Assembly: GCA_910574895.1 (NCBI GenBank)
Contig: CAJTDQ010000002.1
Coordinates: 124,001-188,000, forward strand
Origin: Eubacteriaceae bacterium
GTDB lineage: Bacteria; Bacillota; Clostridia; Lachnospirales; Lachnospiraceae
DNA: 64,000 nt
Direction: 5' to 3'
Positions 1-64,000 of this stretch are shown here, piece by piece. The notes below the pieces were generated by a model. It did no database searches, was not told where the DNA came from, and saw only the letters and a list, made by a program, of their open reading frames with translations. The first letter of the stretch is position 1, and each line of letters begins with the position of its first letter. A program made the translations under genes and the position numbers.

Positions 1-786
1 TGCTCTTGTCTCTATAATCGAATGAAAATGTCCAAGTCCTTCTAAATATTCTTTTACACTTTCTACGATTTCTCTATCACATCCGGAATGTGTTATAAAC
101 ACTCTGTCCTTTTTTGCATGCATTAACTCTTTTTCCAAATCTTTTACATACTGAAGAATGACTTTTTTCAGATTGCCGCGATATTTTTTGTCTGCTTCCA
201 TTCTGCCGCTGTTCACGACAATGCGTGGTTTTAGTTTGAGAAGGCTTCCCACTAATGCTGCGGTAGATGAACATCTGCCTCCTCTATGTAAATATGTTAA
301 AGTATCTACCACAAAACTTGCCCTTACATATGGCTTTAAAGCTTCAATAGAGCTAACAATTTCTTTTGCAGACATTTGTTTTCGAACCATAATCGCCGCT
401 TCGATTACCAAATGTCCAATACCTGTAGATAAGTTTGCCGAGTCAATCACATAAACATGCTCTTCATAATCAATCTCCGCTGCTGCCAGCCTCATAACAT
501 TTGCAGTTGTAGACATATCCTCTGAAATTGCAAACATAATGACATCATCACCCTGGTCCGCATATGGTTTGATTGCCTTTACCACATCCTCTATAGATGG
601 TGCTGACGTTTTTGGTGTAGCGTTATTCTTATCTGACCATTCATATATATCTTCTGATTTTATCTCAAGTTTATCTTTATATTCATTTTCTCCTAAATGT
701 ATGTATAATGGCAGCACATCAATATCATATCTTTTTAAAATGTCATCTGATAAATCACTCGTACTGTCTGCAATAATCTTAATCAT
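1..786 (-). CDS. degV: DegV family fatty-acid-binding protein (partial, C-terminus beyond window)
   Basis: The reading frame opens with ATG at 786, preceded by a GGAGG ribosome site, and runs without a stop off the left edge (262 codons visible; the family is usually about 280-290 residues). The N-terminus reads MIKIIADSTSDLSDD, the usual DegV opening, followed by an ATPKTSAPS segment and, further on, a VDTLTYLHRGGRCS segment typical of the family. DegV proteins bind one fatty acid molecule and are thought to hand it to the fatty acid kinase FakA, feeding exogenous acyl chains into phospholipid; that role is family knowledge. It lies 27 bp downstream of metA on the same strand, so it may be the last gene of a cinA-metA-degV transcript. 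Confidence 0.93.
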   Translation of the reverse strand, partial: MIKIIADSTSDLSDDILKRYDIDVLPLYIHLGENEYKDKLEIKSEDIYEWSDKNNATPKTSAPSIEDVVKAIKPYADQGDDVIMFAISEDMSTTANVMRLAAAEIDYEEHVYVIDSANLSTGIGHLVIEAAIMVRKQMSAKEIVSSIEALKPYVRASFVVDTLTYLHRGGRCSSTAALVGSLLKLKPRIVVNSGRMEADKKYRGNLKKVILQYVKDLEKELMHAKKDRVFITHSGCDREIVESVKEYLEGLGHFHSIIETRA

Positions 787-813
787 CTTTCGCCTCCAAA
801 ACTGTTATTACCC

Positions 814-1740
814 TCAGCTCTCGTTTTCTACCTCATTGATATCATACGGGGTTGTCTGATAAACATAATAGTTTATCCAGTTAGTCCAAAGGAGCTGCCC
901 TGCTGCTCTCCAATTAACAACCGGTTGTTTTGAAGGGTCATCTCCCGGAAAATAATTCACAGGAACCTGCGGATTCATTCCTTTTTCCGCATCCCTTTCA
1001 TATTCTAACTTCAATGTATCTGCATCATATTCTGAATGACAGAAAACAAATAACTGTCTGCTATCCTCTGATTTTACAATCGCTACACCTGCTTCCTCGG
1101 ACTCTGCCATGAGTTCCAGCTTTGGACACTCTAATATCTGTTCTTTTGTAATCTCTGTTGCTCTGGAATGTGGAGCATAAAAGATATCATCAAATCCCCG
1201 GAATAAAGGAGACTTTCTATTTAAAATTCTGTGACTGTATATTCCTGATAATTTAGGTATGCGGTCTCTCTTTCTGATACCATAATGATAATACAGCCCT
1301 GCATATGCTCCCCAGCACAAATGGAACGTACAGTGCACATGCTTCTTTGACCATTCCATAATCATACATACTTCGTCCCAATAATTCACATCCTCATAAT
1401 CAACAAAATCAAGAGGTGCCCCGGTAATAATCAACCCATCGAAATAATGGTCCTTAATCTCTTCAAAAGTTTTATAAAACTCTTCCATATGGCTGACATC
1501 CGTATGTTGGGATTTATATGTAGCTGTCTGCAGAAACTCAACCTCAATCTGTAGTGGTGTATTGGATAACTTTCTGAGAATCTGGGTCTCTGTGACAATT
1601 TTCGTAGGCATCAGATTCAATACCAGAACTCTCAGCGGACGGATATCCTGAGTCATCGCACGGTTCTCCGTCATAACAAATATATTTTCATTTTCTAAAA
1701 TATCTCTTGCTGGTAAATTCTGTTTTACTTTAATCGGCAT
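814..1740 (-). CDS. metA: Homoserine O-acyltransferase (MetA)
   Basis: The 308-residue protein acylates homoserine, the first committed step of methionine synthesis. It keeps the whole catalytic set of the family: Cys142 in HLCWGAYAG, His235 and Glu237 in FVFCHSEYD. Residue 111, known to set acyl-CoA choice (Gly for succinyl-CoA in E. coli, Glu for acetyl-CoA in Bacillus cereus), is Asp here (ITGAPLDFVDY), so an acidic, acetyl-CoA-like preference is inferred. Length and start (MPIKVKQNLPA) match the family. It lies 59 bp after the cinA-like gene on the same strand. I see no SAM riboswitch or T-box in the short gap upstream. Confidence 0.95.
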   Translation of the reverse strand: MPIKVKQNLPARDILENENIFVMTENRAMTQDIRPLRVLVLNLMPTKIVTETQILRKLSNTPLQIEVEFLQTATYKSQHTDVSHMEEFYKTFEEIKDHYFDGLIITGAPLDFVDYEDVNYWDEVCMIMEWSKKHVHCTFHLCWGAYAGLYYHYGIRKRDRIPKLSGIYSHRILNRKSPLFRGFDDIFYAPHSRATEITKEQILECPKLELMAESEEAGVAIVKSEDSRQLFVFCHSEYDADTLKLEYERDAEKGMNPQVPVNYFPGDDPSKQPVVNWRAAGQLLWTNWINYYVYQTTPYDINEVENES

Positions 1741-1799
1741 ATTAATGTCCTCATCTTCTTTAATTAATTCGTAAATTTCATTTTATCATAATCAGTATA

Positions 1800-2270
1800 T
1801 TAGTTCAATTTATTTATAAGAGTATCTAACACATGACCAACGCTTCTGTCCCTGACTATATTGCGTCCTAAGTCACCAAAATGTACCGTTTCTGTCAATG
1901 TCCTGCCCTGTATACAATATCCAAAGCATACTGTTCCCACCGGTTTTTCATCAGTTCCACCACCCGGTCCGGCAATTCCTGTAATTCCAACACCTATATC
2001 CGCATTGTTTGCTTTTGCGATACCTTCTGCCATCTCTTTCGCTGTCTGCTCGCTGACTGCACCGAAATTTTCAAGAGTATCACTCTGTACATTAAGATAC
2101 TTCATCTTTGCCTCATTGGAGTAAGTAACAAAGCTGGCGTTAAGCACCTTTGACGCATCTGCCACATCAACAACTGCTGCTGCCATCTTTCCCCCTGTGC
2201 AGCTTTCGGCAAAAGAAATGGTGAAGCCCTTTTCTATTAAAATCTCTACTAATCTTTCCTGTCTGCTCAT
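1800..2270 (-). CDS. pncC: CinA C-terminal domain protein, nicotinamide-nucleotide amidohydrolase
   Basis: This 156-residue protein is the stand-alone C-terminal domain of CinA. It carries the signature ISFAESCTGGKMA near residue 20 and the later GITGIAGPGGGTDEKPVGTVCFG block. Family members deamidate nicotinamide mononucleotide to nicotinate mononucleotide in pyridine nucleotide salvage. The N-terminal CinA (COG1058) half is absent, as in E. coli PncC/YgaD. It is the first gene of the leftward group and diverges from corA, with about 100 bp between the two starts. The function is inferred from the family; nothing in the sequence itself proves substrate. Confidence 0.9.
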   Translation of the reverse strand: MSRQERLVEILIEKGFTISFAESCTGGKMAAAVVDVADASKVLNASFVTYSNEAKMKYLNVQSDTLENFGAVSEQTAKEMAEGIAKANNADIGVGITGIAGPGGGTDEKPVGTVCFGYCIQGRTLTETVHFGDLGRNIVRDRSVGHVLDTLINKLN

Positions 2271-2375
2271 AATAACATCGCTCCCATATACTTATTTTTT
2301 ATTATACCTTATTTTTCTATGTTTAAAAACCTAATTTTCATCCATTCTATCAATATAATTAATAGGAGAAGTACC

Positions 2376-3275
2376 ATGTTTTTTGCAATTGATGATTTAG
2401 AAAATGCCCTTGATACAAAACCAGATGAAGATTTCGTGGCAATTATTCCTGCCAATAAGGCAAATCATTATGATATTATCAATTACTATATTCCAAAAAT
2501 TCCTCTGCTTTTTATGGACTTTCATTTTTCTAAAATAGAAAGCTTCCAGGGCTTTATCTATGGATTTATAAACATTCCTGAAATACTCGTAGCGGAACGT
2601 TCTATTATTTGTTTTATTTACACAGAGGAATATGTAATATTTATAGATCGTGATGAATTTGTAGCACATTTCTTTGAAAAAATGCTTGAAGTTCATTTGG
2701 ATCATATTACATCCAGCGGCACAGCACTATATTATCTCCTTGATTTTATTATGTCCAAAGATTTAGAAAAAATTAACAGTTTGCAACAAAATTTAATTCA
2801 ACTGGAATTAAATGTATTAAATGAGAAGAAAATGGACCAGATTCGGGAAATCACCAGTTACCGCAGCCGTACTCTCAAGTTACATCACTACTATGTTCAA
2901 ATTGAAGGAATTTGTGGAGATTTAATAGATGACACACAGAATCTTCTGGATAAAGAAACAAAACAATTATTTAATATACTTATTCGTAAAATTACTCTTT
3001 ATGGTCATGAATCTGAACAGATATGGGAATATACATCGCAGATACGTGATATATATCAACAACAGCTTGATGTCCACCAGAATATTATTATGAAATTCCT
3101 GACAATTGTAACTACTTTATTTATGCCTCTGACCCTGATTGCCGGCTGGTATGGTATGAACTTTGAACATATGCCTGAGCTTGATTGGAAATACGGATAC
3201 CCTCTTATTTTTGTTCTAAGCTGCCTGTTAGTTATCGTTATGTGTATTGTATTCAAACGCAAAAAATGGTTTTAA
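2376..3275 (+). CDS. corA: CorA-like divalent cation (Mg2+) transporter
   Basis: The frame could begin at 2319, but ATG 2376 is preceded by AGGAGAAG at good spacing, giving a 299-residue protein starting MFFAIDDLENAL. CorA channels have a long cytoplasmic helical N-terminal region and two C-terminal membrane helices with a YGMN loop between them. Here the first helix (ILTIV..LFMPLTLIAGW) is followed by WYGMNFEHMPEL, the second helix (YPLIFVLSCLLVIVMCIVF) and a basic tail, KRKKWF. The gene therefore encodes a Mg2+ or related divalent metal channel subunit. It is monocistronic, diverging from the CinA-like gene, and ends inside a terminator stem shared with psd. Confidence 0.93.
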   Translation: MFFAIDDLENALDTKPDEDFVAIIPANKANHYDIINYYIPKIPLLFMDFHFSKIESFQGFIYGFINIPEILVAERSIICFIYTEEYVIFIDRDEFVAHFFEKMLEVHLDHITSSGTALYYLLDFIMSKDLEKINSLQQNLIQLELNVLNEKKMDQIREITSYRSRTLKLHHYYVQIEGICGDLIDDTQNLLDKETKQLFNILIRKITLYGHESEQIWEYTSQIRDIYQQQLDVHQNIIMKFLTIVTTLFMPLTLIAGWYGMNFEHMPELDWKYGYPLIFVLSCLLVIVMCIVFKRKKWF

Positions 3276-3307
3276 CTGCTACAAAACTGTAACATTAAAA
3301 CCATTTT
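3263..3307. terminator. Bidirectional terminator between corA and psd
   Basis: A 13-bp perfect inverted repeat, AAAATGGTTTTAA (3263-3275) and its complement at 3295-3307, flanks a 19-nt loop, with A/T-rich tails on both sides. The corA stop codon lies in the left arm, and psd, converging from the right, ends four bases after the right arm. Confidence 0.75.
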
Positions 3308-3310
3308 ATA

Positions 3311-4144
3311 TTATTCCACCTTTACTCCGATTTTGCTTCCGTAAAGAACCCGTGTCTCGATATCATTTTTTGTATTTTCAAAATATTCTTCAGGAATCTC
3401 TGCCTTATCTTTTTCCAAAAGTACTACAACTGTAGAACCTCCATACAGAAACATTCCTTTTTCCGTTCCACGTTCAACCATTCCGAATCTCTGATGATTT
3501 CTTATTTTTCCAACCATCAAAGCCCCTACTTCTATCTGTGCAACAGTTCCAAAATTCTCTGTCTTTATAATTGTATATTCCCTGCTGTTTTGTACAAATA
3601 CCGGATACCTGTTTACTGCAATAGGCCTTACTGTATGAAGCCGTCCTTTAACCGGCTTATTCTCTAATATCCAGCCGTTGTCAATATTTCCATACCTATG
3701 ATAATCGTCTACACACAACCGAAATACAAGACATATTCCTCCTGTATAATCCGGTGCATACTCGCTGTCGGGAATCATATCTTTTACCTGATACATACTG
3801 CGTTTTATATGGAATACAGAATTTTCATCAATACGATACGCTGAGAGTCTTGCATCACAGGGAGAAATTAATGCATCTTTCTCCATACAAACCGGTCTTT
3901 TCTCTGCCAATATCTTTCTTGTAAAAAAATCGTTAAAACAATGATACTGCGGTTTTTCATATTCTCTCATATCAATTCCATTTTTCCTGATAAATGCACT
4001 GATGTGAAGTCCGGAAATTGGTGCATCCATATAATTCCCAATCCATCTGGAGAGAACCGGAAGCGTTATTATCTTTAAAATCATTCGTCCCGGTATTGTA
4101 CGATATAAAAATTTTAATGCTTTTGATTCTTTTTTATTTTTCAT
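3311..4144 (-). CDS. psd: Phosphatidylserine decarboxylase
   Basis: This 277-residue proenzyme converts phosphatidylserine to phosphatidylethanolamine at the membrane. The self-cleavage site is visible as LYGGST, with Ser237 becoming the pyruvoyl cofactor of a 41-residue alpha chain. The FNDFFTR segment near residue 70, and the DDYHRYG motif, are also typical. The start ATG at 4144 lies three bases after the pssA stop, so the two genes of the PE pathway are tightly coupled. It is the last gene of a leftward operon of four membrane-lipid genes and is followed by a bidirectional terminator. Confidence 0.95.
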   Translation of the reverse strand: MKNKKESKALKFLYRTIPGRMILKIITLPVLSRWIGNYMDAPISGLHISAFIRKNGIDMREYEKPQYHCFNDFFTRKILAEKRPVCMEKDALISPCDARLSAYRIDENSVFHIKRSMYQVKDMIPDSEYAPDYTGGICLVFRLCVDDYHRYGNIDNGWILENKPVKGRLHTVRPIAVNRYPVFVQNSREYTIIKTENFGTVAQIEVGALMVGKIRNHQRFGMVERGTEKGMFLYGGSTVVVLLEKDKAEIPEEYFENTKNDIETRVLYGSKIGVKVE

Positions 4145-4146
4145 AT

Positions 4147-4848
4147 TTATCTCACAAAAATCTTCAGTAAAACTACTGCGAAAAACTCTATGGCACCAAT
4201 AAATACCATAAAATAAATCATCAATGTTCCAGGTTTCTTTAACTTAAATTTCATCACAAATAAAATTGCTACAATAATCAATATAATATAGTATAAGAAA
4301 CCTATATCAAAATTACATAGTAACAATGTATAACGAAGCAGCATAAATGTCGGAAATATTAATGCAGTAGTAGTTACCGGAAGGCCAAAATAATGCTTCT
4401 TATCTCCAAGTCCTTCTCCCTGTGTTTCTTCCACAGTAATATTAAAATATGCCAGTCTTACTAATGCTGCCAAAACAAATACTGCACTAATTAATATGAG
4501 TACTGCTACCGGTATTGAAAATAAAACAGTATTTGGAGTCACTGACATTGTTTCATCAAACATTGTTCTTTTATACATTGCCATTCCGACACATACAGGT
4601 AACACTCCAAAAGCAACTAAATCTGACAACGAATCAATCTGTACTCCGAAATCTTTCTCTTTTTTTGTTCTATTTTTCTTTGATCTGGCGACTCTTCCGT
4701 CAAAGGTGTCGCACAATCCACATAATAGTAGAAACATTACTCCTATATAAGGATGTCCATGTCCGTCAAGAGATACAAGTATACCTGTTACCGCAGACAA
4801 CAATGAACAATAAGTAAGTACTACTGTATAATCCCAAATCCCTAACAT
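4147..4848 (-). CDS. pssA: CDP-diacylglycerol-serine O-phosphatidyltransferase
   Basis: This enzyme makes phosphatidylserine from CDP-diacylglycerol and serine, feeding psd directly downstream. The CDP-alcohol phosphotransferase motif is present as DGRVAR, then a stretch of lysines, then FGVQIDSLSDLVAFG (the DG..AR...G...D...D pattern). The long basic insert between the halves is typical of PssA. Several membrane helices follow. The frame is open to 4926, but the start at 4848 (MLGIWDYTVV) fits the family N-terminus. It overlaps the end of the upstream gene by seven bases, giving 233 residues. Confidence 0.92.
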   Translation of the reverse strand: MLGIWDYTVVLTYCSLLSAVTGILVSLDGHGHPYIGVMFLLLCGLCDTFDGRVARSKKNRTKKEKDFGVQIDSLSDLVAFGVLPVCVGMAMYKRTMFDETMSVTPNTVLFSIPVAVLILISAVFVLAALVRLAYFNITVEETQGEGLGDKKHYFGLPVTTTALIFPTFMLLRYTLLLCNFDIGFLYYIILIIVAILFVMKFKLKKPGTLMIYFMVFIGAIEFFAVVLLKIFVR

Positions 4849-5882
4849 CTTTTCTTTCGTCTCATTCCTTTCAATCCCTTCAACAGATATGCTGCCAAAG
4901 TAATTAATCCGCATACTATTATGCAACAGTAGAAAGAAATCCCTCTACTTAAAAGTTCTATACTTACACTGTCACCAACCAGATGTCCAAATCCATCAAT
5001 AAACAGATAATCTGCTGCTCCTACTGCTCCGGGTATTGGAACACTGTTTGATCCCAACACAACAAATCCCTGAGCAACAAAAGCATCAAATATTTTTGTC
5101 CCGCCAATGCCGATAAAAACGCATACTGAAACCATAATTAATGATACTCTCTGCAATAAATTAAATATAAAGGCACCAAAAATATATTTTTTATGACTGC
5201 CAATTGCCTTCGCACATTCTTTATACTGCTTTTCAACTACTTTGAGTTTCTGCTGTTTTGCCTCAACATTTTTTATGATATGCATTTTCTTAAAAAGATT
5301 TAAGAAAAAATTGGCACACCGTGTGATAATTTTTTCTTTATAAACCAGTAACAAAAACAATGATAATAAAACAAACTGTACACACACACCAATCACAATC
5401 ATTACTTTAGAAACGATGCTGAATTGTGCTATCATCATTGGTCTTGTCACAAAACAAATCACACCTATTACAATAATAGAAACAGTATATAAAGTCAAGT
5501 TTACTAACAAGATCATCGTCGTTACTGCTCCGGGTATTTTATCTTTCATCATAAAATATGCAGAAGCCGGCTGTCCTCCTGTTGCAGAAGGTGTTATTGC
5601 CGAAAAATATATATCAGAAGAAGAATAAGTAATACATTTTCCTAATGACTTTTTGTACCCAAAAGCACTACAAAGAACTTTCAATGCCAATGCTTCAAAC
5701 ACGAAAAATCCTGCCATGCAGCCAAACGCCGCAATAATCCATCCAAAGGATGCTGATTTCACATATGTTATGAAGCCCTGCAATGTAAAAGATTCGTTAC
5801 TTCCGATAATTGCATAAATTGTCAAACCTATCAGTACAAGCAGTACGAAAGACCACAGTACTTTATTCTTTCCATCTTTCAT
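4842..5882 (-). CDS. Lysylphosphatidylglycerol synthase/flippase-like integral membrane protein (UPF0104)
   Basis: This 346-residue protein has about eight hydrophobic segments and resembles the transmembrane half of MprF (LPG_synthase_TM, YbhN/AglD-type family), without the soluble synthase domain. Useful marks are TPSATGGQPASAYFM near residue 100 and PIPGAVGAADYLF near residue 285, both conserved family segments. Members are thought to move or handle lipids at the cytoplasmic membrane; the substrate here is unknown. Its place between a PAP2 phosphatase and pssA suggests a role in phospholipid handling, but that is inference. It starts nine bases after the PAP2 gene ends and overlaps pssA. 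Confidence 0.85.
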   Translation of the reverse strand: MKDGKNKVLWSFVLLVLIGLTIYAIIGSNESFTLQGFITYVKSASFGWIIAAFGCMAGFFVFEALALKVLCSAFGYKKSLGKCITYSSSDIYFSAITPSATGGQPASAYFMMKDKIPGAVTTMILLVNLTLYTVSIIVIGVICFVTRPMMIAQFSIVSKVMIVIGVCVQFVLLSLFLLLVYKEKIITRCANFFLNLFKKMHIIKNVEAKQQKLKVVEKQYKECAKAIGSHKKYIFGAFIFNLLQRVSLIMVSVCVFIGIGGTKIFDAFVAQGFVVLGSNSVPIPGAVGAADYLFIDGFGHLVGDSVSIELLSRGISFYCCIIVCGLITLAAYLLKGLKGMRRKKRC

Positions 5883-5890
5883 ATGTTTCC

Positions 5891-6562
5891 TTATTTTTTC
5901 GTTAATATTCCGCTAAGTTTCTTTTCTATTATAAAATATATTCTTCCTAAATCAAACTTCTTCGCAGCAAACAGCCCTGTCTCTACCACAATAATCGCTG
6001 TCAGAACATCCAGAAATACATGCTGTTTCACCATCAACGTAGATGCAAATACAAGTATTGCTGATATAAACATAATGACCCGGTATCCTGTTCCCACTTT
6101 CTTACACTTCATTGCACCACGGAAACAAATCCAGTTTTCAAGGCAATGAATCGACGGCAGTAAATTATCCGGACTATCCATACGATATATCAGACCGGTC
6201 AGCCATTCGAATACACCATCTCCTGTTATCTCTGGTCTTACAATCGTACAAGGTATTACAATAAAAGCAACCATACACATTAGTTTCGCTATCTGCTCCG
6301 CAACACATACTTCATAGCAGACCTTCCGGCTCTCTCTTCCTATTATGATAAAACCAACAATCCACGAAACATATGCCAGAATATAAAAGATAATCATAAA
6401 TGGAGTGAACGGTATCATATCATCTAACCAGATACTTAAATCGTAATGATACATGCCCATTGTAAATATTCTCGTTCCAAAATAAGTAATTACGTTTGTA
6501 AACAAACATACAATTATTGGAACAAATGCATATAATGGTAAAATTCTGTAAATCTTTTGCAA
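5891..6562 (-). CDS. PAP2 superfamily membrane phosphatase
   Basis: This 223-residue protein has about six membrane helices. A conserved PAP2-like block is visible as LLPSIHCLENWICFRGA (S and H of the second phosphatase motif), with a third-motif-like KQHVFLDVLTA ending in the conserved H-x3-D. It therefore belongs to the PAP2 family, which dephosphorylates lipid phosphates or moves phospho-head groups outside the membrane. The first PAP2 motif (K-x6-RP) is not clear, as in inositolphosphotransferase-like members. It is the first gene of the phosphatidylethanolamine operon and diverges from the ZTP riboswitch region. Confidence 0.85.
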   Translation of the reverse strand: MQKIYRILPLYAFVPIIVCLFTNVITYFGTRIFTMGMYHYDLSIWLDDMIPFTPFMIIFYILAYVSWIVGFIIIGRESRKVCYEVCVAEQIAKLMCMVAFIVIPCTIVRPEITGDGVFEWLTGLIYRMDSPDNLLPSIHCLENWICFRGAMKCKKVGTGYRVIMFISAILVFASTLMVKQHVFLDVLTAIIVVETGLFAAKKFDLGRIYFIIEKKLSGILTKK

Positions 6563-6710
6563 TTTTATCGCCTCTTTTCATAAGTTTAGCATCACTTTTC
6601 CCTCAAGTAATAAAACTACCATATTTGTCTGTTTCCCGCAACCTATTATATTTTATTTTTGTCGTTTTTTTAGTTGAAAATAATAGAAAAATCAGTTATT
6701 CTTATATTAG

Positions 6711-6820
6711 TTTCCATACAACTGGCGGATTAGTGGAATTTACCACAGGGAGTATGGGAGGAAATTGTACGTCGACCGCCTGGGCAGCCAACTGGTTACT
6801 CAGGCGGTTTCTTTTTTTAA
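6711..6820 (+). promoter_or_regulatory. ZTP (pfl) riboswitch with intrinsic terminator
   Basis: The leader of the purine genes contains the ZTP riboswitch core: ACTGGCGGA at 6721, a GTGGAATTTACCAC hairpin at about 6733-6746, GGGAG, and then the strongly conserved ACCGCCTGGGCA at 6775. The last stretch also forms the left arm of a terminator: ACCGCCTG (6775-6782) pairs with CAGGCGGT (6801-6808), followed by a T run. Binding of ZTP or ZMP should therefore hold the aptamer and block termination, raising expression of purO and purH when 10-formyl-tetrahydrofolate is scarce. The terminator overlap is seen; the switching direction is family knowledge. Confidence 0.9.
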
Positions 6821-6831
6821 GGAGGAAAAAA

Positions 6832-7545
6832 ATGAAAATGTTATCTCTTGAAAATGAATTAAAAGAAAATTCATATCCGGGACGTGGAATTGTTATCGGT
6901 AAGTCTCCAAACGGTAAATTTGCTGTTACAGCTTACTTTATCATGGGACGCAGCGAGAACAGCCGTAACCGTGTTTTTGTTACTGAAGGAGAAGGTATCC
7001 GCACAGAAGCTTTTGACCCTTCAAAATTAGTTGACCCTAGTCTGATTATCTATGCACCTGTTCGTGTATTGGATAATAAAACTATCGTTACCAACGGAGA
7101 CCAGACAGATACTGTTTATGATCTTATGGCAGAAGGAAAAACTTTCGAAGAATCTCTCCGCACAAGAGAGTTTGAGCCGGATGGTCCAAACTATACACCT
7201 CGTATCTCCGGTATCATGGAAATTGCAGACGGTTCATATAATTATGCAATGTCTATCTTAAAAAGCAACAACGGTGACCCATCATGCTGCAACAGATATA
7301 CGTTTACTTATGACAATCCGGTAAATGGTGAAGGTCATTTTATCCACACATATATGCATGACGGAAACCCACTTCCTTCTTTCGAAGGCGAGCCAAAGCT
7401 TGTTCCTGTTATGGATGATATGGAACAGTTCACAGAAATGCTTTGGAACAATTTGAATGAAGATAATAAAGTTTCATTGTTTGTAAGATACATTAATATT
7501 GAAGATGGAACATATGAAACTAAAATTATTAACAAAAATAATTAA
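6832..7545 (+). CDS. purO: IMP cyclohydrolase (PurO-like family)
   Basis: The ATG at 6832 follows AAGGAGG closely; the open frame upstream is the untranslated riboswitch. The 237-residue protein reads like the IMP_cyclohyd family (PurO type), with the NSYPGRGIVIG opening, the SENSRNRVFV segment and a DPSLIIYAPVRVL stretch. The enzyme closes formylated AICAR to IMP, the last step of purine synthesis. The next gene is a separate AICAR transformylase, so the two activities usually fused in PurH are split here. Both are controlled by the ZTP riboswitch. The product is clear from context; the exact subfamily rests on memory of the family. Confidence 0.85.
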   Translation: MKMLSLENELKENSYPGRGIVIGKSPNGKFAVTAYFIMGRSENSRNRVFVTEGEGIRTEAFDPSKLVDPSLIIYAPVRVLDNKTIVTNGDQTDTVYDLMAEGKTFEESLRTREFEPDGPNYTPRISGIMEIADGSYNYAMSILKSNNGDPSCCNRYTFTYDNPVNGEGHFIHTYMHDGNPLPSFEGEPKLVPVMDDMEQFTEMLWNNLNEDNKVSLFVRYINIEDGTYETKIINKNN

Positions 7546-7617
7546 GTTCTAAAACATTATTATCATATTGTTAAATTTATTTATCAAATTAAAACCAAAT
7601 ATAAAGCGAGGTACAAA

Positions 7618-8793
7618 ATGAAAGAATTAGAATTGAAATATGGATGTAATCCAAATCAGAAACCTTCTAGAATTTACATGGAAGAGGGCGAACTGCCAAT
7701 CAAGGTTTTAAATGGAAAACCAGGATACATTAACTTCCTTGATGCGTTTAACGGCTGGCAGTTAGTAAAAGAGTTAAAACAGGCTACAGGACTTCCTGCT
7801 GCTACTTCTTTTAAGCATGTTTCTCCTGCCGGTGCCGCTGTAGGTCTTCCTTTAAGTGAAGTTGAAGCAAAAATTTACTGGGTGGATGACCTTGGTGAAT
7901 TATCTCCACTTGCCGCTGCATACGCAAGAGCCAGAGGTGCTGACAGAATGTCATCATATGGCGACTTTATCGCTCTATCCGATGTATGTGATGTTTCTAC
8001 TGCTGCATTGATTAAGAGAGAATTTTCAGACGGTATCATTGCACCGGGATATGAACCGGAAGCATTGGAATTATTAAAGGAAAAGAAACGCGGTGCTTAC
8101 GCGATTATTGAGATTGACCCTGATTATGTTCCAAAGCAGTTGGAACGAAAAGAAGTTTTCGGTATAACTTTTGAGCAGGGACGTAATGAGTTAAACATTG
8201 ATGATGCATTTTTCAGCAATGTAGTTACAGAAAATAAAGAATTAACAGAACAGGCTAAGATTGATATGGCTATTTCTATGATTACTTTAAAATATACACA
8301 GTCCAACTCTGTTTGTTTTGTAAAGAATGGACAGGCTATCGGTGTTGGCGCAGGACAGCAGTCACGTATTCACTGTGTTAGACTTGCAGGACAAAAAGCT
8401 GACAACTGGTTACTTCGCCAATGTCCAAAAGTTTTGAACCTTCCGTTCAAGGAAGATATGAAGAGAGCCGACAGAGATAATGCTATCGACCTTTATATCG
8501 GTGAAGAGTACATGGATATTTTAGCTGACGGCGAATGGGAAAGAGTCTTTACAGAAAAGCCTGAAGTATTTACTAAGGAAGAAAAACAGGCATGGCTGGC
8601 ACAGGCTGAGGGAATCACATTAGGTTCTGATGCATTCTTCCCATTTAGTGATAATATTGAAAGAGCTGCAAAGAGTGGTGTGAAGTATGTTGCACAGCCG
8701 GGTGGTTCTATCAGAGATCAGGATGTTATTGACGCTTGTAACAAGCATGGAATGGTAATGAGTTTCACAGGACTCAGACTCTTCCACCACTAA
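7618..8793 (+). CDS. purH: AICAR formyltransferase (PurH transformylase-type, stand-alone)
   Basis: This 391-residue protein formylates AICAR with 10-formyl-tetrahydrofolate. It retains the transformylase start KYGCNPNQKP and the catalytic Lys66-His67 in TSFKHVSPAG. It ends with the SDAFFPFSDNIERA and VAQPGGSIRDQDVI blocks of PurH. The amino-terminal MGS-like cyclohydrolase domain of bifunctional PurH (about 520 residues) is absent, and that activity is supplied by purO 72 bp upstream. A GCGAGGT site precedes the ATG. The product, ZMP accumulation and the riboswitch ligand are thus directly linked. Confidence 0.92.
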   Translation: MKELELKYGCNPNQKPSRIYMEEGELPIKVLNGKPGYINFLDAFNGWQLVKELKQATGLPAATSFKHVSPAGAAVGLPLSEVEAKIYWVDDLGELSPLAAAYARARGADRMSSYGDFIALSDVCDVSTAALIKREFSDGIIAPGYEPEALELLKEKKRGAYAIIEIDPDYVPKQLERKEVFGITFEQGRNELNIDDAFFSNVVTENKELTEQAKIDMAISMITLKYTQSNSVCFVKNGQAIGVGAGQQSRIHCVRLAGQKADNWLLRQCPKVLNLPFKEDMKRADRDNAIDLYIGEEYMDILADGEWERVFTEKPEVFTKEEKQAWLAQAEGITLGSDAFFPFSDNIERAAKSGVKYVAQPGGSIRDQDVIDACNKHGMVMSFTGLRLFHH

Positions 8794-9104
8794 GAATTCC
8801 GGTTTGTAGGGGAGTGACTTTCCTGCTGAAGAAATACAGACAGAGAATATCTTCACCTCGATTCTTGAACATTTATAGAAAATAAAAATAATATTGAATA
8901 TTTTAAGCACCGACTTCATCTTCGAAAAAATCTTGATGATTTTTTCTCAGGTAAGTCTGGACATTTGATTTTGTGAATCAAATGTCCACTTAATATTCAA
9001 TATTATTTTTATTTTATAAATGTATTCAAGACTCTCAAGTTCCTATATTCTCTGTCCGTATTATTTCAGCAGTGAAATGTCTCAACTTCTACAAACCCGA
9101 ATCT
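8793..9104. repeat. Very long imperfect hairpin, element 1
   Basis: Left arm 8793-8906 and right arm 8989-9104 are reverse complements over roughly 115 bp at about 80 percent identity by eye, with blocks such as AATAAAAATAATATTGAATA and GACAGAGAATAT matching exactly. The central part folds into two side hairpins: GAAAAAATC/GATTTTTTC at about 8924-8946 and GGACATTTGATT/AATCAAATGTCC at about 8959-8986. It starts at the purH stop codon. No protein-coding frame of note is present. It is far longer than a normal terminator and resembles a folded repeat element or a large structured RNA. Confidence 0.8.
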
Positions 9105-9271
9105 GTCAAATGTGAAAGTACAGGCTGTCTGTCCATGCTTTTCGTCTAACAAATTTAATTTTGCGGGGATGAAGCCCTGGCATATATGTGGGAATATTTA
9201 AAATTGGTGACGAATCAGATGTATCTAGAGGATTTTACATCGAAATCCGGGCTTGGATGATTAATAAAAGT

Positions 9272-9475
9272 ATATTACATATATTTTATTATCAAATCGG
9301 AAAACATATATGTAGAAAATGTTTGAAAAATGTGGCAGGTAAAAACATATTACATATTTATCTTTACCTAACAACCAGATATATATGTAAAAAGTGTTTG
9401 AAATTTATGGCAGATAAATATATATTACATATCTACTACGAAAAAATAAGAATTAATATATGTAATTTCGTATAA
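9272..9475. repeat. Three tandem 75-bp repeats (third partial)
   Basis: Units begin at 9272, 9347 and 9422, exactly 75 bp apart, each with ATATTACATAT. The first two carry, 32 bases later, a TATATGTA motif, then GTTTGAAA and TGGCAG. ATTACATAT and ATATATGTA in each unit can pair, so each unit is itself a hairpin. A 95-codon plus-strand frame (9188-9475) crosses the array and shows a matching 25-residue repeat (ILHI... ICxKCLK), but DNA and protein repetition cannot be separated here. The array lies between the two long hairpins. Confidence 0.75.
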
Positions 9476-9631
9476 TAAAGCGGAAAAAGCGATTGAAAAT
9501 ACATCGGGAAACTAAAGAATCAATACTTTATATATGTAAATCTTAAATATGTTTTGTGGCAAGATGGTGCATTTTCTGTACACATCACGCTGACAACGAA
9601 ATGCCGCCGTCACGACAATTACAATTTATAA

Positions 9632-9916
9632 GTTTGCGATTTGTGGTGGTGGGAAGAGATATAAAAGGAATACACTTGAAAACATTGAATTTCATAAACG
9701 GATTTGTATATAAAAAAGAAGTACGTAATTAAAACTAAAATTTGATTTCCGAATCAAATTTTAAGGATTCACGGAGGAGAATTCAAATAAAGAATTCTCC
9801 GTAGTTGTATCCTGTGTTTTAAATTACGTACTTCTTTTTTATATCTACAAATGTTTATGAAATTCAGTTTCCAAGTGTATCCTTTTATACTCAAACCACC
9901 TCAACAAACCGAAATT
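9632..9916. repeat. Very long imperfect hairpin, element 2
   Basis: Left arm about 9632-9738 and right arm about 9815-9916 are reverse complements, including the exact block AAAAAAGAAGTACGTAATT and a TATAAAAGGA/TACACTTG stretch. The top carries two small hairpins: AAATTTGATT/AATCAAATTT at 9738-9761 and GGAGAATTC/GAATTCTCC at 9776-9800. The design matches element 1: long stem, two side hairpins, one of them containing TTTGATT...AATCAAA, and outer tips of the form CGGTTTGTTGAGG. It ends at the fruA stop codon. No coding frame is supported. Confidence 0.8.
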
Positions 9917-9917
9917 T

Positions 9918-11972
9918 TTATTTTGCATCTTTTTTCAAAACTCCCAGCAGCAGTGCTGTAACAATAGAGCCAATAAGCCATGCAACAATATAAAGCAATG
10001 GATTACCAACAGTCGCAAATACAAATATACCACCATGTGGTGCCATTAAAGTACATCCAAACAATGCTGATAAAAATCCTGCTACACCTGCACCTGCCAT
10101 TGTTGCAGGAATTACGTGCAATGGATCTGATGCTGCAAACGGAATTGCACTCTCTGTAATAAAGGAACATCCCATGACTACATTTGAAACAAATGCTCCT
10201 CGTTCATCCCTTGTAAACTTTTTAGGAAACAACCTGCTTGCAATAGCTATTCCAACAGGCGGGACCATACCTCCAACCATAACCGCTGCCATCGCAATAT
10301 AGCATGCCTGCACTGCCGGATCAGATGCTGCCTTGCCATTTTCCATCATCTGTGCTGCTGTTGCCAGCATTCCTGTACCGAACACATATGCTGCTTTATT
10401 TATCGGTCCTCCCATATCTATAGCCATCATGGCTGCAACAATTAATCCTAATACCGTAATCAGCCCTGCGTGGGAAAGACTTGTAAGCATATTGCTCAGT
10501 CCTGTATTAATCAAACCAATCAAAGGATTAAAAATCATACACATAAGAATTCCAATAATAAGTATGCCAGCTAACGGATAAATAAGTGTTGGTTTAATAC
10601 CATCTAACGCTTCCGGAAGTTTGTCACAGAGTTTCTTCAGCGCCAATACAATAAAGCCTGCAAGAAAGCCTGCTAAAATTCCCCCAAGAAAACCTGATAC
10701 TGTGTTACCACCGCCTTTACCAACAAAAGCAAAATTGGCAATAAATCTGGAAAATCCATCTAGTGAATCTACATTATTTCCAAAAACAAAACCTGTCAGA
10801 ACTGCATTGCCGCTCGTTGCCAACAGCCCTCCTGTAAAACCAACTGCAAGCCCTGGTCTGTCCGCAATAGAATATGCGATATATCCTGCAAGTACAGGAA
10901 CCATAAGGTTCATAGACAGACCACCAATATATTTAAATAATGCCGACAGCGGGGTGCACTGACCAAAATTCGAGCCACCGGTTGTTCCGTATCCACAAAT
11001 GGTATCAATCAGGAATGCAATTGCGACCATAATACCTCCACCGATAACAAACGGTAACATATGAGATACACCACTCATCAGATGCTTATATGCTGTGTGT
11101 CCAATAGATTCTTTCTCCCCTAAGCTTCTTTCTTTTACTTCATCTGCTCCACTTTCAAAAACCGGTGCATTTCCACTGACAGCCTCACTAATTAATTTTT
11201 CTGCTTTATTAATTCCATCTGCCACCTTTGTAACAACAACACGTTTTCCTGCAAAACGCTCCATTGGAACCTTTGTATCTGCTGCAACAATAATGCCCTC
11301 TGCCTGCTCAATTTCATCTGCTGTAAGAACATTTTTTGCACCACCGGAACCTCTTGTTTCCACTTTTACCCGATAACCCATTTCTTTTGCCTGTTTTTCA
11401 ATTGATTCTGCTGCCATATAAGTATGGGCAATTCCCGTAGGACAACCTGTAACTGCTAATACTAATTTTGCTGAATCCACATTCTTTGTTTCTTTACTTT
11501 CCGTCCTTCCTTCTTTTTCTCTTTCTGCAAAATCAATTATCTCTAAAAATTGCTCCACTGTCTTAGCATTTTTTAAATTGTCAGTAAACTCTTCATTCAT
11601 TAATAATACAGAAAGCTTACTTAAAACATTTAAATGAATATTGTCTTCTGTATTTGGTGCTGCAATTAAAAAGATTAAGTGTACCGGTTCACCATCAAGA
11701 GAATCAAATGAAACTCCCTCTGGAACTACCATAGCCGCCAGACCCGGTCGATTTACCGCATCAGATTTACAGTGCGGAATTGCAATTCCGCAACCAATAC
11801 CCGTTGTTCCTTCCTCCTCCCTTGCATAAACTCCCTGACGGTAAGTTTCCACATCGTCAATTTTCCCACTTGCATTCATAAGTTCAACCATTTTATCTAA
11901 AACATCCTTTTTGTCCGATGCATGTCCGTTTAGTTGAATACTCTTAGAATCCAGTAAATCAATAATTCGCAT
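9918..11972 (-). CDS. fruA: PTS fructose transporter, fused IIA-IIB-IIC
   Basis: The start at 11972 (MRIIDLLDSKSIQLNG) follows TAAGGAGGAAG; the frame upstream to 12083 is not needed. The 684-residue protein takes up and phosphorylates fructose or a related sugar. IIA covers about residues 1-150 with the phospho-His67 in GIAIPHCKS. IIB covers about 168-265 with Cys177 in AVTGCPTGIAHTY. IIC fills the rest with many membrane helices (SHMLPFVIGGGI, MVPPVGIAIASRLF). It is not accompanied by a 1-phosphofructokinase or DeoR regulator in this window; those genes usually adjoin fruA, so it may be regulated in trans. Confidence 0.94.
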   Translation of the reverse strand: MRIIDLLDSKSIQLNGHASDKKDVLDKMVELMNASGKIDDVETYRQGVYAREEEGTTGIGCGIAIPHCKSDAVNRPGLAAMVVPEGVSFDSLDGEPVHLIFLIAAPNTEDNIHLNVLSKLSVLLMNEEFTDNLKNAKTVEQFLEIIDFAEREKEGRTESKETKNVDSAKLVLAVTGCPTGIAHTYMAAESIEKQAKEMGYRVKVETRGSGGAKNVLTADEIEQAEGIIVAADTKVPMERFAGKRVVVTKVADGINKAEKLISEAVSGNAPVFESGADEVKERSLGEKESIGHTAYKHLMSGVSHMLPFVIGGGIMVAIAFLIDTICGYGTTGGSNFGQCTPLSALFKYIGGLSMNLMVPVLAGYIAYSIADRPGLAVGFTGGLLATSGNAVLTGFVFGNNVDSLDGFSRFIANFAFVGKGGGNTVSGFLGGILAGFLAGFIVLALKKLCDKLPEALDGIKPTLIYPLAGILIIGILMCMIFNPLIGLINTGLSNMLTSLSHAGLITVLGLIVAAMMAIDMGGPINKAAYVFGTGMLATAAQMMENGKAASDPAVQACYIAMAAVMVGGMVPPVGIAIASRLFPKKFTRDERGAFVSNVVMGCSFITESAIPFAASDPLHVIPATMAGAGVAGFLSALFGCTLMAPHGGIFVFATVGNPLLYIVAWLIGSIVTALLLGVLKKDAK

Positions 11973-12158
11973 TTTTTCTTCCTCCTTATAGTTTACATTG
12001 TATAAATCATTTATAAGTTTCTTACTCCTCTTTAACTCACTCAATAACCGCCCATATAGTTTTAAAAAGGAACTTTGACCCAAAAAAGATTTCTCTTATT
12101 TTCCTGTTACTTTTATTCTATAAGTTTAATTATTATTTTTCAATTTGTACAAAGCCAG

Positions 12159-12186
12159 AATATTGCACTAAAGTTCGTGCAATATT
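12159..12186. promoter_or_regulatory. Perfect inverted repeat, likely operator, in the fruA / CBS divergent region
   Basis: AATATTGCAC (12159-12168) and GTGCAATATT (12177-12186) form a perfect 10-bp inverted repeat around 8 nt. It lies about 190 bp upstream of fruA and 140 bp upstream of the CBS gene, in an intergenic stretch (11973-12326) that otherwise holds only A/T-rich sequence. The spacing suits a dimeric repressor or activator rather than a terminator, as no T run follows. No regulator gene is adjacent, so the partner is unknown. Confidence 0.5.
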
Positions 12187-12326
12187 TAATGAATAATTAA
12201 TTTTATTTTCTTTTGTGTTATTCTCTTAAATTATTTGTTAACTTTTTGTGTAATCTATAGAATAAATATTTGTTTTCTGCTATGATAATTTTCGGTATGA
12301 AACAAAAGCTATCGGAGGTGATACGT

Positions 12327-12737
12327 ATGAATATTTTATTCTTTTTGACACCGAAAGAAAATGTGGCACATATTGAAGACAGTGACACTCTCCGTCAGGC
12401 ATTGGAAAAAATGGAACACCGCGGTTATGCCGCTATTCCTATTCTTACAAAGGAAGGAAAATACATAGGAACTGTTACAGAAGGTGATATGCTTTGGTAC
12501 TTAAAAAATCATGGTTTTCCAAGTTTAAGGAAAATGGAGAAGTTTTCAATTATGGAAGTTGACAGACACCGTGACAATAAGGCTGTAAACATTTCAATCT
12601 CGATGGAAGGTCTGGTAGACAAAATTACAAATCAGAACTTTGTTCCAGTCGTTGACGACAACAATGTTTTTATCGGAATAATTACAAGAAAAGATGTCAT
12701 TTTATATTTATCAAACAAGGATTTAGTCGAAGGATAA
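12327..12737 (+). CDS. CBS domain-pair protein
   Basis: The ATG at 12327 follows GGAGGTG by six bases, giving 136 residues. Two CBS domains are visible, about residues 10-60 (DTLRQALEKMEHRGYAAIPIL ending in GTVTEGDMLWYL) and about 75-130 (ending in NVFIGIITRKDVILYL). CBS pairs bind adenine nucleotides and sense energy or ionic state; here there is no attached catalytic domain, so it is a stand-alone sensor of unknown partner. It diverges from fruA and ends at a strong bidirectional terminator. Confidence 0.88.
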   Translation: MNILFFLTPKENVAHIEDSDTLRQALEKMEHRGYAAIPILTKEGKYIGTVTEGDMLWYLKNHGFPSLRKMEKFSIMEVDRHRDNKAVNISISMEGLVDKITNQNFVPVVDDNNVFIGIITRKDVILYLSNKDLVEG

Positions 12738-12754
12738 ATTGAAAAAATTATAAC

Positions 12755-12820
12755 AGGCAGAGGTTTATGAAAATTACAGTACACAGAAATGAACTCTATA
12801 ATTTTCATAAACCTCTGCCT
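12755..12820. terminator. Bidirectional terminator between CBS gene and ZIP transporter
   Basis: A perfect 22-bp stem: 12755-12776 (beginning AGGCAGAGGTTTATG) pairs with 12799-12820, with a 22-nt loop. It is flanked by A-rich sequence on the left and T-rich sequence on the right and lies between two converging genes. Confidence 0.8.
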
Positions 12821-12842
12821 ATTCTTATATTCTAATCCAGTA

Positions 12843-13625
12843 TTACCCCAACGCAACATCCAGCATCATCATTACTGTAAAGCCCAATGAAAAGAGTAGC
12901 GTTCCCACATTAGAATGTTTTCCTTCAGACATCTCCGGTATTAATTCCTCTACTACTACATACAGCATTGCACCAGCTGCAAAGCTCAACAAATATGGTA
13001 ATGCGGGTACGATAAAGCCAGATGCCATTACTGTAATCAACGCAGCTACCGGTTCTACTGCCCCGGATAATGTACCATATAAGAATGCCCTGCCTTTTCC
13101 GATTCCTTCTGCTTTAAGGGGCATTGAAATAATAGCTCCTTCCGGAAAATTCTGAATAGCAATTCCTATCGCAAGTACCATCGCTCCCATTATGCTAATC
13201 CCGCTATTTCCTGAAATCACCCCGGCAAACACCACACCTACCGCCATCCCCTCCGGGATATTATGTAGCGTTACGGCAAAGACAAGCATTGTCGTTTTTT
13301 TTAACTGTACTTTTGGTCCTTCCGATTCCTCACTATCCAGATGTAAATGCGGAACTGCTTTGTCTAAAATAAGCAAAAATAATATTCCACACCAAAACCC
13401 GATAAAAGCAGGCAAAAACGAAAATTTTCCCATGCCTGACGATTGCTCTATCGCAGGAATAATTAAACTCCAGATAGATGCTGCAACCATTACTCCGGAT
13501 GCGAATCCCGTCAGTGCTTTTCTTACTTTATTATTTAGTTTATTTTTCATAAACAGCACACAGGCGGCACCTAATGTTGTTCCAAGAAAGGGAATGAAGA
13601 TTCCTTCTGCTATTTGTAATGTCAT
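12843..13625 (-). CDS. ZIP family metal transporter
   Basis: This 260-residue protein has eight predicted helices and both core metal-site helices of the ZIP family: HNIPEGMAVGVVFAG (helix IV) and NFPEGAIISMPL (helix V). The cytoplasmic loop after helix III contains HLHLDSEESEG, a short His-rich metal-binding stretch. It probably imports zinc, iron or manganese in the manner of ZupT/GufA. The start MTLQIAEGIFIPFLG and length fit the family. It is transcribed alone, opposite to the CBS gene. Which metal it carries cannot be read from the sequence. Confidence 0.92.
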   Translation of the reverse strand: MTLQIAEGIFIPFLGTTLGAACVLFMKNKLNNKVRKALTGFASGVMVAASIWSLIIPAIEQSSGMGKFSFLPAFIGFWCGILFLLILDKAVPHLHLDSEESEGPKVQLKKTTMLVFAVTLHNIPEGMAVGVVFAGVISGNSGISIMGAMVLAIGIAIQNFPEGAIISMPLKAEGIGKGRAFLYGTLSGAVEPVAALITVMASGFIVPALPYLLSFAAGAMLYVVVEELIPEMSEGKHSNVGTLLFSLGFTVMMMLDVALG

Positions 13626-13859
13626 ATTTCCTCATATAATGCATTTTTTGATGCATCAGACACTCCTTTCTAAATTTAATAAAAACAATTATTTTATTAT
13701 CTACTCTTATAGTATTCTAACATAAAGTTTTCGATACACAAACACATGTATAACTTATTTTCCAATATTTGAATGGTATGGATTTTATATATAAGACAAC
13801 AATATTTGTGTAAATTGTTTTAAAGCTTTTGCTTTTAAAAAACACAAGGAGGGACAAAT

Positions 13860-14042
13860 ATGGAATTATCAGAAAAGGAACTTTCAGTAGTTCAGGATTT
13901 ATTAAACGAAGAAGAATTGTTAGTAAAAAAATTTAAAATGCTGGCAAACCACAGTCAGGATGAAACAGTAAAACAGCAGATGCTTGATATTGCTGATAAG
14001 CATCAGGGTCATTTTAACGCTATTTATTCTTATTTAAATTAA
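13860..14042 (+). CDS. Small ferritin-like helical protein, spore coat associated (putative)
   Basis: The 60-residue product (MELSEKELSVVQDLLNEEEL...) is acidic and fully helical, with a pattern like the first half of Coat_F/ferritin-like proteins: an E..L..KKFKMLANHS helix, then KQQMLDIADKHQGHF. It has an AGGAGGG ribosome site and lies 13 bp upstream of the CotF-like gene, with which it is surely co-transcribed. Many Clostridia carry this two-gene pair. A role in the spore coat or in stress protection is inferred from the neighbour. Confidence 0.72.
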   Translation: MELSEKELSVVQDLLNEEELLVKKFKMLANHSQDETVKQQMLDIADKHQGHFNAIYSYLN

Positions 14043-14055
14043 CCAGGAGGTCATT

Positions 14056-14325
14056 ATGGAAGAGATTTATACAGAAAAAGAGATTTTAGGGGATGCCCTC
14101 AACACAGAAAAAAATGCTACAAATTTATATAATTTAAGTGCAAACGAGTGTGTTCATGAAAACCTTCGTTGTACAATGATGGATTTACTTCAGAAAGAGC
14201 ATGAAATTCAAGTCGATGTATTTAATCAGATGCACACAATGGGATATTATCCTACTCCTGCTGCTGAATCTAAAAAAATGCAGGATGCAAAGGCTAAATT
14301 CGAATGCGGATATAAAGCTATTTAG
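14056..14325 (+). CDS. CotF-family spore coat protein
   Basis: This 89-residue protein fits the Coat_F family: EKEILGDALNTEKNATNLYNLSANEC followed by LRCTMMDLLQKEHEIQVDVFNQM and the C-terminal GYYPTPAAE segment before a short helix. The last motif (MGYYPTPAA) is a good family mark. An AGGAGG site precedes the ATG. It is the second gene of the pair starting at 13860 and is followed by a strong terminator. Expression in the mother cell during sporulation is expected from the family; no sigma-E or sigma-K promoter could be assigned with confidence. Confidence 0.82.
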   Translation: MEEIYTEKEILGDALNTEKNATNLYNLSANECVHENLRCTMMDLLQKEHEIQVDVFNQMHTMGYYPTPAAESKKMQDAKAKFECGYKAI

Positions 14326-14352
14326 TTTACCACTCACTTTTTTTCAAATTAA

Positions 14353-14390
14353 AAGGACTGCTGCATAATGCAACAGTCCTTATGTTTTTT
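14353..14390 (+). terminator. Intrinsic terminator after the coat gene pair
   Basis: AAGGACTG (14353-14360) pairs with CAGTCCTT (14374-14381), with TGCA/TGCA extending the stem, followed by a T run (TATGTTTTTT). Confidence 0.85.
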
Positions 14391-14396
14391 AACAAT

Positions 14397-16178
14397 TTAT
14401 TTTTTTATTTTAACTTTCTTTACTACAGACCATTTCTTACTATAGTATTTTGCTTTTCCAACAGTCCTATAAGCCTTTGCTCTGACATAAAGCTTTTTCT
14501 GTTTTTTCAATTTCTTATTTGTTACAGTAATTTTCGCTTTTTTTACTGTCTTAGAAACAAGTACTTTCTTAAACTTCTTTGTTTTTGAAAACTGAACTTT
14601 ATATCCTGTTGCACCTTTTATTTTCTTAAGAGTAAGTTTAACTTTCTTTGATGTTTTTTTCTTAAGTGCTTTTCTGACTTTTGTTTTTGCCACTTTCACA
14701 TTTGAATTTATTGTAGGATTCACAACCGTATTCTTTGTTGTAGTTACATTATTCATTGTGGTTTCTTTAGGATTCTGCGTTGTTGTCTCCGGTACATAAT
14801 CCGGATCCGGTATTGTCGCTGTTGTCACAAAAGAAATATCTTTAACATGAATTGTTACAGCGCCATTATCTGCAATCGTGTCTCCCTCTGTCTTACCCAT
14901 TCCAAACTTCAGACTAACTGTATTCTCAAAATCATTCGGTATATCTACATTCGTTTCGAAATTATATGGAACACCTGCTTTCAGGTCAATGAAACCACCG
15001 CCCAATGTCTCTTCATTACCATCTGCTACTTTTACAAAAATTTTCTTATCTTTGTCCGATGTAATTGTACAGGAATATTTATATGTATTTCCCGGATAAT
15101 ACTTTAAATTTTCAAGAGTCGCCTGTGCTGCCCACACAGAATCTCCGGCTATATTTCCTACAGAAGTTATATTGGCCGTAAAACCATTTCCTGGTGTGTC
15201 CGCTGTTTCAAGAGTTCCCTTAGCAGGAATCCAACCATTTTCACCTCCAAAGAACTTTTTCCATGTTCCCTTATACTCCGATACTGCATCTTGTGTGACA
15301 GTAATCATCGGACCATCATACTTTGTAGTTGGTGCTTCCGTTTTCTGGTAAACTCTTACATAGTCCACTTCCATTGTTGATCTTGATGGGAATGCTGAAT
15401 TGTCTATGCCTTCATCATCAAGTCCCGGCCATTGTCCTCCAATAGCAAGGTTAAATAAAATGAAAAAGTTGCTTCTTAATTCATCAAAATCCGAACTTGA
15501 AATATTTATCGTGTTAAATACTTTATCATCCACATACCATTTTATTGATTTCTTATCCCATTCAATACTATATGTATGCCATTGCGTCCTATCAAAATCT
15601 GCCGGAACTACTCCCTGAGAACTCTTACCCGCATCAGCATGTCCTGTATAAGAAGCACCCTCCGTATACCAATGGACATGTCCGTGAGTAAAGTTTTCAG
15701 TGTTAATCGCTTCCATAATATCAATTTCTCCACATTTCGGCCATCCGCCATTTGTTCCTAACATCCAAAATGCCGGCCATGATCTGCTAAAACTTGGAAG
15801 TTTCATCCGTGCTTCAATTCTTCCAAATTTAAAAGTTTTTTTACCTTTTGTAGTAATTCTTCCAGATGTATAATTCTGGTTTCCCATTCTCTCTTTCAGG
15901 GCATGTATCTTCAATGTTCCATTGGATACTTCTACATTCTTCTGACTGTTTGTATAGTATTGTTTTTCACCATTTCCCCAACCCCAGTCACCATTTCCAA
16001 TTTCATAATTCCAGATATTTGTATCCAGACGTGTTCCTTCAAACTCATCACTCCATACCAGGTCCCATTCGTCTGCCGCTTTTACATCTGCTGATTTACT
16101 TTGTGTCAAAAACAGTCCTGATGCCAACATAGCGAGCGCTAATACACTGGCAATTACTTTCTTATATAAATTGTTCAT
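14397..16178 (-). CDS. Secreted GH16 beta-glucanase with C-terminal carbohydrate-binding and Lys-rich domain
   Basis: The start at 16178 (MNNLYKKVIASVLALAMLASG) follows AAAGGAGAAGG and gives a signal peptide, cut probably near VKAADEW; the upstream frame has no ribosome site. Residues 37-295 form a GH16 laminarinase/lichenase domain, with catalytic Glu151, Asp153 and Glu156 in CGEIDIMEA. About 320-460 resembles a CBM4/9-like beta-sandwich (WKKFFGGENGWIPAKG). A Thr-rich linker (TTTQNPKETTMNN) leads to a Lys-rich fibronectin-like tail (KIKGATGYKVQFSKTKKFK) seen in Lachnospiraceae exported enzymes. It likely cleaves beta-1,3- or mixed-linkage glucans outside the cell. Length is 593 residues. Confidence 0.93.
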   Translation of the reverse strand: MNNLYKKVIASVLALAMLASGLFLTQSKSADVKAADEWDLVWSDEFEGTRLDTNIWNYEIGNGDWGWGNGEKQYYTNSQKNVEVSNGTLKIHALKERMGNQNYTSGRITTKGKKTFKFGRIEARMKLPSFSRSWPAFWMLGTNGGWPKCGEIDIMEAINTENFTHGHVHWYTEGASYTGHADAGKSSQGVVPADFDRTQWHTYSIEWDKKSIKWYVDDKVFNTINISSSDFDELRSNFFILFNLAIGGQWPGLDDEGIDNSAFPSRSTMEVDYVRVYQKTEAPTTKYDGPMITVTQDAVSEYKGTWKKFFGGENGWIPAKGTLETADTPGNGFTANITSVGNIAGDSVWAAQATLENLKYYPGNTYKYSCTITSDKDKKIFVKVADGNEETLGGGFIDLKAGVPYNFETNVDIPNDFENTVSLKFGMGKTEGDTIADNGAVTIHVKDISFVTTATIPDPDYVPETTTQNPKETTMNNVTTTKNTVVNPTINSNVKVAKTKVRKALKKKTSKKVKLTLKKIKGATGYKVQFSKTKKFKKVLVSKTVKKAKITVTNKKLKKQKKLYVRAKAYRTVGKAKYYSKKWSVVKKVKIKK

Positions 16179-16319
16179 AACCTTCTCCTTTACTTTTCTC
16201 TTTTTGTACAAAACTATATTTACATATAACCAAATAAAAATGTTTTTATCAAGTCTTTCTAGTAAATTTGTACAAAAATATTGTGATAAGATAGTGATAT
16301 ACGTTTTTTTATATATACC

Positions 16320-16347
16320 CAAAAAAAGAAGTCTTTTCAGACTTCTT
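16320..16347 (-). terminator. Intrinsic terminator of the MoxR-VWA operon
   Basis: AAGAAGTCT and AGACTTCTT (16326-16347) form a 9-bp stem with a four-base loop. On the minus strand a T run follows, 20 bp after the VWA stop codon. Confidence 0.8.
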
Positions 16348-16367
16348 CCATAAATTAGCAAATATTT

Positions 16368-17567
16368 TTATTTATCACTCATTAATTTCTTAATACCCGC
16401 TTTTAACCCATCAACGGTTAAAGGGTACATATCAACAATCTCTTTTATCAGTCTCTCTGACTCCATCCAGTACATTCTTGTTAAATCTCCATGATAGGAA
16501 GGATTCAGCCATATTGAATGTGGATATTTCTTACGGAATAACTGCATCCATTCATGTCCTGACAAACCGTCATTTGGTCCACTGTAATTTCCATTTTTGT
16601 CAAGATACTCTTCCTCTGCCATTCCTGCATCTCCCACGATAATTACCTTATAGTCCTTATCATAGTTTTTAAACGCCCATGTAGTATCAATCCAGTCACC
16701 GGTTTCACATTCCGGTGTTTTATATAGTTTTGCATAGATACAATTATGGAAATAAAATGTCTTCACATCCTTAAAATGATTTGCTTTATGCACTGCCTGA
16801 AACAACTCATTACAAAGTTCACTATAAGGGTACATCGAGCCACCACTGTCAAACAGCAGCATCAATTTGACAGAATTTTTCCTAGGCTGTTCAAACTCTA
16901 ACTTCAGATATCCTCCCTGATTACAAGTCGCATCTATTGTTCCCTCAATATCCAGCTCTGTCTTTGGCAAATCCATTTTTCTTGAATATTGACGAAGTTC
17001 CCTCAATGCTACCTGAAACTGTCTCATTGTCAGTTTCTTGTCCCGTCTAAAATCCTTATATCTGCGTTCTCCCATAACTGCAAAAGCAGTCTTCATTCCC
17101 GCATGATTTCCTAACTGTATTCCTCCGGCTGTCCTGCCATTCTTTCCAAAGGGTGAACCTCCCCCTGTACCAATCCAGTAATTGCCGCCATTATGTTCTG
17201 TATGCTGTTCTCCTAATCGCTCACGAAACATCCTATGAATTTCCGTAGCTTCTTTCTTTGTCCTATCGTCTTTAAAATCGTCCGGATTTGTCATCTGAGC
17301 TCTGTCGTTATCATTATGCAGCCATGCATTTAACTTTTCCATATTAAGTTTATCTGTCTTTATATTCTGAAAATACTCCTGAAATGCCATATCCAGTTTG
17401 TCATAATCACCTTCATTTTTTACCAGAACTGTCCTGCATAAATAATAAAAATCTGTAAAACTGGAATGTGCCAGACCCTTGTCCAGTCCATCCATAAGGG
17501 TAATCCATTCTGTCGTAGATATATCCAATCCATTATTTTTCAATGTATAAAAAAATGTTGTAAACAT
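16368..17567 (-). CDS. VWA domain protein, MoxR partner
   Basis: This 399-residue protein has a C-terminal von Willebrand A domain whose metal site reads MLLFDSGGSMYPYSEL (the DxSxS-type MIDAS, here DSGGS, around residue 240). The N-terminal half is helical, with a TEWITLMDGLDKGL start like CoxE-type proteins. It pairs with the MoxR AAA+ ATPase just upstream on the same strand (76 bp gap). MoxR-VWA pairs act as chaperones that insert metal cofactors or remodel complexes; the client is not evident here. A terminator follows the stop. Confidence 0.88.
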   Translation of the reverse strand: MFTTFFYTLKNNGLDISTTEWITLMDGLDKGLAHSSFTDFYYLCRTVLVKNEGDYDKLDMAFQEYFQNIKTDKLNMEKLNAWLHNDNDRAQMTNPDDFKDDRTKKEATEIHRMFRERLGEQHTEHNGGNYWIGTGGGSPFGKNGRTAGGIQLGNHAGMKTAFAVMGERRYKDFRRDKKLTMRQFQVALRELRQYSRKMDLPKTELDIEGTIDATCNQGGYLKLEFEQPRKNSVKLMLLFDSGGSMYPYSELCNELFQAVHKANHFKDVKTFYFHNCIYAKLYKTPECETGDWIDTTWAFKNYDKDYKVIIVGDAGMAEEEYLDKNGNYSGPNDGLSGHEWMQLFRKKYPHSIWLNPSYHGDLTRMYWMESERLIKEIVDMYPLTVDGLKAGIKKLMSDK

Positions 17568-17643
17568 ACTGCCTCCACTTACAGACTGCCATCGTTAAAT
17601 AAAACATCTATCATGGCTCTGTTCTTTCATTTTTCTGTCGGTA

Positions 17644-18462
17644 TTATCTGCTTACCATTTTTATTGTTTCTAAATCTTCATCCTTTTTAATCAATACACC
17701 AAGATATGGTAATTTCTTGTCAATCGTATCCGGGTCTACGCCGCCTATCATCAATGCTCTTAACCAATCAATGAGTTCCGATGTGCTTGGTTTCTTTCGA
17801 ATATCCCTGATATTTCTGATTCTGTAAAAAGTCTTCATCGCCTGCTCCAGCAGATGCTCTTCCAGATTTTCAAAATGGGCATTTACAATCTGTCGCATCA
17901 AATCCGGTTCCGGAAAACTAATATAATGAAAAATACAACGACGAAGAAATGCGTCAGGTAATTCCTTTTCTGCATTGGATGTAATAATTACAATCGGACG
18001 TATTTTCGCCTTGACTGTTTCCTTTGTTTCATGAATATAAAACTCCATCTTATCAAGTTCCCACAAAAGGTCATTTGGAAACTCTAAATCCGCCTTATCT
18101 ATCTCATCAATCAGAAGCACTACCTGCTGTTCTTTCTTAAATGCTTCTCCTAACTTTCCCAGCTTAATGTAATGGGCAATATCATCTACTCCTGACTCTC
18201 CAAACTGACTGTCATATAATCTCTGAATCGTATCATACATGTATAATCCGTCCTGTGCCTTTGTGGTAGATTTTATATTCCATATCAAAAGTTCTTTATT
18301 TAACGCTTTGGACACTGCCTCTGCCAGCATGGTTTTTCCTGTTCCCGGCTCTCCCTTAATAAGAAGCGGTTTCTGCAATTCCATTGCCACTTCCACGGAT
18401 GCCATTAAATCATCTGCTGCCACATAAGTATCTGTTCCTGTAAATTTTGCCTGATCTGCCAT
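17644..18462 (-). CDS. MoxR family AAA+ ATPase
   Basis: This 272-residue ATPase has Walker A GEPGTGKTML near residue 38, Walker B VVLLIDEIDKAD near residue 115, sensor 1 IVIITSN and the arginine-finger block LPDAFLRRCIF. That is the full MoxR/RavA-type core. It precedes the VWA gene and together they form the usual MoxR-VWA chaperone pair. The start ATG at 18462 has AGAAAGGAAG upstream. The gene diverges from the ferredoxin oxidoreductase genes, whose maturation it could serve, although nothing in the sequence shows that. Confidence 0.93.
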   Translation of the reverse strand: MADQAKFTGTDTYVAADDLMASVEVAMELQKPLLIKGEPGTGKTMLAEAVSKALNKELLIWNIKSTTKAQDGLYMYDTIQRLYDSQFGESGVDDIAHYIKLGKLGEAFKKEQQVVLLIDEIDKADLEFPNDLLWELDKMEFYIHETKETVKAKIRPIVIITSNAEKELPDAFLRRCIFHYISFPEPDLMRQIVNAHFENLEEHLLEQAMKTFYRIRNIRDIRKKPSTSELIDWLRALMIGGVDPDTIDKKLPYLGVLIKKDEDLETIKMVSR

Positions 18463-18628
18463 TGTTCTTCCTTTCTGTAAGAGTATTTATATGAATCACT
18501 CAATATTATCTTTACTCTAATCGCTATAGTACCATATGCAAAAGAGAAATGTCTATGAAATAATGTATAAATTTTACCATTTTGCTAATAAATATCTATA
18601 ATTAAAATAACCAAAAACAGAGGTATCT

Positions 18629-19753
18629 ATGAAAAAAATAAAACTACCTTTACAAAATGATAATGGCTATTATGAAATACGAATTGAAAGTATTGGCGGA
18701 TTAGGAGCAAATCTATGTGGCAAGATGATGGGGGAACTGGGAATTAAATATCTTGGTTTGAACAGTGCCAGTTTTTCCAGCTATGGGTCTGAAAAAACCG
18801 GTACTCCGGTAAAAGCATTTATTCGATATAGTTCTCCTGACAAAGATATTCGGGTCCATTCTCCGGTAACGCATCCTCACATTCTTTGTATTTTTCATCA
18901 GGCATTGATGCAGAATACCGATATTTTTGATGGCTGCGGGAAAGACACCACAATTATTATCAACACAAATGTTTCACCGGAAAATATTATGGAGCACTAT
19001 ATATCTCATAACAATATCCCTGCCCGAAAAATTGTATGTGTTCACGCACAAAAGATTGCCATGGAAACGAAGTCCCGCATAAATGTTGTTATGATGGGTG
19101 CTATGGCAAATGCTATGGGTTTCATAAATTTAGATGATATGTATGAAATCTGCAGTAACACATTAGGCAAAAAATATCCACAGGCACTGAAAGGTAATCT
19201 GGAAGGAATCAAACGTGGATATGAGGAAACAACGTCAGTAGACTGCGGGGAAATCTCTGCTTGTAAGCACAATCCAAATATAGAAGATGGTGTCAGTCAA
19301 AAATATCAACAAGGAACTCTTGGCTATGAAACTGCTCCAATGGGCGGTATTAACTTAAATTATGGAAACAGTGTTGTAAACGATCTGTCTCCATCCCGAC
19401 AGGGATACATTCCTATTTTTATTCCTGAAAAATGCATTAACTGTGGATTATGTGACAGTACCTGTCCTGATATGGTATTTCAATTTGAACCAGGAGAATA
19501 CCGGGGCAGGGAAATGATGGTAAATAAAGGGCTTGATTACTTTCACTGTAAAGGCTGTCTGCGGTGTGTTTCCGTATGCCCTACGCACGCTTTAGTGGGA
19601 GATTTAGAAGAAAACTACGACCGTAAGCCTTACTTTATGCCAAACAAAGACTTAATCAGGACTCCCGACTATTATGAGAAATCCGGAGCAGACGGATACA
19701 TTACCTCAGAATCTTATTTAACAGAAAAACGTATAGAAGGTGGTGAAGTATAA
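18629..19753 (+). CDS. 2-oxoacid:ferredoxin oxidoreductase, fused gamma and ferredoxin (delta) subunit
   Basis: This 374-residue protein joins two parts of the 2-oxoacid:acceptor oxidoreductase. About residues 10-190 are the gamma domain (RIESIGGLGANLCGKMMGE, YGSEKTGTPVKAF). About 265-325 are a two-cluster ferredoxin, with CINCGLCDSTCPD and CKGCLRCVSVCPT. The complex oxidatively decarboxylates a 2-oxoacid with CoA and TPP and reduces ferredoxin in anaerobes. The stop overlaps the start of the next gene (TAATG at 19751-19755), so the two subunits are translationally coupled. The substrate (pyruvate, 2-oxoglutarate or branched 2-oxoacid) cannot be assigned from motifs alone. Confidence 0.92.
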   Translation: MKKIKLPLQNDNGYYEIRIESIGGLGANLCGKMMGELGIKYLGLNSASFSSYGSEKTGTPVKAFIRYSSPDKDIRVHSPVTHPHILCIFHQALMQNTDIFDGCGKDTTIIINTNVSPENIMEHYISHNNIPARKIVCVHAQKIAMETKSRINVVMMGAMANAMGFINLDDMYEICSNTLGKKYPQALKGNLEGIKRGYEETTSVDCGEISACKHNPNIEDGVSQKYQQGTLGYETAPMGGINLNYGNSVVNDLSPSRQGYIPIFIPEKCINCGLCDSTCPDMVFQFEPGEYRGREMMVNKGLDYFHCKGCLRCVSVCPTHALVGDLEENYDRKPYFMPNKDLIRTPDYYEKSGADGYITSESYLTEKRIEGGEV

Positions 19754-21963
19754 TGGAAAATCAGGAACTGGAATTTGCATCGGGCAATGAAATTGCTGCA
19801 ATTGCTGTAAAACAGATAGGATATGATGTCATGGGCTATTATCCTATCACTCCTTCCACACAAATTGCAGAAAATCTTGATTTAATGAAAGCAGATGGAA
19901 AAACAGACATTGTAATGATTGCCGCTGAAGGAGAACATAGTGCTGCCGGAATCTGCTATGGAGCCTCTGTATCCGGAGGAAGAGTCTTTAATGCCACCAG
20001 TGCCAATGGACTGTTGTATGCTTTGGAACAATTTCCGGTACAGTCAGGAACCAGATATCCTATGGTAATGAATGTGGCATGCCGTACCGTATCAGGCCCG
20101 TTATCCATTAAAGGAGACCACAGCGATATTATGTTTTTGTTAAACTGTGGATGGCCTATCTTTTTTGCCCACAGTGTGCAGCAGGTTTATGATTTTAATT
20201 TAATTGCCTTGAAACTGGGAGAATTGGTAAATCTTCCTGTGGCAGTGGCTTTTGACGGTTTCTTTACCAGCCATCAGAAACGCAGCTGTTACCGCTTTTC
20301 CAGTGATGATGTAGTGCGAAAATATATTGGTAAAAAAAGAGAAGCATATCCTTTCCTTGATTTTGAACATCCGATAACTGTCGGTTCTTACATGAACGAA
20401 CCTGATTTAATTAATAACCGCTACCAGCTTCATCTGGCAATGCATGAGGTCTCTAAGGTACTGCCTGCGCTATTTGAAGAGTACGAAAAGTTATCTGGAA
20501 GATCATATAAAACATGGGAAGCCTATTGTTGTGAAGATGCCGAAACAATTCTTGTTCTTCTAGGATCCTCTTTTGACACTGCAATGGTCGCAGTAGACCG
20601 TCTGCGGGAACAGGGCGAGAAAGTTGGTGTTTTAACTCTTACAATGCTCAGACCTTTTCCCAGCGAAGATATTTATAATCAGTTAAAGGATGCAAAAAAA
20701 ATTGTTATTGCTGACAGACAGGATAGTTATGGTGCTATTGGCGGCAATCTCTCTATAGAAATTCGTGCATCCCTACAGAAATACGGATGTGTTACAGATA
20801 TTTCTTCTATTATTTATGGTCTGGGCGGTAAAGATTTTTATGTGGAAGATGCTATCGAAATGTTTCACAGTGAAAATAACAAGCTCATTTATTATGGTAC
20901 GACTGCCGGAATCCCGGATGAGCATCGCGAAAACTTTTTCGACCCATTAATACCGGAAAAAACAAAACTCGGAATCACCAATGTTACAAAACAGGAAGAT
21001 TCTTTAAATGTCAGCGGTGCAACAATCAATGCCACAACTGCCATGCCCAAACGTATTGCGCCGGGACATGGCGCATGCCCCGGATGTGGGATTATCGTCA
21101 ATCTGAATTTATTGATGCGTGTTATTGAAGACCCTGTCGTTTTGCTGTTTCAGACCGGCTGCGGCATGATTGTGACCACAGCATATCCGAAGACAAGTTT
21201 TAAAGTTCCGTATGTACACAATCTGTTTCAAAACGGTGCTGCCACCCTGAGCGGTATTGTGGAAGTCTGTCACCGCAAGCAGGAAAAAGGCGAAATTCCA
21301 AAAGGGGATATTGTTTTCATTATGGTAAGTGGTGATGGCGGAATGGATATCGGCATGGGTTCTGCCCTTGGCACAGCACTCCGGGGGCATAAGCTTATCA
21401 TTTTTGAATATGACAACGGCGGCTATATGAATACCGGATATCAGTTATCTTATTCGACGCCTAAAGGTGCAAAGAGTTCTACTTCCCATATCGGGCAGGA
21501 ACAATTTGGCAAAACATTTTTCCACAAAGATATGCCACAGATTATGGCTGCTGCAAATATTCCTTATGTGGCAACGGCAGCAGAATCCAATCCTGCAGAC
21601 TTTATGAAAAAAGCCGCAAAGGCTGCATATTATGCAAAAAATGAAGGAACAGCATATCTGAAGGCTCTATCTTCCTGTCCTCTGAACTGGAATGATAATC
21701 CGGCTACAGAACGTAAGGTAATCGAAGCTGCTGTAGACTGCTGTTACTTCCCACTCTATGAAGTGGAACATGGAAAAACAAAATTAAACTATAACCCGAA
21801 AGCCTCTGATAAAGCGATTTCTGTTGCAAAATGGCTTGGAATGATGGGACGGACAAAACATTTGATAAAAGAGGAATACGCTGATATTGTTTCAGAATTG
21901 CAAGACGAAATCGACAATAGATTTCAAAAACTGGTTGCAAAGTCCGAAAATAAATATTTATAA
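19753..21963 (+). CDS. 2-oxoacid:ferredoxin oxidoreductase, fused alpha and beta subunit
   Basis: This 736-residue protein fuses the alpha subunit (about residues 1-400; MGYYPITPSTQIAENL and SIKGDHSDIMFLLN) with the TPP-binding beta subunit (about 430-736; GHGACPGCGIIVNL, FQTGCGMIV and VSGDGGMDIGMGS). The GDGG...N segment binds TPP-Mg. With the previous gene it makes a two-polypeptide enzyme in which four classical subunits are packed as gamma-delta plus alpha-beta. Homologous fused forms are common in Clostridia. The two-gene operon ends in a bidirectional terminator 4 bp downstream. Role: ferredoxin reduction in amino acid or central metabolism. Confidence 0.92.
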   Translation: MENQELEFASGNEIAAIAVKQIGYDVMGYYPITPSTQIAENLDLMKADGKTDIVMIAAEGEHSAAGICYGASVSGGRVFNATSANGLLYALEQFPVQSGTRYPMVMNVACRTVSGPLSIKGDHSDIMFLLNCGWPIFFAHSVQQVYDFNLIALKLGELVNLPVAVAFDGFFTSHQKRSCYRFSSDDVVRKYIGKKREAYPFLDFEHPITVGSYMNEPDLINNRYQLHLAMHEVSKVLPALFEEYEKLSGRSYKTWEAYCCEDAETILVLLGSSFDTAMVAVDRLREQGEKVGVLTLTMLRPFPSEDIYNQLKDAKKIVIADRQDSYGAIGGNLSIEIRASLQKYGCVTDISSIIYGLGGKDFYVEDAIEMFHSENNKLIYYGTTAGIPDEHRENFFDPLIPEKTKLGITNVTKQEDSLNVSGATINATTAMPKRIAPGHGACPGCGIIVNLNLLMRVIEDPVVLLFQTGCGMIVTTAYPKTSFKVPYVHNLFQNGAATLSGIVEVCHRKQEKGEIPKGDIVFIMVSGDGGMDIGMGSALGTALRGHKLIIFEYDNGGYMNTGYQLSYSTPKGAKSSTSHIGQEQFGKTFFHKDMPQIMAAANIPYVATAAESNPADFMKKAAKAAYYAKNEGTAYLKALSSCPLNWNDNPATERKVIEAAVDCCYFPLYEVEHGKTKLNYNPKASDKAISVAKWLGMMGRTKHLIKEEYADIVSELQDEIDNRFQKLVAKSENKYL

Positions 21964-21966
21964 TAT

Positions 21967-22005
21967 AAAACTCCAGGTAGTCTTAATTTTTCTGCCTGGA
22001 GTTTT
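21967..22005. terminator. Bidirectional terminator between oxidoreductase and aldo/keto reductase
   Basis: AAAACTCCAGG (21967-21977) pairs with CCTGGAGTTTT (21995-22005), with further pairs towards the loop. The two neighbouring genes converge here. Confidence 0.85.
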
Positions 22006-22016
22006 ATATATTCTAT

Positions 22017-23141
22017 TTATTTTCCAAAATGCTCTGCAACCTTTTTCAAATCTTCAATGATTGGAAGATTCTGAGGACAGATTTTTTCACATTTTCCACA
22101 GGCAATACAGTCGCTTGCCTTTCCAAATATTCCTGTTAATCTATCATAGTACTCGCCCTGAGGAGTCCGGCCTTTTTCTTTTACTTCCTGCTTATCTGCA
22201 TTATATAATGAGAAATATTTCGGAATAGCAATTTTCTTCGGACAGCCTTCTGTACAATAAGAGCATCCTGTACATGGAATTTCAATATTTGCATTTAAGA
22301 TATCCACTGCATCCTGTACTACTTTTAATTCGTCCTGATTCAATGGCTCAAAATCCATCATGTAGTCTGTATTGTCCAACAACTGTTCCATATTACTCAT
22401 TCCGCTGAGTACCATCATGACATTATCAAGACTGGCTGCAAATCGAATCGCCCATGATGGAACGGACATTTCTGAGTTGTATTTCTTAAAATGCTCTTCT
22501 ACAGATGCCGGTACATTCGCCAGCGTTCCGCCTTTTACCGGTTCCATTACAATAACAGGTACACCATGTTTTGTTGCTACTTCGTAACATTTTCTAGATT
22601 GCACTCCCTCACTGTCCCAGTCGAGATAGTTAATCTGAAGCTGCACAAATTCTATTTCCGGGTGTTCTGACAACACTTTATCTAACAGTTCCGCGTTATC
22701 ATGGTAAGAGAAACCAATATTTTTTACCAGCCCCTGCTTCTTTTTATTTACAAGCCATTCGAAACAGCCTAATTCAGAGTATTTCTTATAATGGTCTAAA
22801 CCAACATCATGAAGTAAATAATAATCAAAATATTCTACTCCTGCTTTCCGGAGCTGTTCATTAAAAATATTGTCTGCCTCTTCTAAATTGTTAAAGAAGC
22901 CTCCATGTAACTTGTCAGCCAACGTGAAACTCTCTCTTGGATAACGCTTTACCAACGCTTCTTTTGTCGCATCTTCGCTTTTAAATCCACAGTACATCCA
23001 TGCTGTATCAAAATATGTAAAACCTCTTTCCAAAAATGTGTCGACCATTTTTGACATTTCTTCAATATCGATATCTCCCGCATCGTTTTCTGCGATTAGT
23101 GGCAGTCTCATAAGACCAAAACCTAATTTTTTTCCGTTCAT
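22017..23141 (-). CDS. Aldo/keto reductase with C-terminal 4Fe-4S ferredoxin domain
   Basis: This 374-residue protein has a TIM-barrel aldo/keto reductase in residues 1-280: [10 protein letters not shown] start, [13 protein letters not shown] with the catalytic Asp/Tyr region, and the catalytic His in YYLLHDVG. A two-cluster ferredoxin tail follows, with [12 protein letters not shown] and [12 protein letters not shown]. This architecture is common in Clostridia and would let the enzyme take electrons from ferredoxin rather than NADPH; the substrate is unknown. It stands alone, facing the ferredoxin oxidoreductase genes across a terminator. Confidence 0.92.
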
Positions 23142-23204
23142 TTTCTTCCTCCGTTTTATTTCTTATTTGATTGTTATTTTAATAAAATTGGGAGGAAAAA
23201 GCAA

Positions 23205-24866
23205 TTATTTATATATCATCACCATAGCTGCACTCTTTTTTTGTTCATCACTTAAAGGTTTCAGTCTTCCATTCTCTATTAATTTCTTATGCGCCATATT
23301 CATAAACATACCATCTGTTCGAAACATTTTCTGTTGTAAATACATTCTTTGTCTTTTGACTCTGTCAGGATCTCTTGATAATATCATTTCCTTATATTCT
23401 TTAATTTCTTTTTCATATTTTAACATAACTTCTGTCGTACACTTATCTGCCAAAGACATTATTTCTTCTATCAACTTGCCCCCTTTTAAAGTTACCATTG
23501 CAAGTTCAATGCGATCCTTATTCTTTTTCATATAATTTTTTGCAATAAGATATGCATAGTCATCTTTATGCAATTTCTCACCATTATGATGACGTTGCAA
23601 TAATCTCATATCCCTTTCCAAACCAATAAACCATTCTTCCTTTATTTCTTTATTTAAATACGGAAGGTCTATCAGCCAAACATAGATGTCATTCATTCCA
23701 TTCCAAATTGGTCCATTAAATCCATCCATTTGTGTTTTTTTAATATGTCTTCTCATACTCTCATTATCAATCACTGCACTTAATATATTTGTTCTGCCAT
23801 CAGCACGTTCCGTTGATACTTCTTCAAACGTAATTGGGGAATTAGTGTTTATTCCTCTATTTTTTTTACCACTAAGACTCTCTAATACAGATGTATCCAT
23901 TGCCAGAAACACCAATGTCCACATAAGAAAATTTTCATCCTTATCTGGCACAGTATATTCTTCTTTGTATTTATCTAATATTCCACTATTTTTTATTTCA
24001 TCAAATATAAGGCTTGCCAGATTTTCAGTCACCAAATCAAACAGAAAATACATTTTTTCCATTAATTCATCCCACGCCTCGTTGATAAGTATATTTGCTC
24101 CATATTTTTTTCCAACCTTTACAATAATAGAATTATCCTCCAGACGTTCTATCTCACTCTCTACATAAACAGGGGATACATTCAAAGTATCTGCAATCTC
24201 ATTAACACTCATATCATTATGATACGTCAAATAAATAATATTTTGTGCCAAGGCAGTATTCATCATATCCATAGCACAGCCACTTCTGCTTACATCTCCA
24301 CACAAATTCACACTAGAAAATCTAACTGGATTAAACTTTAATTCATTTACATTTCTCATCTTATCCATTCCTCTCTTTAAATCAGTTTTTATGTTGCTTA
24401 GATACCATTTCACAGTTCCTAGAGGAATTCCTATTTCTTCTGCAATCTCTGTTTGTTTCTTTTTATCATAGTAATATGCTATTAAAATTTCTCTTTGACG
24501 TTTCGACAGATAGGCTATTTCGTTTTGCAATCTTTCTAACTCCTCCTTATGCACAAAATCGCCTAAAATATCTGTTCCGTCCTGAAGTTCCATTGGATTT
24601 ACATTTTCCAACGTTACAATCTTTTGAGAAGATTTATCTCTATAAAAATTTGCCAGAGTATTTTTTGCTACTCTCCATACAAAAGCATCCATATTCCCTA
24701 TATCTTTTACACAAACTGCCCGGTATATTTTTAATAATATTTCTTGAGATACATCTTCTGCATCATCCAAAGAACCAGTGTGTCTGACTGCATAAGAATA
24801 GATTTTCTGCATATATTTTGAAATTGTCTTTTTCGCATATTGTTCTTTTTCGCTCTTCTGTTTCAT
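23205..24866 (-). CDS. ECF-type sigma factor with long C-terminal extension
   Basis: The 553-residue protein begins as an extracytoplasmic-function sigma factor: sigma-2 in about residues 10-80 (GSLDDAEDVSQEILLKIYRAV, AFVWRVAKNTLANFYRD) and sigma-4 in about 110-165 (LSKRQREILIAYYYDKKKQTEIAEEIG). The remaining 380 residues are far beyond the usual 170-200. They start with a winged-helix-like stretch (MSVNEIADTLNVSPVYVESEIERL) followed by an unrecognised mainly helical region. No anti-sigma gene is adjacent, so the extension may act as the built-in sensor; that is inference. Downstream, after a 63-bp gap, lies the aldo/keto reductase gene, which it might or might not control. Confidence 0.85.
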   Translation of the reverse strand: MKQKSEKEQYAKKTISKYMQKIYSYAVRHTGSLDDAEDVSQEILLKIYRAVCVKDIGNMDAFVWRVAKNTLANFYRDKSSQKIVTLENVNPMELQDGTDILGDFVHKEELERLQNEIAYLSKRQREILIAYYYDKKKQTEIAEEIGIPLGTVKWYLSNIKTDLKRGMDKMRNVNELKFNPVRFSSVNLCGDVSRSGCAMDMMNTALAQNIIYLTYHNDMSVNEIADTLNVSPVYVESEIERLEDNSIIVKVGKKYGANILINEAWDELMEKMYFLFDLVTENLASLIFDEIKNSGILDKYKEEYTVPDKDENFLMWTLVFLAMDTSVLESLSGKKNRGINTNSPITFEEVSTERADGRTNILSAVIDNESMRRHIKKTQMDGFNGPIWNGMNDIYVWLIDLPYLNKEIKEEWFIGLERDMRLLQRHHNGEKLHKDDYAYLIAKNYMKKNKDRIELAMVTLKGGKLIEEIMSLADKCTTEVMLKYEKEIKEYKEMILSRDPDRVKRQRMYLQQKMFRTDGMFMNMAHKKLIENGRLKPLSDEQKKSAAMVMIYK

Positions 24867-24956
24867 AGTATCTTAACTCCTCTTTTTGACATGTCTATAT
24901 ATAAAGACACAAAAAATTTTTAAAGGTTGGAAATAAATTTCAAGAATTTTAAGAAT

Positions 24957-25017
24957 AAAAAACTGCCTCGAAAACATTTAATTCTAATTATATAAAAATG
25001 TTTCCGTGCAGTTTTTT
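24957..25017. terminator. Hairpin terminator downstream of mscL
   Basis: AAAAAACTGC (24957-24966) pairs with GCAGTTTTTT (25008-25017), and AAAACATTT pairs with AAATGTTT inside. T runs on both strands make it usable in both directions; for mscL it lies 55 bp after the stop. Confidence 0.75.
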
Positions 25018-25071
25018 AATTTATTCTGTTTATATAATTTACTCTTTTAGTTTGACAAAGAATATTTATTT

Positions 25072-25509
25072 TTAATTCTCATCCAACTTACTGGTACAAT
25101 GCGGACATCTGTCTGCATCAATATGTATTTCTGACATACAGTGTGGACAAACTTTTGTCGTAACCGGTGCAGGTTCTTCTTTTTTTCTCATCTTATTCAT
25201 TGCTTTTACAATCAGAAAAACAACAAATGCCATAATCAAAAAGTTTAACAAACCTGATATAAATGTTCCATAATTCAAGGTTGCCGCTCCAGCCTTCTGT
25301 GCTTCAGCAAGAGTTTTATAATTCTCGCCATCCAGTGCTATAAATAAGTTGCTGAAATCAATCTTTCCGGTAAGTAAAGTGATTACCGGCATAATCACAT
25401 TGTCTACCAACGATGTAACCAGACCGTTAAATGCACCACCAATAATCACACCTACCGCCAAATCAATCATATTGCCTTTTATGGCAAACTCTTTAAATTC
25501 TTTTAACAT
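25072..25509 (-). CDS. mscL: Large-conductance mechanosensitive channel with C-terminal zinc ribbon
   Basis: The start at 25509 ([14 protein letters not shown]) fits MscL; a longer frame to 25539 is not needed. Both membrane helices are present ([20 protein letters not shown] and [19 protein letters not shown]). The channel opens under membrane tension and releases solutes during osmotic downshock. Unusually, the cytoplasmic tail ends in a zinc ribbon, [20 protein letters not shown], so it is 145 residues and has four cysteines in the CxxC...CxxC layout. It follows the glutaredoxin-like gene by 16 bp. Confidence 0.94.
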
Positions 25510-25525
25510 TTTGTGTTCCTCCTCG

Positions 25526-25789
25526 TTAGTTTTTATCATTTTCCGGCAAAAACTGTTTCCAGTCTCTCGTATAAATTCCCTCCTCAGTTTTAATTAACGG
25601 AATACCCAGTTTCCCGGAGCCTTGTATTCCATCATATACCGGATTCGTATCCCGTACATTGATAAACTTTTTCAATATCTGCAAATCATCAAGTAATTCC
25701 ACAAAAGTATAATCTACCCCTTGTTCATCAAATGCAGATTTACATTCCACACAAAATCTACACTGTTTTGTTCCATATATTGTTAACAT
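25526..25789 (-). CDS. Glutaredoxin-like protein
   Basis: The ATG at 25789 follows TGGAGGATATT and gives 87 residues: [20 protein letters not shown]. The fold fits the glutaredoxin/thioredoxin family, with the active site CRFC and the cis-Pro region [12 protein letters not shown] third nearby Cys (VEC) is present. Such small proteins reduce disulfides or act with glutaredoxin-like reductases. It lies upstream of mscL, probably in one transcript, with no obvious functional link apart from cysteine-rich zinc ribbon chemistry in the partner. Confidence 0.82.
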
Positions 25790-25848
25790 AATATCCTCCA
25801 TAAAATTTTTGTGAAAAGTTCTGCATTTCTTACAATCTCAATTCAATG

Positions 25849-27489
25849 CTACTCTTCTTTGTTTCCCATTGTAAATTTTATTAATGCAACGAGACCAACC
25901 ATAACTAAAACCGCCAACGGTAAAACTACCCACGCAATCTGGACAAATCCGGCAATAATATATGCAAGAAATGAGACAACTGCCACCACAATCGCATAAG
26001 GCAACTGTGTAGATACATGATTTACATGGTCACACTCCGCTCCTGCTGATGCCATAATCGTCGTATCAGAAATCGGCGAACAATGGTCTCCACAAACTGC
26101 GCCCGCCATACATGCTGAGATAGAAATAATCATTAACTCATATTGTGCCGGGTTGTTTTCAAACACTGATACAACAATCGGAATTAAAATCCCAAAAGTT
26201 CCCCATGATGTACCTGTAGCAAATGCAAGGAAACAAGCTACAAGGAATATAATTGCCGGAAGGAATTTCATAAAATCTCCCGCTGCTGCTTTCATAGCTT
26301 CTGCAACAAATTCCTTTGCACCAAGAGAATCTGTCATTGCTTTTAATGTCCATGCCATTGTAAGTATCAGAATCGCCGGAACCATTGCTTTAAATCCCTC
26401 TGACAGACAATCCATGCATTTTTTGAATGGAAGTACTCTTCTACAAACATATAATAAAATAGTGATAACCAAACCAAAGAAACTGCCGAGTGCCAGTCCA
26501 ACAGATGCATCGCTGTTAGAAAATGCTTCAACAAATCCTGCTCCCTTGAAAATACCACCTGTATATACCATTCCAATGATACAACAGATAACCAGACAGA
26601 TTATCGGAATTAATAAGTCAATAACTTTGCCTTTTTTCTCACTGCTATCTTCTGTTTCTTTAAAAACCTGCGCTCTGTCTCCCATTGAGAATAAATCTCC
26701 TACTTTTGCATTTTTTTCATGCTTTGCCATAGGACCATATTCAACTTTCATTACTGCCATTGCCACCATCATAACAATCGTAAGGATTGCATAAAAGTTA
26801 TATGGAATAGCCTTTACGAACAATGCCAGACCATCTTCTCCTTTAACAAAACCGCTTACCGCTGCCGCCCAGGATGAGATTGGTGCAATAATGCAGACTG
26901 GTGCTGCTGTGGCATCAATTAAATACGCCAGTTTTGCACGGGAAATCTTATGCTTATCTGTTACCGGACGCATAACACTTCCTACTGTCAGGCAGTTAAA
27001 ATAATCATCAATAAAAATCAATACTCCAAGAACAATTGTTGCAAGCTGCGCTCCCACTCTTGACTTGATATGCTCGCTTGCCCATCGTCCAAACGCCGCC
27101 GAACCTCCTGCCTTGTTCATCAGAGCAACAATTGCGCCAAGAATAACGAGGAATATTAAAATTCCTACATTGTAAGCATCTGAAAGTACTCCTACAAAAC
27201 CATCACTGAATGCATGCATAACCGTTCTTTCCACATTCAACTGCCCGTACAACACTGCTCCCACTAAAATTCCAATAAACAATGAACTGTATACTTCTTT
27301 TGTAATCAAAGCAAGTGCAATCGCCACAACTGGTGGAAGTAATGCCCATGCTGATGAATATAACTTTGGCACAAATTCTGTCTTGTCCGCACCAAGTACT
27401 ACTGTGGCACATACCACAACTAAAAGCATGGAAATACATGCAACTGCTGATAATTTTTTCGTCCCCCATCTCTTTTGTAATCTTTTCAT
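25849..27489 (-). CDS. nhaC: Na+/H+ antiporter, NhaC family
   Basis: The 546-residue protein starts at 27489 (MKRLQKRWGTKKLS). It has about 12 membrane helices and the NhaC-family blocks IFIDDYFNCLTVGSVMRPV, ATAAPVCIIAPISSWAA and AVCGDHCSPISDTTIMAS. It exchanges Na+ for H+ (or carries amino acids, as in some family members). The upstream leader is unusually structured and contains a possible 20-codon peptide that ends just before the ribosome site. An alternative TTG start 21 bp upstream is less likely. Downstream lies the glutaredoxin gene, after a 59-bp gap. Confidence 0.9.
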   Translation of the reverse strand: MKRLQKRWGTKKLSAVACISMLLVVVCATVVLGADKTEFVPKLYSSAWALLPPVVAIALALITKEVYSSLFIGILVGAVLYGQLNVERTVMHAFSDGFVGVLSDAYNVGILIFLVILGAIVALMNKAGGSAAFGRWASEHIKSRVGAQLATIVLGVLIFIDDYFNCLTVGSVMRPVTDKHKISRAKLAYLIDATAAPVCIIAPISSWAAAVSGFVKGEDGLALFVKAIPYNFYAILTIVMMVAMAVMKVEYGPMAKHEKNAKVGDLFSMGDRAQVFKETEDSSEKKGKVIDLLIPIICLVICCIIGMVYTGGIFKGAGFVEAFSNSDASVGLALGSFFGLVITILLYVCRRVLPFKKCMDCLSEGFKAMVPAILILTMAWTLKAMTDSLGAKEFVAEAMKAAAGDFMKFLPAIIFLVACFLAFATGTSWGTFGILIPIVVSVFENNPAQYELMIISISACMAGAVCGDHCSPISDTTIMASAGAECDHVNHVSTQLPYAIVVAVVSFLAYIIAGFVQIAWVVLPLAVLVMVGLVALIKFTMGNKEE

Positions 27490-27506
27490 AATTTTTACCA
27501 CTTCTT

Positions 27507-27569
27507 TCAATAGTAATTTCTAGTATTGAAAGATGCAAACGTAAAGAGTGAAAATAGTAATGTTTGCAT
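27507..27569 (-). CDS. Possible 20-residue leader peptide of nhaC
   Basis: An ATG at 27569 with GAAAGGACGAA upstream opens a 20-codon frame, starting MQTLLFSLFTF and ending ...NYY then TGA, whose stop lies 18 bases before the nhaC ATG. The leader also has pairing options: AGAGTGAAAA with TTTTCACTCT, ATGCAAAC with GTTTGCAT (which interlocks with it), and TTTCAATA with TATTGAAA next to the ribosome site. A translation-coupled or attenuation control is possible. No comparative evidence is available, so this stays a candidate. Confidence 0.3.
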   Translation of the reverse strand: MQTLLFSLFTFASFNTRNYY

Positions 27570-27696
27570 TTCGTCCTTTCTTTTTTATTTTTCACTCTTT
27601 TACACTTTTTATTAAGATATCTGCATTTTTTAATACAAATCCAAAAAGTACATATTTAATTCTTCCGTTCATACCTTTAGTTATATTGTAAAAGAA

Positions 27697-27741
27697 AATG
27701 ACATATTTCGCAAATATTTTTTTCGCAAAATATGTCATTAT
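27697..27741 (-). terminator. Terminator after the PTP gene
   Basis: AATGACATATTTCGC (27697-27711) pairs with the complement at 27725-27739 with one mismatch. On the minus strand TTTTCTTTT follows, about 10 bp after the phosphatase stop codon. Confidence 0.7.
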
Positions 27742-27748
27742 TTATTCA

Positions 27749-28198
27749 TTATTCAATTGTTTTTAAGAGTCCCTCACAGCCACGTACTACATCTTCATAA
27801 GTCACATCAAAATTGCCTGTATACCATGGGTCTGCAATATCTCCACTCTCCCCTGCAAACTGCAGTAATTTGTATATTTTTCCTTTCGGGTCGTTATTAT
27901 AAAACCGATTCAGATTTCGTATATTTGCAGTGTCCATTCCGATAATGTAATCAAAGTTGTCATAATCGGAAAGTTCCATATGTCTTGCACGGTGGTCTCC
28001 ACAATAAATACCCTCACGTTTTAACTTTCTTCGCGTACCATGATGAACTCCATTTCCGATTTCTTCGTAACTGGTTGCTGCAGAATCAATATAAAATTGT
28101 TCACTGATGCCTGCGGTGTCTACCATGTGCTGCAAGACATATTGAGCCATGGTAGAACGGCAAATATTTCCGTGGCAGACGAATAGTATTTTTATCAT
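27749..28198 (-). CDS. Low-molecular-weight protein tyrosine phosphatase, host of the element insertion
   Basis: The start at 28198 gives 149 residues opening MIKILFVCHGNICRS. The phosphate-binding loop C-x5-R (Cys8 to Arg14) and the general-acid Asp in DIADPWYTGNF are present, so the enzyme is expected to be active on phosphotyrosine in the cytoplasm. The first 29 bases of this gene are exactly the attachment repeat of the integrated element. The body of the gene is intact, but its promoter and ribosome site (GAAAGGAAA, 8 bases upstream) come from the element. The second copy of the start at 48924-48986 is a dead remnant. Confidence 0.93.
   Translation of the reverse strand: MIKILFVCHGNICRSTMAQYVLQHMVDTAGISEQFYIDSAATSYEEIGNGVHHGTRRKLKREGIYCGDHRARHMELSDYDNFDYIIGMDTANIRNLNRFYNNDPKGKIYKLLQFAGESGDIADPWYTGNFDVTYEDVVRGCEGLLKTIE
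28170..28198. other. Attachment site, PTP-side copy
   Basis: 29 bases from CCGTGGCAG to TTTTTATCAT, identical to the other end except at one position (C for T). It is the reverse complement of the first 29 bases of the phosphatase gene. Together with 48958-48986 it defines the crossover region. Confidence 0.8.
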
Positions 28199-28317
28199 AA
28201 TTTTGTGTTTCCTTTCATTTCCCTGCAAAGCCCGATTTTTACTAGGATTGCACCCTGTTTTGTCAGTTATTTGCTTTTGCAAAACAAGGTATTTCTTAGC
28301 ACTTATTTTAAATAAAG

Positions 28318-28340
28318 TGAGGTAAAATGTGAAGTAAAAC
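28318..28340 (+). promoter_or_regulatory. Candidate integrase arm-binding repeats, PTP-side end
   Basis: TGAGGTAAAAT (28318) and TGAAGTAAAAC (28330) lie 12 bases apart, about 120 bp inside the attachment repeat. The other end of the element has TGAAGTAAATT and TGAAGTAAACT (48874-48895) in the same orientation. Such short direct repeats inside both ends are what the N-terminal arm-binding domain of Tn916-type integrases recognises; the assignment is inference. The same sequences also form a terminator stem after int. Confidence 0.45.
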
Positions 28341-28356
28341 TTTTCATTTTACCTCA
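28318..28356 (-). terminator. Terminator after the integrase gene
   Basis: TGAGGTAAAATG (28318-28329) pairs with CATTTTACCTCA (28345-28356). On the minus strand the integrase stop at 28361 is five bases ahead of it. T-rich sequence follows. Confidence 0.6.
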
Positions 28357-28360
28357 AGAC

Positions 28361-29554
28361 TTATTTCTCACTTACCCGGCGCATTTCCTCAGCAGCTTCC
28401 TCAAATCCCAAATGAGTATATACATTTAATGTCACAGATATGTCGGAATGCCCCATGATATATTGAAGGGTCTTTGGATTCATTCTCGCCGCAGCCATTC
28501 TACTACAAAATGTATGACGACATACATGAGGTGTTACCTTTGGCATTTGTACTCTATATATCTTATTATATTTTTCACAGATATGCTGAAAATACTTCTC
28601 CCAGTGCATTGCAACCATGGGATGATTATCTTTATCAAGAAATAGAAATCCTGCATAACCATCTATCATTGGTTCTACTTTTAACTTTTTCCTATTCTTA
28701 ATTATTCTTTTAAAACACTCTGCTACTTCTTTTGTCATTGGAATCTCTCTATACCCGCTTTCTGTCTTAGGCTCAACAACTTTATATCCGACTCCAATAT
28801 ATCTTTGCAACTGATGATCTACTATAATTTTCATCTGTTTAAAGTCAATATCTTTCATTGTCAGTCCAACAAACTCTGATATTCTAAGTCCTGTATGAAA
28901 AAGAATATAAATACCATCATAATATTTTGAAAAATGTTTATCCTCTTTTACAAACTCAAGAAATTTCCTTTCGTTCTCATGACTAAGAGCTTCCCTCGTT
29001 ACACTATCATTATAAACAACTGTCATAAGTTCAAAACTAAATGGATTCTTTCTTATTAAATCATCATCAACTGCCAACTGAAACGCTGGACGTAATATTC
29101 CTCTTATAGTTCTTATCGTACTAAATCCTTTACCATTTCTTTGTAAGTCAACCATCCATTTCTTCGCATCTGACAATTTGACTTTATCAATTCTTTTCTT
29201 TCCAAAGGAATCTTTCTTTAGTAAATTAATAACGGTTCTATAACTTGCTTGGGTGGATTCTCTCACACCTGTTTTTAAGGAGACATACCTCTCGACTAAA
29301 TCTATAACTTTAAGATTTGCTCCTGCCGGAGTAATTTGATTAAAAAGGTCTGCCTGAATCTGACGTTCTTTTTCTCTTAAGCAAGGTTCTTTCTTTTTTC
29401 CTGGTATGATTCTATCATGTAATGTTAATCTCCAAGAATATACACTTCTTCTTTCACCGAAAGTATCTACATATTGATAACAATAGCGACCATCTTTTCT
29501 CTGACTTTCACCCGGTCGCAGTAATCGCCCTTTATTATCTTTTCTTTGTTCCAC
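28361..29554 (-). CDS. int: Tn916-type tyrosine integrase
   Basis: This 397-residue recombinase has all catalytic residues: Arg224 (HTGLRISEF), His343 and Arg346 (TPHVCRHTF), His369 (IMGHSDISV) and Tyr379 (NVYTHLG). Length, residue spacing and the N-terminal KGRLLRPGESQRKDGRYCYQYVD segment match Tn916 Int and its kin, including an arm-type DNA-binding N-terminus. It inserts and excises the element by recombination between short core sites, here in the phosphatase gene. The excisionase is 92 bp upstream on the same strand. It is the gene nearest to the PTP-side end. Confidence 0.95.
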   Translation of the reverse strand: MEQRKDNKGRLLRPGESQRKDGRYCYQYVDTFGERRSVYSWRLTLHDRIIPGKKKEPCLREKERQIQADLFNQITPAGANLKVIDLVERYVSLKTGVRESTQASYRTVINLLKKDSFGKKRIDKVKLSDAKKWMVDLQRNGKGFSTIRTIRGILRPAFQLAVDDDLIRKNPFSFELMTVVYNDSVTREALSHENERKFLEFVKEDKHFSKYYDGIYILFHTGLRISEFVGLTMKDIDFKQMKIIVDHQLQRYIGVGYKVVEPKTESGYREIPMTKEVAECFKRIIKNRKKLKVEPMIDGYAGFLFLDKDNHPMVAMHWEKYFQHICEKYNKIYRVQMPKVTPHVCRHTFCSRMAAARMNPKTLQYIMGHSDISVTLNVYTHLGFEEAAEEMRRVSEK

Positions 29555-29646
29555 TATAATATCTCTCCTTTCCTCAATTTTTTAGGAAAGGCTCTAATAT
29601 AGCAAATTAATCTTACCATAAAAGAGCCTTTCTTTCTATACTGTGT

Positions 29647-29856
29647 CTATACCATTGCAATCATGTCAATATATTGCTCAAACAATTTCCTTTTAATAAG
29701 AACCCTGTTTCCATTACGCAATATAAACTCTGCATCCGGTTGTTCTACAGCAATTTGCCTTAAACGCTTTTCTCCAATATGAAAATACTTTGCTGCCTCC
29801 TCGATTGTTAATGTGTATTGCTTCCAAAATGGGATTTCGTCTTTATTAAATGCCAT
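29647..29856 (-). CDS. xis: Excisionase (Tn916 Xis family)
   Basis: This 69-residue basic protein begins MAFNKDEIPFWKQYTLTIEEAA and has the helix-turn-helix KYFHIGEKRLRQIA followed by a wing with NGNRVLIKRKLFEQYI. That is the Tn916-type Xis fold, which bends DNA and directs the integrase to excision. A strong ribosome site (AAGGAGTG) precedes the start, and the gene sits directly upstream of int, the usual order. Length and position both support the call. Confidence 0.9.
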   Translation of the reverse strand: MAFNKDEIPFWKQYTLTIEEAAKYFHIGEKRLRQIAVEQPDAEFILRNGNRVLIKRKLFEQYIDMIAMV

Positions 29857-29885
29857 AATATCACTCCTTATCTTGTAATTTTTAA

Positions 29886-29985
29886 CCGCGTAACCCGCCT
29901 AATCCACCAAAAAACAATATTTATATACAAAAAGTTTTTTGGTATACTTTCTTTTTTGGCGGTTTAGGTGGGTTAGGTGGATTAA
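29886..29985. repeat. Inverted repeat with 9-bp iterons beside the primase-like gene
   Basis: On the minus strand, 29985 to 29953 reads as three 9-10 base units: TTAATCCACC, TAACCCACC and TAAACCGCC, then a run of A. A matching inverted set lies at about 29886-29913 (GGTGGATTA, GGCGGGTTA, CGCGG). Together they make a stem of roughly 26 bp with a 40-base loop. This could be the terminator of the primase-like gene or a recognition site (origin or iteron array) for it. The position, between the end of that gene and xis, fits either. Confidence 0.5.
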
Positions 29986-32024
29986 CCTATTTCCTCCATT
30001 TTTTTCTTGAGTTTTTCTTTATTAATGTATAAATACCTACATCCGTTCCCCTCTTGCCTAGGTAGCTTTCGTACATTTTCACGTTTCCCTCCTTTAGTTA
30101 TATTCCATTCTAAAACACCATGCTTTGTAAACCAATTTATGATGGTATGAGTATTAATCTGTGGCAATACCTCACAATGCCTTTTACAATAATTTTTTAA
30201 TATTTCTACCATACTTTCCGCTCGCACAAAATACATTTCATCATTTTCATATATTTCGGCTTTTCTCGGAAGATTTTCTTTATTCAAAATCAATGGAGAA
30301 ATAATTCCTTTGCGGGTGGTTTCATCTAAAGCAAAAAGTACTAACTTACTCGTATCTCTATCACTAATTCTTTGCTCCATATCTCTGATCTCACCAATTA
30401 CTATTTCACGCATTTCCGTCATAAATTTGTCACCATCAGGTTCACTCCAAAAGCATCTTTGCACTCCATATAATCTTATAATTTCTGCTGTTATCTGCAT
30501 AACTGCATACATCTCACAAAATCTTGGAAACAGAAAGTTAATTTCACGCCTCAAAAAATCAAATCTCTCAGAAACATAATTTTTTATAGTTTCAAAATTT
30601 TGACTTATCCACACAATAAAATCATACGTATGGCTCGGCAATATCGTAATGTTTTTTTGATAGAAAGTAAGTAAATCATTATCAACATCATCCTGATCTA
30701 TTTCTACCAAAAACATTCTGCTCAATGATGACTCAACGCCTGATATGAGTTCTCCTGTCATAATGCATGTTCCTTTTATTGGAAAAAACACATTTTTACC
30801 ATTAGACATAAAGTCCGTCATTCTGCTTTTCTCTACTCTGTCCCCATAAAATCGTACTAGTTGCTCCAACTTATCTTCAATCGCCTTTTGCTTAGCTTGT
30901 GTTGCTCCTGGTTTAAAGTCATCAACAATGAGTGGGGAATCTCCGTATAATCCTAATTTTTTCTCTATTCCACAACTTGTTGAAGTGAATTCTGTATCTG
31001 CAATCAATTTATCTCGATTAAAGAGTTTTGCCATTGCCACAACCATGCTGGTTTTTCGGCTATTCGTTAATCCAATTAATCCAAATATGAATTTGATTGG
31101 ATGTCCAGATAATTCGAACAACTTCGTCATTAACGATGCATGGAAAAACAAAAAAATTTCACTGCTTGCGCATTTATTCCTACAAATATTGGACATGTTT
31201 ATTGCTTTATTAAAAGTTTCTTTCTTCCCTATCTTATCCACTTCGTAATCCAAATGATATCTACTATCCGTATGAATAAGCTTTAAATTCGTTCCGATGA
31301 CTCCTTGATGAATCACATAACCATAAGACTCACCACTAATTTTTCTCCATCCACTACATGGATAAAGTATCTCAACTGGAATTCCCGTACGTTCAATTGC
31401 CTCCTGAACAATATTCATAAATTCTCTCCTTTCCTCCTTATCGCTTGGAATTGTCGCTTGTGAATGTGTCAGTCTTTTTAGCCATGCAAAATCTTTTATT
31501 TTATCTGATTGAACATTTCCACAAAACTTATTTTTATTACCATTTCGCTGAGTAACTGTTACTTCTACCGAATAACTCACATCACCCTCTTCTTCTCCAT
31601 TCGGCATATCTTTGATGTTTTTTATTATTTTTAATAATTTCAATTCAAAATTTAATTTATTAGCTTTGATACTATTATTACTAATTTTGTGGATTCTACC
31701 TTCTGCTTTTAATTTTGCCACCATTTCTGCCGTTCCTAAAAAAGCTTTGTTATCACATGGAGAAATTCCTAATGTATGATTAATTTTCCTAATTAACAAG
31801 TCATCTTCTTCATCAAATTGTTGCATCGGTCGTATCATACCTGTGTCCGAGATTTCAACTTTCATGATTCCATCGCTTTCCCTCTTTTGAACATCTTGAT
31901 TATTTTCTGTCACATCCTTTGCTTCACTGTGAATTACAAACGGTTTTATCATGCTCTTTGTTATTCCTGCCATCACATCGCCATCTTCAAATATAAATGG
32001 TTTTTGACATTGTTCTTTTTTCAT
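29982..32024 (-). CDS. Primase/helicase-like ATPase of the element (DUF927-like)
   Basis: The start at 32024 (MKKEQCQKPFIFEDGDVM) follows GGAAAGGAAG. The 680-residue protein has a helicase-like core in about residues 310-430: a Walker A variant GLIGLTNSRKTSMV (Arg in place of the usual Gly before Lys-Thr), a Walker B candidate SPLIVDDFKPG, and an arginine-rich follow-up. The layout recalls DUF927 and other superfamily-3-like helicases of phages, plasmids and integrative elements. It probably opens or replicates the excised circle. The atypical P-loop should be noted. The first 300 residues match nothing I recognise, and the last 100 look like a winged helix (INWFTKHGVLEW). Confidence 0.65.
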   Translation of the reverse strand: MKKEQCQKPFIFEDGDVMAGITKSMIKPFVIHSEAKDVTENNQDVQKRESDGIMKVEISDTGMIRPMQQFDEEDDLLIRKINHTLGISPCDNKAFLGTAEMVAKLKAEGRIHKISNNSIKANKLNFELKLLKIIKNIKDMPNGEEEGDVSYSVEVTVTQRNGNKNKFCGNVQSDKIKDFAWLKRLTHSQATIPSDKEERREFMNIVQEAIERTGIPVEILYPCSGWRKISGESYGYVIHQGVIGTNLKLIHTDSRYHLDYEVDKIGKKETFNKAINMSNICRNKCASSEIFLFFHASLMTKLFELSGHPIKFIFGLIGLTNSRKTSMVVAMAKLFNRDKLIADTEFTSTSCGIEKKLGLYGDSPLIVDDFKPGATQAKQKAIEDKLEQLVRFYGDRVEKSRMTDFMSNGKNVFFPIKGTCIMTGELISGVESSLSRMFLVEIDQDDVDNDLLTFYQKNITILPSHTYDFIVWISQNFETIKNYVSERFDFLRREINFLFPRFCEMYAVMQITAEIIRLYGVQRCFWSEPDGDKFMTEMREIVIGEIRDMEQRISDRDTSKLVLFALDETTRKGIISPLILNKENLPRKAEIYENDEMYFVRAESMVEILKNYCKRHCEVLPQINTHTIINWFTKHGVLEWNITKGGKRENVRKLPRQEGNGCRYLYINKEKLKKKMEEIG

Positions 32025-32103
32025 AAATACTTCCTTTCCGGAGCTCCTCTTCATTTTCAACGTTGTATCAAAAGCATAAATTATTTAAATTTAAAATACT
32101 ACC

Positions 32104-32135
32104 GTAAAAATGATTTTTGCAAAAATCATTTTTAC
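32104..32135. repeat. Perfect 32-bp palindrome
   Basis: GTAAAAATGATTTTT, then GC, then the exact complement (32104-32135), with no loop and no mismatch. It lies upstream of the primase-like gene and downstream of the next gene's terminator. It may be a protein-binding site or a second terminator; no partner is apparent. Confidence 0.6.
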
Positions 32136-32145
32136 ACACAGCAAA

Positions 32146-32184
32146 AAATGGCACAATATTAAGTTTCTTAATATCATGCCATTT
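32146..32184 (-). terminator. Terminator after the 416-residue gene
   Basis: AAATGGCACAATATTAAG (32146-32163) pairs with 32167-32184 with one mismatch. On the minus strand six T follow (TTTTTTGC). The gene's stop is at 32193. Confidence 0.85.
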
Positions 32185-32192
32185 GATAACAT

Positions 32193-33443
32193 TTAAATTT
32201 TATTAAAATGATTATATCTGTTAAAATTTTGATTTATTATAAGTTTTCCAATTTCCAATTCTATATCCTGTTCTTCATATAATGGTTCATTACATATTCT
32301 TTCTTTTGATAAAAATGGAAAGGCTGTCACTGCCTGCTCCCTCGTAAAATCATAAATAATTTTACTTAAAATATCATATATATTTTCTTCCTCATGATTT
32401 TTCATCAACTTGTCCACATATGGTTTTAAATTCGATTTATTATTTTGAAATTTAATAGTACCTATATATATTTTTTCTTCCAATTCCTGTATTATTCTTT
32501 CCACTTCTATTATGCTAGTATCAATTGTATATTTGCATTGTACTTCATTTAAAATTTTTTCCGTAATTTCTTTATAATATTTTGCGAATGATTCTATCTC
32601 GTCTTTTAACAAATTCAACATTTTTTGAAGCATTTGATCCATGCTAAAATTGGCCGTTCCCTGATAACATATTTTACTTTGAACTAATCTATCAATTAAT
32701 GAACATCTGCTAAAATTTCCTGGATATTTCATAATTTGGCTCAATAACTTTATCAGCATTCCCTTATTCTTTTTAATATTTTCCACATCATTCACTATCA
32801 ACTTATTATAATAATACCATGTATTTAATCCAAGTAATTTTTCTAAAATGATATAATCACTTCTATCAAAGTGTAACACCTGTGAAAAACCTTCTAGCTC
32901 CTGTACTATCTTTTTTATTTGATATTTTTCATTTCTCGTTACTGTATCATTAAAGAGATTACGAAATTTTTTTGAACTATACCAAAATCTTTGTAAATTA
33001 GCCCCCACACAGGAAATCCTAGTATTGATTCCCTCTTCTTCTATATTTTTTGTATCAAAAATTTTTGTTCCTTTATTATTTTTTCTTTTACCATTCTTAA
33101 TATTATCTTCAATAGTTTTTTCAGCACTCCGTCCTTCTGTTTTAATTTTTTCTAGTCCATTACAATAAAAATCCACTTTTTCATCTTTGACTCTAAGTAT
33201 AGATAAGTATATCTCTGAAAAAATATCAATCTGACATTCTGTAGAAAAAAATATCTCCTTCAAATAGTTTTTAGTATAATTTCCACCATAAAAACTATCA
33301 AAAAAGTATTCAAATTGAAATAATTCATTTTGATTGATAACTTCTTCTACAATTTTTTTATAATTAATTTTATTCCAATTAGGCAGTATATCTACTTTTT
33401 GAAAATTGCTCTTTTCACATTCAGCCAATATATATCTATCCAT
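32193..33443 (-). CDS. Unrecognised 416-residue protein of the element
   Basis: I do not recognise this protein. It is AT-rich, mainly helical and rich in Asn, Ile and Lys, with an N-terminal region (DILPNWNKINYKKIVEEVI) and a region with coiled-coil character around residues 290-350. No catalytic motif, signal peptide or membrane helix is visible. The start at 33443 (MDRYILAECEK) has AGAAAAGAGG upstream. It is a single gene with its own terminator, between the primase-like and DUF5688 genes. Codon use is more AT-biased than in the recombination module, which hints at a different origin. A cargo role, possibly defence, is speculation. Confidence 0.6.
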   Translation of the reverse strand: MDRYILAECEKSNFQKVDILPNWNKINYKKIVEEVINQNELFQFEYFFDSFYGGNYTKNYLKEIFFSTECQIDIFSEIYLSILRVKDEKVDFYCNGLEKIKTEGRSAEKTIEDNIKNGKRKNNKGTKIFDTKNIEEEGINTRISCVGANLQRFWYSSKKFRNLFNDTVTRNEKYQIKKIVQELEGFSQVLHFDRSDYIILEKLLGLNTWYYYNKLIVNDVENIKKNKGMLIKLLSQIMKYPGNFSRCSLIDRLVQSKICYQGTANFSMDQMLQKMLNLLKDEIESFAKYYKEITEKILNEVQCKYTIDTSIIEVERIIQELEEKIYIGTIKFQNNKSNLKPYVDKLMKNHEEENIYDILSKIIYDFTREQAVTAFPFLSKERICNEPLYEEQDIELEIGKLIINQNFNRYNHFNKI

Positions 33444-33564
33444 CTGTAAACCTCTTTTCTAACTATAGTTATTTCATCATATAATATTTTCTTGATGAAT
33501 ACAATAATATCTATTGCCAAGCACATGAAATATATTAGTGCTGCCGTACTTTAACTTTTCTATC

Positions 33565-33590
33565 GGGTGGCTCATTTTCACAAGCCACCC
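33565..33590 (-). terminator. Hairpin after the DUF5688 gene
   Basis: GGGTGGCT (33565-33572) pairs with AGCCACCC (33583-33590). It lies nine bases after the DUF5688 stop. The T run on the minus strand is weak. Confidence 0.6.
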
Positions 33591-33598
33591 AAAATTAA

Positions 33599-34552
33599 TT
33601 AAATTACAACACTTGTCTCCCCAGTCTCCCTCTCATAACGATAAACCGATTCCGACAACACCTCTGCCGGGTCTACCATCGTATCATTCACATCCAACAC
33701 CATCTCCTTCAAATCCTCTGCCTCATGTCCTTCTTCCTTTACGGGAACCAATATCACTTCATGGATGGATGACGGTATGATGTATAAATCCTTATCGAGA
33801 CACTTCGCCAGTTCCTTTACCTTATCGGAATATACAAGACTTGCTGCACCATTGATACGAAACTCGTTAGAAAGTACATACATGGAAACATCTTCCTGTG
33901 GTTCAATAAGTTCCTCTACCAGAGTTCCCATCTCTTTTGCAAACTCCCTCTCCTCATTTTTCAAAAGTATCTCTGCAAGCACCTGAGACATCGATTTTAT
34001 TTCATCCTTTACATATCTTTTCATATTCTCTAGTGCCTGTTTATGCAGTTCTTCCAGCGTCACGCCCCATGTATTCAGACTGGATTTTTTAATATTGGCG
34101 CTGCAACACTCACATTTCTGAAACTCCAGAGCGATATAGTACACACAGCTTAAATTCAGAAAAGGTGTAGACGGATGAGTTTTTAACATCTCCTGATTCT
34201 TCTCCGTATTGATTAACTTTAGGAGCACTTTATCTTTTACCCATTCCCATTTTCCTAACTCTTCCAAACCTACTTTCTCCTCCAGTCCGAGATTTCCTCT
34301 GTTCTCATAAATCTCCATGACATCTCCCACGATTTCCTCTATTTTTCTTCCTTCCTGATATTCTTCATAAGCACCGTCAATATAAATAAATGGTACTAAT
34401 TTTCTGTTCTCTTTACAGACTGCTATCCCGGTACGTCTGACACCGTTGTTTTTCATGACCTCCCTGCTCTCTATAACAGCATCTTCAATCTGTTCCCTGA
34501 CTTTCTCTACAACTTTTTGTGTAAATTCTTCTCTGTCCATCTGCTTATTCAT
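33599..34552 (-). CDS. DUF5688 family protein
   Basis: This 317-residue soluble protein reads like the DUF5688 family common in Lachnospiraceae elements: the N-terminal VVEKVREQI start, a NGVRRTGIAVCKENRK block, IYIDGAYEEYQEG, and SNEFRINGAASLVYSDKVKELA. The molecular role is not known to me. It overlaps recT by eight bases and so is the last gene of the recombination operon that runs from the DUF932 gene. It may be an auxiliary factor of recombination or replication in these elements; that is only a guess. Confidence 0.75.
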   Translation of the reverse strand: MNKQMDREEFTQKVVEKVREQIEDAVIESREVMKNNGVRRTGIAVCKENRKLVPFIYIDGAYEEYQEGRKIEEIVGDVMEIYENRGNLGLEEKVGLEELGKWEWVKDKVLLKLINTEKNQEMLKTHPSTPFLNLSCVYYIALEFQKCECCSANIKKSSLNTWGVTLEELHKQALENMKRYVKDEIKSMSQVLAEILLKNEEREFAKEMGTLVEELIEPQEDVSMYVLSNEFRINGAASLVYSDKVKELAKCLDKDLYIIPSSIHEVILVPVKEEGHEAEDLKEMVLDVNDTMVDPAEVLSESVYRYERETGETSVVI

Positions 34553-35336
34553 CTGATTCCTCCATTACGATTTCATTTGCTACTTCCCTCATATCCTCAG
34601 ATATGCTGTTCTTGATTGTCATATCTGTTGAAAGTGACCTTGCAAGGTCTGTTTTTATCGGAGCATATTTTAACGCCTGTTTTAATACGGTTTTCTTTGC
34701 CATGGCATCATAACTGGTCTTCCATGGTGAGAAATTAGAGCCAAAGGCTTTACTGTAGGTCTTTGCATATTCATCCATATTTGCCCTGCTCATAACACTG
34801 TAGGAATAACCGCCGTTGGTGGTTTTAAAGAAGCCATAAAAATACACCGGCTCTCCCCTGTTTTCTTTTGCAGGTTTGTGAACCAGTGTTCCGTTTAATC
34901 CGTAGGAAAAATCAAACTCATCATTTTCATATACGGTATGTGCCTGTATGGTCTGCATGTCTCCATTTCTGTATGCCAAATCTATCAAGCCTTTATATCC
35001 TATCTGGAACTGGCATTCCAGTTTTCCCTTGTTTTTATAAGGTATCAGGTATGCCTGTCCCAATGGGGTATTTGGCTCTAATCCCAGCTGTGCTGCATTG
35101 AGCAGTGCCGATAAAAAGCTGATTGGGGTACACTGGGTAAGTTCGGGATTGTTGCTTGTGGCACTTAATGCGATTCTTGTAAACCGTTCCGGTGTGATGA
35201 CACTGGGCAGTGCCTTTTTGATTTCCGGTGCCATTGCCTTTATCATATCCGGTATGGTCATTGCTTTCTTCTGTGGTTTCTCTGTTATTTGGCTTGCCTG
35301 CCCTGCCAGTTCTTCTTTTAAATTTATCTCTGTCAT
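34545..35336 (-). CDS. recT: RecT family single-strand annealing protein
   Basis: This 263-residue protein is RecT-like: MIKAMAPEIKKALPSVITPERF near residue 30, then CTPISFLSALLNAAQLGLEPNTPLG, ECQFQIGYKGLIDLAYRNG, and the late WKTSYDAMAKKTVLKQALKY. The protein binds single strands exposed by a nuclease and anneals them to a homologue. It works with the YqaJ nuclease, encoded just upstream with 45 bp between. Both are typical of phages and phage-derived elements. The end overlaps DUF5688. Confidence 0.93.
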   Translation of the reverse strand: MTEINLKEELAGQASQITEKPQKKAMTIPDMIKAMAPEIKKALPSVITPERFTRIALSATSNNPELTQCTPISFLSALLNAAQLGLEPNTPLGQAYLIPYKNKGKLECQFQIGYKGLIDLAYRNGDMQTIQAHTVYENDEFDFSYGLNGTLVHKPAKENRGEPVYFYGFFKTTNGGYSYSVMSRANMDEYAKTYSKAFGSNFSPWKTSYDAMAKKTVLKQALKYAPIKTDLARSLSTDMTIKNSISEDMREVANEIVMEESDE

Positions 35337-35381
35337 TTTTTCCTCCGTTTCTGTGTTTTAACTTTGATTGTGTATTATTTT

Positions 35382-36311
35382 TTATGCTACTTTCTTTACC
35401 GAAAATCGTTTGCTGTGTATCTGGTTTAGGTAATCCTGATAGATTTCCGGCTGTTCCATTTTCAGTTTTTTGCTGTCTACTCTGTTCTGCACCGTCTCTA
35501 TCCATGAAACCCTGTAATGCTCTGTTTCTCCATAAGCTGCATCTTCCAGTTTCTGTTTTATTTTCTGGTCAATGGATGCTTTTTCACTGGAGAGTTTGTC
35601 GATTAATTCTTCCAGTTCACTTCTGCGCTCCAGTTCCTCATCCAGTCCGTGAAGCTGTATGGTCTTTCCCTTATCTGTATGATAATAAGCATTCAGCAAT
35701 TCTGTATAGGCACTGCTTCCATCTGGTTCCGGGATATTGTCTTCTACGATGTGTCTCTGCCACCAGTTTTCTTCAATAGTGATTAAATTGGCAATAAGTT
35801 CCTCGTCTCTTTCTATTTTTCGGATAATGAATTCCTTTCCAAAGATTAACGCTGCAATATACCAGCAGTCATATCCTGATACTGCTAGATAATGCTGTAC
35901 CTGCATCTGATAGTGCATGGGTATTTTTCCATCGGACCATTTATCGGCAGAGTATGGAGATACGGTCTTGCATTCAAGCCCTGCTTTTTCTCCCACAATC
36001 AGGCGGTCAAAATCTGCAAGCATGACGGGATGTTCTTCATTCTGATAGATTGCATTTGCTCTGCGCACCTGTTTTCCTGTCCCTTCCGCAAACCGTTTTG
36101 CAACATAATCTTCCATGTCCCTGCCTTGGCGCATTGCCTCGTTGTCATAGTCGGATATTTCACTGCTCTTTTTGTCCAGATATATATGAAATGCAGATAC
36201 ATAGGGATTCATTCCCGTAATTGCACCTGCATCACTTCCACATATCCCCTGTTTTCTGTAAGAAAGCCATTCGGCTCTATTCAAACCCAAGGTAGATATC
36301 AATTTTTTCAT
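35382..36311 (-). CDS. YqaJ-type recombination exonuclease
   Basis: The start at 36311 (MKKLISTLGLNRAEWLSYRK) overlaps the previous gene's stop in ATGA, giving 309 residues. The N-terminal lambda-exonuclease/YqaJ domain shows GICGSDAGAITGMNPY, a DNEAMRQGRDMEDYVAKRF block, the catalytic Asp of MLADFDRLI and the Glu-x-Lys pair in GLECKTVSPY. It resects double-strand ends to produce the 3' overhangs used by RecT. The C-terminal third is a coiled-coil region. The gene pair with recT marks phage ancestry. Confidence 0.92.
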   Translation of the reverse strand: MKKLISTLGLNRAEWLSYRKQGICGSDAGAITGMNPYVSAFHIYLDKKSSEISDYDNEAMRQGRDMEDYVAKRFAEGTGKQVRRANAIYQNEEHPVMLADFDRLIVGEKAGLECKTVSPYSADKWSDGKIPMHYQMQVQHYLAVSGYDCWYIAALIFGKEFIIRKIERDEELIANLITIEENWWQRHIVEDNIPEPDGSSAYTELLNAYYHTDKGKTIQLHGLDEELERRSELEELIDKLSSEKASIDQKIKQKLEDAAYGETEHYRVSWIETVQNRVDSKKLKMEQPEIYQDYLNQIHSKRFSVKKVA

Positions 36312-36646
36312 GCTGCATTGTTCTCCTTTCCGTTCTCTCTGCATAATTCTCTTATGGTTTCGCCAATGCTCTGTCCCAGTTCTTCGTAACTCCCATCTTC
36401 TGTCTCTAGCCACATGGCGTAGATATAGGACAAAAGGTTTGGAAATACGAGAAGTATCATCAATACTTCCTCCTCCATATCTATGCTCATGTCTACAAGC
36501 TGTTCATAAATGTTGATGGTGCTGTCAATTCTGTAGGCATTGTTGTAAATTTCCTCTGGATTTTTTCTTAAGGTACACCGCCGAAATTTTTCTAGTTCCA
36601 TGCTGATTTTTCCACAGAATAATTCCTGTAATTCTTCCTGTTTCAT
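36308..36646 (-). CDS. Small hypothetical protein in recombination operon
   Basis: This 112-residue protein (MKQEELQELFCGKISMELEKF...) is helical and acidic, with no motif I recognise. It overlaps the YqaJ gene by four bases and is eight bases downstream of the DUF932 gene, so it belongs to the recombination operon. The reading frame is supported by tight spacing and a GGAGGG site at 36653. Short helical proteins of this kind are common partners of element RecT operons but their job is unknown. Confidence 0.7.
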   Translation of the reverse strand: MKQEELQELFCGKISMELEKFRRCTLRKNPEEIYNNAYRIDSTINIYEQLVDMSIDMEEEVLMILLVFPNLLSYIYAMWLETEDGSYEELGQSIGETIRELCRENGKENNAA

Positions 36647-36654
36647 TTTCCCTC

Positions 36655-37587
36655 CTATGCTGCATTTACAATCTGGTATGCCCTGTCTATGAGCGGATTT
36701 CCTTCCACAGTTCTTGCAAACAGGTTTTCTTTGTAACTGGCTGTCCTTCTCAATGGCTCAGCATGGGTTGCAAAGTCGGATACTGCATTGATGAACCGGT
36801 AGGCATTTCTTCCCACATCCTGTAAATCCGGCGCATCAAAGTATCTGATTTTCATATCCTCCTGTAGTTTCTTTATGTTTCTTGCCTGCTGTGGTGTGGA
36901 GTTCTCTTCGACCGGCAGAAGCATTTCGATATATTCCATAACTTTGCTGTCACTGATTTTTTTCATTCTTAAGGTTTCAAACTCTTTTCCAAGAGAATCC
37001 ATGTATTTCTCTGCCATAAATAACGTATCTTTTGCTTCTTCCATTTTTCCCATGATGTCTCCTGTATGTATCATAGACCATGACCTTTTTGCTGTTGTAA
37101 GGGCAAGGTTTAAGGTGTTGTTACACACCACTCTTATTGGTGTCAGTGCCACTTTGATTGCTCCGGAACCGTCATGGGTGTTGGAGAATAACAGATACGG
37201 GCTGATTCTCTCCCCGGAGATAATGTACTCATGGGGAAGATGTGCCAACAGCCAGACTTTTTTTCCTCCCTGTAAGGAACCTGCTGTCTCATAGCGTACC
37301 CCCTCTCCTAGTAATTCATCGGTAAAGGCAAAGGCTTCTTCGTTCTGGATAACTTTGTATCTGTCCGTAACTACGCCTAATACTTTTCTGTCACTGTCAC
37401 GGACATTTACCTTGTATCCTTCTACAAGTTCCTCGTTCTCCGTATAAATCGGTTCCTGTAAAACTCTCCAGTCAAGTCCTGCAAGGCTTAACGCTTCCTT
37501 TGATGATGGTGCTTCCATCACTTTTGTTCCCAGTCCATGCCAGGGTGTCTCCCTGACATAAAACATGCTTTCTACATTTGCTGCCAT
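36655..37587 (-). CDS. DUF932 phage/plasmid-like protein
   Basis: This 310-residue protein fits DUF932 (phage/plasmid-like TIGR03299 group): it opens with MAANVESMFYVRETPWHGLGTKV and has VVTDRYKVIQNEEAF, LFSNTHDGSGAIKVALTPIRVVCNNTLNLAL and a late RNAYRFINAVSDFA. Members occur in phages and integrative elements and are often next to RecT/YqaJ-type genes; their function is not established. It is the first gene of the four- or five-gene recombination operon, with AGGAGG before the ATG at 37587. Confidence 0.9.
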   Translation of the reverse strand: MAANVESMFYVRETPWHGLGTKVMEAPSSKEALSLAGLDWRVLQEPIYTENEELVEGYKVNVRDSDRKVLGVVTDRYKVIQNEEAFAFTDELLGEGVRYETAGSLQGGKKVWLLAHLPHEYIISGERISPYLLFSNTHDGSGAIKVALTPIRVVCNNTLNLALTTAKRSWSMIHTGDIMGKMEEAKDTLFMAEKYMDSLGKEFETLRMKKISDSKVMEYIEMLLPVEENSTPQQARNIKKLQEDMKIRYFDAPDLQDVGRNAYRFINAVSDFATHAEPLRRTASYKENLFARTVEGNPLIDRAYQIVNAA

Positions 37588-37653
37588 AAATATTTTCCTC
37601 CTTTATATTTTTTGATTTTTATGGTTCTCCGTTTTTTGTTTCTGCTTTCTTTT

Positions 37654-37737
37654 TTATGCCGAATCATCATTGTCTTTTGTGATTTCTCTGATGATGACTA
37701 CGGCACAGCTGAATAGTGTCAGTAACCACTTTCCCAT
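37654..37737 (-). CDS. Possible 27-residue hydrophobic peptide
   Basis: ATG at 37737 with AAGGAGG upstream opens a 27-codon frame, MGKWLLTLFSCAVVIIREI then a charged tail ending NDDSA. It has one hydrophobic segment and a charged tail, as in small membrane peptides or type I toxins. A perfect hairpin (37772-37799) lies in its 5' leader. It is upstream of the DUF932 gene. Too short for certainty; the good ribosome site and layout are the evidence. Confidence 0.4.
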   Translation of the reverse strand: MGKWLLTLFSCAVVIIREITKDNDDSA

Positions 37738-37771
37738 TGGGGCTGCCTCCTTTCTGTGTGACAAATGAAAT

Positions 37772-37799
37772 AGAGCAGAATCCAAACGGATTCTGCTCT
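37772..37799 (-). terminator. Perfect hairpin upstream of the small peptide
   Basis: AGAGCAGAATCC (37772-37783) pairs with GGATTCTGCTCT (37788-37799), loop AAAC. The minus strand follows with ATTTCATTTG, a weak T tract. It may end upstream transcription or shield the leader of the small peptide. The rest of 37852-38029 holds no gene that I can see. Confidence 0.5.
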
Positions 37800-38029
37800 G
37801 GTGGGTTGGTTCATTGTGATAATATGTAATTGTTAAAATGTAATCTTGCATGATACTGTATAGAACTTTCTAAATACAACGAATTTTTGTTATTTTATAG
37901 TGACTGTTGCTTGCTATCATATATAGCAAACTTTGCTCCCACAGATAAAATTATTCTGATACTCAAAATTTTAAACAGATAAACGATAAACTTCATACAA
38001 TGTTATTCACTTGTAATTTATTCCTTCCA

Positions 38030-38575
38030 CTATTCATAAATTTTTTCTAACAAAGCCGCTAATATTAGATCAGTTTGGGGTTCTCCATCTAAAGTTAAAC
38101 TGTCAATATAAAATTTTTCTTCTTCAGTATTTACTCGAAACTCAATCACTGCTTCTACATCCTCTTCCATATACTGGCATCTACCAGTAAAGATAACCCT
38201 ATCATATTTATCATTTATGCTTTCACAATCCCATTCAGCATCATCAAAAAAACTCTCAAAAGCTTCACCGCAAGTTTTGCTATTATAAACATCTGATTTC
38301 CCATTTTTTACAATATCAATAGATTCATCCGAAAAAACAGTTCCAATTATAGCCAAAACTACAACTGCGCAAATTACACTTATTGTGATTTTCCATCCCC
38401 TACTTAATTTTTTTCTTGGCGGTAATGTCGAGTAATTTTGATTGTTTTGCTCTAACATTTCATTTTCTCCATTACTTTCTCCTGCTTCGATATTTTTTTG
38501 TACAAGAGCTCCACCACATTCTGTACAAAATTTACTGTTTTCATTTACTTCTTTCCCACAATTTGGACACTTCAT
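38030..38575 (-). CDS. Zinc-ribbon membrane protein
   Basis: This 181-residue protein starts MKCPNCGKEVNENSKFCTECG, a zinc ribbon, followed by a linker and one membrane helix (ITISVICAVVVLAIIGTVF, about residues 68-90) and an extracytoplasmic domain. That layout is typical of zinc-ribbon-anchored proteins in Firmicutes. The outer domain (CGEAFESFFDDAEWDCESINDKYDRVIFTG) is not recognised. The gene lies with the lipoprotein and PH-like genes in a leftward cluster, suggesting a membrane function of the element cargo. Confidence 0.75.
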   Translation of the reverse strand: MKCPNCGKEVNENSKFCTECGGALVQKNIEAGESNGENEMLEQNNQNYSTLPPRKKLSRGWKITISVICAVVVLAIIGTVFSDESIDIVKNGKSDVYNSKTCGEAFESFFDDAEWDCESINDKYDRVIFTGRCQYMEEDVEAVIEFRVNTEEEKFYIDSLTLDGEPQTDLILAALLEKIYE

Positions 38576-38612
38576 CTTGTTCTCTCCTTTTTTTATAATA
38601 ACTTTTAACTGA

Positions 38613-39638
38613 TTAATCTAGTGCAATAATTACATCGGATTGAATATTAATTTCTCCAAATGAATCTGGTTCGGATAAAACTCCAAACACTTCACATTTA
38701 TCACCATTTACAGGATGACCAATTTCTGTGCCATTCATATTTATCATTTTAATGTCATCACATGAAACCGTATTAACCCCCTCATCTATTAAAAATACTT
38801 TTCCCATAGCGTTCGCATATACTTCCCCTTTGACAGCAATTCGAGTGCCAACATACGCTTCCTGATTTCTTTTAATATCAAGAATAGAAACCTCCTGATA
38901 ATCAGAAAGCGAATTATTATTTTCATCACCATCGTACTCTTCTTCAACTTCAATATAGTTATCTTTAGAAGCATCAATAACTTTATTCCAATCTGAAACA
39001 TCAATTCTGGCTTCCTCTTTTATTCTTTCATATCGTCCCCAATATCCACCTGTGCCTGATGTCACACTCAACGTTCCATCAGAATTTTTCATAAAGCACC
39101 ACATCGTTCCATTCAGGTTATCACCATCAATTTGACAATTAATTTCCTTTGTGTCGGCAAATTCATATGTAGCAGTATTCTCATCTTGAACAATTATTAT
39201 TTCATCTCCAGAACCTTTTGAAGACGTGTCTTTATATACTCCCGTCCACTCATTTACATCATTAGCCGTGCCACTGCGTACAAAAGCATTGATAATCTTT
39301 CCGGAATTGCTCATCATATAGCCTTCAATAATCATTTCTCCATTTGATATATTTCCATTATTAACAATTGTAAGATATGAATATTCTTCAACTACTTCAC
39401 CAACGCTATTTACAATTTGTCCCTTATCATTTCCATACAGTAATTCTTTTTCAACATCTACTTCAAATTGCTGATAACTATTCGTTGTTTTTTCTTTTTT
39501 TAATATACTACTATTTAAATTTGTTGTTTCTTCTAATATATTAGTGTTAAATCCTGCTGCTTCTTTTTTATTATCACAGCCAACAAAAGATAATGTTACT
39601 AATAGAATGGCAAAATATATAATTGATTTATATTTCAT
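38613..39638 (-). CDS. Lipoprotein of unknown function
   Basis: The N-terminus MKYKSIIYFAILLVTLSFVGCDNKK is a lipoprotein signal with a VGC lipobox, so the protein is anchored outside the membrane. It is 341 residues long. The C-terminal 80 residues (RNQEAYVGTRIAVKGEVYANAMGKVFL...CEVFGVLSEP) resemble a small OB-like domain also seen in other Clostridial lipoproteins. It is not recognised as a known enzyme or binding protein. It sits in the cluster of zinc-ribbon and PH-like membrane proteins, divergent from an XRE regulator beyond the next gene. Confidence 0.72.
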   Translation of the reverse strand: MKYKSIIYFAILLVTLSFVGCDNKKEAAGFNTNILEETTNLNSSILKKEKTTNSYQQFEVDVEKELLYGNDKGQIVNSVGEVVEEYSYLTIVNNGNISNGEMIIEGYMMSNSGKIINAFVRSGTANDVNEWTGVYKDTSSKGSGDEIIIVQDENTATYEFADTKEINCQIDGDNLNGTMWCFMKNSDGTLSVTSGTGGYWGRYERIKEEARIDVSDWNKVIDASKDNYIEVEEEYDGDENNNSLSDYQEVSILDIKRNQEAYVGTRIAVKGEVYANAMGKVFLIDEGVNTVSCDDIKMINMNGTEIGHPVNGDKCEVFGVLSEPDSFGEINIQSDVIIALD

Positions 39639-39700
39639 TAATTATCACTCCTTCACTTTTGCTTACATATTATTTATCCTAATTTTGCAATCACCTAATA

Positions 39701-40120
39701 TTATTTCAATTTTCCTTCGATTTCTTCAACATCCTCAACCTTTGAATAAGGAATATATATATTACGACCTCCCTTAAAAGTTATAATCATTGTCTCAACT
39801 TTTTTTGTGCAAAAATAACTCAAAAACATTCCCAATATTCCCCCATAAACAAGTTCGAATGTACTAAATAGTCCTAATAATGCTACTAATCCAAAAATTC
39901 CTATTCTGATTTTAAAAGGCACACTCATAATTTTCTTACCACTATAAGAAATTGTTGCAATATTTTCTTTAGGTACCGCCCCTGTTGTTACCGATTCTTC
40001 TTTGGAAACATCTTCATATCCAGTAAGGTTAACATTATCACCTATAATTTCAATTCTAGAAGTATACTTTCTAATTCCATAATCTGCATTTACCTCAAAT
40101 AATTGTGTTGTTTTTTCCAT
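39701..40120 (-). CDS. Small membrane protein with PH-like domain (putative)
   Basis: The ATG at 40120 (MEKTTQLFEVNADYG) follows GGAGAAAATT and gives 139 residues. The sequence has an N-terminal beta-rich stretch (EIIGDNVNLTGYEDVS), two hydrophobic segments (IGIFGLVALLGLFSTFELVYG and the next) and a beta-rich C-terminus (METMIITFKGGRNIYIPYSK-like). That pattern resembles bacterial PH-like membrane proteins. The gene lies in the zinc-ribbon/lipoprotein cluster, divergent from the XRE gene with an inverted repeat between. Function unknown. Confidence 0.6.
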   Translation of the reverse strand: MEKTTQLFEVNADYGIRKYTSRIEIIGDNVNLTGYEDVSKEESVTTGAVPKENIATISYSGKKIMSVPFKIRIGIFGLVALLGLFSTFELVYGGILGMFLSYFCTKKVETMIITFKGGRNIYIPYSKVEDVEEIEGKLK

Positions 40121-40142
40121 AATTTTCTCCTTCACTTATTAC

Positions 40143-40191
40143 TAATATTTATTTAGTTATGGATAATTATACTACAGCTAAATAAATATTA
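40143..40191. promoter_or_regulatory. Inverted repeat operator next to the XRE regulator
   Basis: TAATATTTATTTAG (40143-40156) and CTAAATAAATATTA (40178-40191) are perfect 14-bp complements spaced by 21 bases, one between the two divergent starts (40120 and 40227). This is the expected site of an XRE repressor regulating itself and the PH-like gene. Confidence 0.65.
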
Positions 40192-40226
40192 CAATTAGGT
40201 CAATTAAATTTATGAGGTAATTTATT

Positions 40227-40547
40227 ATGAAAAATATTGATTTTGATTCTATTGGAAAAAAGTTAAAAGAAATCCGAATTGCAAAAGGTCTTACTCAGGA
40301 ATATATTGCGAATGCTGTTGATGTAAATACCAGCCACATCAGTAACATAGAAAACGGCAGAGTAAAAATTTCTCTCACAACCCTTATCCTTGTTTGTAAT
40401 GCTTTAGGTACTACCGTTGACTATGTCCTTTCCAATGAATATGCAGACTCTTCTTCTGCAATTGATAATGCTATATTGACCGAGGTCCAGAAATGTAATT
40501 CTGATATGAAAGAACGTATCCTAAAAATCGTTCAGGCTTTACAGTAA
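40227..40547 (+). CDS. XRE-family transcriptional regulator
   Basis: This 106-residue protein has an N-terminal XRE helix-turn-helix (KKLKEIRIAKGLTQEYIANAVDVNTSHISNIENG) followed by a short helical tail. It is the only rightward gene of this part of the element and diverges from the leftward membrane protein cluster. The perfect inverted repeat in the shared promoter region (40143-40191) is a likely operator. It may repress the small membrane-protein cluster; no metalloprotease domain is attached. The start has a GAGGTAA site upstream. Confidence 0.88.
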   Translation: MKNIDFDSIGKKLKEIRIAKGLTQEYIANAVDVNTSHISNIENGRVKISLTTLILVCNALGTTVDYVLSNEYADSSSAIDNAILTEVQKCNSDMKERILKIVQALQ

Positions 40548-40585
40548 TTTGGGACTAAATAAACCAAAACAACTCACTTTTTTAC

Positions 40586-40846
40586 CTACGTATTTTCTGT
40601 AGGTTTCATATTTTCAAGACTTTCCATAATGATTCCCACTCCATATTTAAACCCAATCGTAAATCCTATCTCTTCTGCCTTACCTGACACCTCATATAAG
40701 ACATCCCGATATTGTTCAAACTCCTGAATGGTCATATTTCTTTTATTCTGCTTTAATAATTCGTCAATAAATTCATCCATTTTCCTCCCCTCCATTTGTG
40801 TATTCTTTGATGGATATACAATATTTTTATAGATATCTTTTATCAT
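40586..40846 (-). CDS. DUF6809-like small protein
   Basis: This 86-residue protein (MIKDIYKNIVYPSKNTQ... with ELLKQNKRNMTIQEFEQYRDVL and GFTIGFKYGVGIIMESL) fits a small family often seen in Clostridial mobile elements (DUF6809-like). A start at 40780 (MDEFIDELL) also has a GGAGG site, so the true start is uncertain; the longer one has its own AGGAGGTAG site. The role is unknown. It lies between the XRE gene and an AT-rich gap. Confidence 0.65.
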   Translation of the reverse strand: MIKDIYKNIVYPSKNTQMEGRKMDEFIDELLKQNKRNMTIQEFEQYRDVLYEVSGKAEEIGFTIGFKYGVGIIMESLENMKPTENT

Positions 40847-41453
40847 CTGCTACCTCCCTCTGTTTTTATTTTTTAAATAATGCAATATATTCCCAGACAA
40901 AAATAGAGACAGGAAATTAATCCTGCCTCACTCATTTTAATAATATATCGTTGTAGTTTTCTATTTTTATCGTTCTTTCTTCCTCTGCCCTCATCAACAC
41001 AGATTTTCAAAACCATTCCGTCTCTTCATCAAATCTATTCAAAATATCTCTACTATTTTTCTCTTTCCGAACTTTCAGTCAAAAATCGCAAGCATTAAAA
41101 TACATAGTTGTCTAATTTTATGATTTCTCAATATACTTATTTGTCTCTTTAAACTATCTACTAATAAATTATTCATTTTCTTTCTTGTTTTGCTCCACAT
41201 ATTAATTTGATTCTTTCTTTTGTATTTTTAGGGACAAAATAAGAGCAAAATACTATGCCCTGTCTCTTTCACGTTGATAATATATTATTTTTTTCATGAT
41301 TTATTTTTCGCGGATACCATTTCAGAGCATATACCACAATCTGATAGCAAGCATGTTTAAATCCTATTACTTTTTTCTTTATATCTTACAGAAATAGCAA
41401 AATAACCACTATAAAACTTTATAGTGCTCTCCCTAATTAACAACTCATGTATC
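40847..41453. other. 607-bp stretch without a convincing gene
   Basis: No frame with a ribosome site or recognisable product was found on either strand. There are two minus-strand hairpin candidates: GAGACAGGA/TCCTGCCTC at about 40909-40930 and AGGGCA/TGTCCCT around 41231-41265, both followed by T-rich sequence and sharing the octamer GAGACAGG. A terminator after the DUF6602-like gene lies at 41407-41426. The stretch may hold a small RNA or remnant cargo; nothing more is visible. Confidence 0.4.
41407..41426 (-). terminator. Terminator after the DUF6602-like gene
   Basis: CACTATAAA (41407-41415) pairs with TTTATAGTG (41418-41426), followed on the minus strand by GTTATTTTGC. The DUF6602-like stop is at 41454. 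Confidence 0.55.
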
Positions 41454-42317
41454 TTAACGCATTGATTTTACCTCTATACTGCCTAATTCCAAATCATAAT
41501 TTCTACCAGATGGAAACCCTGTGAACCCCGGTCTTGATATTGTATTTCTCGTATTATCATAGTATACGCTCAACAATCCTGTAAGTAAAAAATGAAAACC
41601 TAAATGCATTTCTTCTGGTTTATGAGTAAAAGATATATACTCAGCACTGTTATTATTCTTAGGTCTTTTTTTAAATATACTCCAACTATTAAGTGAAGCA
41701 ATATATCCCACTAAATCATCAAAGCTATCTTCCTTTGTATAAGTTTCTTGAAGTCTATCAAAAATCCATTGTTCAGTAGTTTCTTTCTTTTTTTCAAACG
41801 AATCCATCGAAACTAATGCTAAAAATGGTCCTCTTACTAGTTCTTTTTTATCATTAATGCAACGACATAATTTAGAGGCCTTTCGTAATGCATCTATCTC
41901 ATGAACAATATCCCTTTCATATAATTTTTTCTTTACGGAAATAATACCTATTACTCCTTCAGGTGGAACAATGACACTTTCCCCAAATCTTTGAAAAATA
42001 GGATATTGTGCACTATTATAAACCAATATATCTAATTGCGTAGAATGTCTATCTGCTTCATTCTTTCTGCTTTTATTATTTAGTCCCGTTTTTACAGCTG
42101 GACGTAGAATAAATCCAGTTAGCACTTCTAACTCTTTTGGTAAATACCGCTTTAAATATTCTCTAATTAACGTTTCAACATACCTACCATCTTCACCATT
42201 ATGATCCGCTCCATTTCTATCTTCCGCCGGAATCAATATCTGAAATTGCTTGTATGTATCTAACATAGCCTGCATTTCATTTGACCAATAATTTTGAATT
42301 CTTTTACCATCCATCAT
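41454..42317 (-). CDS. DUF6602-like, PD-(D/E)xK-type protein, TIR operon third gene
   Basis: This 287-residue protein has the core of a restriction-like fold: STQLDILVYNSAQYPIF (the Asp strand) followed by VIVPPEGVIGIISVKKKLY. It matches the DUF6602 family as I remember it. The usual Glu-x-Lys of the active site reads Ser-Val-Lys (ISVKK), so catalysis may be lost or use the Glu of PPEG. The start overlaps the HNH-like gene's stop (42314-42317), so the two are translationally coupled. Two consecutive ATG are possible starts. Together with the TIR gene this forms a candidate defence operon. Confidence 0.65.
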   Translation of the reverse strand: MMDGKRIQNYWSNEMQAMLDTYKQFQILIPAEDRNGADHNGEDGRYVETLIREYLKRYLPKELEVLTGFILRPAVKTGLNNKSRKNEADRHSTQLDILVYNSAQYPIFQRFGESVIVPPEGVIGIISVKKKLYERDIVHEIDALRKASKLCRCINDKKELVRGPFLALVSMDSFEKKKETTEQWIFDRLQETYTKEDSFDDLVGYIASLNSWSIFKKRPKNNNSAEYISFTHKPEEMHLGFHFLLTGLLSVYYDNTRNTISRPGFTGFPSGRNYDLELGSIEVKSMR

Positions 42318-43189
42318 AACTTCTCCATTATCTCTATATCACTTTGCATATCCTTATATATATCATATTTTTTTATATCTTCCCCAACTGCTTTTATTTT
42401 CTGCATAATTTTCTTTTTTTGCAAATCACTCATATTATTCATTTGCTCTTCTGCTAAACTCATCCAATATGAAAACTCATTGCCGACAACACTCGTCATC
42501 CTTTGATTCTCTGCACGGATATTTCCTATTCCATTCTTTATCCGAGTATTTATCCATTGCTCTTTTTCAGATTTATGATAAAATGTCACAAGTACAATTC
42601 CCATTAAATTTGATATGGTAAAATATGTATTTCCACAGCAATGTGTATAAGACGTAACCGACCTATTAACAGTTACATGCGGTTGTCTTAAAAACTCATC
42701 TGCATTTTGACCTGTAACATTTTTAATTCTATCAAAAAAGAAAATATGATGCTCTATATTCTCAATATCATTTCGTTTCCTTCTCAGGTAAGATTTCAAA
42801 ACACTTTCTGACTTTATTAAGCATTCCAATGCATCAATTGTAATTTCGTCTCCTGTTACAAAGTTTATTATATCCAAATATAAACTTCTCCAACTTAAAG
42901 AAGAAATAAAGTAATGTAGGTGTTCATCATAATCAAAATTAACTTCTTCATTTTTCAGTCTAGGATAAAAAATATTATTAGCAAACCATCTTTCCGCAGC
43001 ACTAAATAATTCTTCACAATCATGGCATAACAAATAATGTTTTTCCAAATCCTGAATTATTTTATTCGGATTCTCATAGTTTCGTATATTCCCAATAGAA
43101 GTCCCTTTCAAATGTCTTCCTACAAACTTAGGAATAATATGACTGAGTTGTAATTCTGTCTCATTTTCACACAATGCACACTTTCCCAT
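42314..43189 (-). CDS. HNH-like zinc-binding protein, TIR operon second gene
   Basis: This 291-residue protein opens MGKCALCENETELQLSHIIP, then LLCHDCEELF: Cys4, Cys7, His17, Cys55 and Cys58 form the zinc knuckle layout of HNH-type treble-clef proteins. The rest, about residues 75-290, is helical and unrecognised. It might be a nuclease or a zinc-stabilised recognition protein; the exact HNH catalytic set is not clear. It lies 99 bp downstream of the TIR gene and overlaps the DUF6602-like gene by four bases. The co-transcription with a TIR effector suggests phage defence. Confidence 0.65.
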   Translation of the reverse strand: MGKCALCENETELQLSHIIPKFVGRHLKGTSIGNIRNYENPNKIIQDLEKHYLLCHDCEELFSAAERWFANNIFYPRLKNEEVNFDYDEHLHYFISSLSWRSLYLDIINFVTGDEITIDALECLIKSESVLKSYLRRKRNDIENIEHHIFFFDRIKNVTGQNADEFLRQPHVTVNRSVTSYTHCCGNTYFTISNLMGIVLVTFYHKSEKEQWINTRIKNGIGNIRAENQRMTSVVGNEFSYWMSLAEEQMNNMSDLQKKKIMQKIKAVGEDIKKYDIYKDMQSDIEIMEKL

Positions 43190-43288
43190 ATATAACCCTC
43201 TCCCCTAATATGACTAATTCCAATCTTTATATCTCAAACTGCAAAATGATTTTTTCTCGAGTGACACATATTTATTATCTAAAATATT

Positions 43289-44326
43289 CTATAATTCAAA
43301 TTCCATTTGTAATGCTTCTATTATTTCATTGAAAATATATGGCATTTCCCTTATCTGCATCATTTTCTCCTTTGTTCTTCCATAGTACTCTCTCATCATC
43401 GGATGTTCACTCGTACGTTCTAAAATATACCTAAAATCCTTAATAGATTCTCTTTTTACTTCTACTTTTGCATTTGATTGAAGTACCTCTATTAATTGTT
43501 TTCCCATATTGTATATCCAAGGATAATCATCTTGAAAAATACTTAAAGCAATTAAAAAACCATACTGCTTTTGACATCTAGGAAGTATCGTATGCATAAA
43601 TTCTTCTAGAAACATTCTTTTATACTTTTGATTTATTTCCTCCCTGCCTCTATCTTCTCTTCTTTCAAGTCTAGATAAAGATAAATCTATCTTTTCCTTT
43701 AATTCTTTAACACTTTCAGTCACAGTAGTATCTGGATTTCTTAATAATTTTTGATTGTCTCTCGACAATTCTAGTATCTCCTCTATTATTTTTAAAGAAT
43801 GTATATCATCTTTCTCTTCCATAATTTCGTCCGATATATTATCTGATAAATCTCTAATTTTATTAAGTTCCTCCTCCAAAGTCGGATACCATACATCAAA
43901 CGCTTTATCAAGCATCTGTTCAGAAATTCCTGTTTCCCCACAAGCCTTATTTAATGTATGTATTAATTTTTTTATATCATCCTTTTCAAATATTGTTGAC
44001 TGAAATTGCAAAATAGGACCATTTACTTCTGCACGTTTTATATTAAACAAAAATGGTGTTACAAAAGACTTGTCCATTGTTTTTGATAAAGCTCCTGCTT
44101 CAAATGAAAGCCATGGTGCATTTAAATTTTCTTTTGTAACACAAAGAATCCCAAATGTCGAATCTTCAAGTTCTTTCGCAATATCCGAACTCCATCGTGC
44201 TCCTTTATCAATATCTTCCGATGATACATATGGCTCTAATGATTGAATAACAGATGGTAACCATTCCCTAAAAACAAGTGCGACCTTATGACTTTTATTT
44301 CCTGACCAACTAATAAATACCTTCAT
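43289..44326 (-). CDS. TIR-domain protein, first gene of candidate defence operon
   Basis: The start at 44326 (MKVFISWSGNKSHKVAL) gives 345 residues. Residues 1-130 are a TIR domain: FISWSG opening, a DIAKELEDSTFGILCVTKENL middle and APWLSFEAGALSK, in which Glu76 is the likely NAD+-cleaving glutamate. The C-terminal 200 residues are helical, with a coiled-coil-like part (ESVKELKEKIDLSLSRLERREDRG). TIR enzymes degrade NAD+ or make signalling nucleotides in anti-phage systems. A clear promoter lies upstream and the HNH-like and DUF6602-like genes follow, so this operon is probably a conflict cassette; no known named system matches this gene set to my knowledge. Confidence 0.82.
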   Translation of the reverse strand: MKVFISWSGNKSHKVALVFREWLPSVIQSLEPYVSSEDIDKGARWSSDIAKELEDSTFGILCVTKENLNAPWLSFEAGALSKTMDKSFVTPFLFNIKRAEVNGPILQFQSTIFEKDDIKKLIHTLNKACGETGISEQMLDKAFDVWYPTLEEELNKIRDLSDNISDEIMEEKDDIHSLKIIEEILELSRDNQKLLRNPDTTVTESVKELKEKIDLSLSRLERREDRGREEINQKYKRMFLEEFMHTILPRCQKQYGFLIALSIFQDDYPWIYNMGKQLIEVLQSNAKVEVKRESIKDFRYILERTSEHPMMREYYGRTKEKMMQIREMPYIFNEIIEALQMEFEL

Positions 44327-44372
44327 TACCATATCCCCCTTTATTCTGAAATTTATTGATTTTATTATTTAT

Positions 44373-44401
44373 ATTATACTATAACTTTCTAATGAGTACA
44401 A
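44373..44401 (-). promoter_or_regulatory. Promoter of the TIR operon
   Basis: On the minus strand TTGTAC (44401-44396) and TATAAT (44378-44373) are separated by 17 bases. They lie about 50 bp upstream of the TIR start and no other gene is between. Good match to a housekeeping sigma-A promoter. Confidence 0.65.
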
Positions 44402-44475
44402 TTTATAACCTATTTAAATATAGACCTCCTTGAAAATCGATACTTACGAACTCTATCATTTTTTAGAAAATAGTA

Positions 44476-44510
44476 AAATGCGCAAGTGAGACTTTGCCAC
44501 TTACGCATTT
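44476..44510 (-). terminator. Terminator after the zinc/OB-like gene
   Basis: AAATGCG and AAGTG (44476-44488) pair with CACTT and CGCATTT (44498-44510) around a short loop with one bulge. It follows the 44530 stop codon on the minus strand and separates this gene from the TIR operon. Confidence 0.7.
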
Positions 44511-44529
44511 ATTAACTAACCAGACTTTT

Positions 44530-45462
44530 CTATTCTAACACAAATAATTGCTCTTTTACATTTATAAATGTGCTAAAATTATAATATTTTATATTCTTCC
44601 CTTCTCGTTCAGTAGAAATAATATTTCCAGTATAATGCCCACAGCCATATGCAACGACTTTTTTACCAATTAATTCTTTTGCATATTCATATACATCCTT
44701 ACTTTTTGTCATTATAGATAATGATATATATTCTCCCTCTCCTCTCCTGATAGAATAGTATTTTACTACATATAAATCCTTATCTTTCACTTTTTTTACT
44801 TCCTTTACTTCGCCTGAAAAGCAAATAGGATGATAGACTTTTTTCTTTTTTATTAATTCATATATATGCTCATATTGCTTTACATCATAATCAACATAAA
44901 AGTCCTTCCATTTGATTTCATCATACACTTTTTTATAATCGTTGAAAAATTGCAAAACAACTAAATCCCTAAGTTCCTTGTCATCATCCACCCTCTCCTT
45001 TAACTCTACAATTCTTTTCATTGTCTGTAAATAAGCTGGTTTTTCACCATTTCTTATATATTTTTTTGTTGACTTTTTTTCGGCAATCCCCTTTGGATTC
45101 TCTTTTATTTCTTTCTTTTTATCTTTTTTCTCTATACTTTCCGTAATAACATGCAATCTTGCAATATACTTGTTATCCTGCTTTGTCATCAAATCATCAT
45201 CTGCAACTTTCGCAAATATCTGTTTAATGGCATTACTCGTTATGTATTCACACCCATCCTTATGAGGACTCTGTTTACTTATTAATCTGAAATAAGATCT
45301 AACCCAAACCTCTCTATCTCCAACACTTTTTTGATGACCTGATACATGAGTTATTGGAACACCACAATATATACAAGTCAATTTATTTTTCATTGATTCT
45401 TTATACTCTTCTAATGTAATTTCTTTCCCATCAAACATTGCTTTTGACATTTTTATTCCCAT
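44530..45462 (-). CDS. Zinc-finger protein with CoiA-like N-terminus, unknown function
   Basis: This 310-residue protein starts MGIKMSKAMFDGKEITLEEY. Its N-terminal segment has CIYCGVPITHVSGH and later SPHKDGCEY, a Cys/His pattern resembling the zinc part of CoiA-like or other transport/defence proteins. The middle is very Lys/Glu-rich. The C-terminal third (HPICFSGEVKEVKKV...VVAYGCGHYTGNI) looks like a beta-rich domain, perhaps an OB fold. I do not recognise the family. The start has GGGAGG at good spacing. It lies between the TIR operon and the ImmA/IrrE gene and is separated from the TIR operon by a terminator. Confidence 0.6.
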   Translation of the reverse strand: MGIKMSKAMFDGKEITLEEYKESMKNKLTCIYCGVPITHVSGHQKSVGDREVWVRSYFRLISKQSPHKDGCEYITSNAIKQIFAKVADDDLMTKQDNKYIARLHVITESIEKKDKKKEIKENPKGIAEKKSTKKYIRNGEKPAYLQTMKRIVELKERVDDDKELRDLVVLQFFNDYKKVYDEIKWKDFYVDYDVKQYEHIYELIKKKKVYHPICFSGEVKEVKKVKDKDLYVVKYYSIRRGEGEYISLSIMTKSKDVYEYAKELIGKKVVAYGCGHYTGNIISTEREGKNIKYYNFSTFINVKEQLFVLE

Positions 45463-45520
45463 AACTCATCCTCCCTTTCTCATTCATAATCTGAATAACT
45501 ACAATTTTATTTCTAAATTT

Positions 45521-46717
45521 CTACTCATTTGTTGATGAACGTAACTTAACAATAGATACCACATTATCTTTCATTATTAAACTACCCTCTTTCAAATGCA
45601 AAAGTTCCTCAATTTCTTTAGGCCACAAAACAATACCCTTTTGATTAAACTCCTTTATCAATAATTTAGCATCTAAATAACCATTCGCAAATAAAATATC
45701 TATTGCCCCTTGGAAAATAGTATCATTAATTGTTCCTGGTACATCGCCTGGTTCATGTGTCCTCCAACCATTTTTCGAAACTCTTCTCATCATATATTGA
45801 AACTGATTAGTAGTAATTATATTAAGTTGATGTGCTCTGTACATCATTGCCTGTATAGATACCTTCCATTTCTTCTTTAAATATTTATAATACTCTAAAT
45901 CTGTTGGATATAATGAGACATCTTTCCCAAATGAGTTTTTTGGCAATAAAAAAGCACTGGCAAACATATTCGCTTGCTTTTCTATTCCGTTAAACTCATC
46001 CTTTTGAATATCATCTGTTTTTTCTTCCCATGTGTGTAAAAGTATATGCCCTAATTCATGTGCCATATCAAATCTTAGTCTCACTTCAGGTTTTGTCCCC
46101 AAAGCAACAGCAATTATATATCGCGATGTATTATTAACATTTATTATTCTTTGGCTAAATGCATCTATTTTTTGATTAACTCCCTCAAACCCTGTCACAA
46201 TAATCCCATTTTTTTCGAGTATATATTGTAAATTTTCAATTGGTCCTTCTCCCAATTCCCAATACTCACGAACATAATTTGATACCTTTTCAATTTCTTG
46301 CAACACACCTTCTGAATCATATTCATCTACTTTATCGCTACCTTTAAAATCTACTGACGGTAAATTTATATATGGAAAATCAACATACTTCAAGAAAACC
46401 TCATACATTTTTGCTACATACTCTAACTTTATTGATTGCGCTAATCTATCTTTTTTAGTCACACTAGCCTGTGAGCGAAAATATGTGTTGCTAGTTATCG
46501 TTTCATATTTATCCTCTGATACAAAAAACTCATATGGAAACTGTAAAGCTCTAGACAATAACACAACATTTTCATGTGGTGGTACATTTTCATTCTTTTC
46601 ATATAAAGATAAAGATTGTTTACTTATCCCAACTAATCTTGACAAATCTGTTATTCCCAATCCACGATATTTTCGTGCGGTCGTCAATCTACTTCCAATA
46701 AATTTCTTATTATTCAT
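45521..46717 (-). CDS. XRE regulator fused to ImmA/IrrE metallopeptidase
   Basis: This 398-residue protein has an N-terminal helix-turn-helix (LTTARKYRGLGITDLSRLVGISKQSLSLYE, about residues 10-45) and an ImmA/IrrE-type zinc peptidase: RFDMAHELGHILLHT with His220, Glu221 and His224, and Glu246 in the following EKQANMFASAFLLP. Such proteins regulate mobile elements and toxin-antitoxin modules by cutting a repressor or by direct binding. It lies 26 bp downstream of the DUF5986-like gene, and the two form a compact pair. It probably controls the pair or the element in response to DNA damage; no LexA-type partner is near. Confidence 0.88.
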   Translation of the reverse strand: MNNKKFIGSRLTTARKYRGLGITDLSRLVGISKQSLSLYEKNENVPPHENVVLLSRALQFPYEFFVSEDKYETITSNTYFRSQASVTKKDRLAQSIKLEYVAKMYEVFLKYVDFPYINLPSVDFKGSDKVDEYDSEGVLQEIEKVSNYVREYWELGEGPIENLQYILEKNGIIVTGFEGVNQKIDAFSQRIINVNNTSRYIIAVALGTKPEVRLRFDMAHELGHILLHTWEEKTDDIQKDEFNGIEKQANMFASAFLLPKNSFGKDVSLYPTDLEYYKYLKKKWKVSIQAMMYRAHQLNIITTNQFQYMMRRVSKNGWRTHEPGDVPGTINDTIFQGAIDILFANGYLDAKLLIKEFNQKGIVLWPKEIEELLHLKEGSLIMKDNVVSIVKLRSSTNE

Positions 46718-46743
46718 ATTAACCTCTATTGTTTATATTTTTA

Positions 46744-47478
46744 TTATGCCTTCTTCTCAACAACACGTAATTTAGGTTTTATTCCCGATTTAACGCTAAC
46801 TAATGCCTGTGTCTTGTCTTCTTCATGTACATTTTCGTCAATAACTTCAATTTCTGTAAGACGTCCAAAATCAGGTTTCAGATATTCATTCAAAGAATAT
46901 TCTTCGATAACATCGAAATCTTTATCTAAAAACATCAAAGAAATATCTGTAACTTCTCTATGCTCAACTTCGTACACAATTACATAATGCCTATACTCAT
47001 CATCTTTACCAACCATCCCCTGCATTATTTTAACAAAGTCACTTTCTAATTCCTCAGCATCAAAACTTACAAATCCCATTTCAGCATAATCGCTCAAGGA
47101 CATTTGTTTTACTGGTGCCTTACAATCACCGTTCTCCACAAATAATATTGATTGCAAATAATGCGGCATCGTTCTACCTTTCTTTCTCGGTATTGCCTCA
47201 AGTGTTCTCCTTGTTGTAACTGTATACGTCTTTTTATCTTTCTTATCATGCAAAATACGACCTGACCACCCATTTCTATTAAAAGGAATTAATTCTATTT
47301 CATTATAAACAACAAAGTCGCGTAAATTTTGATTCAAGAAATCGCCTCTTAAAAATGGCAATGCATTATATGTTTCCATATGGTGTTCTTGTAAATAGTT
47401 TATTGTATCTTCTCCACACGCTTTCTCCACCGCTCTTACAGTTTTTCTTAATAACTCTTCATTAATGTTTATTGACAT
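46744..47478 (-). CDS. DUF5986-like protein, partner of the XRE-ImmA/IrrE gene
   Basis: This 244-residue soluble protein (MSININEELLRKTVRAVEK...) has a recognisable middle (FNRNGWSGRILHDKKDKKTYTV, RKKGRTMPHYLQSILFVENGD), which I recall from DUF5986-like proteins found beside HTH-ImmA/IrrE genes. No catalytic motif is evident. The pair is a plausible toxin-antitoxin or abortive-infection module. Upstream at about 47500-47530 the minus strand holds two AGTAAAAA/TGTAAAAA repeats next to a TTGACA, a possible regulated promoter. Confidence 0.6.
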   Translation of the reverse strand: MSININEELLRKTVRAVEKACGEDTINYLQEHHMETYNALPFLRGDFLNQNLRDFVVYNEIELIPFNRNGWSGRILHDKKDKKTYTVTTRRTLEAIPRKKGRTMPHYLQSILFVENGDCKAPVKQMSLSDYAEMGFVSFDAEELESDFVKIMQGMVGKDDEYRHYVIVYEVEHREVTDISLMFLDKDFDVIEEYSLNEYLKPDFGRLTEIEVIDENVHEEDKTQALVSVKSGIKPKLRVVEKKA

Positions 47479-47611
47479 TATCTACCTCCAGAATCCAATA
47501 TTTATATAGTATTTTTACATTTTTACTAAATTTTGTCAAGTAGTTTTCATTCATTTATCCTTTATGTCTTTTATTTTTACAAACATTCAGACTACTTTTG
47601 GCAATAATAAA

Positions 47612-47636
47612 CTCTCTGCTATTTTAATGCAGAGAG
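47612..47636 (-). terminator. Terminator of the DUF3990 cassette
   Basis: CTCTCTGC (47612-47619) pairs with GCAGAGAG (47629-47636), with T-rich sequence on the minus strand. The last gene of the cassette ends at 47656. Confidence 0.7.
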
Positions 47637-47655
47637 CTTATACAATTTCTTCCAT

Positions 47656-47904
47656 CTATATCTTATTAATATAATCATACAGAGCCTCTTTTCCCTGCTG
47701 TAATTCAATATCACAAGCCCTACAAAGATACTCGTTTGTTTCTAAAAACAATCTGGTTTCAAAATCATTCAACAATTTATACAATTCCATTTCTAGTAAC
47801 TGCTTATATGCCATATCATGATTTATTTGTTTTTCGTTCATTATGTGTTTTGTTAAGGCAACAACACACATCCCCAAAGCTGTATTCATTTTGCTTTCAT
47901 TCAT
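47656..47904 (-). CDS. Small protein, third gene of the DUF3990 cassette
   Basis: The start at 47904 (MNESKMNTALGMCVVALTK) follows GGAGATAGGGTT and gives 82 residues. The protein is helical, with LETNEYLCRACDIELQQG near residue 60. It appears to be the last member of the cassette: it begins five bases after the DUF3990 gene ends. I recall this small protein as a regular companion of DUF3990 genes, but cannot name its family with confidence. It could be an antitoxin or a regulator of the cassette. Confidence 0.6.
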   Translation of the reverse strand: MNESKMNTALGMCVVALTKHIMNEKQINHDMAYKQLLEMELYKLLNDFETRLFLETNEYLCRACDIELQQGKEALYDYINKI

Positions 47905-47908
47905 AACC

Positions 47909-48460
47909 CTATCTCCAATCAATCTTGGCAATGCTTTCTATGATTTTATCCGCAACATCCTGCTTCCCAATAAAATATTGTATTCCAAGATTCTCCGTTT
48001 CTAAATTTTTTAGCAATATCTCTTTTGCTTCAATCGAGCCAATTTTGCCATAAAGACCTTCATGATATGCTCTTAAACAAAAGGCTGTGTCATCATCCGC
48101 CGTAGGACCTATAACCAAGTCATAATCATGTGGTGTGCCACCCTGTTCTCTACACATCAAGACAAAATCTAACCATTCCATATCCGCACTAACAAACACT
48201 TTTATCTTAATGTCCTTCAAAATAGATTCATTTAGTCTTATTTCGTATAAGTTTTCTACAAAATCTTCACTTCGCTTGCTTCTACTTCTCCTTACCATCT
48301 CTCGGAATTTCTTATGCATCATTCCGATTGCCTGTGATTTCGTAAGGGCAATATAAAATCCTTTTCCAAAATCTTTTCTGTCACGCCCCAAAGACACATC
48401 AACTTTATTTATCTCGGAAATTGTTCCATGATACAAGGTTGTCTTAATATCCTGACACAT
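47909..48460 (-). CDS. DUF3990 ADP-ribosyltransferase-like protein (candidate toxin)
   Basis: This 183-residue protein fits DUF3990, which has an ADP-ribosyltransferase-like fold: TLYHGTISEINKVDV near the start, GKGFYIALTKSQAIGMM, and LVIGPTADDDTAF. The His of YHG and the later Tyr would be in the NAD-binding site. It is flanked by two short genes in one operon, a DUF3791-type gene upstream (overlapping by 17 bp) and another small gene downstream, the usual arrangement of this toxin-antitoxin-like cassette in gut Firmicutes. Toxicity by ADP-ribosylation is inference from the fold. Confidence 0.8.
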   Translation of the reverse strand: MCQDIKTTLYHGTISEINKVDVSLGRDRKDFGKGFYIALTKSQAIGMMHKKFREMVRRSRSKRSEDFVENLYEIRLNESILKDIKIKVFVSADMEWLDFVLMCREQGGTPHDYDLVIGPTADDDTAFCLRAYHEGLYGKIGSIEAKEILLKNLETENLGIQYFIGKQDVADKIIESIAKIDWR

Positions 48461-48656
48461 ATTCTTCTATCTCCTTTACCATTTCTTCATCTGTCATTGG
48501 ATCAAATATATCCGGACACTCCGAAACATAATTTATAATTTCATATTTATCATCTAACTCTAAAAACTCTTCTGTCGAAATGTTATGTGCTTTACAATAA
48601 TTTTTTGTAACTAAAAACATTAAAAATATTGTGTTATTTAATCTCTTTTCTGACAT
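48444..48656 (-). CDS. DUF3791 family small protein (putative antitoxin)
   Basis: This 70-residue acidic protein (MSEKRLNNTIFLMFLVTKNYCKAH..., ending EEYVSGY) matches the DUF3791 family, which regularly precedes DUF3990 genes. It is translated first and overlaps the DUF3990 start by 17 bp, so the two are coupled. By analogy with other ADP-ribosyltransferase cassettes it would be the antidote. It is the first gene of the element's right-hand cassette, and no other coding gene lies between it and the attachment repeat. Confidence 0.75.
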   Translation of the reverse strand: MSEKRLNNTIFLMFLVTKNYCKAHNISTEEFLELDDKYEIINYVSECPDIFDPMTDEEMVKEIEEYVSGY

Positions 48657-48923
48657 ACTTTTTCATCTCCTTCTCAATTATTATCTATATAAAAAGCCAC
48701 TTTATTGCACTCTTATTCTTATTTTTATTATACACACTTTATTTCCTTTTTCCAACATAAATAGTTTCTTAAATTTTTTTATATATTATAATATAGGAGA
48801 GGACTATTTATCCTCTCCTACGCTTATTGCTATATCAAAACCTTTCCTATCTTTTCATAAAATTTCCCACAACTGAAGTAAATTTGAAGTAAACTCACTC
48901 ACCACTTCCTTCAACTACCCTAT
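48657..48923. other. Non-coding right end of the element
   Basis: This stretch holds no supported gene. It contains a 10-bp perfect hairpin, TAGGAGAGGA (48794-48803) with TCCTCTCCTA (48811-48820), and the tandem TGAAGTAAA repeats at 48874-48895. The upstream part is A/T-rich (about 48690-48790) and probably holds the promoter for the leftward DUF3791 cassette. Confidence 0.5.
48874..48895 (+). promoter_or_regulatory. Candidate integrase arm-binding repeats, distal end
   Basis: TGAAGTAAATT (48874-48884) and TGAAGTAAACT (48885-48895) are 11-bp tandem direct repeats, about 63 bases inside the attachment repeat. Together with the pair at 28318-28340 they are the best candidates for arm sites of the Tn916-type integrase. 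Confidence 0.45.
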
Positions 48924-48986
48924 TCATCTATCATTCCAGACATATGTCGAAATACTGCCGTGGCAGATGAATAGTATTTTTATCAT
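48924..48986 (-). pseudogene. 5' remnant of a PTP gene, distal attachment site
   Basis: On the minus strand from 48986 an ATG opens MIKILFICHGS, a near copy of the phosphatase start at 28198, but the frame leaves the family after CHGS and stops at TGA (48924). It lacks the P-loop Arg and everything after. Its first 29 bases match the PTP-side copy with one difference. AAAGGAG lies upstream of the ATG, so it represents the original promoter and ribosome site of the phosphatase gene, now cut from its gene body. Confidence 0.78.
48958..48986. other. Attachment site, distal copy
   Basis: 29 bases, CCGTGGCAGATGAATAG to TTTTTATCAT, identical to 28170-28198 but for one base. Outside it (48987 onward) the chromosome continues with an AAAGGAG ribosome site that would have served the phosphatase. 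Confidence 0.8.
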
Positions 48987-49057
48987 TATTGTTTTCTCCT
49001 TTGATTGAGGCTAGAAAGCCTTTATGTATGATGGGGTGTTGGCTATCTTTTTGTGAA

Positions 49058-50281
49058 TTATATCATCCATATCGGCACAATGTAATTATCTCTATCAATA
49101 GCACTTAACCCTGGCTTCATACAAATCACTGCTCCCTTTGAACGTGGAGTAGATGACTTATCTAACAAGCTAAATACTTTTATTAATTCTGTACCGGGAT
49201 TAGATGTTTTCTTAATTTCTATTGGATTAAGAACCCCATCATGTTCCAAAACAATGTCAATCTCTTTTGCATCCTTGTCACGATAATAATATAAATATGG
49301 TTCCTTTCCACAATTTAAATACGTCTTCATAATTTCAGCAACTACATAGTTTTCCAATATAGCTCCATTCATAGCACCACTTTCTAAAGTTTCTGCACTA
49401 CTCCACTTTGTCAAATAGCAGACTAATCCCGTATCATAAAAATATAACTTTGGTGTTTTCACAAGACGTTTTAACAAATTGTTCGAATATGGATGGAGAT
49501 AAAAAATAATACCTAGTGTTTCTAAAATTCCTAGCCAATTCTTTGCCTGCACTTGATTTATATCTGCATCCCTCGCGATTTCTGCTACATTTAACATTTG
49601 ACCACATCTTGCAGCTACAGCAGTTATAAATCTCAAAAACTTTAATGAATCAATCGCATCTGATAATTCTTTTACATCACGCTCTATATACGTACTCAAA
49701 TAACTATTATAAAAAATCTGACTGTTACTATTTGCGCCACTTACAATAGCCGGCATTGAACCTCTATAAATACGTTCAAAAATATCCTTTGTATCCGCTT
49801 CTTCTCTTTCTTCTTTTCTTAATGACAATGCATCCATGTCAACTGTAAATGGTTTCATTTGGCCACCACTTATCTCTGCTTGCGATAAAGAAGTCAAAGG
49901 AAGTACAGCTACTCTACCCGCAAGGGATTCTTGTACTCCTCTCATTAACTTAAAAACTTGCGAACCTGTAAGCCAGAAGGCTCCGGGTTCATGATTTTTA
50001 TCCACGTGCATTTTAATATAAGTAAATAGTTCCGGTGCATATTGCACCTCATCAATTAATACAGGTGGTTTGTGTAACTGAAGAAACAATTCAGGATCTG
50101 TCTTTGCAATATTCCTTTCATTCAAATCATCCAAAGATACATATCCTCTATTTGTCCCTTCCATCAATTTTTGAAGCATCGTAGTCTTTCCAACTTGTCT
50201 AGGTCCGGTAACAAGAACAACTGGATATTCTGTTGTAACCTGACTTACCACTTTTTCTAGATTTCTTGTAATATATTTCAT
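49058..50281 (-). CDS. AAA ATPase with DUF4143 C-terminal domain
   Basis: This 407-residue protein has an N-terminal P-loop ATPase (VTGPRQVGKTTMLQKL, Walker B PPVLIDEVQYAPELF, sensor LTGSQVFKLM) followed by a DUF4143 domain in residues 180-407 (YLSTYIERDVKEL, TPKLYFYDTGLVCYL and the nuclease-like EIDIVLEHDGVLNPIEIK). Such proteins occur in many bacteria and are thought to be ATP-dependent DNA-binding or nuclease-like factors of unknown role. It lies beside the original upstream sequence of the PTP gene. Its promoter region carries four copies of an inverted GCCGAAATA motif at 30-bp steps. Confidence 0.88.
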   Translation of the reverse strand: MKYITRNLEKVVSQVTTEYPVVLVTGPRQVGKTTMLQKLMEGTNRGYVSLDDLNERNIAKTDPELFLQLHKPPVLIDEVQYAPELFTYIKMHVDKNHEPGAFWLTGSQVFKLMRGVQESLAGRVAVLPLTSLSQAEISGGQMKPFTVDMDALSLRKEEREEADTKDIFERIYRGSMPAIVSGANSNSQIFYNSYLSTYIERDVKELSDAIDSLKFLRFITAVAARCGQMLNVAEIARDADINQVQAKNWLGILETLGIIFYLHPYSNNLLKRLVKTPKLYFYDTGLVCYLTKWSSAETLESGAMNGAILENYVVAEIMKTYLNCGKEPYLYYYRDKDAKEIDIVLEHDGVLNPIEIKKTSNPGTELIKVFSLLDKSSTPRSKGAVICMKPGLSAIDRDNYIVPIWMI

Positions 50282-50293
50282 GAAGACCTCCTT

Positions 50294-50396
50294 ATTCGGC
50301 TATTATTAACTCTAATTTAATATTAGCCGAAATATTGCAAAAAAACAAGTATATTTCGGTTAATATTTATTATAAATTAAAATTAGCCGAAATATA
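50294..50396. promoter_or_regulatory. Four phased copies of an AxxAGCCGAAATAT motif, alternating orientation
   Basis: ATATTAGCCGAAATATT-type sequence occurs at about 50321-50336 and 50381-50396 (plus) and reversed at about 50351-50365 and, weaker, 50294-50307. Starts are close to 30 bp apart, about three helical turns, and orientation alternates. They lie directly upstream of the AAA/DUF4143 gene (start 50281). This is a probable operator array for a regulator not identified in this window. Confidence 0.6.
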
Positions 50397-50462
50397 CTTA
50401 TTTATAATTTTTCATCACACTATACAATCTATTTCTCTTACTTTTTGTAACTCTTTTTGTTT

Positions 50463-51305
50463 TCATTTATTATATTCTTCAAAGAAAACATTTTCAATAC
50501 TCTTCCTAAACAAAGGATTTCCTTCTATCTCCCTCCATCCCATAAATTCACTTATCTGTTTCATCTCTTCCTCAGATACCTTTCCTCCCTGCCCCTTTAC
50601 CTTATTTACATACCCTCTTAACTTCCTCAACATTTCTAGACTCCCCTCTGCAATTTCATCTATCTCCTCTTTATAATAAACCCTATCCCACGCTGGACAA
50701 CAATAAGAAACATCACTTAGCCTCTTTATTTTTTCTATAGACCTCTCACTCTCCTTCAAATCCACAAAAATTGGAAAATCATCTACAACTGGTATTGCAT
50801 CCCCACAAAAAACAACCTCTCCTTCCTCATATACATAAGAAACTGACCCTTTAGAGTGTCCTGGTGTATCTAAGACCCTGAAACTTATATCAGGTTCTAA
50901 AGTTAAAACATTATCCTGCTTCACAATCTGCTCTACTTCTACTGGCTCATTTACCAAAGAGTAAAAATTAGGAATTGGTCTTTCCTGAAATTGTAAATCT
51001 ATATTTTCTATCCACGCCTTTTCAATATTTGAAACATATATTTCACAACCTGACATTCTTTTTATTTTTGCCGCTCCACCCATATGATCCGGGTGAGCAT
51101 GTGTCAAAAGAACTGCTTTAATTTCAGAAAGGCTTCTCCCCAGACCTTCCATATAACTGCTGATAATCCTTTCGCTTCCTGCCACACCGGCATCTATTAA
51201 ATAGCAATACTTCCCGGTAATTAAGTACACATACACAAATCTTTTTATCTCCGGTGTAACATTAAAACTTATTTTTATTTGATGTACATTTTCACAAATT
51301 TTCAT
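50463..51305 (-). CDS. MBL-fold metallo-hydrolase
   Basis: The start at 51305 (MKICENVHQIKISFN) follows GGAGGTATAAG, giving 280 residues. The metal-binding motif H-x-H-x-D-H is present as THAHPDHMGG (His69, His71, Asp73, His74), with a later DTPGHSKGSVSY and FCGDAIPV supplying the other ligands. It hydrolyses a small ester, thioester or lactone; substrate unknown. It begins one base after the DUF1330-like gene and so shares its transcript and, probably, its TetR operator at 51607-51624. Confidence 0.9.
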   Translation of the reverse strand: MKICENVHQIKISFNVTPEIKRFVYVYLITGKYCYLIDAGVAGSERIISSYMEGLGRSLSEIKAVLLTHAHPDHMGGAAKIKRMSGCEIYVSNIEKAWIENIDLQFQERPIPNFYSLVNEPVEVEQIVKQDNVLTLEPDISFRVLDTPGHSKGSVSYVYEEGEVVFCGDAIPVVDDFPIFVDLKESERSIEKIKRLSDVSYCCPAWDRVYYKEEIDEIAEGSLEMLRKLRGYVNKVKGQGGKVSEEEMKQISEFMGWREIEGNPLFRKSIENVFFEEYNK

Positions 51306-51306
51306 C

Positions 51307-51591
51307 TTATACCTCCACGATAATCGCTTTACTATCAACTGAATTTTCTCTTTTATTTACTATCTGTTTATAACTCTCTGACGAAAAGCACCTCTCCATC
51401 TGCTCCTTTGCGTCCCATTCAATAATAATAACTCTCCTAGGGCACCATTGCTCCTGCAATGCTGTAATTTTATTACTTCGAACCAAATACCTGCCACCAT
51501 ATTCTTCTACAATAGGTTTTACCTGTTTGATATATTCTTGATAGTTATTTTTATCTTCTATTATATCCACCGTTACAATAAAATAAATCAT
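51307..51591 (-). CDS. DUF1330-type small protein
   Basis: This 94-residue protein (MIYFIVTVDIIEDKNNYQEYIK, then VEEYGGRYLVRSNKITAL and IIIEWDAKEQMERCF) fits the DUF1330/dimeric alpha-beta barrel family, found in small enzymes and stress-related proteins. It is the first gene of the pair with the metallo-hydrolase. Its promoter region contains the TetR-type operator TGCAAGTGCTCACTTGCA (51607-51624), 16 bases upstream of the start. The function is unknown; a role in a small-molecule degradation pathway is possible. Confidence 0.78.
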   Translation of the reverse strand: MIYFIVTVDIIEDKNNYQEYIKQVKPIVEEYGGRYLVRSNKITALQEQWCPRRVIIIEWDAKEQMERCFSSESYKQIVNKRENSVDSKAIIVEV

Positions 51592-51606
51592 TTGCCTTCC
51601 TTTCTT

Positions 51607-51624
51607 TGCAAGTGCTCACTTGCA
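51607..51624. promoter_or_regulatory. TetR operator, DUF1330-metallo-hydrolase promoter
   Basis: TGCAAGTGCTCACTTGCA, an 18-bp perfect palindrome, between the DUF1330 gene (start 51591) and the TetR gene (end 51659). It has the same core, TGCAAGT-N4-ACTTGCA, as the operator at 52247-52264. Confidence 0.8.
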
Positions 51625-51658
51625 TCAATTGTATAAAATAACGGCACACAATGTGCCA

Positions 51659-52231
51659 TTATTTTTTCACTATACCATTTAAAAATATTCTAACACTATT
51701 TTTAATATATTCACTTTTTTCTAACTGCGTTAATCTCTTTCCAAAAGATGCATCCAAAAAAACAAAACCAAAATTCACAGACAGAAACATCATTGCCATA
51801 CTTTCGTAATCAGTACACACTAACTCATTTTTCATGCTCTTAAAATAGTTTATTAATACCTTCTTAAATGTCTGTGGAATCTTTAAAATTCCCTCCGCAG
51901 TATCCGGATACAACTCTGGTGTCCTCAATCCAATAGATACTTTTACCATACGAGGAGTTACTTTAGACATATAAACTACTGAAAATGAAATAAGGTCTTT
52001 TTCCAACTCTCCAATCGGTTCAAAACTGCTTTCCTGTAAATCAGGATTCCATTCTTTCAACTGCATCGCAGAGAGAACAATATCTTTTTTCCCCTGAAAC
52101 TTTCTGAATATCGTACACTCATTAATTCCTGCCTGATGTGCTATATCTTTCGTCGTTGTTGAGGAATAACCCTTCTCCATAACTAAGTTCATCGTTGCAT
52201 TTATAATTTTCATTTGAGTTTCATCAAACAT
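51659..52231 (-). CDS. TetR/AcrR family regulator
   Basis: The start at 52231 (MFDETQMKIINATMNLV) is preceded by AGGATGG at good spacing, giving 190 residues. The N-terminal helix-turn-helix reads YSSTTTKDIAHQAGINECTIFRKFQ. The C-terminal ligand domain is unrecognised. Two nearly identical palindromes flank the gene: one at 52247-52264 just upstream of its own start and one at 51607-51624 in front of the DUF1330-metallo-hydrolase pair. The simplest model is self-repression and repression of that pair, lifted by an unknown small molecule. Confidence 0.9.
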   Translation of the reverse strand: MFDETQMKIINATMNLVMEKGYSSTTTKDIAHQAGINECTIFRKFQGKKDIVLSAMQLKEWNPDLQESSFEPIGELEKDLISFSVVYMSKVTPRMVKVSIGLRTPELYPDTAEGILKIPQTFKKVLINYFKSMKNELVCTDYESMAMMFLSVNFGFVFLDASFGKRLTQLEKSEYIKNSVRIFLNGIVKK

Positions 52232-52246
52232 AATATTTACCATCCT

Positions 52247-52264
52247 GCAAGTGTTTACTTGCAT
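52247..52264. promoter_or_regulatory. TetR operator, autoregulatory
   Basis: TGCAAGTGTTTACTTGCA (52247-52264), 15 bases upstream of the regulator's start. It shares the TGCAAGT-N4-ACTTGCA core with the site at 51607. Confidence 0.8.
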
Positions 52265-52316
52265 TTTATTATAATTATTTTAATATGTCAAGAAAACTAA
52301 CCACTTTGAATATTCC

Positions 52317-53525
52317 TCACTCAAAATAAGAAATATACTCTATCTCATACTTACTTCCCGGAAACAACTTTTTATGTAACTCAACAAAATAATCATCCGT
52401 CATACTGGCAATATAATCCACCACAATCTGATTCGGCTCTTCTCTACAATAATCAATATCCTTATAATATTTCAAAGTGTTTCTGATAAAATTCATATGA
52501 TGCTTAAAAATAACAGACGATTCATCCTTCTTTTTCAACTGCTCAAGCAGTGCATAATATACATCCTTAAACATCGGTTTTATAATATCTTCGTATTTAG
52601 AATTAATCTCATCATTTTTATAAATAACCTTATAATTTTCATCCTTAGCTGTTTTCAAATCCGCATAAGCTTCCTTGCTCAGCAATATGTAGTCCTTACC
52701 ATAACTGTTTTCTATGATATCCACTGTCAGATTATTAATAATAGATGCATTTGCCGCCCCGATAATCTCACTGCTGAATTCATGTTCCCTGTTAATAATC
52801 TTGGCTGTAATGGCGTCCTGCCTGTCCTTGCCAATATACGCAATCATATCACAAATTCTTACGACACAACCTTCCAGTGTCATTGGAATCAATTCTTTAA
52901 TCGCTTCTCCACCTTTTACATAGCAGCTCTCTATTTCCACATCATGCGTTTCAAATTTTTTATTCCATTGCGGACGGTACTCCTGCTGCTCAAATTCACC
53001 ATTATGACACAACACACCATCCAAAACCTGCAAGCTGGTATTTCTCGCAAAGAGTTTATCCAATACTCTGGCGCTCTGCACATTATGATTAAAACGACGA
53101 CCTGTTTCTCCCTGTAACAATTCATCTAAAAAACGTTCCCCCGCATGTCCAAAAGGTGTATGTCCGATATCATGTCCCAAAGCAATCGCCTCAATCAAAT
53201 CCAGATTCAACCCCAGCACTGAACCGATATTCCTTGCAATCCTTGAAACCAGCTGTACATGTAACGCTCTTCTTGTAATGTCATCATTATTATAAAAAGA
53301 AAACACTTGTGTTTTGTCTGCATACCGGTTGTAATAAGGAAGATGCAGAATCTTCTCAATATCCCGGACAAATGCCGGACGCCAAAGGTTTGGAATATCG
53401 TGATTCATATCACGTCTGATAATATCCTCATCCTTACAACGATATGGATTTTGATAATGATTTCTTTTACCCTCGATAATGTGTTTCTGTAATTCATCAC
53501 TTAGTTTATGGTATATCAGTGACAT
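52317..53525 (-). CDS. dgt: Deoxyguanosinetriphosphate triphosphohydrolase (Dgt-type HD)
   Basis: The start at 53525 (MSLIYHKLSDELQKH) follows AAGGAGAAAAAT, giving 402 residues. The HD-domain metal site is present: His89 in RRALHVQLV, His118-Asp119 in LGHDIGHTPFGHAGE. The sequence RPAFVRDIEKILHLPYYNRYADKTQVF is a family mark. The enzyme removes triphosphate from dGTP and related dNTPs and so helps set nucleotide pools. It follows the PLP enzyme by 35 bp and stands next to the nucleoside salvage genes. Confidence 0.93.
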   Translation of the reverse strand: MSLIYHKLSDELQKHIIEGKRNHYQNPYRCKDEDIIRRDMNHDIPNLWRPAFVRDIEKILHLPYYNRYADKTQVFSFYNNDDITRRALHVQLVSRIARNIGSVLGLNLDLIEAIALGHDIGHTPFGHAGERFLDELLQGETGRRFNHNVQSARVLDKLFARNTSLQVLDGVLCHNGEFEQQEYRPQWNKKFETHDVEIESCYVKGGEAIKELIPMTLEGCVVRICDMIAYIGKDRQDAITAKIINREHEFSSEIIGAANASIINNLTVDIIENSYGKDYILLSKEAYADLKTAKDENYKVIYKNDEINSKYEDIIKPMFKDVYYALLEQLKKKDESSVIFKHHMNFIRNTLKYYKDIDYCREEPNQIVVDYIASMTDDYFVELHKKLFPGSKYEIEYISYFE

Positions 53526-53560
53526 ATTTTTCTCCTTTAGCAAATTCATTTTATATTTCT

Positions 53561-54628
53561 TTAAGAATTCCTCATTATTTCCTCTAAGACCTGTACAAAA
53601 TATTGATTATTTTTCCTTGTTGATACTGCTATTCTATGATATCTGTTACTCAGCGAATAAAATTCAGAACAATCTCTGACTTTAATATTATAATGTCTCA
53701 ATTTTTCTACAAGCAGAGAATCCTTACAAAAAAACAACAAAAAGTTTGTTCTAGATGGATAAACTTTCACCGGAAGCCTCTTTAAAGACCCCTGCATAAA
53801 TTCTCTTTCTTTTTGAACAAACTCATAAGTTAATGGTAAATATTCAGCACTGGTAAGTGCACCTATTCCCGCTAATTGTGCAGGTGTAGAAACACTATAA
53901 TCTTGTCCATTTAAATTAAGGGCATCTAATATCTTTAAATTACCACATACGCAAAAGCCTAACCTGAATCCTGCTAATGCATATGTCTTTGTAAACGCAT
54001 CTATTACTATTAAATTATCATATTCTTTTATAAAAAATTTTGCAGAATACTCTTTCCATTCTGGAATAAATTCCATAAAACATTCATCTATGACCAATTT
54101 CACATTATTTACTCTACATTTATCCAATATTCTATGAATTAATTTCAAATCGCATATTGTACCTGTAGGATTATTAGGATTACATAAAAACAGAATATCT
54201 AAATCATCTGTAATATAATTTAGAACACTCTCACAAAAGTTAAAATTATTCTCCTCTGGTAAAATATAATGTTCTACCTGACATGATACTGACCGCAATA
54301 CTTTTTCATACTCCTCAAACGTAGGCTCTATGATAAGCGCCTTTTTAGGGCGAAATGCATACACTATTCGATATAAAATATCATCTGCACCATTTCCAAC
54401 AAAAAAACTATCTTTGGGAAGCAGATATTTTTCAGACAATAAACTACGCAGCTCACAACATGAAAGATCAGGATACTTATTACAAGTCTCCAACCCCTCT
54501 ATAACGTTAGAAATTACATTAATAGGTAATCCTAATGGATTTATATTTACTGAAAAATCATAAAGAACCTCTTTATTTATATATTTCGTTCTAGCAGAAC
54601 TAAGTCCTGTATTTAAAATCTCTACCAT
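53561..54628 (-). CDS. PLP-dependent aminotransferase, histidinol-phosphate/CobD-like
   Basis: This 355-residue class I/II aminotransferase has the PLP Lys in FTKTYALAGFRLGF, the CNPNNPTGTICD segment, and FSVNINPLG near the N-terminus, as in CobD-type threonine-phosphate decarboxylases. It is therefore either a histidinol-phosphate aminotransferase or a CobD-like enzyme; no cobalamin or histidine gene is near enough to decide. It sits between dgt and deoB on the same strand, 30 bp after deoB. Start at 54628 (MVEILNTGLSS), about 20 bases before the deoB stop. Confidence 0.82.
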   Translation of the reverse strand: MVEILNTGLSSARTKYINKEVLYDFSVNINPLGLPINVISNVIEGLETCNKYPDLSCCELRSLLSEKYLLPKDSFFVGNGADDILYRIVYAFRPKKALIIEPTFEEYEKVLRSVSCQVEHYILPEENNFNFCESVLNYITDDLDILFLCNPNNPTGTICDLKLIHRILDKCRVNNVKLVIDECFMEFIPEWKEYSAKFFIKEYDNLIVIDAFTKTYALAGFRLGFCVCGNLKILDALNLNGQDYSVSTPAQLAGIGALTSAEYLPLTYEFVQKEREFMQGSLKRLPVKVYPSRTNFLLFFCKDSLLVEKLRHYNIKVRDCSEFYSLSNRYHRIAVSTRKNNQYFVQVLEEIMRNS

Positions 54629-54658
54629 TGTATCTCTTCTTCCTGTATCCTACAAAAC

Positions 54659-55849
54659 TCATCCCAGTTTTTCTAACACGGAACTTCCTATTGTTCCCTC
54701 TGGCATTTTCACTCCAAAATTTTCAGCCACCGTAGCACCGATTACTGCAAATGTATGCTCATCTTCCAAGGCTTTCCCCATTTCCATTGTCTTTGAATAA
54801 GCAATAAAAGGGACATACTCTCTTGTATGATCTGTACCCTTGTAAGTAGGGTCGTTTCCATGGTCTGCTGTGATAATCAGCAAATCATCATCTCTCATCT
54901 TTTCCATGAAAATACCTAAATTCACGTCAAACTTCTCAATTTCTCTTCCATAGCCTATCGGGTCTCTCCGATGCCCCCACATTGCATCAAAATCCACCAG
55001 ATTTACAAAACACAGCCCATGAAAATCTTTCCCACATAGCTCTATAGTCTGTTCCATTCCGTGAACAGAACTTTTGGAGCGATAGCTTTCCGTAATCCCC
55101 TCTCCACAAAAAATATCATTAATCTTACCAACACCAATCACATCCAGTCCATTCTCCTTTAATGCATTTAGCACTGTTTTGTTCGTTGGTTTCAAGGCAT
55201 AATCATGTCGGTTACTCGTTCGTTCAAACTCCCCTTCTCGTTTTCCTACATAAGGTCTGGCAATCACACGTCCCACTTTCCACTCTTCTCTTAATGTAAT
55301 TTCTCTGGCAATCTCACAACAGCGGTACAAATTATCCAAATCAAACGTTTCTTCATTTCCACATATCTGCATTACCGAATCCACTGATGTATACACAATC
55401 ATAGCCCCTGTAGCAATTTCTTCCTCACCCAGTTCTTCTATAATATCTGTTCCACTGGCAGTTTTATTTCCAATCACACGCTTTCCACACCGCTTCTCCA
55501 GTTCCGCAATCAATTCCAGCGGAAAACCATGCTCTGCAAAAGTTTTAAATGGTGTCTTTGTCTCTATTCCCATCATCTCCCAGTGACCGGTCATCGTATC
55601 TTTTCCATTGCTCACTTCTGCAAGTTTCATATATCTTCCCAACGGCTTTTCCACACCTATCATATCTCCTGCCGAATGAAGATTTAACATCCCCAGCTTT
55701 TGTAAATTAGGAATCTCCAATCTTCCCATCTTCTCCAAAATATGTCCAAAAGTGTCTACACCTTCATCTCCAAACTTTTCTGCATCCGGAAGAGCCCCGA
55801 TACCAAGTGAGTCCAATACAATTACAAATATTCTCTCATATGCTTTCAT
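54659..55849 (-). CDS. deoB: Phosphopentomutase
   Basis: The start at 55849 ([22 protein letters not shown]) gives 396 residues. DeoB marks are the [19 protein letters not shown] motif, the [11 protein letters not shown] segment with the phospho-Thr and the [22 protein letters not shown] block near the end. The enzyme interconverts ribose-1-phosphate and ribose-5-phosphate (and deoxy forms) for nucleoside breakdown. It lies 69 bp downstream of add, with udp, an acyltransferase and cdd further upstream, together forming a nucleoside salvage operon. Confidence 0.95.
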
Positions 55850-55918
55850 TTCGCCACCTCTTTCCATGTCATCAATTATTCCCATTTCAGTAATTCATTT
55901 TCTTAAAACTAGCGTTCA

Positions 55919-56896
55919 TTAATTTTCTATAATTCTTTCTCTTAACTTTCCTTTTACTTCTTCACCTGCAAAAGATACTTCTATTGCATTTTTCATCATT
56001 ACTCTAACTTCCTCATCGCTGATTCCATATGCTTCCTGTACAAACTTAAGTTCTTTTGTCATAGAAGTATTACTGACTGTACGATTATCCGTATTAATAG
56101 TAACCAGTAATCCTACATCTAAAAATTCCCTGAGAGGATATTCATTTACACTTTTTACCGCTTTTGTCTGTAAATTACTGATAGGACACATCTCGATTCC
56201 AATATGATGATTCTTTACAAACTCCTTTATGTCCTGTTTTTCTCTCATAGCAATGCCATGGCCTATCCTCCCTGCCCCGGCTGTCAATGCATCTTCTATA
56301 TTCTGTGGGTTTCCACATTCTCCTGCATGAATTGTAAATGGTATTCCCAGTTTTTTGACTTTATAAAACAACTCCATAAATTCAGCCATGGGATACTGTG
56401 CCTCCGCTCCTGCCAGATCTGCTGCACATACACCTTTCCCTAAAAATTCACTGGCAGCTTTTATCATCTCATAATTATGCTCCATGCTGTGATGTCTCAT
56501 GGCACAAACAATTACATTATATTCTACTCCAAAATCCTTTTTACCTTTTTCCAGTCCCCTTAACAAAGCCTGAATTACCTGTCTGGTATTCATTTCTTCT
56601 GTAATCAAAAGCAATGGAGCAAAACGGATTTCTGCATAAATCACGTTTTCCTTTCTTATCGTTTTTAACACATCATATCCTGCCTCTGCCAGCCCCTCTT
56701 CATCCTGTAAACATTCCAATGGCAAATCAAACTTTTCTAAATATTCTACTAAATCGGAACAATCATCAGATACGCTTAACTCCTTTTCCGATACGCTTCT
56801 TTTAAGTCTTTTCTCTATAAATTCTCTGCTAAGCGAACCATCCAGATGACAATGTAGTTCTATTTTTGGCATTCTCTTTAATTCTTCTATTGTCAT
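55919..56896 (-). CDS. add: Adenosine deaminase
   Basis: The start at 56896 (MTIEELKRMPKIELHCHLDGSL) gives 325 residues, with a good GGAGGAGAGGG site. The zinc ligands are the two His of ELHCHLDG, then FTIHAGECG (His) and TINTDNRTVSNT (the Asp pair). The enzyme converts adenosine to inosine. It lies between udp and deoB in the salvage operon, and the gene products form a chain from nucleosides to ribose-5-phosphate. Confidence 0.95.
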   Translation of the reverse strand: MTIEELKRMPKIELHCHLDGSLSREFIEKRLKRSVSEKELSVSDDCSDLVEYLEKFDLPLECLQDEEGLAEAGYDVLKTIRKENVIYAEIRFAPLLLITEEMNTRQVIQALLRGLEKGKKDFGVEYNVIVCAMRHHSMEHNYEMIKAASEFLGKGVCAADLAGAEAQYPMAEFMELFYKVKKLGIPFTIHAGECGNPQNIEDALTAGAGRIGHGIAMREKQDIKEFVKNHHIGIEMCPISNLQTKAVKSVNEYPLREFLDVGLLVTINTDNRTVSNTSMTKELKFVQEAYGISDEEVRVMMKNAIEVSFAGEEVKGKLRERIIEN

Positions 56897-56949
56897 CCCT
56901 CTCCTCCTTCTCGGCAGTCCCATTTTTCACACTCTATCACAAACCACAA

Positions 56950-57723
56950 CTATTTATCTTCACGAATCAAATTTCTAACAGCTTCAATTGCTGTCTGAAT
57001 CGCCATCTCTGTATCATGTACTACCGGATTTTCTAATCCCTGCTTTTCTCTCTCCTGATTTGCCACCACAAGAAAACAGGAACCAGCTCTTACTTTCAGA
57101 TAACTTGCCACAATAAACAATGCTGCCGACTCCATTTCAGAAGCCAGGCACCCCAGTCTCTTCCACGCTTCCCATTTATTTTTTAATTCATAATGAACTG
57201 GTTTTGTTTCCGGCTCATGTTGTCCATAAAAAGAATCCTTACACTGAACTACTCCTGCATGATAAGAAAATTCTTTCTGTCTTGCTGCCTTTGTCAATGC
57301 GTTTGTTATAGAAATATCCGCTACTGCCGGAAACTCCATCGGTGCATATTCTCTGCTTGTTCCTTCCATACGAACGGCACCTGTGGCAATCACAATATCT
57401 CCACTTTTTACCTCTGGCTGCATACCGCCACATGTTCCTACTCTGACAAAAGTATCTGCCCCACATCGGTACAATTCCTCGATAGCAATTGCTGCTGACG
57501 GCCCGCCAATTCCAGTAGACGTAACACTTACCTTTACTCCATCAAGAGTTCCCGTGTATGTAACATATTCCCGATTGTCGGCCATCAAAATCGGATTATC
57601 CAGATATTCGGCAATCTTTTCACATCGTTTCGGGTCTCCCGGCATAATTACATATCGACCGACTTCACCTTTTCCTACCTGAATATGATATTGTTTGTTT
57701 GGATTCTCAGAATAATTTTTCAT
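56950..57723 (-). CDS. udp: Uridine phosphorylase
   Basis: This 257-residue protein has the nucleoside phosphorylase layout: [18 protein letters not shown], the phosphate motif [10 protein letters not shown] and [12 protein letters not shown] near the end. The pyrimidine-type segment [10 protein letters not shown] is consistent with uridine phosphorylase. The enzyme splits uridine to uracil and ribose-1-phosphate, which deoB then converts. It is flanked by the acyltransferase (upstream) and add (downstream) in the same operon. Confidence 0.92.
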
Positions 57724-57774
57724 AGCACACCTCTTTCATTTCATACATAGTTATTTTTCTAGTCCACGATACCT

Positions 57775-58626
57775 TTATTTAAAAATACCTCTGCGTTTAT
57801 TTACTTTTCCAATATAAAATCGATTTACATCTTTCTCCTGTACCAGATACTTTTGAATGATTTGCACCTTTTCCTCCGCCTTTGTCTTCCCCTTTAATAA
57901 CCGGTCAATCTCTTTTAGGCTTTTACAATTTTTCTTTGATTTTTCGAAAACATAAACCTCATCATTCATCTCATTATACAATTTCATTTTGTCTCTGGTC
58001 CAGCTATGTACCCCCCAATTTAAATGTGCAATATCCTCTTTTAATTTCTTTGCAGGATTTCCAGCAAACAATGTATGCGAAGGAACAACCTTGTTAGATA
58101 TGAGACTTCCACCACCAAGCACTGCACCGGACCCAAACTGTGTCCCTTTCAAAACCATTGCCGACTGCCCCAGCCACACATGGTCACCCACAAGAATGGA
58201 CTTTCCGTAATTAATTCTCTTTCTTGTATGGATATCATATAGCGCATGAGCATCGCCAGTCCGCATCCATATTCCAAAAGCAAACACACCATTATCACCT
58301 ATTAAAATATTCTGATATTCCGATACCACCATATTCAGTGTTCCGTTAAAATAGTTTCGCTCTCCTATATAAACACAGTTTTCATTGCTCACTGCAATAT
58401 TCAAATAATAATCATTTTTCGGATTGCTTCTTAAATAAACAACACAATTATTTCCTTTAAAATGAATTTTGCTATTCACCAGTCTCACCTGATTATCTAA
58501 CACCAAAATATTACCTTGTCCTGAAAATATGATACTGGAATTTTTCATCTCAATGTTATCCCCATTGCAAATTGCTTTGTTGTCCTTCAGTTTTTCACAT
58601 TCAGATATTTCTAATATCTTTTCCAT
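57775..58626 (-). CDS. Acyltransferase, left-handed beta-helix (hexapeptide) type
   Basis: The start at 58626 (MEKILEISECEKL) has AGGAG six bases upstream. The 283-residue protein has a parallel beta-helix with hexapeptide-like repeats (ILVGDHVWLGQSAMVLKGTQFGSGAVLGGGSLI) and the catalytic His of SKVVPSHTL-type. The fold is that of O- or N-acetyltransferases of sugars or polysaccharides. Its presence in the nucleoside operon is unexpected; it may have been inserted, or be needed for some modified sugar. It is 18 bp from cdd and 52 bp from udp, so the transcript is probably continuous. Confidence 0.78.
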   Translation of the reverse strand: MEKILEISECEKLKDNKAICNGDNIEMKNSSIIFSGQGNILVLDNQVRLVNSKIHFKGNNCVVYLRSNPKNDYYLNIAVSNENCVYIGERNYFNGTLNMVVSEYQNILIGDNGVFAFGIWMRTGDAHALYDIHTRKRINYGKSILVGDHVWLGQSAMVLKGTQFGSGAVLGGGSLISNKVVPSHTLFAGNPAKKLKEDIAHLNWGVHSWTRDKMKLYNEMNDEVYVFEKSKKNCKSLKEIDRLLKGKTKAEEKVQIIQKYLVQEKDVNRFYIGKVNKRRGIFK

Positions 58627-58644
58627 GTTCATCTCCTAATAAAT

Positions 58645-59067
58645 TTATTTTTTCACATTATCTGGTCCAAATCCCATTGGCAGTAAATCTTTCAACCACA
58701 ATACCTTGTATTTTTCTATATCTGCTGCCAAAATAATCTGGAATGTTTCCGGATTGCAAAATTCCATCATGACCTGTCTGCATACACCACAAGGCGTTGT
58801 ATACATTTCTATTGCGCCATCCTTTCCTCCTACAACACATATTGCCTGGAACTCAATCTCTCCCTCGCTTACGGCCTTGAAAAAAGCTGTCCGCTCAGCA
58901 CAATTGGTCGGTGTATATGCTGCATTTTCAATATTACAGCCTGTATATATTTTCCCATTCTTTGTAAGTAGTGCAGCCCCTACTTTAAAACCCGAATATG
59001 GTGCATAGCAGTATTTTATCTGATCTGCTGCCTGCTCAATTAATTTTTGTATCTGCTTCTTGTCCAT
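58645..59067 (-). CDS. cdd: Cytidine deaminase
   Basis: This 140-residue enzyme converts cytidine and deoxycytidine to uridine forms. It shows the zinc ligands and catalytic Glu in NCAERTAF (Cys, Ala, Glu) and PCGVCRQVMMEF (the two Cys), with the early PYSGFKVGAAL segment of the family. Start MDKKQIQKLIEQAADQ. It is the first gene of the salvage operon after prfC's terminator, so the operon cdd-acyltransferase-udp-add-deoB reads in order from cytidine to ribose phosphates. Confidence 0.95.
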   Translation of the reverse strand: MDKKQIQKLIEQAADQIKYCYAPYSGFKVGAALLTKNGKIYTGCNIENAAYTPTNCAERTAFFKAVSEGEIEFQAICVVGGKDGAIEMYTTPCGVCRQVMMEFCNPETFQIILAADIEKYKVLWLKDLLPMGFGPDNVKK

Positions 59068-59140
59068 TTATTTTCCTTTCTATAATAAATATATTATCAC
59101 TTTATAAAAAGAATAGACAGTAATTTTTCTGAATAAATAA

Positions 59141-59183
59141 AAAATGTACCAAAGATTTATTTTTACTCTTGGTACATTTTTTT
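59141..59183 (-). terminator. Terminator after prfC
   Basis: AAAATGTACCAA (59141-59152) pairs with TTGGTACATTTT (59169-59180), with T runs on both strands. prfC ends at 59208. Confidence 0.85.
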
Positions 59184-59207
59184 GATATATATTCTTTCAA
59201 TTCTTTT

Positions 59208-60803
59208 CTAATTTTTCCAGAACTCTTCAAACTCCAATCCTTCATTTCTCTCCAATGTCATTCGAATGGACCACTCGTTAGAGAATAAAATCAACGGATT
59301 ACCTTTCATATCCTTTACTTTCTTTGTATCACTTGGGCATTTCAAACTATTTAAATCTGCAGCAGGGTCTTTTACCCAGCGAATATGTGTATATGGTAAC
59401 GGGTCCAGTCGTACATCACAACCATACTCGTTTTCCATTCTATATTTTAACACATCAAATTGCAGTACACCTACTACACCAACGATAATCTCTGACATTT
59501 CCAGATTGTAATCCTGAAATATCTGAATCGCACCTTCCTGAGCAATCTGAGTAACCCCTTTCATAAACTGCTTACGCTTCATGGAGTCCAGTGCAACCAG
59601 TCTGCAAAAATGCTCTGGTGCAAAAGTTGGAATTCCTTCATAGGCAAACTTCTTTCCCGGCATGCATATCGTATCTCCTATAGAGAATACTCCCGGGTCG
59701 AATACTCCCATCACATCCCCAGCATATGCCTCATCAATAACCTTTCTGTCCTGTGCCATAATCTGCTGCGGACGGGAAAGCTTCATCTTTCTGCCACTCT
59801 GTACATGATATATGTCCTTTGTAGCATCAAATTTTCCGGAACAGATTCTCATAAACGCAATTCTATCATGATGTGCTTTATTCATATTTGCCTGAATCTT
59901 AAAAATAAATCCGGAAAAGTCTTCTTCTACGGGATTAATTAAACCGGCATCTGACATTCTGGGAAGTGGCGATTCTGTCATCTTTAAGAAATGCTCTAAG
60001 AAAGTCTCCACACCAAAAGTCGTCAACGCTGAACCGAAAAATACCGGTGAAAGCTCTCCTTTATCTACCAATTCCTGATCAAAAGGCTCACTTGCTCCAT
60101 CCAGTAACTCTACATCTTCTGCTAATTGTTCGTATAAATCGTCTCCGATTTCCTGCTGAAATGCAGCATCCTCTATATCGTAAGTAGTCTCTGCAGCACT
60201 CTTTGCTCCACCGACTGAAACTGCCTGAAACATAGAAATTTTCTTTGTGTCTCTATCATAAACACCCTTAAACTGCTTTCCTGAACCAATCGGCCAGTTC
60301 ATCGGGCATGTTTTAATTCCAAGAACGTTTTCAATTTCTTCTAATAACTCATATGGATCTCTTGCCTCTAAATCCATTTTATTAATAAAAGTGAATATTG
60401 GAATGTGTCTCATTACACAAACCTTAAAAAGTTTAATTGTCTGTGCCTCAACACCCTTCGAGGCGTCAATAACCATCACTGCTGAATCCGCCGCCATCAG
60501 CGTACGATATGTGTCTTCTGAAAAATCCTGATGTCCCGGTGTATCCAGAATATTGATACAATATCCATCATACTGAAACTGTAATGCAGATGACGTAACC
60601 GAAATTCCCCTCTCCTTCTCAATATCCATCCAGTCGGAAACAGCATACTTTGAGTTTGCCTTTCCTTTCACAGAACCTGCTGTATTGATTGCCCCTCCAT
60701 ATAACAAAAACTTTTCCGTCAATGTAGTTTTACCAGCATCCGGATGGGAAATAATTGCAAATGTTCTGCGATTCTCAATTTCTTTTCTAATATTTTCTGA
60801 CAT
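59208..60803 (-). CDS. prfC: Peptide chain release factor 3
   Basis: The start at 60803 (MSENIRKEIENRRTFAIIS) gives 531 residues. The GTPase motifs are G1 SHPDAGKTTLTEKF, G3 DTPGHQDFSEDTY and G4 INKMD. Later blocks (KRKQFMKGVTQIAQEGAIQIF, VGVLQFDVLKYRM) match RF3. The enzyme recycles RF1/RF2 from the ribosome after peptide release. It stands after pfkA on the same strand, with a 95-bp gap in which no terminator was seen. Confidence 0.95.
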   Translation of the reverse strand: MSENIRKEIENRRTFAIISHPDAGKTTLTEKFLLYGGAINTAGSVKGKANSKYAVSDWMDIEKERGISVTSSALQFQYDGYCINILDTPGHQDFSEDTYRTLMAADSAVMVIDASKGVEAQTIKLFKVCVMRHIPIFTFINKMDLEARDPYELLEEIENVLGIKTCPMNWPIGSGKQFKGVYDRDTKKISMFQAVSVGGAKSAAETTYDIEDAAFQQEIGDDLYEQLAEDVELLDGASEPFDQELVDKGELSPVFFGSALTTFGVETFLEHFLKMTESPLPRMSDAGLINPVEEDFSGFIFKIQANMNKAHHDRIAFMRICSGKFDATKDIYHVQSGRKMKLSRPQQIMAQDRKVIDEAYAGDVMGVFDPGVFSIGDTICMPGKKFAYEGIPTFAPEHFCRLVALDSMKRKQFMKGVTQIAQEGAIQIFQDYNLEMSEIIVGVVGVLQFDVLKYRMENEYGCDVRLDPLPYTHIRWVKDPAADLNSLKCPSDTKKVKDMKGNPLILFSNEWSIRMTLERNEGLEFEEFWKN

Positions 60804-60898
60804 GTTAATCTCCAATGAAATAATTCTCTTTATTTGTGTACTTGTTATATGAATCATTTTTTCGTGCGGTACACCGGATTTATTATATCCAATTATTT

Positions 60899-61873
60899 CT
60901 ATTCTGACAATCTTAAACTCATCTTATACTGAAATGAATCTAACTGGTTATTTTCCACCGCTGGTGCTTCTATAATATCGTAGTCTACCAGCATATCATT
61001 CTTAATCGCAACAATACGATTTTTTTTATCTTGAATTAAAATTTCAACAGCGTAAGCTCCCATTAATGAGCCATACATCCTATCTTTTGCTGTGGGATTT
61101 CCTCCTCGCTGAATATATCCCAGCACAGATACTCTCGACTCAATACCAGTCTTCTCCCGTATCATTTCTGCCAATTCCGGTGCATCTGTAACTCCTTCTG
61201 CTACTACCACCAGATAACTGTCTCTGCCATCTGCATGACGCTGCTTAATCGCATCGATAACGCTGTCAAAATCTCCATTCCATTTTTCCGGAAGAATAAT
61301 CGCATCAGCAGAAGTAGCCATTCCTGCCCACAAAGCAATATACCCACGTTTTCTCCCCATCACTTCTACAACACTGCACCTGCCATGAGATACTGAAGAA
61401 TCTCTTATTTTGTCAATGGCTTCTGTTGCTGTATTTGCTGCAGTGTCGAAACCTAAAGTATACTCCGTACATGCCACATCTCTGTCAATTGTTCCCGGAA
61501 TACACATCACAGGAATTCCCTCTTTTTGAAAATCTATTGCTCCGCGGAGCGTTCCATCGCCACCGATTGCAACAACAGCATCAATGTTATTCTCCCTAAG
61601 ATTCTCTGCTGCCTGTTTTCTATATTCTGAGTGTAAAAAACGCTCACTGCGGCTTGTATATAGGATTGTTCCCCCCTGATTATTAATATTTCTTACTTCA
61701 TCCAGTCCCAAAGGAATCGTCTCCCAATCTATCAATCCGTCATATCCACGCAGAACTCCTACCACCTGTATTCCAAACTGGTGTGCACTATATACTACTG
61801 CCCGAATGGCTGAATTCATTCCCGGTGCATCTCCACCACTTGTTAGTACTGCTATTTTTTTCATATTTTTCAT
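60899..61873 (-). CDS. pfkA: ATP-dependent 6-phosphofructokinase
   Basis: This 324-residue enzyme phosphorylates fructose-6-phosphate in glycolysis. It has TSGGDAPGMNSAIR, the ATP site GGDGTLRGA (Gly in the position of the PPi-type Asp) and the PGTIDRD segment. The last motif is usually PGTIDND; Arg in place of Asn is unusual. An ATP- rather than PPi-dependent enzyme is expected. The start at 61873 has AAGGAG upstream; a second ATG follows three codons later. Confidence 0.92.
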   Translation of the reverse strand: MKNMKKIAVLTSGGDAPGMNSAIRAVVYSAHQFGIQVVGVLRGYDGLIDWETIPLGLDEVRNINNQGGTILYTSRSERFLHSEYRKQAAENLRENNIDAVVAIGGDGTLRGAIDFQKEGIPVMCIPGTIDRDVACTEYTLGFDTAANTATEAIDKIRDSSVSHGRCSVVEVMGRKRGYIALWAGMATSADAIILPEKWNGDFDSVIDAIKQRHADGRDSYLVVVAEGVTDAPELAEMIREKTGIESRVSVLGYIQRGGNPTAKDRMYGSLMGAYAVEILIQDKKNRIVAIKNDMLVDYDIIEAPAVENNQLDSFQYKMSLRLSE

Positions 61874-61954
61874 TAATCCGCCACTCCTTATAAAATCATC
61901 TATTTTTTAACTTTTATATTATTTGTTTCATTTTCTATCATATGCTTTTGTAAT

Positions 61955-61991
61955 AAAAAACTGCCTGGAATTTCTTAAATACTCCAGGCAG
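61955..61991 (-). terminator. Terminator after the DUF6273 gene
   Basis: CTGCCTGGA (61961-61969) pairs with TCCAGGCAG (61983-61991), followed on the minus strand by TTTTTT. The DUF6273 gene ends at 62007. Confidence 0.85.
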
Positions 61992-62006
61992 AAATATTAT
62001 GTTTAT

Positions 62007-63095
62007 TTATCTTCCATTACTATTCACTGTACCTGCATAAGAACATACTCTGGAAGAAGATGAGATGTCAAGGCGTAAAACTGGACGAACGGTACTACAT
62101 CCAATCGTTAGATTTGTATAATCAGCCAATGTATATACAACATTTCCCATTGAACCGACACATCGCTGCTGATAATTCGCCGGACCACTCCTGCTAGGAG
62201 GGTTATACTTAGCTGACCGCAGCATCCATGGACTACATCCATAATATGGAATAGATATAAATTCTTTATTTATGTGCGTTCCCATTGCTTTAGAAAAAGT
62301 GCTGCTTCTGCTCCATCTAGCTCTGTCCAGACTGGTTTCATCATTACTAAAACCATATGACTCTTTAAGAACATCAGACTCTGATAATAAAAATATTTTA
62401 TCTGATACGATTGTCTGATTTTCTGTTATTTGAGAAGTTTTAATGGCAGCTCTTTCTGCTGCACTAAATGCTGTTTTTATAAAAGTATCACTACTATCAC
62501 CATTCAACCATGTTCTAACTTCTGATCGGTTCCAGTAACTTATCTTTTTACTCTCTGCCGGATTATCTAACCCTTGATCCGCCAGCAATAATGCATCATC
62601 TCCTGTGATATTCAATACTCTCCACTTAATTGGTTCATATTTAAAATAATGATATTCTGAATCACTGTCCCACTGATATGCTGTCAGTACTTTACCCAAT
62701 GGTCCTGAACTAATTACTGTGGAAGATGTGGCATCAGACTTTTTTATTCGTCTATAATATGTACCGTCTAGATTGATATCTCCATTTTCATTCCAATCCA
62801 TATCTTTTGCTTTATTTAATTTATCATATAATTCTTCTGATACAATAACATCCCCATCCTGAAGCAAATCATTGTCTATTGCAGTGTACATACCCGATGG
62901 TACAACTTCTGCCTGTGGATAACTTCCAAACCAGACACAGTCCCATTCTGTATTAGAATCCTCTTTCACAGGATTCTTCAATTCATGTCCGGATACTGCA
63001 GCTGCTTTCACATCTGTGCAATATGTAGTTAGCATTGATACCGCCAATGCCGACACACATACTAATGATACTAATTTTCTAAAACTTTTTTTCAT
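62007..63095 (-). CDS. Exported DUF6273 domain protein
   Basis: The N-terminus MKKSFRKLVSLVCVSALAVSM is a signal peptide, cut near VKAAAVSG. Most of the 362 residues look like a DUF6273 domain as found in Lachnospiraceae surface proteins: WDCVWFGSYPQAEV, PIKWRVLNITGDDALLLADQGLD, YWNRSEVRTWLNGD and CSTVRPVLRLDIS. The function is unknown; such domains are found alone or with cell-wall-binding parts, and none is present here. It has its own terminator. Confidence 0.82.
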   Translation of the reverse strand: MKKSFRKLVSLVCVSALAVSMLTTYCTDVKAAAVSGHELKNPVKEDSNTEWDCVWFGSYPQAEVVPSGMYTAIDNDLLQDGDVIVSEELYDKLNKAKDMDWNENGDINLDGTYYRRIKKSDATSSTVISSGPLGKVLTAYQWDSDSEYHYFKYEPIKWRVLNITGDDALLLADQGLDNPAESKKISYWNRSEVRTWLNGDSSDTFIKTAFSAAERAAIKTSQITENQTIVSDKIFLLSESDVLKESYGFSNDETSLDRARWSRSSTFSKAMGTHINKEFISIPYYGCSPWMLRSAKYNPPSRSGPANYQQRCVGSMGNVVYTLADYTNLTIGCSTVRPVLRLDISSSSRVCSYAGTVNSNGR

Positions 63096-63218
63096 ATTGT
63101 GTTCCCCCTATTTTTTTAAGACTATAAAACTTATTGTGATCACTTATAAATCTTATAATCAAATGATACTATCTATTGATTATGAAGTCAATCACATTTG
63201 TACTCAAATTCATTTCAT

Positions 63219-64000
63219 CTATCTTTTCACAAAATACTCTTCATACCACACCAAGAAGGTATAAATCGTCCACACTTTTCTCCAGTTATCCGAATTTCCT
63301 CCGATATACTCATCGAAAATCGCCTTGATTTCATCCACATGGAAGAACTTCTCTGCAATATCACTGCTAAACAATCTCTGTACATCCTGATTATATCTCT
63401 CATCTGCCATCCAGATACGAATCGGCACAATAAATCCAAGTTTCTTTCTAAAAGCAATTTCCTCCGGCAACACATTAGCTGCTGCTGTTCGGAATGCCAC
63501 CTTGTTCTGTTCTTCGTTTACTTTATATTTTGATGGCATACGTGAAGCAATATCAAAGATTCTTCGGTCTGTAAGAGGCATTCTGATTTCTAAACCTGCC
63601 GCCTCACTCATCTTGTCCACATTTAAATAAATGTCACCTTCCAGCCAGATTTGAATATCTACATTCGACATCTTTGACAATGGGTCTAATTCTTCTGTCT
63701 CTTCATATATGTCTTTCACTAAGTCTATTGGTAACACATTTTCATTGTAGTGTTTGAGAATTTTCTTTTTCTCATCCTCTTTCATAATGTTAGTGTTTCC
63801 TACATAAAAGGTCTTTAAGTTTTCCCCATAACGCTCTGCATTGCGGTACATATTATAGCCACCGAAAAATTCATCTGCTCCCTCTCCTGAATAACAGATA
63901 TCTGCCTTCTTTGCTGCCGCCCTGCATCCCAATGCAAAAACAATCGCGGAAGCATCGCCCAAAGGCTGTTCCATATTGTACATTACATAAGGTACAATCT
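63219..64000 (-). CDS. asnB: Asparagine synthase, glutamine-hydrolysing (C-terminal part, cut by window edge)
   Basis: The frame runs off the right edge of the window, and the visible 260 codons are the synthetase half of AsnB. The upstream codons read IVPYVMYNMEQPLGDAS, like the family's LPYVxxxMDQPLGDPS, and the CYSGEGADEFFGGYNMY block and RMPLTDRRIFDIASRMP follow, as well as KLGFIVPIRIWMAD. The N-terminal glutaminase domain must lie beyond 64000. The enzyme makes asparagine from aspartate, glutamine and ATP. The next gene on the left is the DUF6273 gene on the same strand, 123 bp away. Confidence 0.93.
   Translation of the reverse strand, partial: IVPYVMYNMEQPLGDASAIVFALGCRAAAKKADICYSGEGADEFFGGYNMYRNAERYGENLKTFYVGNTNIMKEDEKKKILKHYNENVLPIDLVKDIYEETEELDPLSKMSNVDIQIWLEGDIYLNVDKMSEAAGLEIRMPLTDRRIFDIASRMPSKYKVNEEQNKVAFRTAAANVLPEEIAFRKKLGFIVPIRIWMADERYNQDVQRLFSSDIAEKFFHVDEIKAIFDEYIGGNSDNWRKVWTIYTFLVWYEEYFVKR

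Follow-up and report, generated by a model that had tools for sequence, protein, structure and literature searches.

The window analyzed here, a 64,000-nt stretch of DNA from a Eubacteriaceae bacterium of the gut (GCA_910574895.1, contig CAJTDQ010000002.1, positions 124,001 to 188,000), contains three consecutive minus-strand genes for a TIR protein, an HNH-like zinc-type protein, and a DUF6602 protein, with the frames and coordinates that an earlier, sequence-only reading had assigned to them. That reading had taken the three genes to form an undescribed defense system. The features of the locus are the following:

43289..44332, minus strand: TIR protein gene, 347 aa, or 345 aa if translation starts at the second ATG (44326), identified by its open reading frame, a PADLOC TIR-TM match of 386.8 bits, and a structure model
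42314..43189, minus strand: gene for an HNH-like zinc-type protein, 291 aa, with invariant C4, C7, H17, C55, and C58
41454..42317, minus strand: DUF6602 protein gene, 287 aa, with a NucC-like PD-(D/E)XK region in which Ser replaces the ExK Glu
44099..44101, minus strand: Glu codon within WLSFEAG, E78 (E76 when counted from the second ATG), putatively catalytic by analogy to other TIR NADases
44373..44401, minus strand: promoter-like TTGTAC-17-TATAAT 5' of the TIR gene, not above chance by itself
44476..44510, minus strand: terminator-like hairpin between the TIR gene and the upstream gene (hairpin scan; z -3.5)
44530-45462: upstream gene for a 310-aa protein with a weak zinc-ribbon-like N terminus below cut-offs

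The TIR and HNH-like genes are separated by 99 bp, while the HNH-like and DUF6602 genes share the four-base overlap described before (42314-42317). No terminator-like site was found in the 99-bp gap, but the scan listed a weak promoter-like site there, at 43313-43286; judging from this layout, cotranscription of the TIR and HNH-like genes is possible. The TIR gene had also been credited with a promoter of its own. The sequence TTGTAC-17-TATAAT is indeed present (44401-44373) but carries little weight, since its -35 element matches at only 3 of 6 positions, so that the promoter scan left it out, and since promoter-like sites in the scanned DNA show no excess over shuffles (49 versus 42.6 ± 7.6). 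The hairpin at 44476-44510 is better evidence than this promoter for the TIR gene as a separate unit. As to the start of the gene, the second ATG (44326) appears likelier, because a GGGGG lies 8 nt ahead of it and only 2 nt ahead of the first ATG and because many TIR relatives begin with MKVF. Counted from this second ATG, the putative catalytic Glu has the number 76 given to it earlier; counted from the first, it is residue 78. The 310-aa upstream protein has no relative in any outside locus compared.

The placement of these genes among other conflict genes was borne out: RosmerTA, a PDC-M13-like DUF3791/DUF3990 set, and PDC-S01 are present, and phage-type YqaJ and DUF932 genes lie nearby. 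The RosmerTA pair (45521-46717 and 46744-47478) matches the PADLOC models RmrA and RmrT/DUF5986 with 426.9 and 110.9 bits, respectively; RosmerTA is an established toxin-antitoxin phage defense (PMC10440598). The DUF3791-DUF3990 set at 47656-48656 matches the candidate defense PDC-M13, and an AAA_14/DUF4143 ATPase at 49058-50281 matches the candidate PDC-S01 (375 bits). Elsewhere in the window, a ZMP/ZTP riboswitch was found at 6708-6792 (63.9 bits).

In Pfam, the TIR protein is matched by TIR_2 barely over the cut-off (28.4 versus 28 bits). The PADLOC TIR-TM model (PDLC03016) scores 386.8 bits on it, compared to 393.1 bits for AC1's own TIR, and matches all 36 sequences of the full-length TIR alignment, window protein included. 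Because of this strong match, the TIR protein is not of an unlisted family; by its sequence profile, the gene is a member of an already recognized anti-phage family. Thus, the suggestion that the locus falls outside the listed systems holds for the three-gene set, which is not listed, but fails for the TIR gene, which belongs to TIR-TM.

The protein consists of a TIR domain (residues ~1-150), a linker, and a C-terminal helical domain. Structure prediction and fold comparison, the latter covering about residues 1-151 of the model, indicate a TIR domain for the first ~150 residues, and the helical C-terminal half proposed before is reproduced by predicted helices from 170 to 346. The model has a pTM of 0.47, and its segment 78-85, which bears the Glu, has a pLDDT of <50. 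Retention of this Glu had been named as a check, and the motif WxxxExG is in fact kept in all 123 distinct TIR relatives fetched; the position of the Glu agrees with that of SpbK E192 only roughly, by aligned range, in a segment modeled at low confidence. By analogy to other TIR NADases, we infer that the protein would cleave NAD+. PDB sequence searches with the TIR family gave no convincing relative, with no PDB TIR matching well, and Pfam and PADLOC profile scans of the TIR protein gave no match to an NTPase (STAND) model. Crude hydropathy indicated no membrane segment in the TIR, HNH-like, DUF6602, or upstream-gene protein.

The window TIR resembles that of the AC1 2TM-1TM-TIR system in its PADLOC family, which it matches with a near-equal score, and in 52% identity over residues 2-206. 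Three proteins of the AC1 locus are matched by PADLOC, as 2TM-TIR, 1TM-TIR, and TIR-TM. According to the original report (Rousset et al. 2022, PMC9122126), AC1 is a P2-like phage whose lysogens resist lambda and LF82_P8, the three cloned AC1 genes confer the same resistance, and the authors propose a messenger for the AC1 TIR; this sole tested TIR-TM relative was assayed there in a set of three genes, the other two of which encode membrane proteins. In contrast, the window TIR comes without relatives of the 2TM and 1TM partners, has a C-terminal half unlike AC1's, and belongs to a class with changing neighbors. Relatives of the AC1 2TM and 1TM proteins were found neither in the whole 64-kb window (best tblastn E values of 0.12 and 0.13) nor at any compared locus outside AC1 itself. 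Literature searches returned nothing on TIR-TM as a PADLOC family and one paper with the names of the 2TM-1TM-TIR system; the matches listed for a broader search had no bearing on the subject, passages of PMC9090908 held nothing on the family, and a search for stand-alone TIR proteins gave no bacterial TIR defense gene among the matches listed.

The closest functional model, with a different arrangement, is SpbK of Bacillus subtilis, a TIR protein located on the integrative element ICEBs1: its N-terminal domain binds a phage portal protein, after which its TIR domain destroys NAD+ (Loyo and Grossman 2025, PMC11984713). According to the same source, SpbK has 267 aa and an N-terminal sensor domain, whereas the sensor of the window TIR would be C-terminal. 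No sequence match between the window TIR and the SpbK PDB chain was seen at an E value of 1 or better. The matches of the 16 window proteins scanned included no Argonaute/APAZ model, setting the locus apart from SPARTA TIR-APAZ, no Thoeris model (ThsA-type effector), and no cyclase model of CBASS or Pycsar; the TIR protein differs from TIR-NLR/Avs in that no STAND NTPase domain was found in it. The ThcB4 model reaches 15.5 bits on the window TIR against a cut-off of 220. The CBASS regulator models capP and capH score 75.4 and 17.2 bits on the RmrA-like protein, far under RmrA (426.9), and capH is also matched by 40227-40547 (43.9 bits).

To what extent the three genes belong together was assessed from their relatives. 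A scan of genome contigs turned up 390 TIR relatives, and we fetched the best 80 of them; together with 39 loci from viral contigs, 9 located on plasmids, on phages, or in one family genome, and the window's own 4, this made 132 TIR loci, 128 of them not the window's and 123 of these distinct. Records fetched from plasmids numbered 5 of 11 for TIR and 3 of 10 for HNH, and those from phages 2 of 4 and 0 of 1. At least 3 kb of downstream sequence was available at 95 TIR loci and 3 kb on both sides at 70, with 28 of the 123 distinct loci having <3 kb downstream. On viral contigs, the TIR query as a single sequence found nothing and the DUF6602 protein alone none that was confirmed; alignment queries did better. 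Among 397 sampled family genomes, TIR was present in 2 (E limit 1e-5), DUF6602 in 3 (1e-5), and HNH in 6 (1e-10), the window's genome being part of each count.

No HNH or DUF6602 relative was detected by tblastn (E 1e-4) in the available flanks of the 123 distinct outside TIR loci, and at least two of the three genes occur together only in the window's own four loci and in L018 (HNH and DUF6602). Even L024, the nearest row in the tree and 91% identical in the TIR part, is without an HNH or DUF6602 relative. At one TIR locus, L032, a gene 2 kb downstream encodes a protein weakly related (32% over 100 aa, E 4e-6) to the SEC-C/HNH-looking protein encoded ahead of DUF6602 in L018. We compared neighbor families over 91 TIR loci, leaving out the 39 viral ones and not counting near-copies. 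The biggest family, transporter-like, was found at 5 of the 91 loci, followed at 3 loci by integrases and by small toxin-antitoxin-like genes; the toxin-antitoxin labels of some neighbors are our assumption. A codirectional gene is present within 250 bp in 37 of 53 full-length class loci and missing in the remaining 16, 2 of which are at a contig end. At 9 of the 53 full-length loci and at 5 of 24 loci of the shorter class, one of the two genes nearest to TIR is small and has a membrane segment predicted by crude hydropathy, so that other, unlike membrane partners are possible there. Overall, the class of the window's TIR is widespread and has no common neighbor.

A tree of 81 TIR proteins comprised 54 full-length (at least 320 aa) and 27 shorter ones, and the length-class label changes 5 times on it, compared to 22.5 times in shuffles. 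The window TIR sits among the full-length rows, in no strongly supported set, and many deep forks of the tree are open. By path, its nearest rows are one from Lachnospiraceae and several from Bacteroidota, the latter 60-64% identical to the window's Bacillota protein; the presence of Bacteroidota among the nearest rows suggests that the TIR gene was transferred across phyla.

Individual TIR loci showed further arrangements. In L034, L035, L037, and L066, three of them titled Lachnospiraceae, near-identical TIR genes lie 210 bp behind tandem tyrosine recombinases, which could possibly represent a mobile cassette. On two Gloeothece plasmids, TIR-TM relatives stand beside type III CRISPR genes (L022, 4007-4849, 176 bits; L023, 4001-4834, 223 bits); in L022, where the TIR gene is 98 bp before cas10, the PADLOC model "CRISPR-T, unknown function" scores slightly better (187 bits). 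L025 and L099 have a common pair adjoining the TIR gene, in which a two-TM protein is joined by a second, small one; we take this pair to resemble the TM-macro/Thoeris type.

The description of the second gene product as an HNH-like zinc protein stands in part. Its family alignment features invariant Cys and His residues, but the HNH assignment is weak and below curated cut-offs: HNH_5 matches the window protein with an E value of 0.085 (13.2 versus 27.5 bits), and a scan of 8 family members at E <=0.1 gave matches to HNH_5 for 2 of them and to HNH_2 for 1. A PDB sequence search with the family gave no convincing relative. We looked at the contexts of all 20 distinct outside HNH loci, of which L018 is the one that has DUF6602. 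There, the HNH-like gene trails qatABCD (643-6496; Qat names by PADLOC). The same-looking qat set with an HNH gene and without DUF6602 is found in L116 and L157, which are near-copies rather than independent cases, and in L116 (genome G223) the HNH frame carries a stop. Other HNH relatives trail a restriction-type subunit (L009) or a helicase pair (L010), which we take to be type III restriction-modification and helicase genes, an annotated DNA methyltransferase (L014), or phage and plasmid genes. On these sequence contexts, the HNH-like gene is best read as an independent neighbor.

Alternatively, the TIR protein could act alone while the HNH-like and DUF6602 genes form their own translationally coupled two-gene system. 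The four-base overlap speaks for such a pair, as do the presence of both genes in 2 of the 397 family genomes (Fisher 5.7e-4 with the window's genome, 0.025 without it) and the position of DUF6602 in G131, the genome of L018, 38 bp behind another SEC-C/HNH-looking gene. However, the other genome with both genes has them ~6 kb apart with qatABCD between them, the qatABCD-HNH set recurs without DUF6602 in L116 and L157, and DUF6602 accompanies only 1 of the 20 HNH loci. The co-occurrence is therefore suggestive but undone by its context; it leaves the pair unproven and, in our estimation, rather unlikely.

The assignment of the third gene to DUF6602 is firm (67.5 versus a cut-off of 27 bits), and its relation to a nuclease fold, also proposed before, is supported by sequence profiles, the structure prediction being of low confidence (pLDDT 39.0, 3 sequences). 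PADLOC NucC models match the protein with E values of 1.9e-8 and 2.6e-6, and PDB NucC matches the family profile with 5.8e-6. NucC is a messenger-activated nuclease, and the resemblance, which spans part of the protein only, lies in the catalytic region, where D96 and K129 align with what we take to be NucC catalytic residues. In contrast to NucC, Ser replaces the ExK Glu, so that D and K but not E of the PD-(D/E)XK triad are found; this Ser is shared by 6 of the 7 family sequences that we compared. Glu occupies the position in the remaining one, L106, which lacks other conserved residues and opens its frame late, so that it looks degenerate. A conserved E140 might take the place of the ExK Glu. 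A phylum-wide search at E 1e-20 retrieved DUF6602 from 1 of 398 genomes, the window's own, and our literature search found no mention of DUF6602.

We also looked at all 6 distinct outside DUF6602 loci, among which the neighbors vary. Besides L018, where the SEC-C/HNH-looking gene is upstream, these loci include L019 (8240-9562, at a contig end), where DUF6602 lies 15 bp behind the C terminus of a retron-type reverse transcriptase (PADLOC RT_I-B, E 6.7e-19) and is possibly a retron-like effector. In L104 (6001-8171), a Swt1-like HEPN gene is 35 bp downstream of DUF6602, and the gene beside this pair is presumably a P4-alpha-like primase. The similar loci L105 and L106 (2663-6882) have PDC-M28-type ATPases upstream (models run on L106), with DUF6602 intact in L105, whereas a Rhizobium plasmid carries DUF6602 without an evident partner. 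As with the HNH-like gene, these contexts make the DUF6602 gene best read as an independent neighbor.

The comparison of neighborhoods, which the sequence-only reading had itself proposed, thus fails to support a TIR/HNH-like/DUF6602 system: the trio is absent from the 123 distinct outside TIR loci and never recurs in the 20 HNH and 6 DUF6602 loci, so that we rejected a conserved trio. From these contexts, the HNH-like and DUF6602 genes look like independent neighbors, not parts of a new three-gene system. Were the trio nevertheless real, the TIR protein would make a nucleotide messenger from NAD+, upon which the NucC-like DUF6602 protein would cut DNA, and the HNH-like protein would serve as an adaptor or as a further nuclease. 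Gene order, the 99-bp gap free of terminator-like sites, the four-base overlap, the resemblance of DUF6602 to NucC in the catalytic region, and the messenger proposed for the AC1 TIR in PMC9122126 are consistent with this. We consider it improbable, however, given that it has no second occurrence and hence no comparative support, that the DUF6602 and HNH relatives each adjoin differing genes, and that 6 of 7 DUF6602 sequences carry Ser where NucC has the ExK Glu.

Still less probable to us is a rare working hybrid, in which a NucC-like DUF6602 nuclease would answer a TIR nucleotide signal through an HNH-like adaptor, DUF6602 being a plug-in effector for differing sensors; the sensors that recruit it would then be TIR, retron-like reverse transcriptase, HEPN, or PDC-M28 ATPase modules. 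Equally doubtful is a non-functional remnant of a 2TM-1TM-TIR system whose membrane partners have been lost: TIR-TM membership and the absence of AC1 2TM/1TM relatives from the window would fit, but the TIR frame is intact, conservation of the C-terminal domain extends over a broad class of relatives, AC1 is the only compared locus with 2TM/1TM relatives, so that the class does not look like recent losses, and the C-terminal half does not align with AC1's (E 5.2), so that the protein is not simply the AC1 protein minus its partners.

We therefore favor, as likely, a reading in which the TIR gene encodes an autonomous, mobile one-gene defense protein, an NADase that works much as SpbK does but senses infection with its C-terminal domain, and in which the downstream genes are separate; the immune gene is probably self-contained. 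The N-terminal TIR domain would be an NADase kept silent until infection, while the C-terminal helical domain would sense a phage product or hold the protein inactive. On a trigger, TIR domains would assemble and destroy NAD+, and the infected cell would stop growing before phage is made, much like with SpbK of ICEBs1, whose logic would be retained with the domain order reversed. The HNH-like and DUF6602 genes would be separate defense-island genes that landed behind the TIR gene. TIR-TM membership, the TIR fold, the Glu motif, the conserved C-terminal domain, the lack of AC1-type membrane partners in the window, and the lack of a neighbor common to more than a few relatives support the lone TIR protein. 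Against it stand the testing of AC1 as a three-gene set, the close codirectional gene at 37 of 53 loci, the small membrane-type genes, the SEC-C/HNH-like relative in L032, the low-confidence Glu segment, the short flanks, the reversed order relative to SpbK, and the lack of a good sequence match to any PDB TIR.

What had been a tempting call of a three-gene system is thereby corrected. The DUF6602 protein, whose gene accompanies sensors of differing kinds, may serve them as a common effector. Within TIR-TM, a class of proteins that reaches across many phyla seems to manage without the AC1 membrane partners and possesses a conserved C-terminal helical domain of its own. The rules for calling the AC1 system presumably require the 2TM and 1TM genes; if the TIR protein defends alone, rules with this demand would miss much of the family.
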